A stretch of 64,000 nt of DNA from Pegea sp. RAD2-039 (lineage: Eukaryota > Chordata > Thaliacea > Salpida > Salpidae): the NCBI GenBank assembly GCA_034620365.1, contig JAQGEQ010000046.1, positions 558,001 to 622,000 on the forward strand, in the 5' to 3' direction. This document shows, piece after piece, positions 1 through 64,000 of the stretch. The translations under genes were made by a program, and so were the position numbers. Position 1 is the first letter of the stretch. Every line of letters begins with the position of its first letter. The notes beneath the pieces are model-generated. The model did not search any database and was not told the origin of the DNA. It saw nothing but the letters and a program-made list of their open reading frames with translations.

Positions 1-119
1 TTAGAAGGAGAAGTGGGGCTTGGTTTCAAAAACATAATTGAATGGTTTGTAAAGTTATCAGATTTAGTTGATGCTACAAACATTCTACTTTCAACATCAA
101 CTTTATCACCTGAGGCCAT
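1..119 (-). CDS. Possible first coding exon of a gene running off the left edge
   Basis: An open frame on the minus strand starts with ATG at 119-117 and is still open at base 1. It encodes about 39 residues beginning MASGDKVDVESRMFVASTKS and rich in Ser, Thr and Pro toward the edge. About 40 bases upstream of the ATG (around 158) lies a convincing 3' splice site on the same strand, a pyrimidine run ending in TTTTCAG, which fits a 5' UTR intron or a trans-splice acceptor. I do not recognise the protein. The same bases are also open on the plus strand, ending in a stop at about 126, so the strand is not certain. The splice acceptor and the ATG favour minus. Confidence 0.4.
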   Translation of the reverse strand, partial: MASGDKVDVESRMFVASTKSDNFTNHSIMFLKPSPTSPS

Positions 120-1999
120 TTATTAAGGGCTTCAAACATCAAGAGCTTTAAGAAAAGGCTGAAAAGTAAATGCAATTATATAAATTAACAGATATAAATT
201 ATTATTAATATAGCTATTCAAATTTGAAATAAATAACATTCATTTGCAACTTATAGGTTAAACCTTCAAAATTAAATAAAAAATTAAAGAAACCAAAATA
301 CTAACAAATAAATATTATAATTTAACTTAGATTTAAATAAATAAACATTTAAATAATTCAGTTATGGAAATTTCATAACTGTAATATTTGAAAAAAATCA
401 ACTGTTGCTGAATAATTTGCTGAAAAGGTATAGATTTGCTAACTTAGCATATAAATCATAAATAATAGTTTCTCAAAACACACTGTGTAAGTTTAAAGTT
501 TTGCAATTTTTGTTAATTTAAACAGCAAATTTAAGATCAAATTTGTTCAGAGTAAAAGTTGAAGTTTTAATTAAATTAACATCATAAGAGCTTATATAAA
601 TTTCAAACATAATTGCACATATTATAAGTTAATAAAATGTTATATTTTATTGATTTATCCTTAAAATCATGAGCTGCTATATAACTGCAATATTTGGGGC
701 AGCACCATAAATTTGATATACAGGTAAAAATACTCACTATTTTACTAGTTAAACTATTACTCTTAAAAACTTAAAAAATAAAATTCTTAAAAATCAGTTC
801 TAGCAATCTTAAGAATTTGCTGGAAAAATCTAAAATCAAGAAATATTTGCAACTAAAAGTTTGAAATAAAGCAGAATCCTAAAGCATTTTAAAAATATAC
901 AATATGAGTATTCAAGTGTTTAATCTAAGAGTCAAATATCGTCTGTTATCAATTTTGTCTTTTTGTAACTAACGTGTTTTTATCATCATAAAAACCAACT
1001 TTATTGTTTTTCAAATTCATATTTACATATAAAATTAAAACAAAACAATCAACGCAAAAAAACTCAGAACACATTACTACAAATAAAGATTTCAAAAAAA
1101 TATTCGCGAAAAAGCCTTTAAGGTAAATTATTAACTTCATTTATTTGCAAAAACAAGAACTTTAAATTTTCAATGATTTTTAATGTTTACTTTAAAAATA
1201 CTTACATCAACTAAGTAATTTATAACATTCAATTTAGTATAAGACTGTAATGAAAGTCAGTAAAAGATAAAACAAGGGAAAATACGTTTAATCATAGTAA
1301 CATTCCATATTGAGTCGCAACTAGCCACAGGTAACTTTTTAGAAAAAGATTTTATTCTTGCAAAGTCAACAAATACCGATTATTCTATTGTTAAAGATTA
1401 ATCATACAGATTTATATCGACTGAAAATAAAAATCATTTTATATTTTTAGTAAAAGTTTACATAAAGACATTTTAGTTTAAAAAATACTGAAAACTTTTA
1501 ACATTTTTGCAATCAGGGAGTTTAAATTTGTTTAGATTAATGAAAAATGCTAGTTAATTTGATTAATTCTAAAAACAAACAAAATTAACTTATCATTAGT
1601 TACTATTTCACTTTCAAAACTTATACACTCTTAAACTTGGGAATAATATTCCTTTTATAGCAAACTTTTTTTTCATATTTTTATTCAAAACTGTATTATT
1701 TGAACAGTTTTCATACTACGTTGCATTCCATGGATTGATTCAAAGTAACCTACCCAACAGCTAATTTAATATAACTGTAATCTTTTTATATGAAGATTTT
1801 CTAATAAGACAAAGCTTCAATCAAATATTTTGTAAAAAATATAATTTCTTGTTTTTTTAAATGTATCTTGAATTTTTTAAATTGATTAAATTTTTTTTAT
1901 TTTTTATTGTTTTGTATTCATCTACAAAATTTTTTTTATAATTATATATCATTTTTCACTGTTCTACTGAAGACATACGCTAAAAATGAAAGAGACATT
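120..1999. other. AT-rich non-coding stretch
   Basis: No convincing coding exon, RNA gene or repeat was seen here. The sequence is dominated by A and T runs with frequent stops in all frames. The short open frame near 949-1140 has no coding character. Confidence 0.5.
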
Positions 2000-2160
2000 A
2001 TTCAGGACCATATCACACTGAATGCACCCCATCTAATCCATTCTGGAAAGTTAAGCAGTGTCGGGCATGGTCAGTACTTAGATTGCTGGCTGCCTGCGAA
2101 TACCTCATGTCTAGCTCTTTTACTCTTTCAGAATGGCCTTTATCGGCCGTAGCATGTCAT
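2000..2160 (+). repeat. 5S-rRNA-derived SINE (or 5S pseudogene with SINE tail)
   Basis: From about 2004 to 2122 the plus strand follows metazoan 5S rRNA: the GGACCATA-CAC-TGAATGCACC start, an AAGTTAAGCAG box A, GTCGGGCATGGT-AGTACTT over the intermediate element, and a CTGCCTG-GAATACC 3' third. Box C is degraded (AGATTGCTGGC instead of GGATGGGAGAC) and the 5' terminal stem is lost, so it is not a working 5S gene. It continues without a terminator T-run into GAATGGCC..TCGGCCGTAGCA (2131-2154), a tail also present at the ends of the LINE relic and the tRNA SINEs in this window. That makes a 5S-headed SINE (SINE3 type) more likely than a simple 5S pseudogene. Confidence 0.7.
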
Positions 2161-2169
2161 TAAATTATT

Positions 2170-4087
2170 CAATTTTGAGCTTAGTTCAATTTATGAAAAC
2201 AGTTTTTACATTTTAACCAGAATGAAACAAATTTGAATTCAAGATTATATTGAATGTATACAAAATTATAGAGAAGTATACCAGCGACCATTAAAAGACT
2301 CTTCGCTTTATGTAGTCACTCTTAAGTATCTCCAACAGTACTCCACAGTATATTTATTTATACATAATGATACATTTATTTCTGAAAAGTTGGTTACAAA
2401 TCAAGGTGCTAAATCAATCTTATTGGCTTTTATTAAATTGTTGTGCTCTACGTAAAATTTGAACCAAGGTCATAGGTATTAAAGAACAAAGTTCCTATTT
2501 GCTTATAGACGAGTAAGCTAAGTCACATATTAAAATAAATTTTGAAATATAGAATTTATTTTAAAACATCGGAAATTCACCGAAAATTTATTGATAACAC
2601 TTATTTGAAAGCAAAGTTATAAAATTAGATGGAAAAATATTTCGCTTTTAATCTAAGCACTTTATTTTATTGTATTACAGATTCAAGTTTTCATCATTTT
2701 ATTTTTGCTATTTTAGGTTAAACTGAATAATAATTTGAAATATTTATTGAAAATCTATTATTTGTTGAAGCTCAGAACTATTTATCAATTAATCAATAAA
2801 GTTTGAAACTACAAATATAAGTGGAAATATCTTCTGCTTCAAACAAAGTTCCGTGTTATTAGGTTGAAAATATCGAACTATTTACTTGCTACTGCATTCT
2901 AAAGCACAATTACATTTGAATATTTCTCCCTTCAGCCACAGTTCAATTATTTGTAATCTTTGAAACACTAATCCTGTGGCTAAACTAAATTGTTTACTAA
3001 ACTGTTTACGAGCCACCTACAATGCTTCGTACAAATAATTGAATTAATTAAAAATAGGAATTTATAAGTGTTGCTTCTCCAAACTAAATCTTTACCAACT
3101 AAAAATTATTTACAGAAATTTAATGTCTGATATGAAACTAACATCAGAAAGACATTTTCTGCTGAGCTATCATGTTGAAGTGTTCTCACTTCATCAGTAC
3201 TGATCTAATAAGAAAATTTGAAAAATATCTCATTATTTACGCGTTCGTGATTTGCGCTATAGTAGTTGAAGCTTACATACGCATGCCCAAGCGGTACGGA
3301 TCTACAAGTTTGAAATCACACAATAATTAATCGAAAAAATTTATTTAACAATAAAGGTCTAACATACCATCTTGCCCTTGTGAAATAAATAATTGAAACC
3401 CCCGTATATATAGGAAGTCTCGTCTTCATCAAGTCGCTCAGGCAAAAGATGATATTACAACATCAACCGATAAAACATTTCAATATAGAGAAAATGAATA
3501 AAGGAGAAAATTTGTAACTAAAAAACTTTTCAAACCAATAAAACTGAAAGTTGTATCAAGTATAGGTGAACCATAGATGTCAGAGGCGTAAATAAGGAGT
3601 ACTTAATCACTTGTATCTGCCCTCCAAAAACGTATGGCAGTCACAGGCCCATAATACTTTCTACGGTAGCAAAGGTGTAACTTGAATCAAATTTAACTCC
3701 AAAGTCTTCTTTATATATCAATACAAAAACTGTACAAAACAAAAAGTAGTATATCTCTACTGAAAGGACTTGTTAAGCAACAAGAAGCCCTCATTCCTAA
3801 ATCTCATCTAAGCTAAATTATGTGAAAGAAATTTGGCAAAAGGGATTGAGATACTAAAAATCATTTTTTTATGATGATCAATTACAATAATCAGCATTCT
3901 TATGTTCAAAAAAAGGGTAAAAAAGCTTAAGGGGGTTGAGGTTGGAACCAACCATCATAATGGAATGCATTCATAGCACACTAAGTGTATGGTGGTAAGC
4001 ATATCAGCAGTAGTTCGCAACGTTCAAAGGAAACAGCAACAACATCAGTTCATGAAACTGCTCCTTGAGTAACTATGCAGCAGTCAA
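2170..4087. other. Non-coding stretch including the HMGB 3' flank
   Basis: No gene is recognised. The part nearest 4088 is the 3' UTR and downstream flank of the minus-strand HMGB gene. A slightly less AT-rich patch near 3240-3320 has no identifiable structure. Confidence 0.4.
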
Positions 4088-4982
4088 TTAATCACTGTCG
4101 CTGTCAGAGTCGGAGTTGTCGCTGGATGAATCCTTTTGTTGAGTCTTTCCAGCCTCTAACTTTTGTCGTTTACTGACAGGTTCATCTTTCACATTCAAAC
4201 TGTTTCTGTACTTTTCCATCTCCTTTAAGCAACAAAATAAAATGATAAAACAAAAAAACGACGACGATTTATGAAACCAGTGGATTAATTGAAGTGAAAA
4301 ATAGCTTTTAGATTAAAGCCAATCGATTTACTTTGTTGTATTTCTCTTTTTCAATCTCTCCCATCTCAGTGTACTTTCTTTTGACATCAGGAAGCGTTGA
4401 AGCCCACTTCTTACCTAAAGCTTTAGCAACTTCACCAACAGAAAGTCCAGGGTTTTCAGCCTTCAACGGCGCTCGATAGTCAGCACAGAAAAGGAAAAAT
4501 GCTGATCTGGATGATGAAGAAATTGATGAAATAATGAAGTTTTATGAAAATGTAAACATTACTGAGGTCGCTTTGGAGCATTCGGATCTTTCTTCTTCTT
4601 CTTTCGCTTTCCAACATCTCCTCCTTGACTAACATAATCCTTCATCTCACGCTCATATCGAATACGATCAGCTTCAGTGAGATCAGTAAAAGGTTTCTTT
4701 TCAGCTTCAGTCATATTCTACATGTCATAGAAGTGGTTAACATTTGTTGAAAAGAATTTGTAAATTGAGAAATTTTTTCAGACAACAAATGTCTATAAAC
4801 AAATATAAATAATTTCCCATTTCACTAACCTTCCAACGCTTTGCACATTTCTTGCTAAACTCGGTAAACACCACAGTCTCATTTGGATGTTTTCTCTTGT
4901 GTTCTTCTCGACAAGTTTGCACAAAATAGGCATAACCAGTCATACGGCCTCTAGGCTTATTTGGGTCTTTTTTTGCAGGCAT
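4088..4982 (-). CDS. HMGB: High mobility group box protein (HMGB1/2/3 type)
   Basis: This encodes a two-box, non-sequence-specific DNA-bending chromatin protein. Exons on the minus strand: 4982-4830, 4717-4563, 4506-4332 and 4222-4088, all with GT..AG borders and a continuous frame, giving 205 residues (vertebrate HMGB1 has about 215). Box A covers roughly residues 6-78 and has [20 protein letters not shown] followed by the [19 protein letters not shown] helix. A basic linker ending DPNAPKRP leads into box B (about 90-160: [29 protein letters not shown]). The C-terminus is a short acidic/serine tail, [14 protein letters not shown], less purely acidic than the vertebrate tail and possibly a CK2 target (inference). 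The GTG just before the ATG is not the start. The 5' flank contains a splice-acceptor-like TTTTTCTGTAG about 30 bases before the ATG. Confidence 0.93.
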
Positions 4983-7490
4983 CACAATTTATAGTAAATG
5001 TAAATATAAATTCTACAGAAAAAGCAAAAATATTAACCATGAAGTATGATAACTATAAATGCAGGAGTTAGATGCTGCTAAAGTGGCACAATCTAGTAAT
5101 GGTGACAATATGATCAAAATCTCGATTATAATATGAATCAAGTATGAAAAAGTTAGATAAAGTTTTAACAAACAATTCTCAGTTTATTCCAAATAGCTAC
5201 TGAGTTAAAAAAAATTGAATATAAATGAATAAAAACAATATGAGCAAATAATAAATTGTTCAAATTATTTAACAGCTGTTAATAAGTTATATAACAGCAT
5301 TAACCCATAGAACGTTCACAGCAGTTATAAAAGAAATCCATTAATGCAAAATAACATAACAATCTTTATTGTAGATATAATGTAGATTAAACTAAAATAC
5401 AAAGCTATGAGCTCATATTGAAAGCCAAATAAGTGATGAAGCCATCTTTCTATGTAAGAAGAGTAAGCACTACCAATACTCTTCAGACCCACTGATCAAC
5501 TACACACAGCTCAATGACTTGGGACAGTTATGTGAATTTTATGGATTATAAATTTTATCTCTGAGTTCACTAGGCTCAGAAAGCTGTCTAGCCACTATAA
5601 ACTTCCTGGTCAATCATCTAGGCTTTGAGTTCATTACATTATCAGCTAAAATTACTTGAGAGAAGGGGTCAACAAGTTTATCAACTGATTGTAGATCCAC
5701 TACTCTTTAATCATCTCGAATGAGATTGAAATAAAGATGTCCAGATTATGAGATCTTTTTCAAAGATTCAAAAAAATTGAGAATACATTATATAATTTAT
5801 GTTTAATTTATTATAATAGGAGCTTCTGCTAAAGTGGTCGAATCAGGTGTATTTTTGTTTAAGGGTCAGTAGCTTTTATTAGCTCCATTTTTTGTGGGTT
5901 CAGATTATCATCTGGCCTGTGTTGGGGCCATATTTGTGCAACTGTAAACCCAGCTTTGTTGCAAATTAGTAAAAAAAGTGTGTGAATTTCTCTCAAATGC
6001 AACGTTACAAAAAACACAAATTGAACAGTTTTGGTCGGCTTAATAAGACCAGCTAGGCTCAGTCTATTGTAAATAACAAGATAGATCATCTATTTTACAT
6101 TTTCAAAACTTGTTTCATCATAAAATGGGTTATAAAAAAAATATCAAACTTGATATCATCATTAAACAAATAATTTTAGACAAACATCAATCATACTAGC
6201 TACTAGTAAAAATTAAAATTGCTAAACTCAATTTTTTAAATAAAACAATTAAAATTGCTTTCTGGAAATCATATCTTTTGTCTTATAATCAATGATTTAT
6301 ATAAAAATAATAAGTAGATATAATGTACTAAGATTTATAACTCATAAGAAAGTTGACATTTTTCAAATAAAATTTGTATGATTACCAAGTATTAAAATTA
6401 CTAGTATGATTATCAAATCTCACTGATTTTAAAATAAGCATAAATGAATACAAGCCAGTAAATAACTAAAGTTTGTAAAGCATATACCTGAAATTTGAAA
6501 CTATTTTTACCCTGAAAATTAATCTTAAGTATAAAGTTTTCACTCGTTCAATTATTTAAAGAACGAAAAATTTCATTTATGACAACACATAAAAAACAAA
6601 ATAAAAAACCTTTTAAACAAGAAGTTTATAAGCAAAAGATGATATAAATAATAATTTTTGGAAAAAAATATATTATATTTTTGAAACTAAAAGTACTAGG
6701 AAAATAAAAAAATATTTATGTATCTAGTAACACCAACATTAAAATGTAAAATTCAATACATTTCCAAACTAATGATTCTTTTAAAAAATTGACTATTTTT
6801 AAAATCATTTTAACAAATTTTATACTCACCTAACTACAAAAATACTTAAAAAAATAAACTTTCACCTTGGTAATACTAGGTAAAAAATATTAGATAAAGC
6901 CTAGCTGACATAAAAAGCTGTAAGGAAAGGCTAAAATAGAAAAAGCTTCAAGCGGGCACAGAAGCGAAAACAGTTGTTGATTGGCTCATGTGAAGAGCTT
7001 AGACTAGTTAAATTATAAAGATAGCTAGCTCATACATAACCAGTTCTAGCCAGACAAAGCGAATATAATAAAGAAAGCCTTAAATCGTCTTGTTATTGGC
7101 TTGTTTGTATCACGTGATGACTACAGCGGGAAATTTTTAAAAATATAAAACTGAAGACTGCTTTTCTCTTAAAATCTACAAACAATTGAAATTAGAAGTT
7201 GATTAGAAATAATCAAAATTTATACAAAACTTTAACAATTAAAAAATATTTTTTCCTGCCCAAGATTTTGATGAATAATTTTTTAGTAAAAGAGATTCTT
7301 GTGAATTTTTAGAAATATTTTCAAAACAAATCAGTTTAACTTTAAATTCTCGAAGTAAATTTAGTATAAGAAATTTTGTCTATAAAGAAATATTAACTTG
7401 TTACCATAACTATTATTGTTACACCTTAAAACAATTTATAGTCGTTAATAATATACATTGCTAAGCTTTAATAAACTTAATAATTAATAA
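4983..7490. other. Intergenic stretch upstream of HMGB
   Basis: AT-rich, with no supported coding exon. A less AT-rich island at about 5815-6090 has a different composition from its surroundings and looks like an old repeat copy. The 12-mer CTGCTAAAGTGG occurs both at about 5074 and at about 5827, suggesting two pieces of one dispersed element. The family was not identified. Confidence 0.35.
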
Positions 7491-7496
7491 TGGATG

Positions 7497-7521
7497 CTTC
7501 GGCTGAGAACGACCATGCTCA
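7497..7521 (-). repeat. LINE 3'-terminal tail motif
   Basis: On the minus strand the last recognisable bases of the LINE relic read CATGGTCGTTCTCAGCCGAAGC. Close relatives of this stretch end the 5S-derived SINE near 2131-2154, the two tRNA-derived SINE copies near 26823 and 29772, and an isolated fragment at 53292-53315. A sequence of this kind at the 3' end is where a LINE reverse transcriptase recognises its template in stringent LINE/SINE pairs. Confidence 0.6.
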
Positions 7522-7547
7522 AGAGGTGCTGTTAAAAACAAAGCAAA

Positions 7548-7633
7548 ACACAGTAAGATACAAAAGATCTAACAAAGCAAGACACAGTATGATATAAAAG
7601 ATCTAACAAAGCAAGACACAGTGAAATACAAAA
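7548..7633. repeat. 34-bp tandem repeat, about 2.5 copies
   Basis: Two almost identical 34-bp units (7548-7581 and 7582-7615), each running ACACAGTA.GATA.AAAGAT and ending AACAAAGCAAG, are followed by a partial third copy to about 7633. The array sits between the end of the LINE coding relic and its terminal tail. It is best read as a tandem array in the LINE 3' UTR. Confidence 0.8.
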
Positions 7634-9790
7634 TATTTTTTCAACAATTTTATTATTTCTTTTTAAGCTGATTTTTCTTCTCTCCTTTCAGTTATTTACG
7701 GAGTAGAGAACGCCATTTGGGTCGATACCCTACCGATTGCTAGTACTTATGTCCAGCGATTTCATATCGTGATTGTAGGTATCTCTAATACTGAGGAACG
7801 GCCGATGTTGTGTGTGCCTTTTGAAAGCTTTCAAAAAAACAAAATCTTTTGGATGTATCCGCCTTCCAGTCGACTGACTTATCCAAGCCAGCAAAACCTT
7901 TGTTTGCTTAGCAGGCTATAAATTGTTGTCCAACCAGTGCGCTTCAAGACTTCCTTGTTTGAAATCTTTTGCTGCCGCGTTAAACATGATATACGGCGAA
8001 GAAAATGAAGATGAAAAGCGTGGAGTTTATTTTTGTTAGTCTTCGAAGCTTTATTATGATTGAATAAACTATTAAAATTTTCTTACTTCCAAAATAAAGC
8101 CAAGGAAAAAACTTAAAAAGACAAGAAGATTATTTCATATAAATAATTAGGAATTTTTTTCATAGTATAGAAATCTTATAAATATTCTTTTTTGTTTGTA
8201 CCGACCTTATAACTTAACTTATAACTTACATTTCCACTACCATCCTTTAATTATCCACAAAGCAAGTAGAGTATAAAAATTCTGATAAAAGGTTATGCCC
8301 GCTTGTAAGCGTAAAAAGAATATATGTTTTCCGATATTTATTTTAAAAAGAAAACACTTTCGCTTGTATCATTGGCTCTGACTCGATTAATAAAGGGTGG
8401 TGGCATTTTTTCTCTAATTCGTTGCAGCTTAAGACAACTGAAAGTGCCTCAAACTTATAATCAGCTTTTTAAATGAGGATTTTATCAGATTTTTATATCT
8501 TTTTTTTGGGCACCTTTGTTCCAGCAGTTTGATAAGAGCTCGATATTTAATAAACAATTTTATTAAACTGAAATTTCCATTCTGAACTTATGGTCGATTC
8601 AACAAAGGCTCTATTTTGTTATCGTTGTTTTATTACGAGACTACTTGGATATATAAAAGATGAAGCCCCAATATTTGATGCAGAAAATGTTTTGGAAGCA
8701 GTATTGATGCAAACGGGTCAAAGGACGGTTTAAGTAACGAATGTAAGATGCAGATTCGTACAAAAGTGGTCAGAGTGAGATATTTGTGCGGGTTTTTTTG
8801 TCTCAGTTTCGAGCTCCTTGTTACTCTAAACCCTTTTAGGGAGTCTACCAAAGGCTCTGTTTCCCATTACTAACAGCTACTTACCTGTCGATGTTAGCAT
8901 CAAATGATACCATGCTGCTCAGATACTTGAAGTACTGAGCGGGCTATAACAGTCTTTTGCTGTTGATGGTGATATGAGAATGAATATGCTTGTTATATGG
9001 GTCAAATTTGAGGAGAACTTCGTCTTTTTCTCATTACTCGGCGTGCAACTAAAACAGCATCATCAATAAAAAAGGTTTAAGAACGAGAAGTTATAGTTTT
9101 AGATCTTAAACGTTTCAGGCAGCTATCAAGGCGGTTTCTAAACATAGACTACATCTTTGTCATTAAAGCTTAAGGTTGCATAATTTAGCATCATTTATTA
9201 CAAATGGTGTAGAGAAGTCACTTCTCTATTTTACTTGTCCTTTTTGACTTTGTTGTAGCTGCATCATGGTTAAACTTTATGTTGATAAACTTTGGTGAAC
9301 ACCCAAAACGTTTAAAGTCTTCCACAGGGCATTTTTATTAACAGTATCAAAAGCCTTATTTGGTCTGAATAGATGATTTAGAGGCTCTTGGTTTGCTATC
9401 AACATTTTTCTTGGACCTGTCTAAGAACAAATACCATGTCAGTGTATCTACCGCTTCTGAACCTGCATTGAGCTTAATGAAGAACCTTTTTAGCTATATA
9501 AGGCAGAAGCCTATTCAGTAAAACATTTGAAAATTATTATTAGTAATTACAAGAAGAGCTTCTGTGGTTTTTTCTGAGCATTTTTTTCTTTATTTCTCCA
9601 AAGGTTAATGAGCACTGCATCGCAAAGATTGCTAGGTAGTTTTTGACTTTCTGAGCAAAATAATATCGGTTTATTAAAATGTTTCGCTAAACTCGCAAAA
9701 TCGCTGATATTCCATCAATACCAACATTTAAGATGATTAATAGCTAGAGTAGTCTTCTTAGTTTAAGGAGATTCATCAAGTTCCAAAATC

Positions 9791-10951
9791 ACCTAACAAT
9801 TTATTACACGGGGGAAAGTACATCGTAGATTTAACATTTACAGCTGAAAAGTGACTGAAAGAAATTATTTCAAATAAATAAAATGACTAAACCTAGAAAA
9901 GGGTCATAAACTTTAATCTTCAATTTACTCTTTTAATTTTCCAGAATCTTTCATAATGAAAATAATCTTTTGAAAAGTACCTATTTGCTGATTTCAATTG
10001 TAATTACATCTATACATTGAACTATTTACTGTAATTCTATCAATAATATATTTTTTTTAAATAAATTTTTTATTGTTTTAATGTAGTCAGAACTATAAAC
10101 CAGAATTTGTATTGTTTTTTTTAATCTTAATTTTATACTGACCAGCTTACAAACGGAAATATTATAAGCTTTCATTTATTATCTATACTATTACTAGTAC
10201 CCCGAAAACGTACTTTGTCCTGATTATATTATAAAACAAGCATTTTAAAACTACCGTTTCATCTTAGGTGCTTTTCTTGAAATTAGTCAGCCGTAACACG
10301 TCAGCTTGTATTTAGATTTATTAATTTATTAGTTTTCCAAAATTATACAAACAAGATGAATTTTTGATGTTTTTGAAGCACATTATTACTTTAGTTAATT
10401 TTGTAGTAAAATACAAGTAAAAGTTTTAGTTCAAAGTAATGTAAAATCTTTTAGATAAAATGTTTAATTAATATGTTGAAAGTGATCTGTTTAAAATCTA
10501 CATCAAGTTTTATAAACATTCTTAATCTTTTTATATATCTTGGTGTACCTGATAATATAGTTAGAAAGTAATAATGTAATTTTTATTTACTATATTTTTA
10601 GGTTACTTTATTCATTAGATTAAACAGTGATATGTTAAAAAGCTATTTTTATATTTCAAATTATGTTCAAATAATTGTGCACCTAAAATTCAATGTTATT
10701 AATTTTATTATAATTTTAATAATATGATGTTTTAATGTTTATGTAATTTATAGATAATGTTAATTGAATTATGTGGTTATCTAAATAATTAAATGTTATT
10801 AATTTTTAAAAATATTTTATGTTCATTAGTTATTTTCCATTATAATTAAAATTAATTGGATATATTTTTGAATAGGTAGAAATTAAACTTGAAATAAAAA
10901 ATTTGAAATCAAGTAAAAAGTTAATTTGTTGAATTCTTGGAAGCCACCGTA
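9791..10951. other. Non-coding stretch upstream of UFSP2
   Basis: AT-rich, with no coding exon or repeat recognised. It presumably includes the UFSP2 promoter and 5' UTR. Confidence 0.4.
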
Positions 10952-13408
10952 ATGCAGGTTTTAATATCTGAAACTCTGTTTAAAGTAAGATTTAAGTTTT
11001 GCTTTTATAATATCTGCTAATTTATTTAATTTATCTAAATAAATAAAATGAATCAATATGTAATGAATGTAAATAGATGTATCTTTTTAAATGTATTTTT
11101 GCTCATATAATATTGTCTATAACCTTAATTCAAACAAAATGTTTTATAGAAGCTACAAGCTAAGCCTGACAAAAACATCAGTTCTATTGGCTTCCTTTGT
11201 GGTGTAAATAATGATGATAATTTATTGATAACTGGTTGTTTGCAAAATAATTTAGAACAAAATTCACAAAATCAAGACGAGATAGTTACAAATTTACAAC
11301 AATGGTTACCAGGAGGTTCTATTTTTAGATTTACATTTTGTTCTTTAACATTTACTTGGGCAAGCTGTATTTAGATATAAAGTTATAATAAATATTATTT
11401 CTTAGTGAATTTTTTATCATCAATTTATTATACTATTAGTATAATTAAGTCTACATTTACATAGTCATTAAAATTTGAGCTTTTTCTACTTTTGTTATCA
11501 GGTGTAACAATTGTAGGAACATTTGGTGACACTTCACCAATTTTCAACTCAGACCAATTGTCAGTTCATCTAAAGATAGAGTATTCTGAAGAAGATACTG
11601 AAGAAACCAACATTTTTGGAATAGTGAACAATAAAGATTTGCTTAACGTTGAAATTCTTGTGAAAAACGATGAAGATCTTGAAAGTTTATTTCTAGATAC
11701 ACATATCTACTTCCAAGCCATTGGCTCGACAGTCATTCGTATTTTGGACAAATCAAGTAAGATAATGTTTGATGGATTGTTTTCTTAAATGATTTAATAT
11801 TTTAAAGTGAGCTAACTTTACAGATTTTGCGATTAATAATTTGTTGAAATTTTAGGTGGACTTGTAACTTTAGATACAATTGATGAGGAAACTAAACCGA
11901 AAGTTGCTTTTTATCTACCTTCAATAAAGCAAATTGTAAAAGCTAATTCTAAAGATTCAAGAAATCTTACTCAAGTATTTAAAACTGTTCCATCTTCAAA
12001 ATTCAATAAGAACAATCGATTACTCAGTCAAGCTACTTTATATGAGGCTTATGCTGCTGATGATGCTTCTGTAGTCACTGAAAATCAAGCAGCACCTTAT
12101 TTTAAAAACATGAATACTGGCAAATTATTGCATTCGCTACCTATCACTCTAAAAGCGAATTGTTTTGTGAACAAGCAGATGACAATGAAGAAGTGAGATT
12201 TTTTGAGCATTTTTTTGAATATTTTTCAATTATATATTTTTCCTTTTAGCTTATGTAAAGTGTTGGAAAATTGTCTTCATTACCAAAAAAAATCGATTTT
12301 GAATAGTCATAAATTAATATCGATGAAGTTTTCTTCAAATACAATGTCTATTCCCGAGTTTAATGACTTCTCTTTGCCTGGTTGGATGCATCCAATCACT
12401 ATTTGTTATCCAGCTAATAAACCTGACGAAGCCCTTGCCGACTACAGAAAAGTATGCCCTTAATTTCGTATCAGTTATCTGCTACTTAACAAACTTATAA
12501 ATTGTTTTTTAGAATGTTTTGCATGAGACCTTTATGCAGTCTACAAAGATCCCAGTTTTTCGACGGGGTAACGCTATACATTTGAAACAAGAGTTTGAAG
12601 TTTCTACAAAACTCAAAAATCCTCATATAGGTCTTAAAGACCCAGACATGCCGGATGTACAGGTAGGTTGATTGTGGGATGATTTGATGAATTATTGGGT
12701 TTAAACCTAAAACTTTTTAAATTTAAGATTGCTTTAGTAAATGGAAAATACAGATATTTTCACTACAAGCAAGATGGAATTGATGATACTGGTTGGGGTT
12801 GTGCTTATAGATCATTACAAACAATCATTTCGTGGTATAGACTGCAAGGATTTACAAACCTAAAAGTTCCCACTCATCAAGTGATTCAACAGGTGATGAT
12901 TAGAAGAAATTGAAACAGCTACTAACACTGAAGCTGTTCAGACCTTAGTTACGATTGGTGACAAACCTCACCGCTTTGTTTTATCCAATTCTTGGATTGG
13001 ATCGATTGAAGTAAGTAAAGTTCTTCAGTCTTACCTTGGCATAGCCTCAAAAATCATCAACATCAGCCAAGGGTCGACTATTACAAGCAAAGCGCGAGAA
13101 TTGATTCGTCATTTTCGTAAAGATGGAACCCCCGTCATGATTGGTAAGTTTCTAGCACTTGATCATCCAGAGTTTCAAACATTCATCCATATGAAGGTGG
13201 TGGTGTCCTTGCTCATACGATTGTGGGAGTTGCCTTTAGTGAAACCACCGGGCGGACTCGCTTTCTGGTCCTTGACCCACATTATACAGGGCCAGAAGAC
13301 ATTTCAAAGATACAACAAAAAGGGTGGTGTGAATGGAAAGCACCAAACTTCTGGGCGAAAGCGGCTTTTTACAACCTTTGCCTGCCACAAGTGCCTTCTG
13401 GCGTTTAG
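10952..13408 (+). CDS. UFSP2: Ufm1-specific cysteine protease 2
   Basis: UFSP2 matures the ubiquitin-like modifier UFM1 and removes it from substrates, acting mainly at the ER membrane. Nine exons: 10952-10984, 11150-11315, 11502-11756, 11856-12192, 12250-12451, 12513-12662, 12728-12892, 12942-13143 and 13197-13408. They form one frame of 573 residues, longer than human UFSP2 (469) because of its N-terminal region. The C-terminal peptidase C78 domain is highly conserved: YHYKQDG-type start, [13 protein letters not shown] with nucleophile Cys406, [24 protein letters not shown], and LDPHYTG carrying the Asp530/His532 pair of the triad, ending FYNLCLPQ. All catalytic residues are present, so it should be active. 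The intron at 12893-12941 is only 49 nt and has a perfect TACTAAC branch site. A polyadenylation signal AATAAA lies at 13612. The gene is convergent with the PDZ-LIM gene. The very short first exon (11 codons) is the least certain part. Confidence 0.93.
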
Positions 13409-13737
13409 ATTTTCCTGGTTGATTATTTCTTCAACATTTTTAATTCAACTTCTTCAAAAATCCTTTCTTTCTAAAGATATTAATAAATTTAATCAAAGAT
13501 TTAATAAGATATTTGTGTGATGTTTGAACTTTCTGTCTAGGAATCTTTCGGATTTTGAGTTATTGCTTTTTTGGTGTCATATTATGATGGAGTTAAAATT
13601 GTGTTTTTGTCAATAAATTTATGATTTAAAATTTTTTTTATCAATTGTGATAACGTTGAGAAATTTTATTTGTTCTTCATTCAATCTGACAAGTTTACAA
13701 ACGTTCACGAAACAACACTTGATGTCTTCGGATGCTA

Positions 13738-16700
13738 TCATTTGCAATGAGGACATCGGGGGGTGGCTCCTCTTCGAACAAACCTTTTGCCATTCAAATT
13801 TTTTCGACATTTCTGTTGAAGCATTCAAATAAAAATCACTTTACAGAAAACTATTTTGAAAATTTATGAAAAAAATTAATCTCTTAAAAAATGCTTTTTA
13901 CAAATTGCAGAAATTCTTAAGCTTATATCGAAACTTCATCACCTCCTTTTATCCATCCAAACATGTTCTTTAGTGCATGTCTAGACATTTCTAATGATTT
14001 TCAATTTTAAAAACAATCTCGTTCGCATTTAACAAATGTAATTTTTAAAGAAAGCCTTTTTATCAGCAAAAAATAAATCTATTAAAAAAATTCTTACACT
14101 ACAATTGAAGCAATAGTCATGCCATTTTTTGTCCATGATGTCAATTTCGCTTTGACCAGCAACAATGGGCTTTTGGCAGGACCAGCAAACCACTTTGAAC
14201 AACTTTTCATGGTCTATAAAAATGGTGAAAAATGAGATGAATCATTTATGATATGTTTATAATTTTGATAACTTTCACACAATTTTTGGTTCTTGAACAA
14301 TACATCGATTGTTTCATGAAAAACAACTTTATAATTCATAAATGGAATGTAGATGATTTGGGTTTGGTTATGAAATTTGTTCAAAAATTCGTTCCAACAT
14401 TGTTTGTATATTTAAAGAATTTCGATAATTTTACACTCACAAAAATAAAACGAAATATAAAGAAGTTTTATCAAGCGTGATTTCAAATTCTCAGAAAGTT
14501 TTCCTTCGGATAATATTACCTTCATTACAGTAAATATTTCCATTTTCTAAGTGAAATACGCCACCAAGCGGAGGTTTTTTACACTCAATACATAGAAAAC
14601 ACTCAATATGCCATTGAAGATTCAAAGCACGAAAAGCATCCTTGAAAAATTATAAACATTGTTTCATCATTCAAAATATCGTTTGCAACCAGGTTATTTA
14701 GTCATAAATTACTTAAAATCATATTTTTCATTAATAAAGTTAAACTTTTAAAAGTTACTTTGAATATAGGCTTTTGGCAGGCAATACATAGTTTGGAAAA
14801 GTACTTTTGATGGCAATCACTGCAATAACAGCGATTTTGTTCAGTAAAATAACCTTCTATCAGATTATTTGAACAGTTAGTTGCTGCACATACAAAGCAT
14901 CCTGAATGAAAGTGGTCTTGTTTGACACTTAAGTACTCCCTGTAAACATAAGGTGGCAGAGTAATTTTATCTATTTTTATGAAGGTAAAGAGTTTAGATG
15001 AAGTCTGTTTCATTTAATTATGAACATTTTAAAATAATGAATGGATTTAAATAAAACTTGCAATAGTTATTTACATACGTATCAAGAATTGGGTCGCCAC
15101 ACGCTTTACAAAAGTCTCTCGTATTTCGTAGTCTCCAACGAGAAGAATCACTTCCTTCTGAAAGCGGAGTTTGTGATCTAACTGATTCAAATTCTCTTCC
15201 AATAGTCACCAAGTTTCCATATGTTCCTTGTAACAGTATGCATCCATAAGTGACCGCAAAAAAAGTTTCATGAAACTTTCAAACTAACTCTATCTACACA
15301 AGGAAATGGTTTTCTAAGAGCCTTATTGTCAATTTAATTTTATTTCCTGTTTTAAAACGAATTTAGAGAATAGTTTGATTGAGAAAATAGCTGTAACTCT
15401 CATGAAGTAATTGATGATATAAACGGATAATAATTATGAATTAAAGAAAAAAGTAATTTACATTTTAAGCTCAAGATAGTTCGATTTATAGCAATCAATA
15501 AGGCTGTCAAAATCACTTGAAGACTTAAACAAACTGTGCTTTTACAATTTTTCATGTTGTCTAAAGTTAAAAGTATTTAGAAAATAAAAGCTAGTATTGA
15601 ACACTCTAAATGCTTATACTAGTTGAAGGTATAAAAGTTTGTTGCCACTACAAATAACTGAGTTTGTTTCACTTCAGATTATCGTTTTAATATCTATTTT
15701 TAGAAACCACAACTACTGGTTATAAATAAATTTATTCTAACAAGCAAAATCTGGTACAATTAAGCAAGAACTGATTTAAAGTTTGGTACAAAGACTGATA
15801 CGAAAATACAAGCATCGTATTAATGAGTTTTGAAAATAAGCTATATAATAAAACTATTACAAAATCTATATTTTTAAGGAAAACCTTTTTTGCCTATTGG
15901 TCTTGGCTTCTCCAAGTTTTTTGCTTGTTTAACCATCTCGGGTTCTTTTGATTGTGCTTGGCATGGATGGATATCCCATACACTTGCCCTACATGAAGTT
16001 AAGCAACATAATGTTTTAAAATCCCTATAACCTTATTTCAACATAGTTTGATAAAATTATTCAAATTTTGTTAGAAAATTTCGCTCACTAAAGATGGTTT
16101 ATAGCTATAAAATATTTCATTTTTTGATTGAAAAATAATTCTGTGATTAAAAACTAAACAATGAACAAAATTAATACTAATACTTGCCCAGTGTTAATAC
16201 AATAGTGAGATAACATAGAAAGAACTAATAAGTAAATACTACATTCAAATGTATAAATAGTTTTGAATTAACATCATAATAATCATCAGACACTTTTATT
16301 ATTCAGTACTCTCATTCATTACAGTATAAATTAGGTAACTACTTACAGCTTTATTTGCAAATGTAAGTTTCCTTGTGATGATTTTATCATCTCTTGGGCA
16401 CCGTCAAGATTACAGTTAGTGAGAACAATTCCATTTATTGCTTGTATGATATCTCTACTTTTCAAACCAGCTTTAGATGCTGGGCTACCAGGGTTGACCT
16501 AATTGTAGTAAATATTTTGTAAATAAAATTCAGTTTCTAAAAACTGCATTATGCAAACTGGATAATTTTGTAGATGTCAAAACTAAAACTCTGTAAATTT
16601 TTATGAATATTCATATTTTTTAACCTAAACCGTTTTTATGACTAAATAAATAGAATTGATTAATACTGTTTAATCTATCATTAGTTTATTGAAATCATTG

Positions 16701-16850
16701 ATGCAACAACATGGAGATAATTAACAACTTTTAAAACATAAAACTCAATAATCTAACCTGCGAAATAACGATATTACTGGTCTTACTTGCTGTTCCTAAA
16801 ATTCTGAAACCCCAAGGGGGTCCGCCAGTTAAAATAACATTTTCAGACAT
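13738..16850 (-). CDS. PDLIM: PDZ and triple-LIM scaffold protein (Enigma type)
   Basis: Minus-strand exons 16850-16758, 16498-16347, 15988-15885, 15226-15079, 14939-14759, 14640-14520, 14213-14098 and 13812-13738 join in one frame of 329 residues. Residues 1-82 form an N-terminal PDZ domain: the carboxylate-binding loop reads PWGF, followed by NPGSPASKAGLKSRDIIQAING. A linker of about 70 residues follows. Three LIM domains make up the rest. LIM1 starts at Cys156/159 with HSGCFVC. LIM2 starts at Cys217/220 with WHIECFLC and ends C264-x2-D267. LIM3 starts at Cys276/279 with WHDYCFNC and ends RCPHCK. PDZ plus three C-terminal LIMs is the layout of PDLIM5, PDLIM7 and LDB3, which link actin/alpha-actinin at Z-discs and stress fibres to kinases. 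The linker is far shorter than in vertebrate LDB3, so the copy cannot be assigned to one paralogue; a pre-duplication orthologue is likely. Confidence 0.9.
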
Positions 16851-18147
16851 TCTAGTGCTGAGATTTCAACCTGGTAATAAGCTGAAGTGGTTTGCAAGCT
16901 CAATAAGCATCTGCTTATAAAAGTAGTGTGATAAGATAAATATCTCTTGAGGCTTCAACAGCTGTTTTTCATCATAATAGTATTTTCTTACTGATAAACA
17001 TTCAAGATAACTTCATCTTAACATTTAAGTTGTGAGCAACTTAGTAACTTTCAAGTGAAATTTATCATCCTTTAAGTATTTAGTCGAAAAGTTAACTGTT
17101 ATTAACCTGTTACTTTTATTGTTTAAATCTAATAATATTTTACAATTACTAATGGGTGTAATTATTTACAGTAAAACTCATAAACTGTGTTAAGTTATTG
17201 TAACTCTGCTATTGTAGTTCTAAGAAAAAGAGTTAAAAGTAACAAAAATAACTTACCATCGTAATAAAAGGTTTTGATATAAATAGAGTGAGTTAGTATA
17301 AATATTTTAGGTTGCAAAAGAATGAATTAACCTTTAAAGAAATATTGGATGATTGAATCATATGTTAAGAAAATTAATGCCCCTTGTTAATTATAACTTA
17401 CGATTATATTTGATTAAAAACATTTCAAATTATTTTTCTAGATTAATTTGTTTAACAATATTTTTCAATCTTTGGTATTTAAATGTCTATCAAGTTTTAC
17501 GGAAAAAGCTCCCTAAAACTCACTTAGCATGTTATGACTATCAGTTTGAATTTTACACCAACTAATATTTAGTTGAATTATGCTTTTAAAATAGTCCAGA
17601 AAACTTTTATTCAACGTTTTGTACTATTTTCAGGTTATTAATCAACTTTACAATATAACATAAGTTTAAACATAAATCGTACAAACCTTTCAAGTAGATA
17701 GTCGAGACAGCGGGAAATTTAGTAGAGTTCATATAAATTTCTAAAACTAACAAATAGTATCAAAATATTTGCTCAATGCCTTAATTCAGAAACAAACTTA
17801 CTTTTAAGTAAACTGTATTTAGCAAAATATATTTGCTAAAACTTAAAGAAATATCTTACCTTATAAATTTTGAATAAAGCATATAAATACGGTCTTGATT
17901 TTTATTTATCAAATTTATACTTATTTAGTGATTATTAGATAGACTCAATTATTTTTATATATGAATGAGCTATATTCTTAACTATTAATAACTAGTTTTT
18001 ATTTATTTTGTTGTATACTTAAACAGGATAGATATTACAGATTTCTCTGCATTCTAGAAATTAGCCAGGGCATTTGAAACTTATTAGCAGACTAGATTAT
18101 TGTACTAAACAGTTTTGAATTATTGACAGGTCACATTGATACTAACC
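16851..18147. other. Intergenic, between divergent PDZ-LIM and myomaker-like genes
   Basis: No exon was recognised. This roughly 1.3 kb space separates two divergently transcribed genes and presumably carries both promoters. No specific motif can be supported by eye. Confidence 0.4.
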
Positions 18148-19723
18148 ATGATTTATTCAAGCGAAATCTATGCGCTGTTATCTGCATCAGAAGTATTATT
18201 TTTGATGCTGCCTATCATTTTTTCGATAAGAAAACGAAAATTTTTGTTATTAGCTGTGTATCTTTTAACTATGATCATCGGATTTGTAAGTTTAAAAAAT
18301 TTATGAAAATGATTAATTATATCATTAAATCTATTCTAAATTTTTTTGCTCATTTTTATTTGTATTTTGATTTTATATGTAACAATTTGTAAAGTATATG
18401 ACTATAAAAATTAATTTCAATCTATTACTAAAAAAGACTGTTTATGTAAATCATTTAATTAATATTTGATTAATAAAGAATATTTTTTTCTGAATTATAT
18501 CTCTTTTGGTTACAGCTTTCTTCTTCAAGTTTTTACCTCAACATGATTCACGAAAACGAAAAATTAAATTTCGAAGAAAAAAATCATTTTCATGAGATTT
18601 TAAAAAGAAATAAGAATACCGTTGAACTTATTGACGTTTCTGCAAACTCACTTTTATATTTTTCAATTGCTTTAGCGTTTTTTTCATTCTTAGGTGACAT
18701 CAAAAAGTATTTGTAAGTCAAATAGAATTTTTGTAAGACTTTTGCTTTACTTAAGGCAATTAATTTAGTTACAACCATTCAGTTCCTAGTAATTAATTGT
18801 TGTTTTTAGACGTTTTAAAGAATTTGTGAATAATTTAGAAATTGATATATTTATATAATTGACATGTTGAAAGCAGTAATCAGCTTGTAACTTACAATTT
18901 AAGACAAACAATTTATAAAATATAAATCTTTATCTAACTTTTACATTATTTCTTTTAAGATTGTATTTTAGAATGAAAACTCTATTTTACAACTGATGGT
19001 ATTTACTATTAATTGAATTAATTAAATCATTATTAAGATAATTAATTAATCGAACTATAAAAAACTATTTTTGCTTTTATACTAATCAATTCTTTACTTT
19101 GTACAAACTAATTGCAACCTTTTAAAGTATAAAAAAGCTTGTATTACCAAATTATATGAGTTTGTAATAACTTTTTATAATGCAGCAAGCTAGGGTACAT
19201 TTTTTTCGCCTTTCTTGCGTTTATGTTTGGTAAAAACTATATTCCAACAAAAGAATGGCACATAATGATTATTATGTCAACTATTTCTATCTTTGCTGCA
19301 TTCTTAAATATGGTAAGTTTCTAAAATCAATTAGAATAATGTTTATGGAACATCATAAATTTGACATAATTAAACTTATAACCTTTCAGATTTATAAGAA
19401 AGTTGTGTTTGCAATCAAGATAACAGCTAAAAGAATGAAAATAAAATCTTTTAGCATTGCTGTAATCTTTTTTGTTTCAGCATCCGTATGTAAAGGATAT
19501 TTTGAAAGGTTTGTTTATGTTTTAGAGTTTAATAATAAGAAGCACTAGAAGTTTTTTTTCAAGAATTTGGTAGCAGTTTCATCGATAAAAGTTTTAAAGT
19601 TTGAATATTTTCACCAGATTACATTTTATCGCTTTTCGGGTTTGCTTTCTTGCGTTCATAGCTGTAACTTTAGCCTCGCTGATTCCTCCAAGAGACGAGA
19701 AAAAATCCAGTGATAAATCATGA
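18148..19723 (+). CDS. Myomaker/TMEM8-family membrane protein, copy A
   Basis: Five exons, 18148-18285, 18516-18712, 19186-19312, 19390-19508 and 19618-19723, encode 228 residues rich in membrane segments. The layout follows TMEM8/myomaker. A first helix leads to a basic patch (FSIRKRKFLLLAVYLLT). A polar loop and an acidic-led helix follow (NTVELIDVSANSLL). Further helices lead to a final helix ending TLASLIPPRD, like the LLLPPPD end of TMEM8, plus a short charged tail DEKKSSDKS. Intron phases are 0, 2, 0, 2, the same as in the two neighbours on the other strand. The last exons resemble copy C most closely (FR-CF---I--TL-SL). The paired histidines that TMEM8 and vertebrate myomaker have before the last helix are replaced (AFRVCF), and there is no C-terminal cysteine cluster. 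A polyadenylation signal AATAAA lies near 19814. Family membership is an alignment by eye; function is unknown. Confidence 0.65.
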
Positions 19724-21045
19724 AATATTTTATGAATCTCTTGCTCTTACTATTTTTTTCAAAACATTTTTTTTTCTGTTTAAGATGATTTTTATATGAA
19801 ATTCATTCTTGTTAATAAATGTTTCTAAATCAAATTTATTTACAAAAAAATTATAAATGTTATAACGTCATTACAAATAAAAGTTTACGGTTACATAAAA
19901 GTTGGAACAAATTCATCAAAATGAATCAGTAAAGCTTAATCTAATTTTTTGAAATCAATTCTTAGTAAAGTGTAAAGTGAATAAATAAAAATAATGAATA
20001 GTTTAGTTAATAAATAATTATCATATTTATTTAAACTATGTAATAAACAGGATAAAAAGAATCAAGATAACACTCATGAACTGTAGTAGACTAACAGATC
20101 TAAAAACATAATTCAAAATCAAACATTAAAAATAAATGTAGATGTAATAACTAGTTCAACAAAATATGTGAAATAAGCTATATTTTCAATGAAAATAAAA
20201 AACTTTGTTAGCTTGAAATATTTATTATATATTTAAGAATGGTAGTATTAGAAAGTAACACAAAAAAAGATTAAGCTTTTCAGTTACTCATTTAAAACTT
20301 CAGCTTTGATAGATTTTTGTGAAACCATTTTTTGACTAACAATGTTTTTTAAGTAACAAGTATAAAATAGATTTTGCTTTTATAACTGGTTCACGAAGAA
20401 TTAGATTAATATCCAACATTTTTCTTCACTTAAAGTTTTAGCTTTTTTATTACTTAACAATTTCATACAGATTAAAAAGTAGAAAATAAGTAAAAAAGTT
20501 GATGGATAATTTTAGATAAGTATTTTAAACTGTTAGTATAAAAAACTTGTTTACAATTAAAAAAAAAGTTTATACTTTGCAATAGATAATACTTTTCATT
20601 CAATTATTATCATTATTAAAAAACTTGGAAAAAAATCTGTTTTGATTTTGACGCTTTTGGAAGGTTAGTGTTTATTATGATTAGCTTTCCAGAATTAGTT
20701 TATAGCTTTTGTTTAAATTTAAGTCTAACATAAATTCATTCATTGTTAACTTTAAAAACAAACTATTAGGTTTATAATCTATTAAAGTTTAAGTTCTTGC
20801 ATTTTTTAAATATAACTATTGTATTTTTCAAAAATGTTCTTTAACTATAAAATATCATTCTATGAATTAAATAATTGAATGAAGATATGAGATATTATCA
20901 AAAATTAGTTTGAAGTTCTGATAGTTACCAATCTAAATAATTTTTATTCATTCAATTTTTTTGAATATGAATCGAAATAGTAAGTAGCTGTTCGAGTGTT
21001 TCAAGAGTTTGTAAAAAGTTTGAAATAAAGTTTCATTTTTATTCT
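19724..21045. other. Intergenic between convergent copies A and B
   Basis: AT-rich 3' flanks of two convergent genes. No coding exon or repeat was recognised. Confidence 0.4.
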
Positions 21046-22617
21046 TTAACAGCAACAAAGACCTGCTATAACAATTTCAGACATTGGATCTACTCCGAGT
21101 TGAGATTTATCAATGTCTGCCGATTTAGCTTCTTGAGCTTTACTTTTTTGAAGAAAAAAACTGAAGGAAACTGATGAAAGTATGAAGAAGAAAACTTGAC
21201 AAATATGTTCGTTATAACTGAAATGTTAAAATGTTTAAATTTTGAAACTATTAATGTTGTTAAGGAAGTAACATTGTTTTAAAATGTCAATATAACTTTT
21301 GGAAGATGCTCACCTATATCTCCACTTGAATCTTATAGCTATACAAATTAATCCAAATATTAAACCAGGAACTATCGCTTTAGCATAATGTTCTGGTTCA
21401 GGGTGAAGTCGTCGGTTTTTAACAGTTGTTATGAACTGAATCACAAATAAGAAGTTTTAAACAAGTTTGGAATAATCCATTTTTTGAAAATGTTTAATAA
21501 TGTGCTACACTGAAATCTTCTTCACTTACAATTGAAGTCAGTAACTCACATTTAAAAAAAATACGATGGTGGCTGCTGATCCAATGATAAAACAAAAAGT
21601 GCTAAAAGTGGATGGATCTTTTTCATACATTGTAAATATATTGATAATTCCAAAGATTGTTACTACTGAATTCCTGAGTTTACAAGAATATGTTATATAA
21701 ATGAAAAACTTAAAATAATTCAATTGTTATTCTTGTATTTAATCAGCTTCAATTAGCTTTTAAGTACAATTTTATTGAATTGAAGGCTTATGAATTTTAC
21801 TGAATTCTTTTCTAGTGTAACTTACAATTTGTCTGAGCTCATAACTGTTGAATGCATTATAGTAGAAGCATAGGCCAAAGAAAGAATGTAGTAAGAAAAA
21901 AATGACAATGCATTTTCCATGTGGCCAAGCCCAATAGAATTTCTCAGAAAAAATATCTGAAAATTACTTTTTCAGTTATATAAACTTGTTCTAAACTTTT
22001 ATTCTAAATTTTAAGCTGTATCCAATCTTCTAATAACAGTTTTATAATAGTTGTCTACAATAATATAAGCATTTTGTAGATGTTAATTTTACATTTCAAA
22101 TTTATTTTTTATTTTGATAAATGTAGATTAGTTGAATAATAGTTGGTAAAATATTGAAAATTGAAAAAATAATTTTGAATAATTTCAAACAATTAACTAG
22201 TTAGTAAAATCAAACGAATACTCTGTAAATGTTTTTCTAAAAATCTTTGTAGTAAACTGATAATGCAATTTACAAAATGGTTTTACAAAAATTTTGTAAT
22301 AAATGTAAACATTTTTGTCAAAATAAAGAGTTTATAGTGTTAATTATAGCTGTATAGTTTGTATAAGATTAGAATACTTCACTATTTTTCAACCTTTATT
22401 TAACATGCTAATTACTTTGCTTTCTATAATGAAACATTACTTTCAAAAGTTGTATCGAAAGATTATGTAAAAATTATGTACATACCATGAAGACAACGAT
22501 TGTATAAACATAAATAAAAACTTGTCCATACAGTCTCCTTTTAAGTGCAAAAAAGGAAGGAACTAGCAAGGAAAGATAAGAAATCATTTCAAATACTTGT
22601 CCAGCAGTGACAGCCAT
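21046..22617 (-). CDS. MYMK: Myomaker-like cell-fusion protein, copy B
   Basis: Myomaker is the plasma-membrane protein needed for myoblast fusion in vertebrates. Minus-strand exons 22617-22486, 21956-21826, 21673-21550, 21435-21314 and 21217-21046 encode 226 residues (human MYMK has 221). Points of agreement are an N-terminal helix running into ALKRR and a YVYT helix, LSFFS at the position of LEYFS, and VVTIFGI. A basic loop carries LHP where MYMK has LYP, followed by IVPGLIFGLICIAIRF (human IGPGLCFGALALMLRF). A single His is kept before the last helix (YNEHICQVFF). The protein ends LCCC, matching the C-terminal cysteine cluster that is palmitoylated in myomaker. The HHACN box of vertebrate MYMK is missing. 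Of the three copies, this one is closest to MYMK. A more general TMEM8-like role cannot be excluded. Confidence 0.75.
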
Positions 22618-23802
22618 CTTTTCAAAATTTTCTTACCAGAATTTTTGATTAATAAGCTTTAAGATAAAAAAAATAGAATAAGAAAGTTATTTAGCATAAT
22701 AATTCTAGTTATTTTGTGCAAAAATTTTTTTTTTACTATTTGGTTAACTATTATATATTTTTTAAAAGTTTCCCAATAAAAAGGTTTTAATAAGATAGAA
22801 AATTTATTAATTTTCACCACAATAGATTTTTTGATACAAGTTAATATTTGAAACAATATTCTAAATGTTTTATTTATTACTTATATAGTTATTAGAAATA
22901 AATAACTAACTTTGTAAAAATCCTGTCTTTTAATCCAATTTTAATAAAATATTATTCTTAATCTCAGCTAGGCTATATTTTGTACAAACTTAAAAACTTT
23001 CTACAATTAAAAAAAATCTTTAAAAAAACTCAAAACTTTTAAGACTATTCTCTCTATAAATTTTTTTCTTTGTCAGTTTAACGAAACTCGAATTGCAACT
23101 TGACTAAACTTATAGTAAGAAAAACTTCTAAAAATAACAAAATTTACATATTAGGTCCTTTATATATGTTTTTAAGGAGTTTAACATTTTAGTAAAGTTA
23201 TTTTAAGATTATGTTTTTATACCTGTGTAAAAGATGACGACAAAAACAATTTTTTAGTAAATTAGATCCAACAACAATTTACTCATAAGTTTGTTTGTAC
23301 AGTAATTAGTACAATTTAAAAATAGTTTTTAGGAAATTATTATATCTACAACAGCTGCATTTTGCATGTTAGATCGTTTATAAGAAATTTATAGTTTAAT
23401 GTTAACTTAAGATCTACTATTACTGACGTTCGAGTTTAAATAGACAAACCAGAGGTATAATATACCACCAAATAAATAAGATGCCTTCTTTTAGACATAT
23501 TTTCCTTTTGCTGAATATGACTAATCATCAAAATACTGTCGAAGTTGCATAAACTAATAGTATAAAAGTTACTTTGTTAATGAAGAGCCGATGAAATCAT
23601 AAGTTAGCACTTTAAGTGAAATTATTTCAACTTTCTCAAATTTTTATTTCTTAATTTAATTTTTTAAATAGCCCTATACAAAAATTTCAACATCTTTAAC
23701 TGTAATTCTTATTTTGGTAAATTTTATTCTTTCTTATAAGTTAATATATTTGTTATTGATAATTAGTAATAAAAAAACGAGTATACAAATAGAATAGTTC
23801 AA
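22618..23802. other. Intergenic between copies B and C
   Basis: AT-rich 5' flank of copy B and 3' flank of copy C, which are tandem on the minus strand. No exon was recognised. Confidence 0.4.
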
Positions 23803-25822
23803 TTAGCTGAAATCATATTCATATCCAGCCAAAGAAACCAAAGTCATGCTGATAAGAATGTAAAAGCAAATTCGGAAAGGAACAAGAATAAATCTGAAAA
23901 AAATACATTTTTGATGTTTTTTCTACTTTATAAATGGAGTTAAATTTTATAAAAATAGTTTTTCTAAAGATTTGGTTTTAAATATACAAACTAGTAATCA
24001 CTCTTCAAGCAGGCCTCTACATATAATTGCTGTTGTATACATGGCGATCGCAGGAACTAAAGACTTCAGTATCAGTTGCTTATAATCGCTAAACTTTTTT
24101 CGCTTTTTCACTATAAAGTATATCTGAAAAATTGAAACTTTATATTAAATATCTCTTAATAAAAGTATCTGAAGTTCATATTGCGTTTAAAGTCATGTTT
24201 TAAAACAAGTAATTATATAAATGTGATATAACTAAGTAACTAGGAGTTAGAAAGATAAGAAATCAAGATTTAATAGTTTCTGTAGCTTAAAACTCATAAG
24301 AAAAAATTGTGATGGTTTGCAGTCTGATGGAAAATTCAACTTTAGGTTTAGATTTTAAAAGTATCTAAAACGAAAAACGATATTGATTTAAAACAAATAG
24401 AGCATCTATAATCATATTTTAATGTTTTGTATATGCTGCATGTTACATTTAATTTAGAGCTTATTTACTTTTACTGTGAATGTATGAATGTATAGTTACA
24501 TGTAATAATAAACTTTCAAAATTGCTATAAACATCAAAATTTGAAATAATTCTTTTTAACTCTGTAATGTTTTTTTTTTTCTCATAGTTCTTTTACTTAA
24601 ATATAAAGTAAATTAGAAATGAGAAATAATCTCTTTGTTGTATTTCAGTGTTTATATGATACTGGCGAATTGCTTAACTATCATCAAAATTAGAATTAAT
24701 ATCTTTCAACTATTTATAAAATAATAAATTAATGAAACAAACTTAAACTTAACTTCATAACAGAGCATCTCACAAGTTTTAGAAACGTCCATTTAACTAA
24801 ATATACTTTTCAATATGACTTACCATTACCCCAGATGAAATTGATAAAGGTATAACACAGAAAATCACTAAAGAATTCCAAAATTTCCAAAATTGTACTT
24901 GTATTACATAGAAAGAAAATAAAAGAGAAAGTCCTCCAAAAAGTCCACGAATAAGAAGTCTGAAAACAATTTAAAACAGTTTATATCCTGAAAACGTTTT
25001 AATCACTACAAAGAAGATACTTGTTGTTTTAATGTAGAAAACCTGTTGTAAGACAGTTTTTAAAGTATTCGAGTTAAAAAGTAACTAAATTTTGTCAATA
25101 AGTATCCTAATTAGCTTTTAAATTACAAAATTATTGTGCTAAAATGTTGTCAAAAATAGCTTCTTTTTATTTATTTTTAAAATATAAAATATATTCTTAC
25201 ATTTTCCAGTCAACATCGTTGAAAGATAAAAGAAAAGCTGACGAAATTGAGGTTAGTAGGATTGGTTTTGCGATACGATCAGTTATATAAGCTGCTTTTT
25301 TAAGTGGAGGCAGTATATGTTTTTCAACACGCCGTTTGTGTTCCATTTTAAGATTATAAGCAACGAGACTACTTTCATCGAGAATATTGAAACTAATTTC
25401 ATCAAAGTTTATTGAACTTTCTATCTTCTTACTAACTTCGTTCACAGATTCAAAAACCTAATCGTAGATATAATTTCAAAGTTAATTTAGTAAAGATATA
25501 ATTTAACAAACACTAATAACCAAGTGAGTAGCTTGATTCAAAAATTATTGATGCATTTAAAAAATATTTTTGATTATTCTAAAGCATAATTTGTAATAAA
25601 CTATTTGTGTTTTTTAACTTGTCAACAAGTCTTATAGCTTAGGCTATATCTAGTAGCAAAATATCAAAAATAAAAGCTTACAAAGCAAGATATTGCTGAT
25701 GTCAAAAAAAGCCCAAAAAATAACCAGTTCTTTCTTCTGAATGAATATATGGCTGGTATAATTAAAAGTAAAGAAGTTAACCCAGTCATCAGTGGATATA
25801 AGATTGTACTAATTAGGCTCAT
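23803..25822 (-). CDS. Myomaker/TMEM8-family membrane protein, copy C
   Basis: Minus-strand exons 25822-25682, 25457-25201, 24959-24824, 24123-24002 and 23893-23803 give 248 residues with intron phases 0, 2, 0, 2 as in copies A and B. The first exon shows the family pattern (TSLLLIIPAIYSFRRKNWLF). Exon 2 is enlarged by a loop of about 50 residues (KKIESSINFDEISFN..), then TDRIAKPILLTS and an acidic SFNDVDWK turn matching the ADFDEPK turn of myomaker. Exon 4 starts IYFIVKKRKKF as copy A starts IYKKVVFAIK, and exon 5 (VPFRICFYILISMTLVSL) is clearly related to copy A. The C-terminus is short (GYEYDFS) and lacks the cysteine cluster. The frame is open upstream of the chosen ATG, but that ATG gives the family-typical N-terminus. 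Function is unknown. Confidence 0.63.
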
Positions 25823-26469
25823 AATAAAACTAGATGTTTCTTCAAAAATGAATATCCTTAAAGCAAAAAAGTTTTTTACTCTTAAGATGAAGAAGCTATC
25901 AAATAAAATTATTTCATAAATTCTGAATAATACATTTTTAAGTATTACTAACTTTATCAGAAAATTTAAAATAGTGGATGAAGCATAATCATACAAAAGA
26001 AGTATTTGCTCAATATTTGTTAAGTAACTGATTGTCATAAGCTTTTCAAACGTTGTTATATAAAAACAATATTTTGCTGAAAAATGAAAAATAAACTGTT
26101 TTTTTTAAGCTAGTAGGTTTTTGTTGTATATATTGTCAATTATAAACACAGAATAAATCTCTTTCTTATTAAGCTGTTGATTGATTACTCAGTATATACA
26201 AAATCATTCTAATATTTAAGAACTTGCTTTTTGGTTTTGTTGGCATTTTTATATTTTAGTCTTAAAGATATTTTTAGAACTTATGAACACACTTTTCAAG
26301 CTTTTGATGATTCATTTGTATCTTTATGCTGTTTAATTTTAAACATTTCTATAAAATTGGATTGTTATCTACAGCTTTTAAATAAAAAAACTTTGAAATT
26401 AAAATTGTTTTTAAGCTATGAAATTAACAAACTTTTAGCTGAGTTTCTTGTAAGTTAGCAAATCTTAGT
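25823..26469. other. Non-coding flank of copy C
   Basis: No supported feature. A plus-strand open frame (26231-26458) has no similarity I can recognise and is of low-complexity AT composition. Confidence 0.35.
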
Positions 26470-26850
26470 GTGGTCCATCTATGTGGTGTAGCAGTTACAA
26501 CAGGCGCCTACCAAGCGAGAAGTTCCGGGCTCGAGCCCTGATAGACAAATATTTGCGACAAGTAAAAGTCCTAAAAACTCAGGTAGAAGGGTATTGTGAG
26601 TCTAGTTAATGACAACACTTCTAGGAGACACAAAAGTCTAAATTCAAAGCCAGAGTTGAACCTCCGTAGGTTCTGACAGCTCTTGCAACGCCAGAAAGGC
26701 GTAACTGCATCACTCCGTCTGTCTCCCTTTTCTAATCTGGCTGGTGGAATCTTGCTGCATGGGTAACGACTCGATCTCCATAGTTTCTGCCCTGGCATAT
26801 ATATGCTATACATGGGGGACGTTTGCGGCCGAAGCAAGTAAAAAAAAAGA
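26470..26850 (+). repeat. tRNA-derived SINE, copy 1
   Basis: The head looks like a tRNA. GTGTAGCAGTTAC sits in the box A position, and GTTCCGGGCTCGAGCCC (26522-26538) carries a box B and T-stem. The anticodon stem is not convincing, so it is not a tRNA gene. The body contains ATGACAACACTTCTAGGAGAC, CGTAACT-CATCA and GATCTCCATA-TTTC, all shared with copy 2. It ends GCGGCCGAAGC followed by an A-rich run (26823-26850). The element is much richer in G and C than its surroundings. Confidence 0.85.
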
Positions 26851-29759
26851 AACTTTATTTGAAAGAACTGTGTATATCAAATTTAGTTGTTTAATTAAAT
26901 TTTTTCATTAGACATTCTACCCATAATAAAGTACTTGTCTGGCAGAGAGGTGAGTACTTTGCTTTGTTGTATAAACAAACTGGTTTAATTCTTTTCTCAA
27001 GCACAATGAATTAATTAAAAACTAAGAAGTGTTGCCAAAATCAAAATATAAAAATCTTTATAGCAACTTTGCTTTTAGTTTAACATCACGGCAGGTAACT
27101 TGATCGCAGCAATTTTCAGAAGTTTTTTTGGCAAAATATCTTCTGTTCATCTTATTTTATGGGTTAATACACTCCAAGTTCTGTGCTTTGATGGTGTTGA
27201 GAGCTCGCCTATTTCAATCAATGTTTCACAACACAATATTGATGGTGCAAACACAATTGTTTTAAAACAAATTTTTACCAACAGCATCAACGAAGTAGTT
27301 TATTAAAATAATTTAAAGTGATGCTATTAGTTGCAGTATTGGAAATATGATCACAATAATAATAAAATAGAATATTCAAATCTTTCATACACTATTATTA
27401 TCCTTCAAGATAATTTGATTTTTGATTTAAGTTTATAAATAAAAGAATAATATTTTTTGTTAAATATACAATTAGCTGAGAGACATAAAAGAAAATAACT
27501 TGACATACAATATGCTGAAGAAGGTTTGTTTAGTCTTTGCTTCTGTTATTTTAGTTGATTAGCTGATGGCTAAATAGTTTTTAAAATATATTAGAAAAGT
27601 TTCATCATTACACTTACATAATAAAGTTTGATTTGAAAAGATATGATTATGGTTGATACCTTCTGACTATTTCCATCATGAAAATTGCACCTAATTGATT
27701 TTTAATGACTTTCTGAGAAATCTAAATTTAAGTTACAATACTAGCTTTATTGTATGAAATAAAATCAATGAGAAATTTAATAAAAAGCCTTTAATAGCTT
27801 TGAGATTGTTACTTTGATTAGTGTTTCACAGCTTTTTTTCGAACAGAATAGTCTATTTCAATGACACATAATCATTTTCTAAGTTTAAAAAATATTGATT
27901 GAGCATATTTCAGCATAAATATCTCAACTTATACAAAATAAAAATAAAGATTTAGAACTTTAATGTGAATGCAAAAGTATAAAAAACACATGAAGCTTAT
28001 TTGTACCCATATAAACTTAAAAAAAATCGTTGAAAATACTAGACCATTTTCGTTTTCAAAAAATTTAGAAATATCAATCCACTGATAGATTTTCTTTATT
28101 GTTCGGATTGTTTTATAGTAATTAATAAAGATCCCTAATTTTTAACATTGCTTTTAAGAACCTTTAAAAATATGATTGAACTTGAATAACCTTTAAGAAA
28201 AGGATTGAATTAATCATTTAATTTAAAAAGTAAAAAACAGTTTTTTTAATTTTGCTGATCTTTAAAGCAGAGCATTTGTCATTTGGATTGACTGATACAT
28301 TTTTTACATCATCTTGCAACAACTTTATTTTAGGTAGTATTGTTCTAATAATTTTGTAATTACTAATTTAAGTTTAAAGTAGATGTTTACATCGTTGAAG
28401 TGCTTTTTAGATTAATTATAGATTCAATTGCACTTGAACATTTCATTTATAATCTGCGATAGATAAACATTTAACTTCAGCTATAAGTTGCTCCCTTCTT
28501 ATCATTCAAAATCTTGCCTATAGTGGAAAAGTAATATATTTTTATTTAGGAAATTCTTACAATATCAATTTTTCTCAACTCAAAAAACTTTCAATATAGT
28601 AAACTTTAAGACCTGTGCATGTTGAAAAATTGAGTTTTTCATCTCATTATGAAGATTATTTGAAAGATGATACTGTAAATTTCAAAAAATGTTATGAAAT
28701 TAGATTGTTAAGTTACACAAATCTCTATTAAAAGAATTATCTAAATCGTTTGTTAACAAATACTTCACTTAAACACAAGTTCACTTGGATAAGTTTTAAG
28801 AGGGTTCAATGCTTAATGAGTATGTTTATTCAGTTGTTACATTAACAAAGTTTTTATAATGTATTTCAACTAGGCATAAACATAAATATGTTTTTTATTA
28901 TAACACTTATATGCAAAAACTAAAGGTAAAAGGTTCAACACTTTTCAAGGAATCTTACTTGTGAAAAAAATATGTTGAAAATGACAGTCTGAAAGTTTAC
29001 AAGTTGATTGACTTGTATGATGAAATATTTAGTTTAGTTCAATGAAATACCTCTGAAGAAATAACAATTTCTTTTAGTTTGAAGTTTCATCATTTTTTCA
29101 CCTAATTATTTAGTTACTTATGCTTTAAAATTTAAAATTAAATTTGATAAAATGTTTTTCAAAATTGAATATAAATCTATAATTGAAAGTAGTAGTTACC
29201 ACAAATACGAATTCAAGTTTATCAATTGATAAATATTGTATAGTACAGAACATTAGTTATGTTTCAAAGAAAAAATAAAATAGGTATAAAAAAATAAATT
29301 GCAAAAAAACATTGAATAGCAAAGTATTTTGCACAGTAGTTATCTCTGTTCATCTTCCAACTGTTGTTATTGCCCTAACCAATCCTAACTATATCAACCT
29401 ATTCAAATTAAAGTACAATCTTATATAGCCAAAAGCAAGTGATGAGGTTTTAACTTAAAAAGCGTCTGGCTGCATGAAATCGATGGTATATCCCAGATGT
29501 AATTTTCTAAATTTCTCACATTTAAATGTTTAGTATCTATTCTTTCACTGAAACTTAAAGTGATGGAAAAAACTATTAAAAGGTTTTAGAAATAGTAGAA
29601 ACAGATAAATTAATGAAATCATTAAGGTTAACAAGATTAAATTTGTTAATATTACATTTAAGTAAACATTTTTGGAAACATTATTTAAAAGTCTAGCCAA
29701 AAAACAAATAATCAGCATTTTTAATATCATATTTATTTTAGGTTAACTATTAATTTTTT
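26851..29759. other. AT-rich stretch between two inverted SINE copies
   Basis: No gene was recognised. A patch at about 27080-27305 is less AT-rich, with a 68-codon open frame on plus and a long open frame on minus. It may be a fragment of an unidentified repeat or an isolated exon; I cannot decide. Confidence 0.35.
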
Positions 29760-30115
29760 TATGACCTGCTTCAGCCGAAATTATGGAGATCCAGTTGTTG
29801 CCTATGCAGCAGAATTCAACTCTCTACGCCAGCCAGGCCAGGCCAGGCAGCGGAACAGAAGGACTGATGTAGTTACGCCCGGCTGGCGTCGCTTGAGCTG
29901 CCAGAACGACACTGATTATAGTGACGAACTACTACGGGGCTACAACTCCGGTTTTAAATTTGGAGATTTGCGTCTCCTAGAAGTGTTGTCATAAAACAAA
30001 CTAACAAGGCCTTTATATCTAAGTTTTTTATGGACTTTCTTTGCCGTAAAAATGTATCAACGTGGGCTCAAACCCCGGGACTTTTCGCGTGATATGGGTA
30101 ACTGCTACACTTGAA
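29760..30115 (-). repeat. tRNA-derived SINE, copy 2
   Basis: Read on the minus strand, this copy has the same order of blocks as copy 1: GTGTAGCAGTTAC, a box B-like GGGGTTTGAGCCC, the ATGACAACACTTCTAGGAGAC core, GGCGTAACTACATCA, GATCTCCATAATTTC, and an end TCGGCTGAAGCAG. Near 29832 it contains a short GGCCA/GGCCT slippage run absent from copy 1. The copies differ by many substitutions and small indels, so both insertions are old. Confidence 0.85.
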
Positions 30116-32154
30116 CAAATAAAATATCCATTAACAGTTAGATATAATATTTTAAAAGGTTTCTATTCTGACAGTTTAAAGTCAAAAATTTTAAACATTT
30201 AGCAACAAAGTGTTTATTTAAAACGAAAAGTTAGTGCAAAGAATATTTAGCAAACTCAATGAATAAACTGAAAAGTCAAATTCAATTACAAAACCAGTTG
30301 ATTAAAAATATTTGAAAATAATTGGAAAACTTAAGATTGATGTTTGGCTTGCAGAAACGTTTATAGAGCAAAAGCAACTTTACAAAATTTCACAGTTTTT
30401 TACAGTTTAAAGTAAAGTTAAATTTACACACAAAATAATCCATTATTGTTAATACTGACGTTTGTTCACACTTTTACTGATTTCATTTGTGATTTGGGTT
30501 TAGTTATAATCATCAAAAATTTATCAACCCAAAATGGTTTATTTTAATCTGTTGGAGTGAGTTTTTCAAATGACTTTTTTTGAAGTTGAATTTAATCGTA
30601 TTTTGTTTAAATTATCTTTTCAAATTATTAAGGGACAAAATTATTAATAAATTTAGATAATAAAAATATTATTTTCAACAAAAAATGTCGATAATATATA
30701 TAAAAAATATCATCTATTTATTGAAAAATCAAATAAATCTAAGTTTAAAGCCGTTATTTAACTTTAAATTGCAACTTATTGCAATTTTTTATCTAAATTA
30801 TATGAAAAATTTCAGTTTTTATCAGTTTTTTTTATAGTTTTGCTATTTTTAGAATCTAATTTCTTCTAATCTATCGATGGTTTTAATTTATAAAAACTAA
30901 AACATATGCTTTGACAAAAAAACTTTATTTTGAAACGAAATACTCTTTGAGCTTTTTCAAGTCTGACGTTATAAACAGAAAAATTCGCATCAAAAATATA
31001 TTAGTCGACAAAAATATTGGTAAAGAAAGCTATTGATACTAATCTCTTTTTAAGTTTCAAAATTTTTTGTTTTATTATCGAAAAAACAAACAAAACACAT
31101 TTCTATTTATCATTTGGTGTTGATGTTAACATTACTTTTCTGAGGGACAAAACATTTAAAATCTCTTTTAATTTTAATCACTTCTTAATGTTTTCTAAGA
31201 GATTTATTACCAGATGCTTTTTTTGATAAATTGTAAAGTTAAATTATTTTAGAGAACAAACTTAACAACCTAATTCGAATAAGAAACCGAACAGTTGTTG
31301 AACTACACAATATATGTATCGTAAAGTTAAAATTAAATAAGTTAATTACACAATTTGGCAGAAGTTTATAATATATAAATTTAATTTAAAGAAACTTGCA
31401 AGATGTTTTAAATAGCTACAAGACGAGCGGCCAATTCTTGGTTTGGCAGGTACCATACACACAAAAGAATAATATTTCTTTTATGGTAAGTAAACTGTTA
31501 TAATAAATCGTCAAATATAATGAAAGCACATGAAAAAAGTAATACATGATAAGCAAATTTTTATATTTTTAATTATGCAAGCAAAATTTAAAAGCTAGAA
31601 GAAGTTTACAAGTTTTTAAGTTCAACTGAAATAAAAGTTAAAAAAAAACAACATTTAAGACATTTGTACTTGAGAGAATTGAATGCATAATAATTACAAA
31701 AAAAAACAATAGACAAAGTACCATAAAGAAACAATCTAACTTCTACCACATTGCACAAACGTTCAAGGTAGTAAAAAAAAAGCATTAAAATTTCAAGTAA
31801 AAGATAACAATTATTTTCAAGCTCTTCATTTTTTTAAAGTGAATCCAATTAAACGTCAGATTGAAGCAATTGACTGCTTATTTGCAGGATCAAGAATATT
31901 ATTTTTAAAATGAAGTTGATCAAACAGTTCTTCTTATACTCATTTGGTCATTTGAACGCTAGTTGTATCGTTGATGCATTTATTTTTTCTATATAAGTAT
32001 AACAGCATCAATGAAGTGCTACGAAAACACGATGTCATAAGCTTCTCGATTTACAACGCTTAAATAGAAAGTCTTGAATCGGAGAGCTTTCGATTTCATC
32101 TGCTGTTTCTTATCATCTTTTCATGTAGAGGCTTCCATGACCTCCTATCATCAT
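30116..32154. other. Non-coding stretch downstream of DUSP gene
   Basis: AT-rich, with no exon or repeat recognised. The right end is the 3' UTR of the minus-strand phosphatase gene. Confidence 0.4.
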
Positions 32155-35100
32155 TTACGAGCAGCTCACCATTTCGATATTACAGCAGTTTAATACAGGT
32201 CCTTGAGATGAAGATGAGCTTGATGAAATTGCCTCGGTGTTCCCCCCACTTGACTGAATTACTTTCTTAGTGTTGCGTGTAGCGCTAGTCACGTGAGCTG
32301 ATTTGTTGCTGCGCCAACGTATTCGCAACTCGTTGCTAGGTACTAGTTTGAACGATGAAGATGATTTGGCATCGTAAGTTGCAGGTCGATGTAGACAAGA
32401 GGTGCCGACGACAAAAAGGTTTTTGGCATCTTTACTCGCGTTTGGAGAAGATAAAGTGAGAGAAGAGAGACGATTAGAAGCTCCAGGACTGACACAGAAA
32501 CGAGGATGAACTTTTTGATCTTGTTGTAGTTTGAGAGTAGTAGCTGCTGGCATTTGCAAACCAGAATTTGCTTTTGATGAGAGGAAGGCCTGGTACCCGA
32601 ACGACTGACGCAGCGAAGGCGTGAAGCTCTTTTTCATTATTTTCGGACTTCGAGATTTTCTTGGAGCGAATCGGTTGTTATCAGCAACAGATGAGTAAGA
32701 AGTCACTAAAAGGACATTAGTGTCCGGCATGCTTTTTTCTAAAGATGCTATTGGTGATGGTGGGTCCTGTTGGGACTGATCATTTGCTTCATCTTCTTGC
32801 TCAGACATCTCAACATCTACTGGGAAGTCCCCATCATCTGGATTTCGTACAAAAAGGATCTTTGAAGCTGCTGGAGTAGTTGGAGCCGTAGCAGGTTTTA
32901 ATTCACTCTCGATTTGATGATGATAGCTTAAAGGAATCGAACAGACCTTACTAGGCAACCTTCGAGGCAGACTACTCGACTTCTGCTTGTCTAGACCTCC
33001 TTCTAGATCCCAATGATCATTGATACTATGAAATGGTTCGTTACTCTCATCTTCAACCCCATCACTTCCTAATCTTCTTGGGTTTTCTTCAACCGGAGCT
33101 TGCACGTGAAGATCCAGCAACACACCAGCTCCTCTAGTCGGTAAATGTTGCTTCAATTCAGCTGGTTTTTTATAGTCGGTGATATTTCGCGAAAGATCCA
33201 ATTTTGGCGCTTGACGACGTCTACAAAACGATGACGTCACACTTGGATTATTGAAAAATGGTTTTGAAGCAAAATCTGTTTTGGCACTTAGAGAGCACGA
33301 CTGATTCGAGACTAAATTTTTCTCTTTAATTTTGATTTCTTCTTCGTCAGCAACAGTAGCTGGTTGTTGCTGATTTTTTTCATCTTCATTAATTGGTAGA
33401 TGCCCGTTGTCGCGAAGTCGACGTTCAAATTCGATTAACTGTCCAAGAAAGTTAAAATTTGGAGAAATTGTTGGTCGTTTTTCCTTGACAAACCTAAAAA
33501 TGAAAATAAATTTAAGATTTTGGTTACAAATATATTTAATAAAATTTTCTTATGTTGCTTTATTTCAGTTTTAATTAAACGGTTTTGATGTTTTACTCGA
33601 GGTGGCAATTTGAAAATTAACATCAAAGATTTTCTTCACACTGTCAACCAAATATCACTTTTGCAAGTTTCAAATTCACAAATACTTCTAATCCGAAGCA
33701 TCTTCACAATTTCCAATCTTCAAAGTGAAAGAGTGTGGGAAGAAAAATAGCGAGATATAATCCTTAAAAATTGGAGTAGACAGCATATGGTCAGATACCC
33801 ACAACAAAATGAACAAAGAGTTTGTAATGACGAAAAGTATCATATCGGCCAGTGTACAAACTGCTAAGGTGTTTATGAAACAGAATACAGAACGCTCTTT
33901 ACACTATGCTTAAATGCCAGAGTAGAATGTTTTTCTATGTAGCTAATGACGTAATCAGTTTGTATTCCCATAGAGCATTAGTTGCTGTGTGAGTGAAACC
34001 TGCCAGCTACTTTTGTTCTGCACTTTACAGAGATGATAGCAACACAAAATACTTTCAGTTTCGAGTATTTTTAAGAGTACCACAATCCCAAAATGAACTG
34101 ATTAATTGGCATGGCAAACATCACACATTTTCTCACCTTGTGGTAAACGTGTCTGAGATATTAAACGATTATTCAGGCGTTTACATAAGTCCAAAAAGTT
34201 TGGAACTCTGTTACTTCTTATTATTCATAATCATAAACCTAGAAGCTGATGAACAATAGTCTGGACTTATGATTCATTTGCAGCCAAATATGATAAAAGG
34301 AAATAAAACTGTAGTTCCTCTAATTAAAGATGATTTATATTAAAAATAAAATGAGGTTCCCTGAACATAATATCGAGAAAACCTTTATTCATTGTAATTT
34401 CACAAAAAAACGAAAATAAACAGGTACCGAAAGTAGAAAGTAAAACAACAAGTTTAGCTTTGAAAAATTAAAAACAAGTGTATTGACCACATTACCATAT
34501 CTATTCAAAACTTATGTAGTAATATTTGGTTTCAAACATTCAAAAAAAGCACAAGTTAAAAATTCTTAGCATCGCTTTATTTATAAAATGGATTGTAATT
34601 TTCCGTTACATCATAAAAAATGTGTAAATACTGAGCTTGTTAAATAGTAATATTGACTTTATTTTAGTCTATAAAAATGAACTTCTTTTTGTGATGCATA
34701 CCTGTACGCTTCATTAAGACTTAGTTTCAGGTAGTACATGACATAGGCGATCGCGACAGTTGCAGATCTAGAAACCCCAGCGACACAATGTATGAGTACC
34801 CGTTCACTTTGCACACGTGCTTCTTCTGTATAATACCAAAGAAAATAGAATTAAGTTTATTGAGATGATCTACAGCTTATATAAAAAGGACGGACATTTC
34901 TAGGTTTAATGGATATTGAAGATGATTTAAGTTAAAGTTTTATTACTTTAATTGTGTTGTAGACTGAAGATAGTAAAAATTTGAATGTTTTTACATTTAA
35001 CAATTTAAAAAAAAAGTATAATAAGTCAATTGTTTTTGACAATTGTTAAGAAATATTTTATTAGATTTTCAACATTTTACGTTATCTTAAAAAAGCTTCT

Positions 35101-38100
35101 ATTAGTCATAATCAAAGCCTGTTGCAGAGAATATTAAATTTACGTAAAAGGAACTGTGAAAGATTTCCCACAAGAAACAGTGATTTGACATTTCTTATTA
35201 AAATCCCCAAACAATACTTGGCCTGATATTAACGACAGGTATAAGAAATTTACAGGTCTTAGTTTTTTAGAATGTAAACTATGAGAGAAAATCACTTGCT
35301 GTAAATTTTATGGCTTAGTGTCTTTTAGAATGATCATATACATTCTTTATTTCTTACTCATATTTTGATCTCATTTCATTTAAAATATCAAACTGATCAA
35401 CAATGGCTTCTTTTATGGAATAAATTGTTCCCATTCTTAACATTAACCTTTAAAAAGTTGTCTTACCAAGCTACATCTTCCAATTTAATCTTTTTATATC
35501 TTTTCAGTGATTTGTTTTAAAAAAATTTTCAACTTTAAGTTAAGCCAGAGTAGTTGGAAAAATATTGAAAATTAGATATTGGTAAATAAATTGATATATG
35601 ATAAATCTAGAGGTCGTTCACCTAGAAATTCGACTGCATCGTCTAGGTGAGGCTCAATTCTCTCCGTATAGTTGTCATGAACAGCAATTCGTCTAAAGTG
35701 ACTATCATCTAAATGAGAAGGTCGCTTGCATGTTATACTAACGTTTAGAACTCGAGTTATTTTCTGTTCAGCCATCAATTGCTAAAAATAAAACAGATTT
35801 TCAGATTAAAAAAAGCTTAACCTTAAATTTTAATCTTAAAGAATATTTTTCTATTTTACATGACCATTTAAACATCTGAATATTTCTGATTTCATTTTAG
35901 CTTTTACGTGGCGATTTATAAAATTTCAAAACATAAACAGAATTTGATCAGAAAAAAGTCAACTTACTTCATCAGCAACATCACTTTCGGATCCTAAAAA
36001 CAGATGAGGAAATATACTGGTGGCTCTGACAGAAGCCGATCCAATACAAGGTTGGGACAAGGTGGTTCGAGATGAAGATGTTCTTTCAGCGGAAGGAGTT
36101 GGGGAGTCGAGATCAGTAGGTGAAGTAGGAAGAGTAAATAGCTTTTTCACTAGATAAGTAGATGTTGATAAACTGGGAGATTTTTCATCAATATGCATAG
36201 CTGTTATCAAGTCACGTGACTTCGAGCTTGTGATGTCTTTTTGAAGTTCTGTTCGACCCTCTGAAAGTAGAATAAATTGTTTGAATAAAATAAAAGTGAA
36301 TTGAAACTGTGAGTTAGCGGCAAATATTTTCACGTTGTGAATCAACTAAACCTTTTTCTAGTAACTTTACCGCATCTACAATAAATTATTCAACAACCAT
36401 ACGGTCACGTGACCATTTAAATATCGATCGCACAATTATATTTATATTTTCCAAAATTTATTTTACTATTATTTTTCATGTCAAATGTAAATCCTAAATT
36501 TAAACAAGATAATTGATTTGAAAATACAATTATTTAGTGATTTAATTCCGGTAATGTTTACTTTTATTGTTTAAAATAAAAGAACATTCGTGCCTACTTG
36601 GCCGTAAACAGGTTTTAAGGAACTTTCTAAAAGTTTGATGGAACAAAAGTAACCTTTATCAAGAGCATATTTTGGTTTGAGTATTTTGAAGAAGTGAAAA
36701 GTTAAAGATTTGCAGCAGTTTTTCAAACTACAATTAGTTTTGCGACGTTGAAATTAATGATAGTTGATTACTTCTCAAAAGAAAATAAACATTTTGAAGT
36801 GCTTTCACTACTTGACCAATAAAGATATAATAAGAAATGAGCAGATTTTATTTGAAAGTAATGTTTTGAAGGGAATCTCAAGATTTTACTGATGATCTAA
36901 TGTATATGAATCAGTTATAAATTTCCCAAATCATTTAACACATCTCTTTTAATCTTGTAAATATTTGGAATTTTAAAACTAAGTCATAAAGACTTATTTG
37001 ATTTCCAACAATTTCATTTAAATTATTATCTGAAGGATAAAATTTTATATTGGATATTATGGGAGATGTCAGTTTTGTCATACTTCTTAATTATGATCGA
37101 TACCGAAACTGCTGTTCTGAAATTTAAATTAATCAATAAGCGAAACTGTAACTAATCCTCATATTTTGTCATCAAGGCTTCGCTTCAAGTTCTTGATACT
37201 TTAGCATTTACTACTCAAGTGCTTTACTGATCTGCATATAACTTTTCAATATGTAAAACTTTTGTATAACTTTCTCAAAATTAAACAAGTTTTAACATTA
37301 TTTTATACTTTCTGAAACAATTTTTATAAGTTATTATTTTTTAAATTTGGAATAAGTAGAAAAAATGGATAACTAGTATCTTGAATTGATCTAGGAGTAG
37401 ATATCTTAAGAAACAATTAGTCACTTGAGTATCAGGCTATAATCACTTTGATTGTTAAAAATCTAAAACTGAGAAAGCAAAACTGATTTTTGATTGGCAA
37501 AGAAAGTCTAAGGAGCTATACATTTTTCTATTAGATATCGCACATACACAACAGCCCTTGGTCTAACCACTGCGATATATTTAGCCTCTAGAATTTCAAT
37601 GACGACATAGTTAAAGCAAAGCTATTGGCTATTCTGATTCTTTAACAATGATGATGCAAGTTTGTAAAAGATAAACAGAAGTTTTAGAGACAACAGCTTC
37701 CTACCCCCAAATATATTTATGAGATATAAGCTTCTTAGAAAATTCTGAGATGCTTGAATGAGTTCTTTTATGACAGATACGTTTACAGCTGTCTTCATAA
37801 AGTTACAAAATGATTAATAAAAAATGACGTTGATGACTAGTGTGGGTATATATGACAAAGAAACTTTCAGAAACTATAAACTTAAAATATTGATTTTAAA
37901 AAGATAAGGATCATGTACTTAATGATAAATCTTTATTCAGGAATTTCGATTAATTTTTTAGTTGAAATATTGTCCTAACACTATCTTCATCAGATTATCT
38001 TTATCCAAAAGAATAGAATTATCGTATTTACACTTTAACCAATGTACTTGCATAATAAAGAAGATATAGAGAGATATTCTTAAATTTTTGTTAATACTAA

Positions 38101-41100
38101 AACGAAAAGTTAATCGATAAAAGATTTATTGATCCATTAAATTCAAAAATATTTCTAAAACCTAAAGTCTAACTTACATTTGTTTAAAATAAGCTGCGAG
38201 TATAAGTAGCTACATTTAAGACAAAAACATCTACTTGAGTATAAAAGATCATGTAGAAACGCAGAATATATTTTTATCAATTTCCTAATACCAATAGCCT
38301 TGTCATAAAGACTATACATTGATTACTAATCTGCCTAGTATGAGACAAGTAAGTTTCTGTAAAGGAAGTTTAAATGTTAACTATGTACAACTGCTTTCAT
38401 TACAAAACAATTTCTCTTTTATTTCTGATTCTTTATTCTAATAGCTCAAACCACATTTGTCTCAACTTGTAAGTCCTTCTTCTGTTGCGGATTTTTAAAA
38501 AAAATGTTATTATTGTTAATTGTGATGTCACGATCACGTGCGGTTGGTTGTTCTCACGAAAGGAAGATTTTTTAAGGAAGCAGAAAAGAAGTCAGGTAGT
38601 TGCTTATCAATTTTGTTTCTAATTTTTTAGTAGTTTTAGAATTATGTAGAAAATATTTTTAGATGTTGTTTTATTTCAAAACTTTCTGAAAAAAAACTTT
38701 CTTTGTCATATAATTGATGGAAAGGAGCTGAGATCCTGTATATGATGCCTCTACCCACTTCCTGTTTGCAATTAGCTGCTGAGTCAGCAGGATATTCTTA
38801 TTCGGTTTTCGTTATGCTTCAATTAGTTTGTAATTTTTCGACTAAAAGACTAAACGAAACGCAAAAAGAGGGTATTACTCTATCACGGAAGACTAAGAAG
38901 ATGTTGATGACATAGTTTTGTATAAAAATACAAACTGTAAAAGTTGTTTTAAAATACTATCTTGCGTTCATCATCAGAAAATATTTCAAATGTCTAATTA
39001 TGAAAGTAGGAAAAATGATATTATGTCTTTATACTAAACAAATCTATTTCAATTACTCTTGATGAAAATCTTGATTAAAAATTGATGTCTCAAATAAAGG
39101 TATTGTGGTTTTTCATAAAAATGAAATAATTATCACAAAATATTAAGTTGAATAAACGATTCAAAAAATGGTTTTAATTAATAAAATCAAAATTACGCAA
39201 GCTTATATACACAGAATTAGAGTTAGATCGAGGTGAAAGCTGTTTTGTGATTAAAGCTTAAAGTTCTGTAAACAGCCTGCTTCTAATATCGAAAAAAGAA
39301 GATATTTTGATGGATTAGTTAGTTTTAATGTACGAACTTCTGCGTCTCACGCAATACCAGATGTAGAATTCAGCAACACAACTAACCTACTAAATGGAAT
39401 TCCTTATAAAGTAGAAGTGTAATTTACCACAGCCTAGACAAAGAAAACATAGAAAAAAAGAAATGTCGAATTTATGAAATATCCCGAAATAATGTTTTTC
39501 TTGATTTTTAAAAGCATCAACTCAACCTTTATTTGATATCATTGTTATGAATTAATTGTAGCTCATGAATTTCACCAATAAACATCTATTTCAATTATTT
39601 TTAATTACAAAAACTCTAAAGCCGATAATAAAATATAACACAAAGCTGTTGAAATTTGTTAACCTAAATTTAGAACAAAATAGCGAAATGTTTGTAAGGA
39701 ATTATTCTTTACTTAGAATTATCTTTGAATATACACAATAAACTTTTAAGAAAAAGTTTGAAACAAACTAAAAAACCGATTACTTTATACTAAAAATAAC
39801 CAGAAGACGAAGAACAGTCATATATGAGACATCATTCCAACGTCTGTAATTAAACTGCTTTTAGTTAGTATCTACTGACTTTAAAAAAAATTGTGAGCCT
39901 GACGAGCCATGACTTTTTCAACATTATTTTGTAAGAGGTCTTAGGCTTTTAATGTAAATAAGACTGCTTTGTACAAGAATTTTGGCTGAGACTTTATAAT
40001 CGGATTTAATTGACCTTAACTGTCAACATGATGTACATGGAAAACGATGTTTGGAATATTAAAAATTATGTGTCGAACAAAAAGCATACAAATCAGTTTT
40101 CATGTTCGTTGTAGTCAACATAAAAACTAAATCTTATCAATTTCATCAACTGTTTTTTTTCTATTTCATGATTCCAAAAAATTTTAGGTATTTTCAGTCT
40201 ATTTCATCATTCTGTATTGTTTGAAACTTTCTCTTTTTTAAAAATCAAAAAATAGTGGTTTTTAAGAAAGGTGTTCGCTTGAACTTAATGTTTTCACATG
40301 TAAGATTTCATGAGCTAAACATAAACCACGAGATTTCTTTTCAACTTGGCAAAACATCTTATTTTTGTTATTGGTTAATGTTTTTACCATGTACTTACTT
40401 ACACATTATTTCCACCGATATTTTTACAGACCATTATTATTACTCACATTTTCATAAACCAAAAAAAATTAGACTTTTATAACATTCTCTTGCATAACAA
40501 CTAACTTCAGAAAAACAATATTTTATTACAAAACATTTAAAACATGTTTTAGAGCATAAAAGTATAAACTAACCAATTTATACAGGGGTCAATTATTTTA
40601 TATTTCTATGATGTAGGACTTTTCAAAGTAAAATCTGTTTTAATCATAATTGATATTTTGAGGTTAAGCAGCAAATATAAATATAAATCTCGAGTCAGCT
40701 TACAAAGCATGACGTAATGAAGAAATGCCAAAGAACATTGGCATGCATGAGTAACTTTTAATAATCCTCATAGCGTATTAGTTTATGTCACGAAAGTATT
40801 TCAATAATTGCTTGTAACTTTTAGCATAATGAATCTTATATTGATATCATTAAAGTATTTCATCTTAACTTCCAACTGTAAATTGCTTTAAAAAAATTCT
40901 GCTTCGGCAATTGAAAACTTGCACAGATTAGAATATTTAGTCAGTTTTTGAGGCTTTCAAGTGCTACTTTAAATGATTGTTTTAAGAGTTTGTATTTTTA
41001 AAGCGTTCACAAAATGAAAACAAGTCCGTGGTAGTTTTCTTTTTACTTTTAAAATCAGAAGATTACTTTTTGTATCAAGAGAAACAAAATTATTTCATTT

Positions 41101-41615
41101 GAAAACTAAACCGTATTTTGGAAGAAAGCCTCAAGTTTGAAAATTACGATTTCTCAGCTTAGAATAATAATCCTGATACTTTTGCAAACGAACCTTTAAT
41201 TCAGAAAAGTTATAATTTTGAATAATTAGACGTAAAAATGATTTTCCATCAGAAATTGTTTAACTACGAAGCTATAATGAAGAAAATTATTTTTTACAAA
41301 TATGTCTAACCACAAACATTCTCATAACCAAGTATTGGTAGCTATTCCAACAATCTATGGTAGATTAGAGCCAAACGTGAAATTTAAGGAGCCTAAAAAC
41401 TTATACAGCAGTAAAAAAGGCAATAAATTAAGCAAGCGGTTATTTCTTTATTCTAATCTCTAGCTGACTTCAAGTACTTTTGTTTCTAAAAGAGATCATA
41501 AAGCGAAAAATTATGATGAAAAGCAAACATTGAAAATGACAAACTTACCAGGTCGCTTTTTGTATTTTCTTCCTTGAATAGATGCTGGTAGAGACAAATT
41601 TCTTGAAACAGGCAT
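32155..41615 (-). CDS. DUSP16-like: Dual-specificity MAP-kinase phosphatase, DUSP8/DUSP16 type
   Basis: Enzymes of this type dephosphorylate the Thr-x-Tyr loop of JNK and p38. Minus-strand exons 41615-41549, 36260-35968, 35781-35622, 34825-34702 and 33493-32155 join into 660 residues. The phosphatase domain begins near residue 100 (SIFPHLFLGSESD). It continues through ITRVLNVS and the general-acid loop Asp in VHDNY, then the signature HCVAGVSRSATVAIAYVM with its nucleophilic Cys and Arg. It ends FVKEKRPTISPNFNFLGQL, the stretch typical of DUSP8/16. A long Ser/Pro-rich tail of about 430 residues follows and ends IEMVSCS, reminiscent of the DUSP16 C-terminus. The rhodanese/kinase-docking domain expected before the catalytic domain is absent. 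A 22-codon first exon with a basic RKYKKRP stretch joins across a 5.3 kb intron to a Ser/Thr-rich segment. Another promoter with rhodanese exons outside the window cannot be ruled out. Confidence 0.88.
36261..41548 (-). other. 5.3 kb first intron of the DUSP gene
   Basis: The donor at 41548 (G|GTAAG) and acceptor at 36261 (CTTTCAG) fit consensus and phase 1. Inside I see no rhodanese-like exon on the minus strand and no recognisable repeat. It is the largest intron found in the window and a natural place for enhancers, which cannot be seen by eye. Confidence 0.6.
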
Positions 41616-44600
41616 TTTTTTCTGAAGTTTATTTTTTTAGATCCAGAAAATTTTAAGATTTATCAGTTTTCAGGATGTTGTCGATCAACATTTAGTTTTG
41701 ATGTCACTCACAACTTTATAATTGGCACCACACACACACTTTAAAATTATTTCAAAATAATAGCCAAGCTTATATTTCTGCAATAAATAATTAAATTTAT
41801 TAAAGTAAATAAAACGTTATCTTATTCTGTTTATACAAATATTATTAAAAACTGAACTTTATTCCACTTCTGTTATAACTTACCAAATGTTTCTATTTCA
41901 TCTACAAATTAAATTAGGAAATAAAAAATGATGCGATACTTTGAATCTATTTATATCATTTCTAACTCTGCTTTATTAAAAATAATGAAATTGAAATAAC
42001 AACTGCTTTAAAACCTATTCTTAATACTGACTAATTCAATATGAAATAAACTACAATATTTGAACTAATCGATAAAAAGACAGTTGGAAACTCTAAGACT
42101 GGCTTCTAGGTACTTATTTCACAGTAATTGTACCGGTACAGGTCCTTAACCGTTAAAACTCTGTTTATTCTGAACAAGTAACTCCAAAAGAAGGTCTCAG
42201 TCAATAGACTAAAGCCAACATTGAAATGAAACTTTTTTCTTTCAAATATTCGAGAGAAGTTTGTTTTTAAGTATTACGTCATGATTTTTCGCTGCTCGCA
42301 AAAGGCCTTGTTGTTTACGGGTAGTCGGCTGACTTACTTTTAGTGAGAAGCACATATTCAATTTTTTTTATCTGTACTGCTTTTACACTTTCATACAAAC
42401 CAATTCGCCTGGTACATCGTTGCACAGCTATTCTTCTATAAACCAGAAAATATCACTTGACCAATTCTTCAACACATGATTTACTCATTTCTTTATAAGA
42501 AACCTTCCTCTTTTGCGCTATCAAATAAACACTTAAAACTACCCGAGTTTAAATAGTTTAAGAAAAAGACCATTACGTCATGCTTTATTCTGATGTTGAC
42601 AATAGTCATGATGTAAATTAAGACTGAAGAACGAATAAAACTGCTTTCAATGACGATTTTACTTCACTTTGTAAACTTAGCACAGATGTTAGGCTTGAAA
42701 TTATAAAGTTACATAACAAAATGATTAAACTTGTAAATAAAAACTTGCCGTTTGTCATTTTTTGGTGTTAACAAGCTTTTAAATATTCTTTAAAATTAAT
42801 CATCTTGCTTTGATTACAAGTTAAATTTTGAATAATTTGTGATAGAGTTCGTCAAAACTTAAAAATAAGCAATCATTTTTTTAGTTTCAGTAATTTATCA
42901 AAATTTTATTTCTATACAAGGTTCGATAAATAAAACTAAAATAAAAAAGTTTTAAAAGTTATTCATCAACTGCTTTCAAGTATCTATAATTCACTAATGA
43001 TTGACAAGTTTGGTTTCTCATAAATATATAACAAAAACTTTAAAAACAACTGAGGTTGGCATCATTTTTCTAACTGACTGCTTAAAACTATGACGGAATT
43101 ATTTTTTGTTTCTAGGCCTAAGGCTGGGCCTAGATTTTTAAAGGTTTACTCTTAAAAGCCACCTTAACATATCTCCATCAATTTTATATTTACATTTTCT
43201 CCAAGTTTAGAGGTGTTAAATTACAGATAATGTGTAGTAAAAACTTACAACTATTTAAAGCATTGAAAGTTATTTATTTACTTTACAAAGTAAGATTTTT
43301 GAATAAATCTTTAAATAAATTCTTAATCTTTCAATTTTATACAAAAATATTCAACAGTTAGTATGGTTTCTTTTACAAATACTCTTCGTGATAATGACGT
43401 ATAACTAAACGATTGATTGACATATTAACTATGACATCATCTAACTATATGAGCTTGTCGATGAGTCTGTGACATTAAAAACAAGTTTTAAAAGTTATTA
43501 AAAAAGTCAAATTATAAAAGTTAACATTTTACTAGTTACTAAACACTAAAATATTTTAATTAAAAATTTTATAAAGAAGTAAATTTCCTTAATACATGTT
43601 AGAATGAAAAGAGCTAGAACACTTGCTAACTTTATATAATCGAATATTTTATTCTCTATTCTTTTTTGAAAGCTTTTTCTGCATGATCAAACACAGTTTT
43701 TGTGCCTGTGAAAGACATTACGTCATGTACTAAAGCAAAGAAACGTATGTTACTAATTTTGAATATATCCTAAAGTATCGATTAAATTGCTTTATTTGGT
43801 TATTCAAAACAAATTTTATCTTTAAACAATATTTCAATGTTAGAAGTAAACATAAACCTCTTTTTGATTATGTAATATTTTTGTTTTTCTTAGAACTAAC
43901 TTGTAGAGATTTTGTTCGTTCTATAAATAAGTGGTTTGAATAAAAGTTTCAGAGAATTTAAGAAAAAATTCACAATAAGTTAGTAATGTTAATATATTCT
44001 TATAAGCTAATTCCTCGTAATTGAAGATTTGATAAAAGAATGGTGCGTTTTGTAAAAAAAATGAGCCAAATAATCAATAAATACGAAAAAAGCAAAAAGC
44101 AAAGAAGATTTTAAAAGTTATTAATGAATATCTTTCGTTCTGTCTTACTTATAGTGTTCTAAATCTTAAAAGAAATGATATTCAGCACGAATTTCAAATC
44201 TTAAGTTCTAAATTTAAACTTTTTATAAAAATGAGCTTCTCTGAATTTGCTTAATTTAAAGAATCAACTAAATGTTAATAGCTTGACAAAAAAATTAATA
44301 AAACCTTTAAGTATAATTGAATTGTCTTATTTTGATTGTCTCATTCTAACTTTGAATTGTTCACGTAATAAATCTGATGACTGACAGCGTAAAAGTTTCA
44401 GTCGGATTCCTGAATGAGGCACACCTTTTGAGATCGGGTAAAGACAATTTGACATTTTGATCTAAGTCTTTTTGATTTGTGATCCTTGCTTGCTGATAGC
44501 TCGCTTAACTTTAACTCAAGAGAAAAAAGTCTCTGTACTCTAAAAAAAACTTTTAATCACTGACTTTCGACTTTAGAACAAAGTTTTGTTTAATAGAAAT

Positions 44601-44745
44601 GATAAAGCTTTTCTTGAAATAACATTTATTTAACCTTGGAACAGATTATCAATAATTTGAGTAATAATTTAACAAGTCTAGAAACGTTTTTGTAAATTGA
44701 AAATTAATTCATTTTCAAAAATAAATTGGTCTAATTTTAAGTACC

Positions 44746-44795
44746 CTATAAAAGATGTTATTTTTGATAAAAATTTTATCAAACATCTTTTATAG
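44746..44795. repeat. 50-bp near-perfect inverted repeat (hairpin)
   Basis: CTATAAAAGATGTT at the left pairs exactly with AACATCTTTTATAG at the right. The inner TTGATAAAA pairs with TTTTATCAA around a very short loop, and the only mismatch is a few unpaired bases (TATTT side). It could be a tiny foldback element, a miniature transposon remnant or a small-RNA hairpin. Confidence 0.7.
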
Positions 44796-47700
44796 TGTTC
44801 TACTTCTTGATAAATGTACTCGAACTAAATTTATTAATGGTTAATTTTTAACTCAAAATTAAATTATCAGCTTTTGTTATTAATTACATACTTCATCTAC
44901 ACTTATAAATAAAAATTTATCTCTAATATTCTATTTATTTTTAAAGAGCATATTTAAAAACTAAGTTTTTTATTGAAGCTCTTGTAAACCTATAATTAGC
45001 TTTATAGTTTTACTTTTCATCTTTAGTATATATTTTACCACATCAAATATTCACTCTTACACTACTTACTTTAAATTGGTTTTTAAATCATGTACTAAAC
45101 TTTAAGCTTTTATCAGCTCTTTATTTCATGATCAATTAAGAAATATTGTTTTTACAGCTTAATATTAGTTCGACTTGTTTAATATTTCATACTTAAAACA
45201 CAATTTTTCTCCTAAATTTCAGGCTTGATTATTTGTTTTTGGTTATCAACATTATACTTTAAAGAAATTGTTGAGTTCATTCGAACTGTATTTTTTACAC
45301 TATTTTTTAGCAAATTAATCAAATATGTTTTGATACTACTGATGATAAGTAATACTGAAGCATGAAGTGATACTTTTAAAACAAACAGACTTTAATACAA
45401 GCTCACAAAACGTTTAGTAAATCTTTACTTAGTTTTAACATATCATTTAACTTAAAAAAATATATTCCAAGAATGATTGTATAAAATGTTGATGTCATTA
45501 TACGATTTTTAGCAGTTCGAAAGCATAGTTATAAAAATAAACTACTTTCCTATGAGCTCAAAAGACTAAAAGCTTCTTTGATAAGCCATTGATTACCAAA
45601 CTGATGAAACAGAAATAATATGATGAAAGTATACAGCTTAAGTTTTAAGTAGTTTTAGAAATTGAGAAGCTGTGCTATGAGGTCAATTAACAAATCAAAT
45701 CTAACTGGTATTACAGCTAGCGTTTGTTATCATGACAGCAATAGAACTGACATAGTGGTATAAGTTGATAAGTAAATTCAATAATATAACGCCAGTAACC
45801 TTTATAAAATAAAAATTGTTATATCTTAAGTAAGTAATTAGATGTAGTGATGAGATAACAAATGCCCAGCAATTGTTACTGAGACAAAGCGATAACAGTT
45901 GAATCATTAAACAATCTTTAGAAAAATAGTTTAACGTGAAAGTTAGACGAAAATCTTTTAAACTTAACTCGGAGCAAAAAACCTACTGTTGTAAATATAT
46001 AACAGCTTTTATTATGTTCTTCATTTTTCAAATACTTTAAAGTTAATGAGATGGATGTTCTTTTGTATAAATAAACACTGCATGTAATAAGATTTCATCT
46101 CATTTCGGTTATAGAGTTTATACTTAGTTTAATTTATATCATACGTTTGACTTATTTCTTAGACTGACAACTACTTGATCAAACAATACTAAATCAAGCA
46201 AATATTTAAACAAACTTTTTTCTTTTATAAGTACAAATATCATACATCGCTAAGATTTCATTTTATAAAACAAAACTGTGTATGGTACCACGTCACTTAT
46301 AAAGTTTAAATAAAATGTAAAATGTAAACTTTTTCTAAAGTTGTTAAACAGCTTTCAAAATATTAACAAACTATAAAAAAATATTTTTTTTAAACAGATC
46401 AACAAAATAAATTATTAACACATAAATTTGAATAAACAAGCTCATTACTGGCACAGCATGACAAAGCTTATTGAAATGCCAAAAACACAAAAGTTGTTTT
46501 TATAAAAAATATTTTAATTAAGTTTGAACGTCATTTCACTTTTACTGGCAAAGATCTGTTTACTGATGACTAAAAAGCTGAAAATATCTAAAGATAAAAT
46601 GTAATACTCTAGAAAGTAACATTTTTAGTAAAATTTCAACTGCTTTGAGACATATATGAAGTTACTGATAAATTAAATCAATTTCAGTATACTTGATTCT
46701 GCAACCTAAAGCTCGAAAAGTTCTATTTAAACTTTCTATTAAATAAAGTTCAGCATTAAGAATATTAAATATATACGCGTTAATTAGAAGATAAACTGCC
46801 TTTTTTACTTTTGTTTCACATACCAACTTTGTACTTGTAAATTGAGTGCGATAAGAACCTACGTAATAGCTAGTAAAAGCAAGTACCTTCTTAGTAGTAT
46901 GTTCCACAAGTAGATATAATTTTATATCTCTAAGTGCTATTTCAATAATCTGGTTTATAGATTACATCTTAAATAGGAAACACAACCAATAAATAGATAC
47001 TTTAATGTATTTATCTCGTAAATAATATTTGTTTTAAGGCTTTTTGTCAGTAATTCAATCTCACTAAACTCAACTAAAAAGAAGTTGTCTATCATAAAAT
47101 TTCTTTGTACAATTAAAAAAGGATAAGGTAACATTACTAAACTAAACTTGTAGTGGTATTAAAAAAATACTTCATATTAACATAGCAACTGAAAAAATGT
47201 TTAAAACATTAATGATATCAACAAAAAAGTAGAACACATGAACTAATAGAAGAGTATTTTGTGACAGCTTAACTAATAAGGCCTTTAGATGTTATGAGCT
47301 TAGAATATGTATTTATAAGATTATCAAAATATTTCTAATATGAAATGTGATATTTTAAATCTTTGTTCTTTTATTTCAGTGTTTACACTATGACTCAATT
47401 TATAATACGATTGGTGACTTAGCATCTATTAATGTTTACTTATTACGTAATCAAAAATGGAAATGATGATATTTCTAAAAATACTTTATTCGCATCAATG
47501 TTATGATTAAGCAGAAAAACAAACTCGTAATTAAAAGAGCAAGTTAAGTTCATTATATCGATACTCAGTAATTACTGAAATCCTTTACAATTGTAAAACT
47601 TGTCTGACTTCGTTGATGACCTCATTGAAATTAGTACTGAAAAGAACTGTTTAAAAACAAAAGTTGTTATCTAGAAAATTGATATGAGTAATGTTTACTA

Positions 47701-50700
47701 TTTTTAGCTTAAAATGTAAATTTTCAAGTACATCATGAGCCCATTAAAAGGTATCAAAATTTTTCAAAATGTTTTGAGTTTAAAACAAAACACAATTTAA
47801 GCAAGAAAGTAATAAAATAACACATTTCAAAGACGGTTTATACAAAAAGGAGTTTATAGATCGCAGATGCCTTAGAAATAGAAATCTTTTAAGTGATTGC
47901 TAACATAGCATATGCTTTTGAGGTAAATATGTTATTTGTTCAAACCTAATTCATTTTTATATCGATTTAGTTAAAAAACATCTTAGACTACTTTAGGACT
48001 TTTTCGAAAAGCCGTGAATTAAAATATCCATATACTATTGACTAAAATCGAAGGATGAAAATTATTATTCGTTAGTATTCCACCTACTATAAGGTTTATT
48101 GATAAATTTTTACTGAGTAAATGGTTTCTTGATAAGAATACGTACCTTCATCGATATAAATAAATTGCTGTGTTTCGTTTAAATACTTTTGCTAGCGCAA
48201 ATTTTTTTGTAAATTAAGTTTTTATCAACTTGGTTAGTTGTTTGAGAAGCTTTACATGTTATAACCAAATTGTTGTAGCGACAATTTGAGACTTGAACTG
48301 GTATTCTAAGCTGGTTTTAGAAATCAGTTATTATCACATTATTAGAAAAGAAAATGAAATGATTGGAGGCCTCTCCGCGGGTTTCGTCTCACTGCTGATA
48401 CATATTAAGACTTTTTACAGCTTATTTTAAAACCTGGCATGGTTCATCTCTTGTTTTGACAACTTGAACATGCTCTATACCAAAATGTCTATATTGAAAC
48501 TAAGCTTAGCGTAAACACCAGTACAAGATAAGAAGCAGACTCATAGAGTATTCACGCTACTATCTCATTCTCACCAATAACTGAGCCAAAACATCTTTCA
48601 AAAAAACAGCTGATACGTTAAAAAGCAGTTATATCATTCTATTATGCTATGTTTAAATTTGTTCTTAAATTTTTGACTAATTTTAATGCATCAAATACCT
48701 TGACATAGTGGATGCAGTAAAGAAGTAATTTAGCTTTAGTTATTTGAGAAATATGCACCAATTACAGTAATGATAAGTATTTTGTAGTAGTTTGCAAGTG
48801 AGTTTTAACTATTTTTCGTCGTTAAAGCTATAGTTCGTCTGCTTAGTTGGCAAGTAAAAAGGTTTATCTGTTGGGTTAGCTATTGCTTAAATTTTGAGAT
48901 TTTATTTAATAATGAACTCTTGAGACGGTTGCCAAAAGCTTTGTTGTGTTTGCTTAGTAGAGTACAAAATTGTTTGCTCAGAATCTTTTAACTGAATTGT
49001 TTGCAGTTTTATGAAATATTAAAAGTATTGTTATAATAAAAAGCTTTCAATTTAATGAAAGTTACTATCAATAGATAGTGCTGAAAACTGTAAATTGATG
49101 TGTGCGGTATTTAATTGCATCATTATTTATTATTAGTTTGACTTTTAAAGATATCTTTATCGTTTAGCTTTAAAAACGACTTTACAAATTTTCAATGCAT
49201 GTGCGGCAAACTTTTATCAAGTATATTTTACAAGAGTCAGTCGTAATAACTGATTATTAATTTCTTAGCAGCATGTCGTGGTAATAAAACGGCTTTATTA
49301 CATAGAACTTAAAAAATCAGTTTATTATTAAAATTGATCCTAATAGTTTATTTACCTTGAGTGAACCTTTAAAAATTTTCCAAGCTTATAAAGTTTAAAA
49401 CAAAATTGCAACTGAAGTAATTATTATGAAGCTAGTTGATTTTATTTGTGAGGCGATCATAGTTATAATTAATAAATCGTTTAATGACCAGAATCTATCA
49501 GTTTCAATTCTGTTATATCTTCTACTTGTAGTTGCATCTTTTATTACTGATTTTTTGAGCTTTTTAATTCGAAAAATAATTAATTTGTTACAATATTTAA
49601 AAATATCTTTATTTTAAAGACACATTTTATGTTTAAAAATAAGTTTTTATTTGATTCAGTACTTTTTGATAATATCTCAACACAAATATTTTCAAATAAA
49701 TTTTTATTTACATCCAGTATAATTGAAGTAGAAATAAAAATAAGGCCTTAAAAATCTTATCTTACACAAATTATTAAAAATTTACCTAATAGAATATAAG
49801 CAGTGTAATGTTTAACAATAATTTTATCATCTCTATCTATAAGAGCCTTCATAAAGTAGTTTAAGCTCTTACCTAGGTGGACTAAGTTTAGATACATGAG
49901 TAACCACAATATTTTTTCAATTTTAAAAAAAGAAAACTGACAATACCAATATTTTAACAATTATAGGCTACATCAAAGTTTAAACATGGGAGGTTAAGTG
50001 AATATTAATACTAATTAGTACAACTATATGTGCTATAATTAATTTGATTGCATGAAAAACAAACTTGATACAAATAACTTAATTGGATCATATTTTACTT
50101 TTATGAATGTTTAAAAGGGTTTTTAAAAATTCAAATTCGATAATTATCAATTTAAAAATACATTTTTATTTATATTAAAAATATATTTATGATTACTTTA
50201 TAATAAAGTATACTAGCTGTATTATAAAACCATAATAATTATCAAACTATTTGTTGCTTCCGTCAGATGAAATAAAAAGTTAGTTGGCGACTTAACCATT
50301 GTCAAATATAATGTAATTATAAATTTCAAAACTGTAACAAGTTGTTTAAACTGCATACTAAATAATTTAGTACATAGCCAGATTAGATATTTTATTTTTA
50401 GTTGCATAAATATAGATTAATCTCTAATGTTCTAAAGATATTTCTTAAGTAAAATGTATTTTTTATTCTTACTGGAATAATAAAGATTTAAAACAAAACA
50501 GTTTGAATATATTATATTATTTCAATGTTTTATTAGAAAAATTCATGAACTTATAAACCAAACTTTCACATTGAATACCTACGTCATTTTGTTGACGTTT
50601 AAAAATAACTTGGTGTTGCTAATTACTAAAATCAAAATAATTTTAAATTTTTTGAGTCAATTTTTATAATATTTAAGACTTACTGTTTTTATGTTTTTAA

Positions 50701-52978
50701 CTTTAAGACATAATTAATTAAATTTCATGTTTTTTGGAAATTTTAAACAAAAATAAGCAATCATTTCCTAATTACCTCTAATTGTAGTATAAGCTAGTTT
50801 GTAAAAATTAGATTCGTGTAAACTTGTGGCTTAAAAAAAGTGAAACGTAATTGTTTTAGAAAGTGTCAAAAACATTTCTCTTATTATGCTAGAGAACAAT
50901 GACGCTTTTTGAAAAGTGATGTAATGGTTTTTTTAAGTTTTGCAAAAAAAGCAAATTTTGTTTGATAACGTAATTACTAGTCTAGAGAAAATTTCTAAAG
51001 ACAGGTTAATTATTAATATAATTAAACACAAAGCAAATTTATACCAGTTATTTGTAATAGCAAAATATTTGGCAGTAATCCGATTTTATTTTTAAGCATT
51101 TGATATTCTTATAAATGACTTTGTGAGTCATTCATTTACTAGTAGCTAAACGGCAAGTAAACATACTGAAGCCTTTGAGGTGTAATTGTAATTACGTTGT
51201 TATACAAATAGATCGTGTAAGCGCATGACAAACTAATGTAAATTTACAATTATGTCAGCTGGTATTTTCGGTTGTCACAAAAGGGAAAGTACTTTTATTA
51301 GCAAGCAACAATTGGAATGATGTAATCATAACCTATAGAGGTGTTGCTTTATGATTTAAGTATGTTAACTTTAAGCTTTATCATATTTATCAAAATAACT
51401 AATGTAATTTTAAACAAAACCTAATTAATTTTCTTTAAATGAATTATCAGATAATATTTTTTTTAATATTTGTAATTTTTTACAACACACTTAATTAAAA
51501 ATTAGAATATGATATAGAACTACAAAGTACCAAGCTTCAATAATTTTATTTGATATAAGTGTAGAAACTAAAGAATGATTAGCACTTTTGATGTAGTTTA
51601 TGAAAAGTTTCATTAAAATTTTATCGATGATTATAGTTAAAAAGACATCAAAAATATTTCCCTGAAAAAAATTATTGACCAAATTTTGAATAAAAAAATC
51701 ACTTCACGAAAGATATGATTATAATCAATGAAAAAGCTGTATTATGAGAATCGGACAAGAAGCAAACTTAATTCATAAATCTACAAGTAACTATTTATAT
51801 TTTTACAAACTATAAACATTATAAACTAAAATTTAATTTGCATCATTGTGTTAAATGAGCAAAAATTTATGATCAAATATATAATATGTTATAACATCTC
51901 TGCATAGATATCCTTCCAGTCGTAACTTAATTTGTTTGCTGTTATTAGTTATGATTTGAAAGCCAATCACGGAATATGCTTCAGCGTTACTTACTACTTA
52001 CGGCGTTTACAAAAATCCCTGAATTTGTTTACCTAAAAAATCGAAAAGAATCTTGTCATTTCTGATTTTCAAAGCTAAAGACTACGTGTTTAAAAAAATA
52101 CGTTTTTAAAACTAAGAATCCATTTTAACTAGGTTTGTTGAATCTTGAAACTAACCTTTTTTTTATCTGCTTGGCCGATATAAATTTGGTGGACATAACA
52201 TTGGCCATAATTTTTGATGTAAGAAATGTGAATGGAAAAGTAATAAAATAATTGTGATGATTTTATTATCACAAGATTAGAAGAAATGGAACTTTGCATG
52301 AAAGCCGTAATCTAGCAGCAAAACATAAACCGAAAATGACAAGCATCTATCAAAGTTTGAGAAAACTGTTTGATAAAAGAGTAAAATAATAGAATCTTTC
52401 TATAAGTTATTGATCTATAGACTATCATTAATAGGATCTCAAAGTTTCTGGAGAAAGTCCTCCTCGCTGCTTATTATCAGCTGTTTCCCCAAGTCACAGC
52501 AGCCGAGCCTATGTATACACTTTCTTCAATGACGTTAAAGTACCTTAGGCGGGGATAGGTTAGTTCTCAAGTAAAATTCTGGAAAAAGCAAATTCCTTTC
52601 ACTACTTTTTCCGGTTAAAATTGCAGTAACAAGGTTAAAAACAATTTTAATAAAATTATTGTTAATTAGCTTAGTAACATGGTAGTAACGCGTATAATCC
52701 GTACTTCATATGCCTAGCAGGGATTTTTTTCATTAGATTAGAATTATTTCAGCTTAAATGTTTACACTAATATAGGTTAAAGATGTAAAGTATGTACCAA
52801 ATGCTTTTTATCATAAAATAATATACTTAGTTATATGCTTCTTCAAATTTTTTGTTGTTTAGATAATGATACTATCTTGCTCTTTTACAATACTATGATT
52901 CTGTGCAATTCTTCATTGTCATATGCTTTTTCGTTTACACGTCAAATAGATCTAATTTGTGAGAATGTGTGTTAGCGA

Positions 52979-53037
52979 GAGGTGCTCTCTTTAGGCACCC
53001 TCCTTCACATTTATTGTAATAAATAAATAAATAAATA
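52979..53037 (+). repeat. 3' end of a retroelement with (TAAA)n tail
   Basis: GAGGTGCTCTCTTTAGGCAC..TCCTT..TTGTAATAAATAAATAAATAAATA. A second copy of the same sequence, in reverse orientation, lies at 63730-63790. The block with a tetranucleotide tail is typical of 3'-truncated LINE or SINE ends, and only about 60 bp are recognisable. Confidence 0.6.
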
Positions 53038-53280
53038 TCTAATAATATTACTTCATGTTCCCAATTTACTGGTAAAATAATTTTAAAAAAATACATTGCT
53101 TACATTTAATTAATGAATCGAACATTTTTGATCGAATATTCTTGGTTTGTTTCGATTTAATAAAAGAAGGTCTATTTAAAGTTCAAAATAAAATAAATTT
53201 GTAAAGTTTTAAAAGGATACAAAAATCACGCTAATTTTAATCATTTTTAAACTTGATTAATGTATAAAACTTTAAATAGT

Positions 53281-53380
53281 AACAGGGAACTGCTTCGGCC
53301 GAGAATGGCCATTCGAAAAATTTTAAATGATATTTATAAAATTTTATTTATTTATTTATTTATTTATTACAATAAATTTC
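53281..53380 (-). repeat. Composite retroelement fragment: (TAAA)n tail followed by shared SINE/LINE tail
   Basis: On the minus strand, TTATTGTAATAAATAAATAAA (53343-53379) is followed about 28 bases later by GAATGGCCATTCTCGGCCGAAGCAG (53292-53315). The first part matches the tail at 52979-53037. The second matches the ends of the 5S SINE, the tRNA SINEs and the LINE relic. The two tails side by side suggest one insertion into or next to the other. Confidence 0.6.
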
Positions 53381-54105
53381 ATATCTTTATTAATATTATT
53401 TATTAATTTTATATCTTTGTAAAAAATCCATTTACGATCATTAATTTTTTAATATTGTTTTCATTACGAAAGTTGGCAGGTCTAAACGTCACTTTTCATT
53501 TTAATCAATAACAGAAGAATTGTTCTGTTTTAATATTGTTTTACAACAAAAAACGTCGTTAGTATTTATACTTAATAAACTTGTTGGCCTTATTTATTTG
53601 ATATATTTTTTTTATTTTTTGTTCTTATAAATATTTTATAATTATTATATAAATAAGTAAAAAAGGTTGAAAGATTAGTAAATTAGTTGTTTAAAGTGAA
53701 TTATATATTTTTTTAAAATTCTAGTTGAATCGAAACAGAAACCAATTAATCTATTTGAAAACAAATAGTTTGAATTTTACTTTATTAAAATGCTAAATAA
53801 ATTAAATTATATTAAAATAAATAATTTTTAAATCTATGTTTTTGATAAGTATCTAGAAATAGTTATTATTTTTGGTTACATTATTTTGTCATCATAATTA
53901 GTTTTAATAAAAAATTATCTCTTAAAGTAAAATAATAAAAAGTTTATATTATGAATATACAAAATATAAATGCATTAGAATTTTTTATAAAATCATATCA
54001 AACTGTATTTTGTATTTTCTAAATTATAACCATCAAATTTTACTTGATGCAGATATCTTTTGTTTGAGTTAAAGTTATTCTGCTAAAAAAGTTTTGAAAT
54101 AAAGT

Positions 54106-55303
54106 ATGGCATTGAAATCAACTGTAAGTATTTATTTTTATATAGTTAGTTATCAATCTGACTAAAATCCTAATGCATTATCTAATTAGGAAGACTTATT
54201 TTTATTATGGCTATATCAGATGTACTAATTTTATTTTACTTCAAAATCTACTTTAATATTTAGAGTAATTCAATTTTAATATGGTTTTCCATTTTAAACT
54301 ATTCTTTACTTAGAAATCTCAAATCATTAAAAAGATTATAGAAATATACAAATTAACTATGATTATTAAAAGTTTTTAATTTTAAGACTTAAAGAGTTTT
54401 TATTTTTTGTTAAAGTAATTAGATGTTAAAATTAAACTGTTAACATAAATTAGATTCCATAATTTTAATTTTTTAATAGTATGAAGATCACCGCAGAAAA
54501 TGGAATACAGATGAATACATGAAGATTGCTCATGATCGTTTACTGGAGGAGACCTTAAAATCTGACAGTAAGAGTTCATTTATCTTTCAAAAGTCTTCCA
54601 ATTAATAAAATTATAAATGATTGTAATATTTAAATGAAATTTTTCAGAAACACTTGATGAGAAGCCAGTGAAAAGAGAGCTTCTTCAAGCCAGATCTTAC
54701 AAGATTGATCTTGATTCTCAGCTAGGCAAATCAATTGTTATCAGCAAAGCAACTCCTTCAGCAGATACTGGAGGATACTATTGCAATGTCTGTGATTGTG
54801 TAGTCAAAGATTCAATCAATTTCTTAGATCATATCAATGGAAAGAAACGTAAATCAATTGATTATTTTTGTTTACTTTCAACTTTTTAATCAAATCTGAT
54901 GATTATCTGCAATTAAAAATGAGATTTCTTAAAAAAAACTGATATTTATAGATCAACGAAACTTGGGTATGTCAATGAAGATTGAAAGATCAACATTGGA
55001 TCAAGTGAAGCAACGTTTCGAAACCAACAAAAAGAAGAAGGAAGAAAAGAAACGGCAATATGATTTTGAAGAAAGAATGAAAGAAATTAAAGAAGATGTA
55101 GTTTTCTTTTGACTATTTTCTACAAGTTGCTTGAATGTTGAGTTTTGTCTTTTCTGTTTCAGGAAGAACGATTAAAAGCTTACAGAAGAGAAAAACGAAA
55201 AGCAAAGAAACGAAAAATTGAAGAAGAATCAAGTTCAGAAGTAGATCAACAAATGGCTTCTTTGATGGGTTTTGGTGGTTTTGGGTCATCCAAAAAACAT
55301 TAA
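54106..55303 (+). CDS. ZMAT2: Zinc finger matrin-type protein 2 (spliceosomal Snu23)
   Basis: ZMAT2/Snu23 is a component of the spliceosomal B complex and acts with the U4/U6.U5 tri-snRNP in the nucleus. Exons 54106-54123, 54480-54567, 54648-54848, 54952-55097 and 55163-55303 form 197 residues (human 199) without frame breaks. The protein is strongly conserved. [10 protein letters not shown] opening is followed by VKRELLQAR and then one U1-type C2H2 finger: [20 protein letters not shown] starting with Cys81 and Cys84 and closing with His97 and His103. Next come [12 protein letters not shown], a long Lys/Glu coiled coil with YDFEERM, and the conserved end [11 protein letters not shown]. The first exon has only six codons. 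The next gene downstream on the same strand is LIPT2. Confidence 0.95.
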
Positions 55304-57153
55304 CGAAATGAATCATGGCAGAAATTATTTTGATTTTTTGTTTCATATTGAAAAACGTTTCAGTTTGAAGTATTTTTTCACCTTAAAAAGCATTTTTTAG
55401 TTTCTAACTTTTAAATTATAGCAAACATTATTGCTGGTAAATACAAATGGATGTAATTTGTGATGATTTTTTAATTCCTTGAAGATATTTGAGTTTAAAT
55501 CTGGACGTTTTATAAAAAATCCACCAAAATTGTTCTGGTTCATTTTTTTAAGCTTTTTAGTTATCTTCAAATAACTCTCTTGTTGTTTGTTTTCCATCCG
55601 CACTCAGCATACTACCATAGTTTCAAAGTTCTACAAACTTCATTCAAATGTTAGTGATTGCCTTTTATAGAAGCTACTCATAAACGAATTTTCAGCTGCA
55701 GACTTTTATCTGCGCAAGCATTAGGTTAGGCAACTTTTAAGTCTGGCTTAGTCTTCATTTTTATAAAATGTCAATTGGTTGTTGCCAAGTTACACCAGGT
55801 CTTTTTAATATGTTAAGGAATTGGCTTATGAAATAACACCAACTTATACATGGAGTTTCCATTATAACTTGAAATAAATGTTGAGTACGTAGACTTGAAG
55901 ATCTTTCTTATATATCTCTTTCCAAAGATATTTTTAATTTAAATGCATCCTATTTTGCAACTATAAAATATCTCCTACAATTATTTAGAAACTTCAACCT
56001 TGTTTCTTTATACCAATCGAAGTTTAAACGCCTCTAATCAACATGGTTCTCTATAAGCATCAATCTGTTTCAGCTTTCCTTTCTGATATTGCTAAGAAAC
56101 TACCAACAGAGTGAATATCACTAGTTTATTTAGGCTTTCGTCACTTTAGAAAAACTTTTCTACTTATTGCTTAATTTGCGTCAACTTTTCTGACTTTTTA
56201 TTGGTTATAGCTTTTACAATATATTTGCCGGCGAATTCAAAGTCTGCTGTCACCTATAATACAATGCCCTAATTTAATTATTAGCCAGCTTATGCAGTGT
56301 ATATTAGAGTCAAATAAATCTAACAGCTATAGAGATTTGTTAACTAGTTTTATCAAATAAAATCAAATAGAACGTGGTTGAGGTTTCTTTTACTCGATTT
56401 AAAATTAAATTAGAAATAAATACGAAAGCTCAACAGGTAAGTCCCCTTTTATGAAAGATCATCACACTTTCAAAATATCCTTATATTTAATATTGTTTTA
56501 AACTATATTTCTATTATTGCTATGATTAATATCACAAGACCAGAAATTATTAGATGTAATTATTTAAGATAAACTTCAAGCTTACCATTTACTTCGTTTT
56601 TTTATGTTTTGATTTATTTTTAGCTGTTCATTAATTATTATATAGAATTTGAAGTTGATAATCATACTGATTATAAATTATTATCTTTTACAATCTTATT
56701 ATATTCATAACTTCAAATATAATTTTTGTAGTTTTTGTTTTATGTTGACTATAATTCTTAAAGCTAGGTTTATAGATGTACATGGATTAAGATTTATTAT
56801 AAACTTATAATTCAGTTTTATATATATATATGCTGTTTATAGTAATAAAATAATTACATCACCTTAAACTAATTATTTTATATGAGTTAGTTTTTAATAT
56901 TAATAAATGAATTCAAGAATGGATTTGTTTTTATCATTGTTTCAAGTATTTACATTTAAATTAAAATATATCAAATATTTCCAATTAATGAACCATTTTA
57001 ACTCCATTGTCATTATTTTAAATTTCTTTATTAGAATGAATTTGCCAAATGTTTTTGCTAAACTGATTTAGTTTATAGTTGGAATAGTTCTTTTTTAATA
57101 ACTCATTATTATCTTTTTATTAGATTGAACAAATTTAGACTCTTTATTTTGTA
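55304..57153. other. Intergenic between ZMAT2 and LIPT2
   Basis: No exon was recognised in about 1.85 kb. A TA microsatellite sits near 56820. Confidence 0.4.
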
Positions 57154-58847
57154 ATGAGTCAACAACTTTTAAAAACTTTTACTGGCTTTAATTTGAAAAA
57201 GATTTCTTATGAGAAAGTTAGTAACACTTTTTAATATTTGAATAAGAATAGATTTATTAAACTTCCTACAAAGCTTAAAAGCTAGCTTAAAAATTAAAGA
57301 GTTAAAATAGAAATAACTTTTCTATCATTAATTTTACTTTGTTATGAAAGCATAATGTTAAAAGAAAGAGACTGATAAAAGGATAACTCAGTTTAATCGT
57401 TTTATTCATAAACATATTTCAACAAACAATCAACTTGTACAATAATATTAGCTATAGGTATAATTTTTTCTTTATTTGATATTTTTTTAAGAACAAATTT
57501 AAATTAATTTGCTTTTTTAGGCTTACAATTTGCAAAAAACTCTTACTAACTGGAATATAGAATGTTTTGAGGAGGCATCTCCTGTCATTTTGTTTCTTGA
57601 ACATGATCCAGTTTATACAGTTGGTAAAACGGTGATTTTTTATCTTATCATATTCATGTTGTTAATTCAGAAAATTACTTTCAATATTGAAATAAAATTA
57701 TTAAATTCAGGTTTACGTTCAAATGTTTATAATAAGCAGGAAGAAAATCGACTTAGAGCTCTTGGATCAGATTTTTTTCGTTCTGATCGTGGAGGTTTAT
57801 TACTAGAGTTTTTTGTCTAAAACTTTTAGTTTCTTTTAATTTAATAAATGCCTGTTAAAAATAGATTTGGATTAAGTTTTAGGTGGCTGGAAAATAAACT
57901 TTTTAAAATTGCGCAGATCAACAACCATTATATTGCAGGTTTGATTACTTTTCATGGACCTGGCCAATTAGTTGTGTATCCGATATTCAATATGAGAAAT
58001 GCAAATCTTGGAGTGAAATCTTATGTTAACATGTTAGAAGAAACTGTGATACAATTATGCAAAAAGTACTTTGACTTTTTTCAATCATTTGTGGCCAACT
58101 GGCTTATTGTAGAACGATTTTCTAATTATTTCAAAACTGTTTACTGGTTATTTACAAATTGTTTGTTGGATTAAGTTTATATAGTAAATTATATAATAAA
58201 GTTTTTACTGATTTTAATCAATTTTATAAAGTTTAGTAATCTTTAAATAGAATTATATTTAAAAGCATTTTGTGAAACCTGAGTAAGCAACTTCATCAAC
58301 TTTACCTCATCATAAAAGAAACTTTCAAACGTTTTTAATATTCTTTAAAATTGAAATCTGTATTTGTTCTTAGGTATGAATTAAAAACTGAAAGATCCCC
58401 ACACACAGGAGTTTGGGTAAAAGATAACAAGATTTGTGCCATGGGTAAAAAACCATTTTATTTGATAAAAATCAAAAATGTTTTTTTAAATTGTATAAAA
58501 AGTTTTGTAAAAATCAATCTTTAGATTCATTTGTTTGTTGTTGTATAGGAATAAACGTACAAAGAAGGGTTGCTTCACATGGACTAGCACTTAACTGTGA
58601 TATCAACTTAAACTGGTTTTCACATATAGTAGCTTGTGGCATCCATGGTAAAGGAGTTACTTCATTATCTAATGAATTAGCAAGACAAGTGAAAGTGCCA
58701 AACATTTTACAACCATTTATATCTTCCTTTGAAGAAGTATTTGAATGGAAATCTTCATCACCTGTTATAAACTTGGATCCTTGTCTTCATAATGACAAAC
58801 TTTTTGATACAATTAGAAAGTCGTGTTTGAGTAAAGTAGCAAAATGA
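57154..58847 (+). CDS. LIPT2: Octanoyl-[ACP]:protein N-octanoyltransferase, mitochondrial
   Basis: LIPT2 (LipB family) moves octanoate from mitochondrial acyl carrier protein to the H protein of glycine cleavage, the first step of lipoate synthesis. Exons 57154-57216, 57521-57623, 57711-57794, 57939-58065, 58374-58444 and 58549-58847 give 248 residues (human 231). Family marks are LEHDPVYTVG, RSDRGG followed by GLITFHGPGQLVVYP (the substrate-binding RGG...HGPGQ block), TGVWV, KICAMG with the catalytic Lys145, SHGLALNCD, and HIVACGIHG with the acyl-accepting Cys179. Both catalytic residues are in place. The N-terminus is short with several lysines and could serve as a mitochondrial presequence, but it is not a classic one. 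A C-terminal extension of about 20 residues is not family-typical. Confidence 0.93.
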
Positions 58848-59294
58848 TTAATCAGTGATCATAAAAAACACTTCAAAAATACAATACTTTAATATGTTGT
58901 AAACCTGTCATTTCAAAAATCAAATTGAATGAAAACAAACAACAGATTTCTTAGTACGTTTTATTTTAATCTGAATATTAAACTTTGCAGCAAGAAATTA
59001 GTTTGTTTAAGTTTAGCAGACTATTTTATAAATTAAGAAATTAAGGCTATTAGCAACGTAAGACATAAAAACAGCTGGATATGTTGCACAGAGATTGAAT
59101 TATCTAGTAATTAAGATTGATCTAAGAATTGCTTATACTTCGAAATTATATTTTATCTAAATGATTGCAGCAAAACATTTTAACGAGGCAAGAATAAATT
59201 GCAGAAATTAGGCAACTAGGTTCCAAGTACAAAAATAACTAACGCAGCAAATAAATAGATGAAGTAGAAGCTGAAAAATGTTTCTTGTATGAAA
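58848..59294. other. 3' flanks of convergent LIPT2 and CWH43
   Basis: A 447-bp AT-rich gap between two stop codons, holding the two 3' UTRs. Nothing else was seen. Confidence 0.5.
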
Positions 59295-62200
59295 CTAACT
59301 ACTTCTAAAATATTTAGGTGTATTCATATGAAAGTTATGATTTGAATAAGGCCAGTGGCCATCAAACTTTTTCCCAAAAACTTTATTGAATTTAATCGAA
59401 GAAGAAATTGTTTCGTGATCAGATGCAATTCTTTCATTATCAAAGGTTCCAGATCTTCCATAAAACTCCCACTTTGCAATCTGGAGCTCAGTATCACTCA
59501 AGCCACCATGAGAGATGCGAGCGTATCCTAATCTGAAAATAACCAAACAGTATAACAAATTGTCTTTTAGCAAAAGTGGCGTGGCATCTACTTTTATATT
59601 AGTAACTTGCAAGCAGCTAGATATTGAAACTTAAAAACCATATAGAAGCAACTAGTAGCAAACCTTCTCAAGTCTCGATACATGATATATTGACACCATC
59701 TTTCAAGGTCTGTTGGATCAATATCACGAAGACCTCCCTTGTTGATGAGATGTTTATAATCTCGACTTCCAGGTGATGACGTCACATATCCAAGAAAAAC
59801 TACTGGAAAAGGGGAATTACCAGAAATCTCAGCGAGTCTCTTCGCTTGTAAACGTCGATCCAAATCATCTCTAAGATGAGATCTTCTTGATCAAAAACTT
59901 GATCAACAACTACCAGTACCTGTCATTGCCCATATGAGTCACTACAAACGTCACCAGATGTCCAGTGATGTTGATAGTTGCTGAGATTGCAGGGGCGAGC
60001 TCACCCTCAGGAGAAGGTAACAAGTGATGAGTGGAATTGATGATTGGATATTTTGACAGCAACATAACTCCTATTTGGATAAAGATACAACATGATTGGG
60101 TGATGTAGAATATACGATCTTTACCCCAAGTGTGATCTCTAGTCGAAGGTCCGAAGTCAGAATACATGTTTAGACGTTCACTTAACCACATGGTAATGTC
60201 GTTGTTACCTGGTTGGAAATCACGAGTTGGAATTTTCATTGATATATGATTAGTTACCGAGGTAAGGTTTAGAAGCATCACTTTCAAGCAATGTGATTAC
60301 ATCTGCTTCGGAGTTTTCAAGAAGTTTTGCGGCTCGCTCAAGACTAGGCCAACCTTGATTGTCGTAACCGAAATGAAAAGTCCAGATCAAAGCAGAGAAT
60401 TGAGATTTTGTTTCTAAAAATTGTGGAGAGTTCTTAACAACAAATTTCTTTAAATTCAAACGTCAACATTTAGAGAGAAATTGATTAATTATAAATAAAT
60501 CAATATTATAAATTAACAACTGACTTATAGAAGCGACTGGGGTTATTGCAGATTTTCTATAATGAAAACCAATCAAGCCAAAAATGACAACAAGAAATAT
60601 TGTGTTTTTGATAAATGTTTCATCATAGCTATTCACTTTTTTCACTTCTTTTTCTTTCGCTGGTAAGTTTAGTTTGAAACATATTGGATATGTTATATCT
60701 TGTTTCTTCATCAATGAAAGAGTAATCAAAGATGTAGCTAGTCCTATATTCAATAAATACCATTTGTAAATACCGCGAGCTTTTCAAATATTTGTTTAAG
60801 TCATCTTCAAGTTTATTGATCAATAAATATTTCAAACATTTAACAAAATCGGTTGAAGAAAGTTTTCGAATAACTTTTAGTAAAACTTCTTGGCTGGTTT
60901 GAAAATAATTAGTTCACACCGCACGTGCCCAGGTAGTTCACATATTTGATTTATCTCGAAATTAAAAATCTTTATATTCTCACCGACAATTAGGTAAGTT
61001 CTTTCTCTAGCCAATTCACCGGCAAAAGGAACAAAGTTATAAGCTGTACACCAAACCATACCAAATATTCCGATAAGATATGAAAGATTTGCCAGTGACA
61101 AGGAAATGCCTGGATTTTTGCAATTAATAATGTTTTCAGCAACTCGAGGCCAAAGGGACATAAGATGAACCACAAAAAGTAAACCTTTATGAGAATAGTG
61201 AACAATTATCAAAAGTTCAAATGATAATAAAAGTAAAATAAATAAAAGCTAAATTAAGTTGAATAATAAAGAAAAAATTCGAAAGTATTAAACACTTGAA
61301 ATTAGAAGAACATTTCGAAAAAAGTTGATTTCTTTAAAGTGGATTTTCTATTTAAATATAAAGTAAATCAATTAGTAAAATATACAAATTCGATAAGTTG
61401 CTCACCACAAACATACCCATTCCAGCCATTTAGAAACATTAGACCCATACTTGAGGGTAAACCTAAACCCAACCATAAATAATTATGAGACAAGTTTGAA
61501 TATGTTGATAAAATAAAGCCAAAGAAAGCAGCTATCAGAACAAGGCCACTGAAAATATTATTAAAGTGTCAATTTAATTTACTAACTGAATATTTGAAAT
61601 GATTTAGTTAAAAAGTAATTAAATTTTGATGATTAAATAATTACCCCCATGGATTAGGTGCAGGGCTAGGAACATTAAGTCCTGTGACTGTGTATCTGGA
61701 TAAAACTGAAACTTCACCAACGATCGTATGCATTAAATAACACATGCAACCAAATGGCAAACCACTAAAGCAGCTTGTAGCTTGTCTGTAATAAGTCAAA
61801 AACAATTTACTTGAAATATAATCAAATAATTAAAGTATTAAAAGTAACTTCCGTCATTTTCCTTTACATTAGTATCAATGAAAGTAAAAGCAACTTATAT
61901 TCTAGCAAATATTTGAGTGAAATTCTTATTGTAATTATCATATAACTGTGATTGTTACCTAGTAACTTCACTAAGTTTAGCTGTTGATTGACCTTTTGGT
62001 GTCAGACTCCTTTCAGATGACTTAAAGTTTTTCAGGCAGTTCATAAACTTTGTCATCAAAACAAGACAGAATATGGAAGTGATAAACTTATTTGTGTTGA
62101 TGTCATTCCAAGCAGGAGTTATTGATAAATACCTAAAAATAGTCAATATTATAAAATAATTAAAATGATATTTACTCCAAATTATCAAATATCTACTTCT

Positions 62201-62868
62201 AATAAGCAAAAGCTTAAAAAATAAACTTAATCTTAATGGTTAATCTTAAACTTCTTATCAATAAAGTACTTTATGAATAAAAAAGCCAAATACCAAACTC
62301 TAGATGATAAAAGTAGAAAATATCCAATAGTGTATCCCCAAAACGAATTTTTTGATTTTCTCAGATTATCAGACCACCAAGAGCTGATCATCAACAAAAA
62401 AGAAGCTCCAACTCCAACAGATAACATAATCAAGCGACTCAAAGTACTTTCAGCTTGAAATGAACATAACCCAACTAAATTTGAAAAAACATTTTTTTAT
62501 TATTAGTTTATTAGAAAACTTTCATAAGATTTTATCCAATTTTGACTAAAAGTTAATCTTCAAATATTGACTAAAATGATTTTAAAATAAATAAAAAGTT
62601 TAAATTAACTTTTTTTCACAAATACAAAATATTTAAACATACCAAGCATAAGTATAAGCATTGCAAGTTGAAAAAACTCTTTCTTAAAGAGATTTTTTAC
62701 TAGACTTCCACATAACCAAAGAAGAGGACTAAAAACAACAATTACAAAAACTTCATATCCAGTAATATCCAATTCATTAAGAGGATAAAACCATATCATT
62801 GGACCAAGAGCATGAAACAAACTCCAAAAAGTATATCCAACTAGAGATTCCAAAATGATTTCAATCAT
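59295..62868 (-). CDS. CWH43: CWH43 / PGAP2-interacting protein, GPI-lipid remodelling
   Basis: In yeast, Cwh43 replaces the GPI-anchor lipid with ceramide; the animal protein is a multipass ER/Golgi membrane protein. Twelve minus-strand exons form one frame of 719 residues (human 699): 62868-62643, 62453-62270, 62132-61959, 61785-61645, 61548-61406, 61184-60984, 60779-60525, 60413-60258, 60208-60125, 60070-59920, 59870-59664 and 59532-59295. Residues 1 to about 440 carry many membrane helices (FRAG1/Sfk1-like), with landmarks [29 protein letters not shown] and a final helix ending at YRKSAI. The rest is an endonuclease/exonuclease/phosphatase-fold domain: [96 protein letters not shown] and the invariant end [12 protein letters not shown]. 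The acceptor of exon 7 (60780) has a poor pyrimidine tract. The ATG lies 94 bp behind the NDUFAF8-like stop. Confidence 0.95.
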
Positions 62869-62962
62869 AATTATACATTTATTTTACTTATAAATTATTA
62901 AAGCATCTAAGAAGAAGGTTTAATGATTAGAATGAGAAACACAACAATTCAATATACTGAGT
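62869..62962 (-). promoter_or_regulatory. Short intercistronic gap with trans-splice-like acceptor
   Basis: The 94 bp between the NDUFAF8-like stop and the CWH43 ATG hold, on the minus strand, a TTCTAATCA branch-like box followed by a pyrimidine-rich stretch CCTTCTTCTTAG (about 62910-62921) that looks like a 3' splice site without an upstream exon. That is the arrangement expected where a downstream operon gene receives a spliced leader. This is inference from sequence only. Confidence 0.4.
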
Positions 62963-63160
62963 TTACTTCAGAGCAGCTTTTGCAATACACTTTTTTAAGA
63001 CAATAAATTGTTTATTACAATCTCCTTTTCTTAAATTGTCCCATTCGCTAACACAAGTTCCATATTCCAATACTTCTTTTTGACAAAGTCTCATTTTAGC
63101 AGGTAGTTGTTTGCTCATATATTCACGAGCTTTTAAAAATGCTTTAGAATTTTTAGACAT
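62963..63160 (-). CDS. NDUFAF8: Twin CX9C protein, NDUFAF8-like
   Basis: A single-exon frame of 65 residues. It has two CX9C pairs, C-QKEVLEYGT-C and C-NKQFIVLKK-C, separated by a loop, so it should form the helix-hairpin-helix fold oxidised by MIA40 in the mitochondrial intermembrane space. The spacing, short length and an AEA/LEYG-C type first helix match NDUFAF8 (human C17orf89, 74 residues), an assembly factor that works with NDUFAF5 on complex I. Other small CX9C proteins such as COX or CMC factors are possible, so the name is tentative while the fold is clear. Right before the ATG, TTTTTCAG-G resembles a 3' splice site, consistent with a 5' UTR intron or leader trans-splicing. Confidence 0.75.
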   Translation of the reverse strand: MSKNSKAFLKAREYMSKQLPAKMRLCQKEVLEYGTCVSEWDNLRKGDCNKQFIVLKKCIAKAALK

Positions 63161-63459
63161 CCTGAAAAACCTAAAAAATATTTAATATTTAAAAGTTATT
63201 TATAATTTTAAGTAGTAAAATAATTTAACTAAATTTATAAAAATTTATAATATAAATAAATATTTCTTATAGCAATTATAAATAGTAATAATTAGAAAAT
63301 ATTAAAACATAATTTTTACACTAAGTTATAAACAATATTAGAAATGACAAAAAATTAATTACTGTTTATAATACTTAATATATTTAAAAATTAATTTAGA
63401 AATAGTAAAAAGAGCAATGATTAAAATATTAAAATTATTTTTTTAAATTAATAACAATT
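63161..63459. other. Spacer between NDUFAF8-like gene and upstream gene
   Basis: About 300 bp, very AT-rich. No separate feature was seen apart from the acceptor-like site next to the NDUFAF8-like ATG. Confidence 0.4.
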
Positions 63460-63546
63460 TTATGTCTTTGATGTACGCATAATTGCTGTAATCTGTGAAA
63501 CATCAAAATTAAACTTCAGTATTCGAACTGCTGGATAGTACCTAAT
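63460..63546 (-). CDS. Probable 3'-terminal coding exon of an unidentified gene
   Basis: On the minus strand a good acceptor (GTTATTCAG at 63554-63547) is followed by an exactly in-phase 28-codon frame ending in TAA. It reads from IRYYPAVRILKFNFDVSQ to MRTSKT. The base composition is richer in G and C than the flanks, and the residues look like the folded end of a protein. I do not recognise the family. Upstream exons would lie further right; none was found with confidence before the window ends. The gene would run in the same direction as NDUFAF8 and CWH43. Confidence 0.45.
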   Translation of the reverse strand: MRYYPAVRILKFNFDVSQITAIMRTSKT

Positions 63547-64000
63547 CTGAATAACATATTCTATTTACTAGAGTTAAATAAAAGAATATTTTGTAAATTA
63601 ATACATCTAATTTAAATACAAGATTTCTTAAAACTTTAAAACTAAAACGAAAAGGATAAAAAACTATCAGTATTAATTAGATATACTTTGCTATAGCAAA
63701 CTATAACTTTCTTATCTTTCATTTTGACGGTTTTATTTATTTATTACAACAAGCGCGAAAAAGAGTGCCCGAAAAGAGCACCTCCGGCTAATATTATAAA
63801 CTAAACTAATACCTGTTATATATAACAATAATACCTATTAACCTAAGTTGATACCTGTGATATATAATTAAGTTGTTATATTGAAATAAAAAGGCCTTGA
63901 TATTATTTTTCAACCTGTGTAACGTCTCTACTTTCTTGCTTTAATAAATTCATTGTACCAATTTTTATATACAAAATGTCACCTTATGTTACAAAAAATG
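63547..64000. other. AT-rich right edge, possible intron of the orphan-exon gene
   Basis: No exon was recognised. It contains a retroelement fragment at 63730-63790. To its right lie two diverged copies of a motif like TGATACCTGTGATATATAA (about 63810-63870). Confidence 0.35.
63730..63790 (-). repeat. Second copy of the (TAAA)n-tailed retroelement end
   Basis: On the minus strand: GGAGGTGCTCTTTTCGGGCAC followed by TTGTTGTAATAAATAAATAAA. It matches the element at 52979-53037 over its whole length in inverted orientation. G and C are enriched over the flanks. Confidence 0.65.

Follow-up and report, generated by a model that had tools for sequence, protein, structure and literature searches.

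Three neighbouring genes, here called A, B and C, in the window (the whole 64,000-nucleotide stretch of Pegea sp. RAD2-039 DNA that was analysed) are best read as a local expansion of myomaker in the tunicate lineage, with B acting in muscle-cell fusion and A and C as its partners or modulators. We consider this reading rather more probable than not. By its sequence, B is a divergent myomaker homologue. A and C are homologous sister genes, and their kinship with B is likely, the evidence for it being the gene structure and the similarity seen in exons 1 and 4.

Exons were spliced from the sequence, giving three complete five-exon genes packed into 7.7 kb. Each spliced frame is open; A encodes 228 residues, B 226 and C 248. 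Gene A, which encodes a seven-TM MYMK-like paralogue, lies on the forward strand at 18148..19723 (exons 18148-18285, 18516-18712, 19186-19312, 19390-19508 and 19618-19723). Gene B, the divergent myomaker homologue ending in LCCC, lies on the reverse strand at 21046..22617 (exons 22617-22486, 21956-21826, 21673-21550, 21435-21314 and 21217-21046), as does gene C, the seven-TM MYMK-like sister of A, at 23803..25822 (exons 25822-25682, 25457-25201, 24959-24824, 24123-24002 and 23893-23803). Intron phases are 0, 2, 0, 2 in each gene and all 12 of the pooled introns have GT-AG borders, confirming the exon number, lengths and phases given in an earlier note on this DNA. The neighbour of gene A, in head-to-head orientation, is a PDZ-LIM gene; members of this family are often expressed in muscle.

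The three proteins were scanned for hydropathy using 15-residue cores and a threshold of our own (1.35). Seven core hydrophobic segments were found in each, distributed over exons 1 to 5 as 2-1-2-1-1 in A, B and C alike, by a scan of limited accuracy, since in the TMEM8 protein and in the 8t05 stretch a loop was called in place of one known helix (we take PDB entries 8t03, 8t04, 8t06 and 8t07 to be mouse myomaker and 8t05 to be Ciona myomaker). The first core begins at residue 10 in A and at residue 11 in B and C, and B carries a weak eighth hydrophobic stretch at its C-terminus. Exons 1, 3 and 4 are of similar size across the three genes. Exon 2 encodes a lengthened TM2-TM3 segment in A (18516..18712, forward strand) and C (25201..25457, reverse strand), with 44 and 63 residues, respectively, between the hydrophobic cores, compared with 12 in B and 24 in the 8t03 myomaker.

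Alignment of A and C over their whole length gave a z of 18.7, with none of 300 shuffles scoring as high and a mutual identity of 29%. In an alignment built from the proteins alone, all four exon boundaries fell in the same column; taken singly, exons 2 and 3 were weak (20/500 and 123/500 shuffles reached the score). The alignment score and the coinciding boundaries indicate that these are real genes rather than chance frames. Searched singly, neither A nor C had a credible family match in Pfam or PDB, and a combined A and C profile returned no match in PDB; the placement of A and C in some other family, which would have spoken against the earlier note, was thus not what the Pfam and PDB searches gave. 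Their extreme divergence and the loss of the family motifs could also mean that A and C are functionless, decaying duplicates. We regard this as very improbable, however: both retain intact frames, all splice sites, seven hydrophobic segments and their mutual identity, and neutral decay would be unlikely to leave these at such a distance.

The connection of A and C to B was much weaker. Whole-length comparison was weak for A and B (z 2.4, 4/300 shuffles) and null for B and C (z 0.3, 106/300), and profile-profile comparison of A and C with the family gave probabilities of 3.1% and 1.7%. When each of the three proteins was used to search the genome (E up to 10), neither of the other two genes was reported, so that even the plain A-C pair was missed. 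When the three proteins were aligned jointly with MAFFT, B was misplaced and large gaps were opened; exon-anchored tests were therefore used. Against a family profile that combined B and the TMEM8-type protein with two PDB myomakers, the summed exon-by-exon score of A and C reached z 5.7 over plain shuffles (0/150) and z 4.7 over shuffles in which the hydrophobic pattern was kept (0/150), but the true exon order ranked only 4th among 120 orders. The summed signal came from exon 1 (z 6.2, 0/150; pattern kept, 4.6, 1/150) and exon 4 (z 4.2, 1/150; pattern kept, 4.6, 0/150) only, similarity to the profile being non-significant in exons 2, 3 and 5.

The exons were also tested in pairs. Exon 1 of A matched exon 1 of B at z 5.5 (0/500), with no significant similarity in the remaining four exons, while B and C gave z 2.2 in exon 1 (15/500) and z 1.7 in exon 4 (32/500). 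Compared with B and the two myomakers, exon 1 of A was equalled by 1, 2 and 3 of 1000 plain shuffles and by 4, 2 and 16 of 1000 pattern-kept shuffles, and it showed no resemblance to the TMEM8-type protein (830/1000). Exon 1 of C alone matched neither B (96/1000) nor the myomakers (539/1000 and 683/1000). Conceivably, A and C are members of some unrelated family of seven-helix proteins whose intron phases and position match B by chance, consistent with the finding that neither whole-length comparison nor database searches linked them significantly to the myomaker family. We think this improbable, because the four phases, the helix-per-exon layout and the neighbourhood are the same and exons 1, 3 and 4 are of similar size, and because the similarity in exons 1 and 4 exceeds that of pattern-kept shuffles. 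The common origin of A, B and C proposed in the earlier note is thus supported as likely by the phases, the helix layout and these two exons.

B itself is a divergent homologue of myomaker. All four PDB sequences that it matched are myomaker (E 2.9e-11 to 5.1e-10), and it fell just below the cut-off for Pfam DUF3522 (E 2.2e-6; 28.4 bits against 29.3), a family that neither A nor C matched. B has the short form without an N-terminal ectodomain and ends in LCCC, a match in the cysteine motif only; A terminates in SSDKS and C in YEYDFS, both without a cysteine tail. H48, H180 and H184 of 8t03 aligned with F47, Q177 and F181 of B, so that the histidine triad, kept by the two PDB myomakers and by a TMEM8-type protein of the same genome (L001), is lost; H174 of B would meet H180 only after a three-residue shift. 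HxxxH is absent from A, B and C but present in both myomakers and L001, and SxxxH at the end of TM2 occurs in none of the three, B having two SxxxH motifs elsewhere. Inspection of the alignment by eye revealed no counterparts in B of R107 or of the GVYxGP stretch common to both myomakers, and B lacks 15 of the 24 residues shared by both myomakers and TMEM8. The earlier view of B as kin to myomaker is therefore upheld by the PDB matches; of the clear hallmarks ascribed to it, the short form and the CCC tail stand and the histidine triad does not.

B is probably the myomaker orthologue of this genome, fast-diverged. It could instead be a second, shortened TMEM8-type gene and the source of A and C, the true myomaker being missing from the genome or the assembly. 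In a four-sequence tree from which A and C were left out, B with myomaker scored lnL -1804.5 and B with TMEM8 -1805.1, only 0.5 lnL units worse (third topology, -1808.3), a difference that does not separate the two placements, and the missing counterparts of R107 and GVYxGP would also fit such an origin. At 32 columns where 8t03 and TMEM8 agree against 8t05, B had the 8t03/TMEM8 residue 12 times, so that a plain residue count brings it no nearer to the Ciona-type chain. On the other hand, the two myomakers agree with each other but not with TMEM8 at 43 columns, and of these B shared the myomaker residue 11 times and the TMEM8 residue 4 times; its pairwise score was 147 with the 8t03 myomaker against 100 with TMEM8, and it has the short form and the LCCC tail. 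We therefore hold a TMEM8-type origin of B to be unlikely.

The wider genome was searched for its lineage and for further copies. A GH6 exon (C14:74494-74718; E 1.2e-4, 27.5 bits, cut-off 27) and a cellulose synthase open reading frame (C14:72138-72908; PF13632, E 5.8e-17; PF03552, E 1.1e-7) lie on the same strand, 1.6 kb apart, and may form one gene. Cellulose synthase with a GH6 domain is a tunicate marker, and with these exons near each other the genome looks tunicate, in support of the origin supposed earlier. A search for mitochondrial COX1, meant to identify the species, found nothing in this assembly. Among its best-scored candidates, a genome search with PF12036 found only L001; B was not reported either, so this search is blind to divergent copies. 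Apart from its own exons, the B protein picked up L001 (E 0.24) and, on C32, four weak matches with E 0.07-0.37. The four C32 matches were dropped: the one locus that was read had an RNA-binding-like frame by eye, with stops in the match. A limited literature search on myomaker/Mymk in tunicates, Ciona and ascidians found no report of several tunicate Mymk genes.

No E-box, EBF or MEF2 pattern stood out within 1 kb upstream of A, B or C. One CAGCTG lies at -740 of B. Upstream of C there are two EBF-like sites, each differing from the pattern at two positions (window mean, 0.43 per kb). This lack of a muscle-type cis signature bears on another alternative, in which the three paralogues are a pseudo-CREST set whose task, in a tissue other than muscle, is to bind or sense a ligand such as lipid, while B alone or none of them fuses cells. 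The absence of HxxxH from all three proteins and of the cysteine tail from A and C points the same way; vertebrate myomaker without its tail no longer causes fusion, according to passages of PMC5793351. B, however, keeps the short form and the cysteine tail, and A has its PDZ-LIM neighbour, from a family often expressed in muscle. We rate a set outside muscle fusion as a serious but less probable possibility. The alternatives considered here partly overlap with the favoured reading, and our probabilities for them are not meant to sum to one.

On the favoured reading, a local expansion of myomaker, a duplicate of the five-exon myomaker gene would have become the ancestor of A and C, if the order of duplication is as supposed, and this ancestor would have duplicated again, its descendants diverging much further than B. 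All three products would be seven-helix proteins of the CREST kind, the fold of A and C being presumed, without the metal-binding histidines; in the absence of these residues they are probably not hydrolases. B would most likely work like myomaker: when muscle cells of the body wall or siphons fuse, it would act at their plasma membrane and may cause the outer leaflets to mix, its cysteine tail presumably being lipidated. A and C, having no such tail, are probably unable to fuse cells alone. If their topology is that of myomaker, the enlarged TM2-TM3 segment would be extracellular and might allow them to serve B as partners, receptors or modulators.

A stronger version, to which we give little credence, is that the metal-free, tail-bearing B and the tail-less, long-looped A and C share among them the work of vertebrate myomaker and myomixer; if true, the lineage would have made a multi-part fusion machine from duplicates of a single gene. 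An altered myomaker with two very different sisters could show which losses and gains a fusion protein tolerates while it is kept, and B without its histidine triad, together with A and C, offers a natural set with which to ask what in the fold is required for fusion. The set also bears on whether the lineage built a partner of its own instead of myomixer, a protein that a passage of PMC8805411 calls vertebrate-specific.

Comparison with known systems places B nearest to myomaker (MYMK/TMEM8C), which it resembles in its roughly 220 residues, seven helices, C-terminal cysteines and lack of an N-terminal domain, and which is its best database match. It differs in having no counterparts of the histidine triad, R107 and GVYxGP. 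A and C share the size class and helix layout of myomaker, but lack the histidine triad, the cysteine tail and HxxxH and have a TM2-TM3 segment of 44 or 63 residues. Presumably, vertebrate intron 2 lies at codon 84 in phase 1, as placed by the zebrafish frame and an exon-2 donor-site morpholino. That would be about 10 residues before the second intron of B (phase 2), which is only a lead. The morpholino, against vertebrate myomaker, is printed in a passage of PMC5504296.

The short single-domain form without an N-terminal ectodomain defines myomaker in a section of PMC3146951, and passages of PMC5793351 and PMC10150476 describe a C-terminal tail with palmitoylated cysteines that is needed for fusion. 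In Ciona, as reported in part of PMC11441980, muscle precursors express Mymk after metamorphosis, and Ciona Mymk restores fusion in vertebrate Mymk-knockout myoblasts. TMEM8A/B (PGAP6-type) proteins have the DUF3522 transmembrane domain, for which B scores just below the cut-off; in L001, the long protein of this type (C114:202990-203538; one open frame, 616 residues from the first ATG), an extended N-terminal region is present together with the CREST motifs SSFYH and HSIWH, whereas A, B and C lack both such a region and HxxxH. CREST proteins are described, again in a section of PMC3146951, as seven-helix putative hydrolases with SxxxH in TM2, Asp in TM3 and HxxxH in TM7. The histidine motifs of an active CREST hydrolase are lacking in A, B and C, which have neither HxxxH nor SxxxH at the end of TM2; they nevertheless have the seven core helices of the superfamily, and the nearest Pfam family of B is a CREST family.

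Gene models for the three clustered genes, A, B and C, were rebuilt from the DNA. A lies on the forward strand (18148-19723), and B (22617-21046) and C (25822-23803) on the reverse strand; they encode 228, 226 and 248 residues, respectively, in five exons each. All 12 introns are bounded by GT...AG in the spliced models and the intron phases are 0, 2, 0, 2 in every gene, reproducing the structures described in the earlier note. Exons 1, 3 and 4 are of similar size in A, B and C (138/132/141, 127/124/136 and 119/122/122 bases), and exons 2 and 5 are dissimilar (197/131/257 and 106/172/91 bases). Hydropathy analysis revealed seven hydrophobic cores per protein, distributed 2-1-2-1-1 across the exons, with an additional weak eighth core at the C-terminus of B. 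The loops after TM1 (net charge +4/+3/+3 in A/B/C) and before TM6 (+7/+2/+6) are basic in all three. The segment between the TM2 and TM3 cores has 44 residues in A and 63 in C, compared with 12 in B and, in 8t03 (a PDB myomaker chain that we take to be mouse), 24; it would be extracellular under the myomaker topology.

All four matches of B among PDB sequences were myomaker (E 2.9e-11 to 5.1e-10), while its Pfam DUF3522 score, 28.4 bits, fell slightly below the cut-off of 29.3. B was compared with 8t03, with a second chain, 8t05, presumably Ciona myomaker, and with L001, a TMEM8/PGAP6-type gene of the same genome (G000:C114:201490-205038, ORF 3195-1345, reverse strand; DUF3522 155.6 bits). L001 is a single 616-residue open frame that carries the CREST motifs, and it looks like a retrocopy or a case of complete intron loss. 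It was the sole DUF3522 match reported in the 105.7 Mb assembly (387 contigs), in a search that overlooked B itself and so is blind to divergent copies. Four weak matches to B were also seen within 8 kb on another contig (G000:C32:1515832-1523936). As family members these were rejected as spurious; judged from the one locus read, they lie in what looks like a cluster of similar RNA-recognition-motif gene repeats.

Over its aligned positions, B shares 44 of 186 residues with 8t03, 39 of 180 with 8t05 and 43 of 221 with L001. Of the 43 columns in which the two myomakers agree against L001, 11 have the myomaker residue in B and 4 the L001 residue; B follows the 8t03/L001 pair at 12 of the 32 columns that set this pair against 8t05, and the 8t05/L001 pair at 3 of the 11 that set it against 8t03. 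A tree of the four sequences gave lnL values of -1804.5 with B beside 8t05, -1805.1 beside L001 and -1808.3 beside 8t03, and so does not decide between a myomaker and a TMEM8-type placement. The 'clear myomaker hallmarks' previously attributed to B stand as regards its short form and C-terminal LCCC, but the CREST-motif histidines H48, H180 and H184 of 8t03 align to F, Q and F, and B retains only 9 of the 24 gap-free columns invariant across 8t03, 8t05 and L001. The vertebrate protein needs its C-terminal tail for fusion, and this tail bears three palmitoylated cysteines (PMC5793351, PMC10150476). TMEM8C is reported to have lost the CREST-site serine and aspartate (PMC3146951); with its histidines also replaced, B goes one step beyond TMEM8C. 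We class B as a divergent homologue of myomaker.

A and C are clear relatives of each other: they share 29% identity, their similarity (z 18.7) was reached by 0 of 300 shuffles, and four of four exon boundaries are in register in a protein-only alignment. Neither protein had a credible match in Pfam or PDB, the best Pfam match of C (E 0.025) lying under that family's cut-off, and a joint A+C profile matched nothing in PDB.

Whether A and C also share an ancestor with B was examined by comparing them, exon by exon, with a profile of B, 8t03, 8t05 and L001. The total was significant against plain shuffles (z 5.7) and shuffles keeping the hydrophobic pattern (z 4.7; 0 of 150 each). The signal came from exon 1 (z 6.2) and exon 4 (z 4.2), with nothing significant in exons 2, 3 and 5, and the true exon order ranked just fourth among 120. 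Exon 1 of A against B, 8t05 and 8t03 was equalled by 1, 2 and 3 per 1000 plain shuffles and by 4, 2 and 16 per 1000 with the hydrophobic pattern kept; it did not match L001 (830 of 1000). Exon 1 of C alone was not significant against B (96 of 1000) or the two myomakers (539 and 683 of 1000). Whole-length scores were weak (A-B z 2.4, B-C z 0.3), and profile-profile comparison of A/C with the family gave probabilities of 3.1% and 1.7%, although the aligned stretch was exon 4 in register. When the genome was searched with each of the three proteins (E up to 10), no cross-matches were reported, but even the A-C pair was missed despite its plain kinship. In favour of a link, all three share the intron phases, the 2-1-2-1-1 layout and the basic loops, and none of them contains an HxxxH motif. 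We consider a common origin of A/C and B likely, with gene structure carrying more weight in this judgement than residue similarity. Of the proposed duplication of one ancestor, the A-C sisterhood is confirmed and the link to B is likely, with residue similarity in exons 1 and 4; A and C are classed as likely paralogues of B, not as myomakers.

A cellulose synthase-GH6 gene is, to our knowledge, a tunicate mark among animals. On contig C14 (region 72138-74733) a cellulose synthase ORF (PF13632 E 5.8e-17; PF03552 E 1.1e-7) is followed on the same strand, 1.6 kb downstream, by a GH6 match (E 1.2e-4, 27.5 bits, cut-off 27); we infer that they belong to one gene, and used the pair as a tunicate marker for this genome. 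A COX1 search of the assembly gave no match.

A and a PDZ-LIM gene, presumably of ALP/Enigma type (PDZ and LIM exons at 14032-16850, reverse strand, first codon 16850 placed by eye), are divergently transcribed from start codons about 1.3 kb apart. This layout would fit shared muscle expression but proves nothing; a promoter scan gave it no support. The other neighbours (4091-63181), with one exon each tested for family and extents set by eye, are, on the forward strand, a UFSP2-like peptidase C78 (~12.7-13.5 kb), a C2H2 zinc-finger gene (54.6-55.3 kb) and a lipoyl transferase (57.5-58.8 kb), and, on the reverse strand, an HMG-box gene (~4.1-5.0 kb), a dual-specificity phosphatase (~34.7-36.3 kb), a PGAP2IP-like gene (~59.3-62.9 kb) and a CX9C-like protein (62.97-63.18 kb, match slightly below cut-off).

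In Ciona, the precursor cells of post-metamorphic multinucleated muscle express Mymk, and this gene restores fusion of vertebrate Mymk knock-out myoblasts (PMC11441980). By homology, B most likely does the same job in muscle-cell fusion. A and C are without the C-terminal cysteine tail, removal of which abolishes fusion by vertebrate myomaker (PMC5793351). Because they are tail-less and have a long TM2-TM3 segment, our tentative first choice is that A and C may act as partners or modulators. We know of no description of local myomaker multiplication with such a degree of change. A literature search that did not extend to the principal study of the family's evolution (Zhang et al. 2022) listed no report of local multiplication; the myomaker family itself is known.
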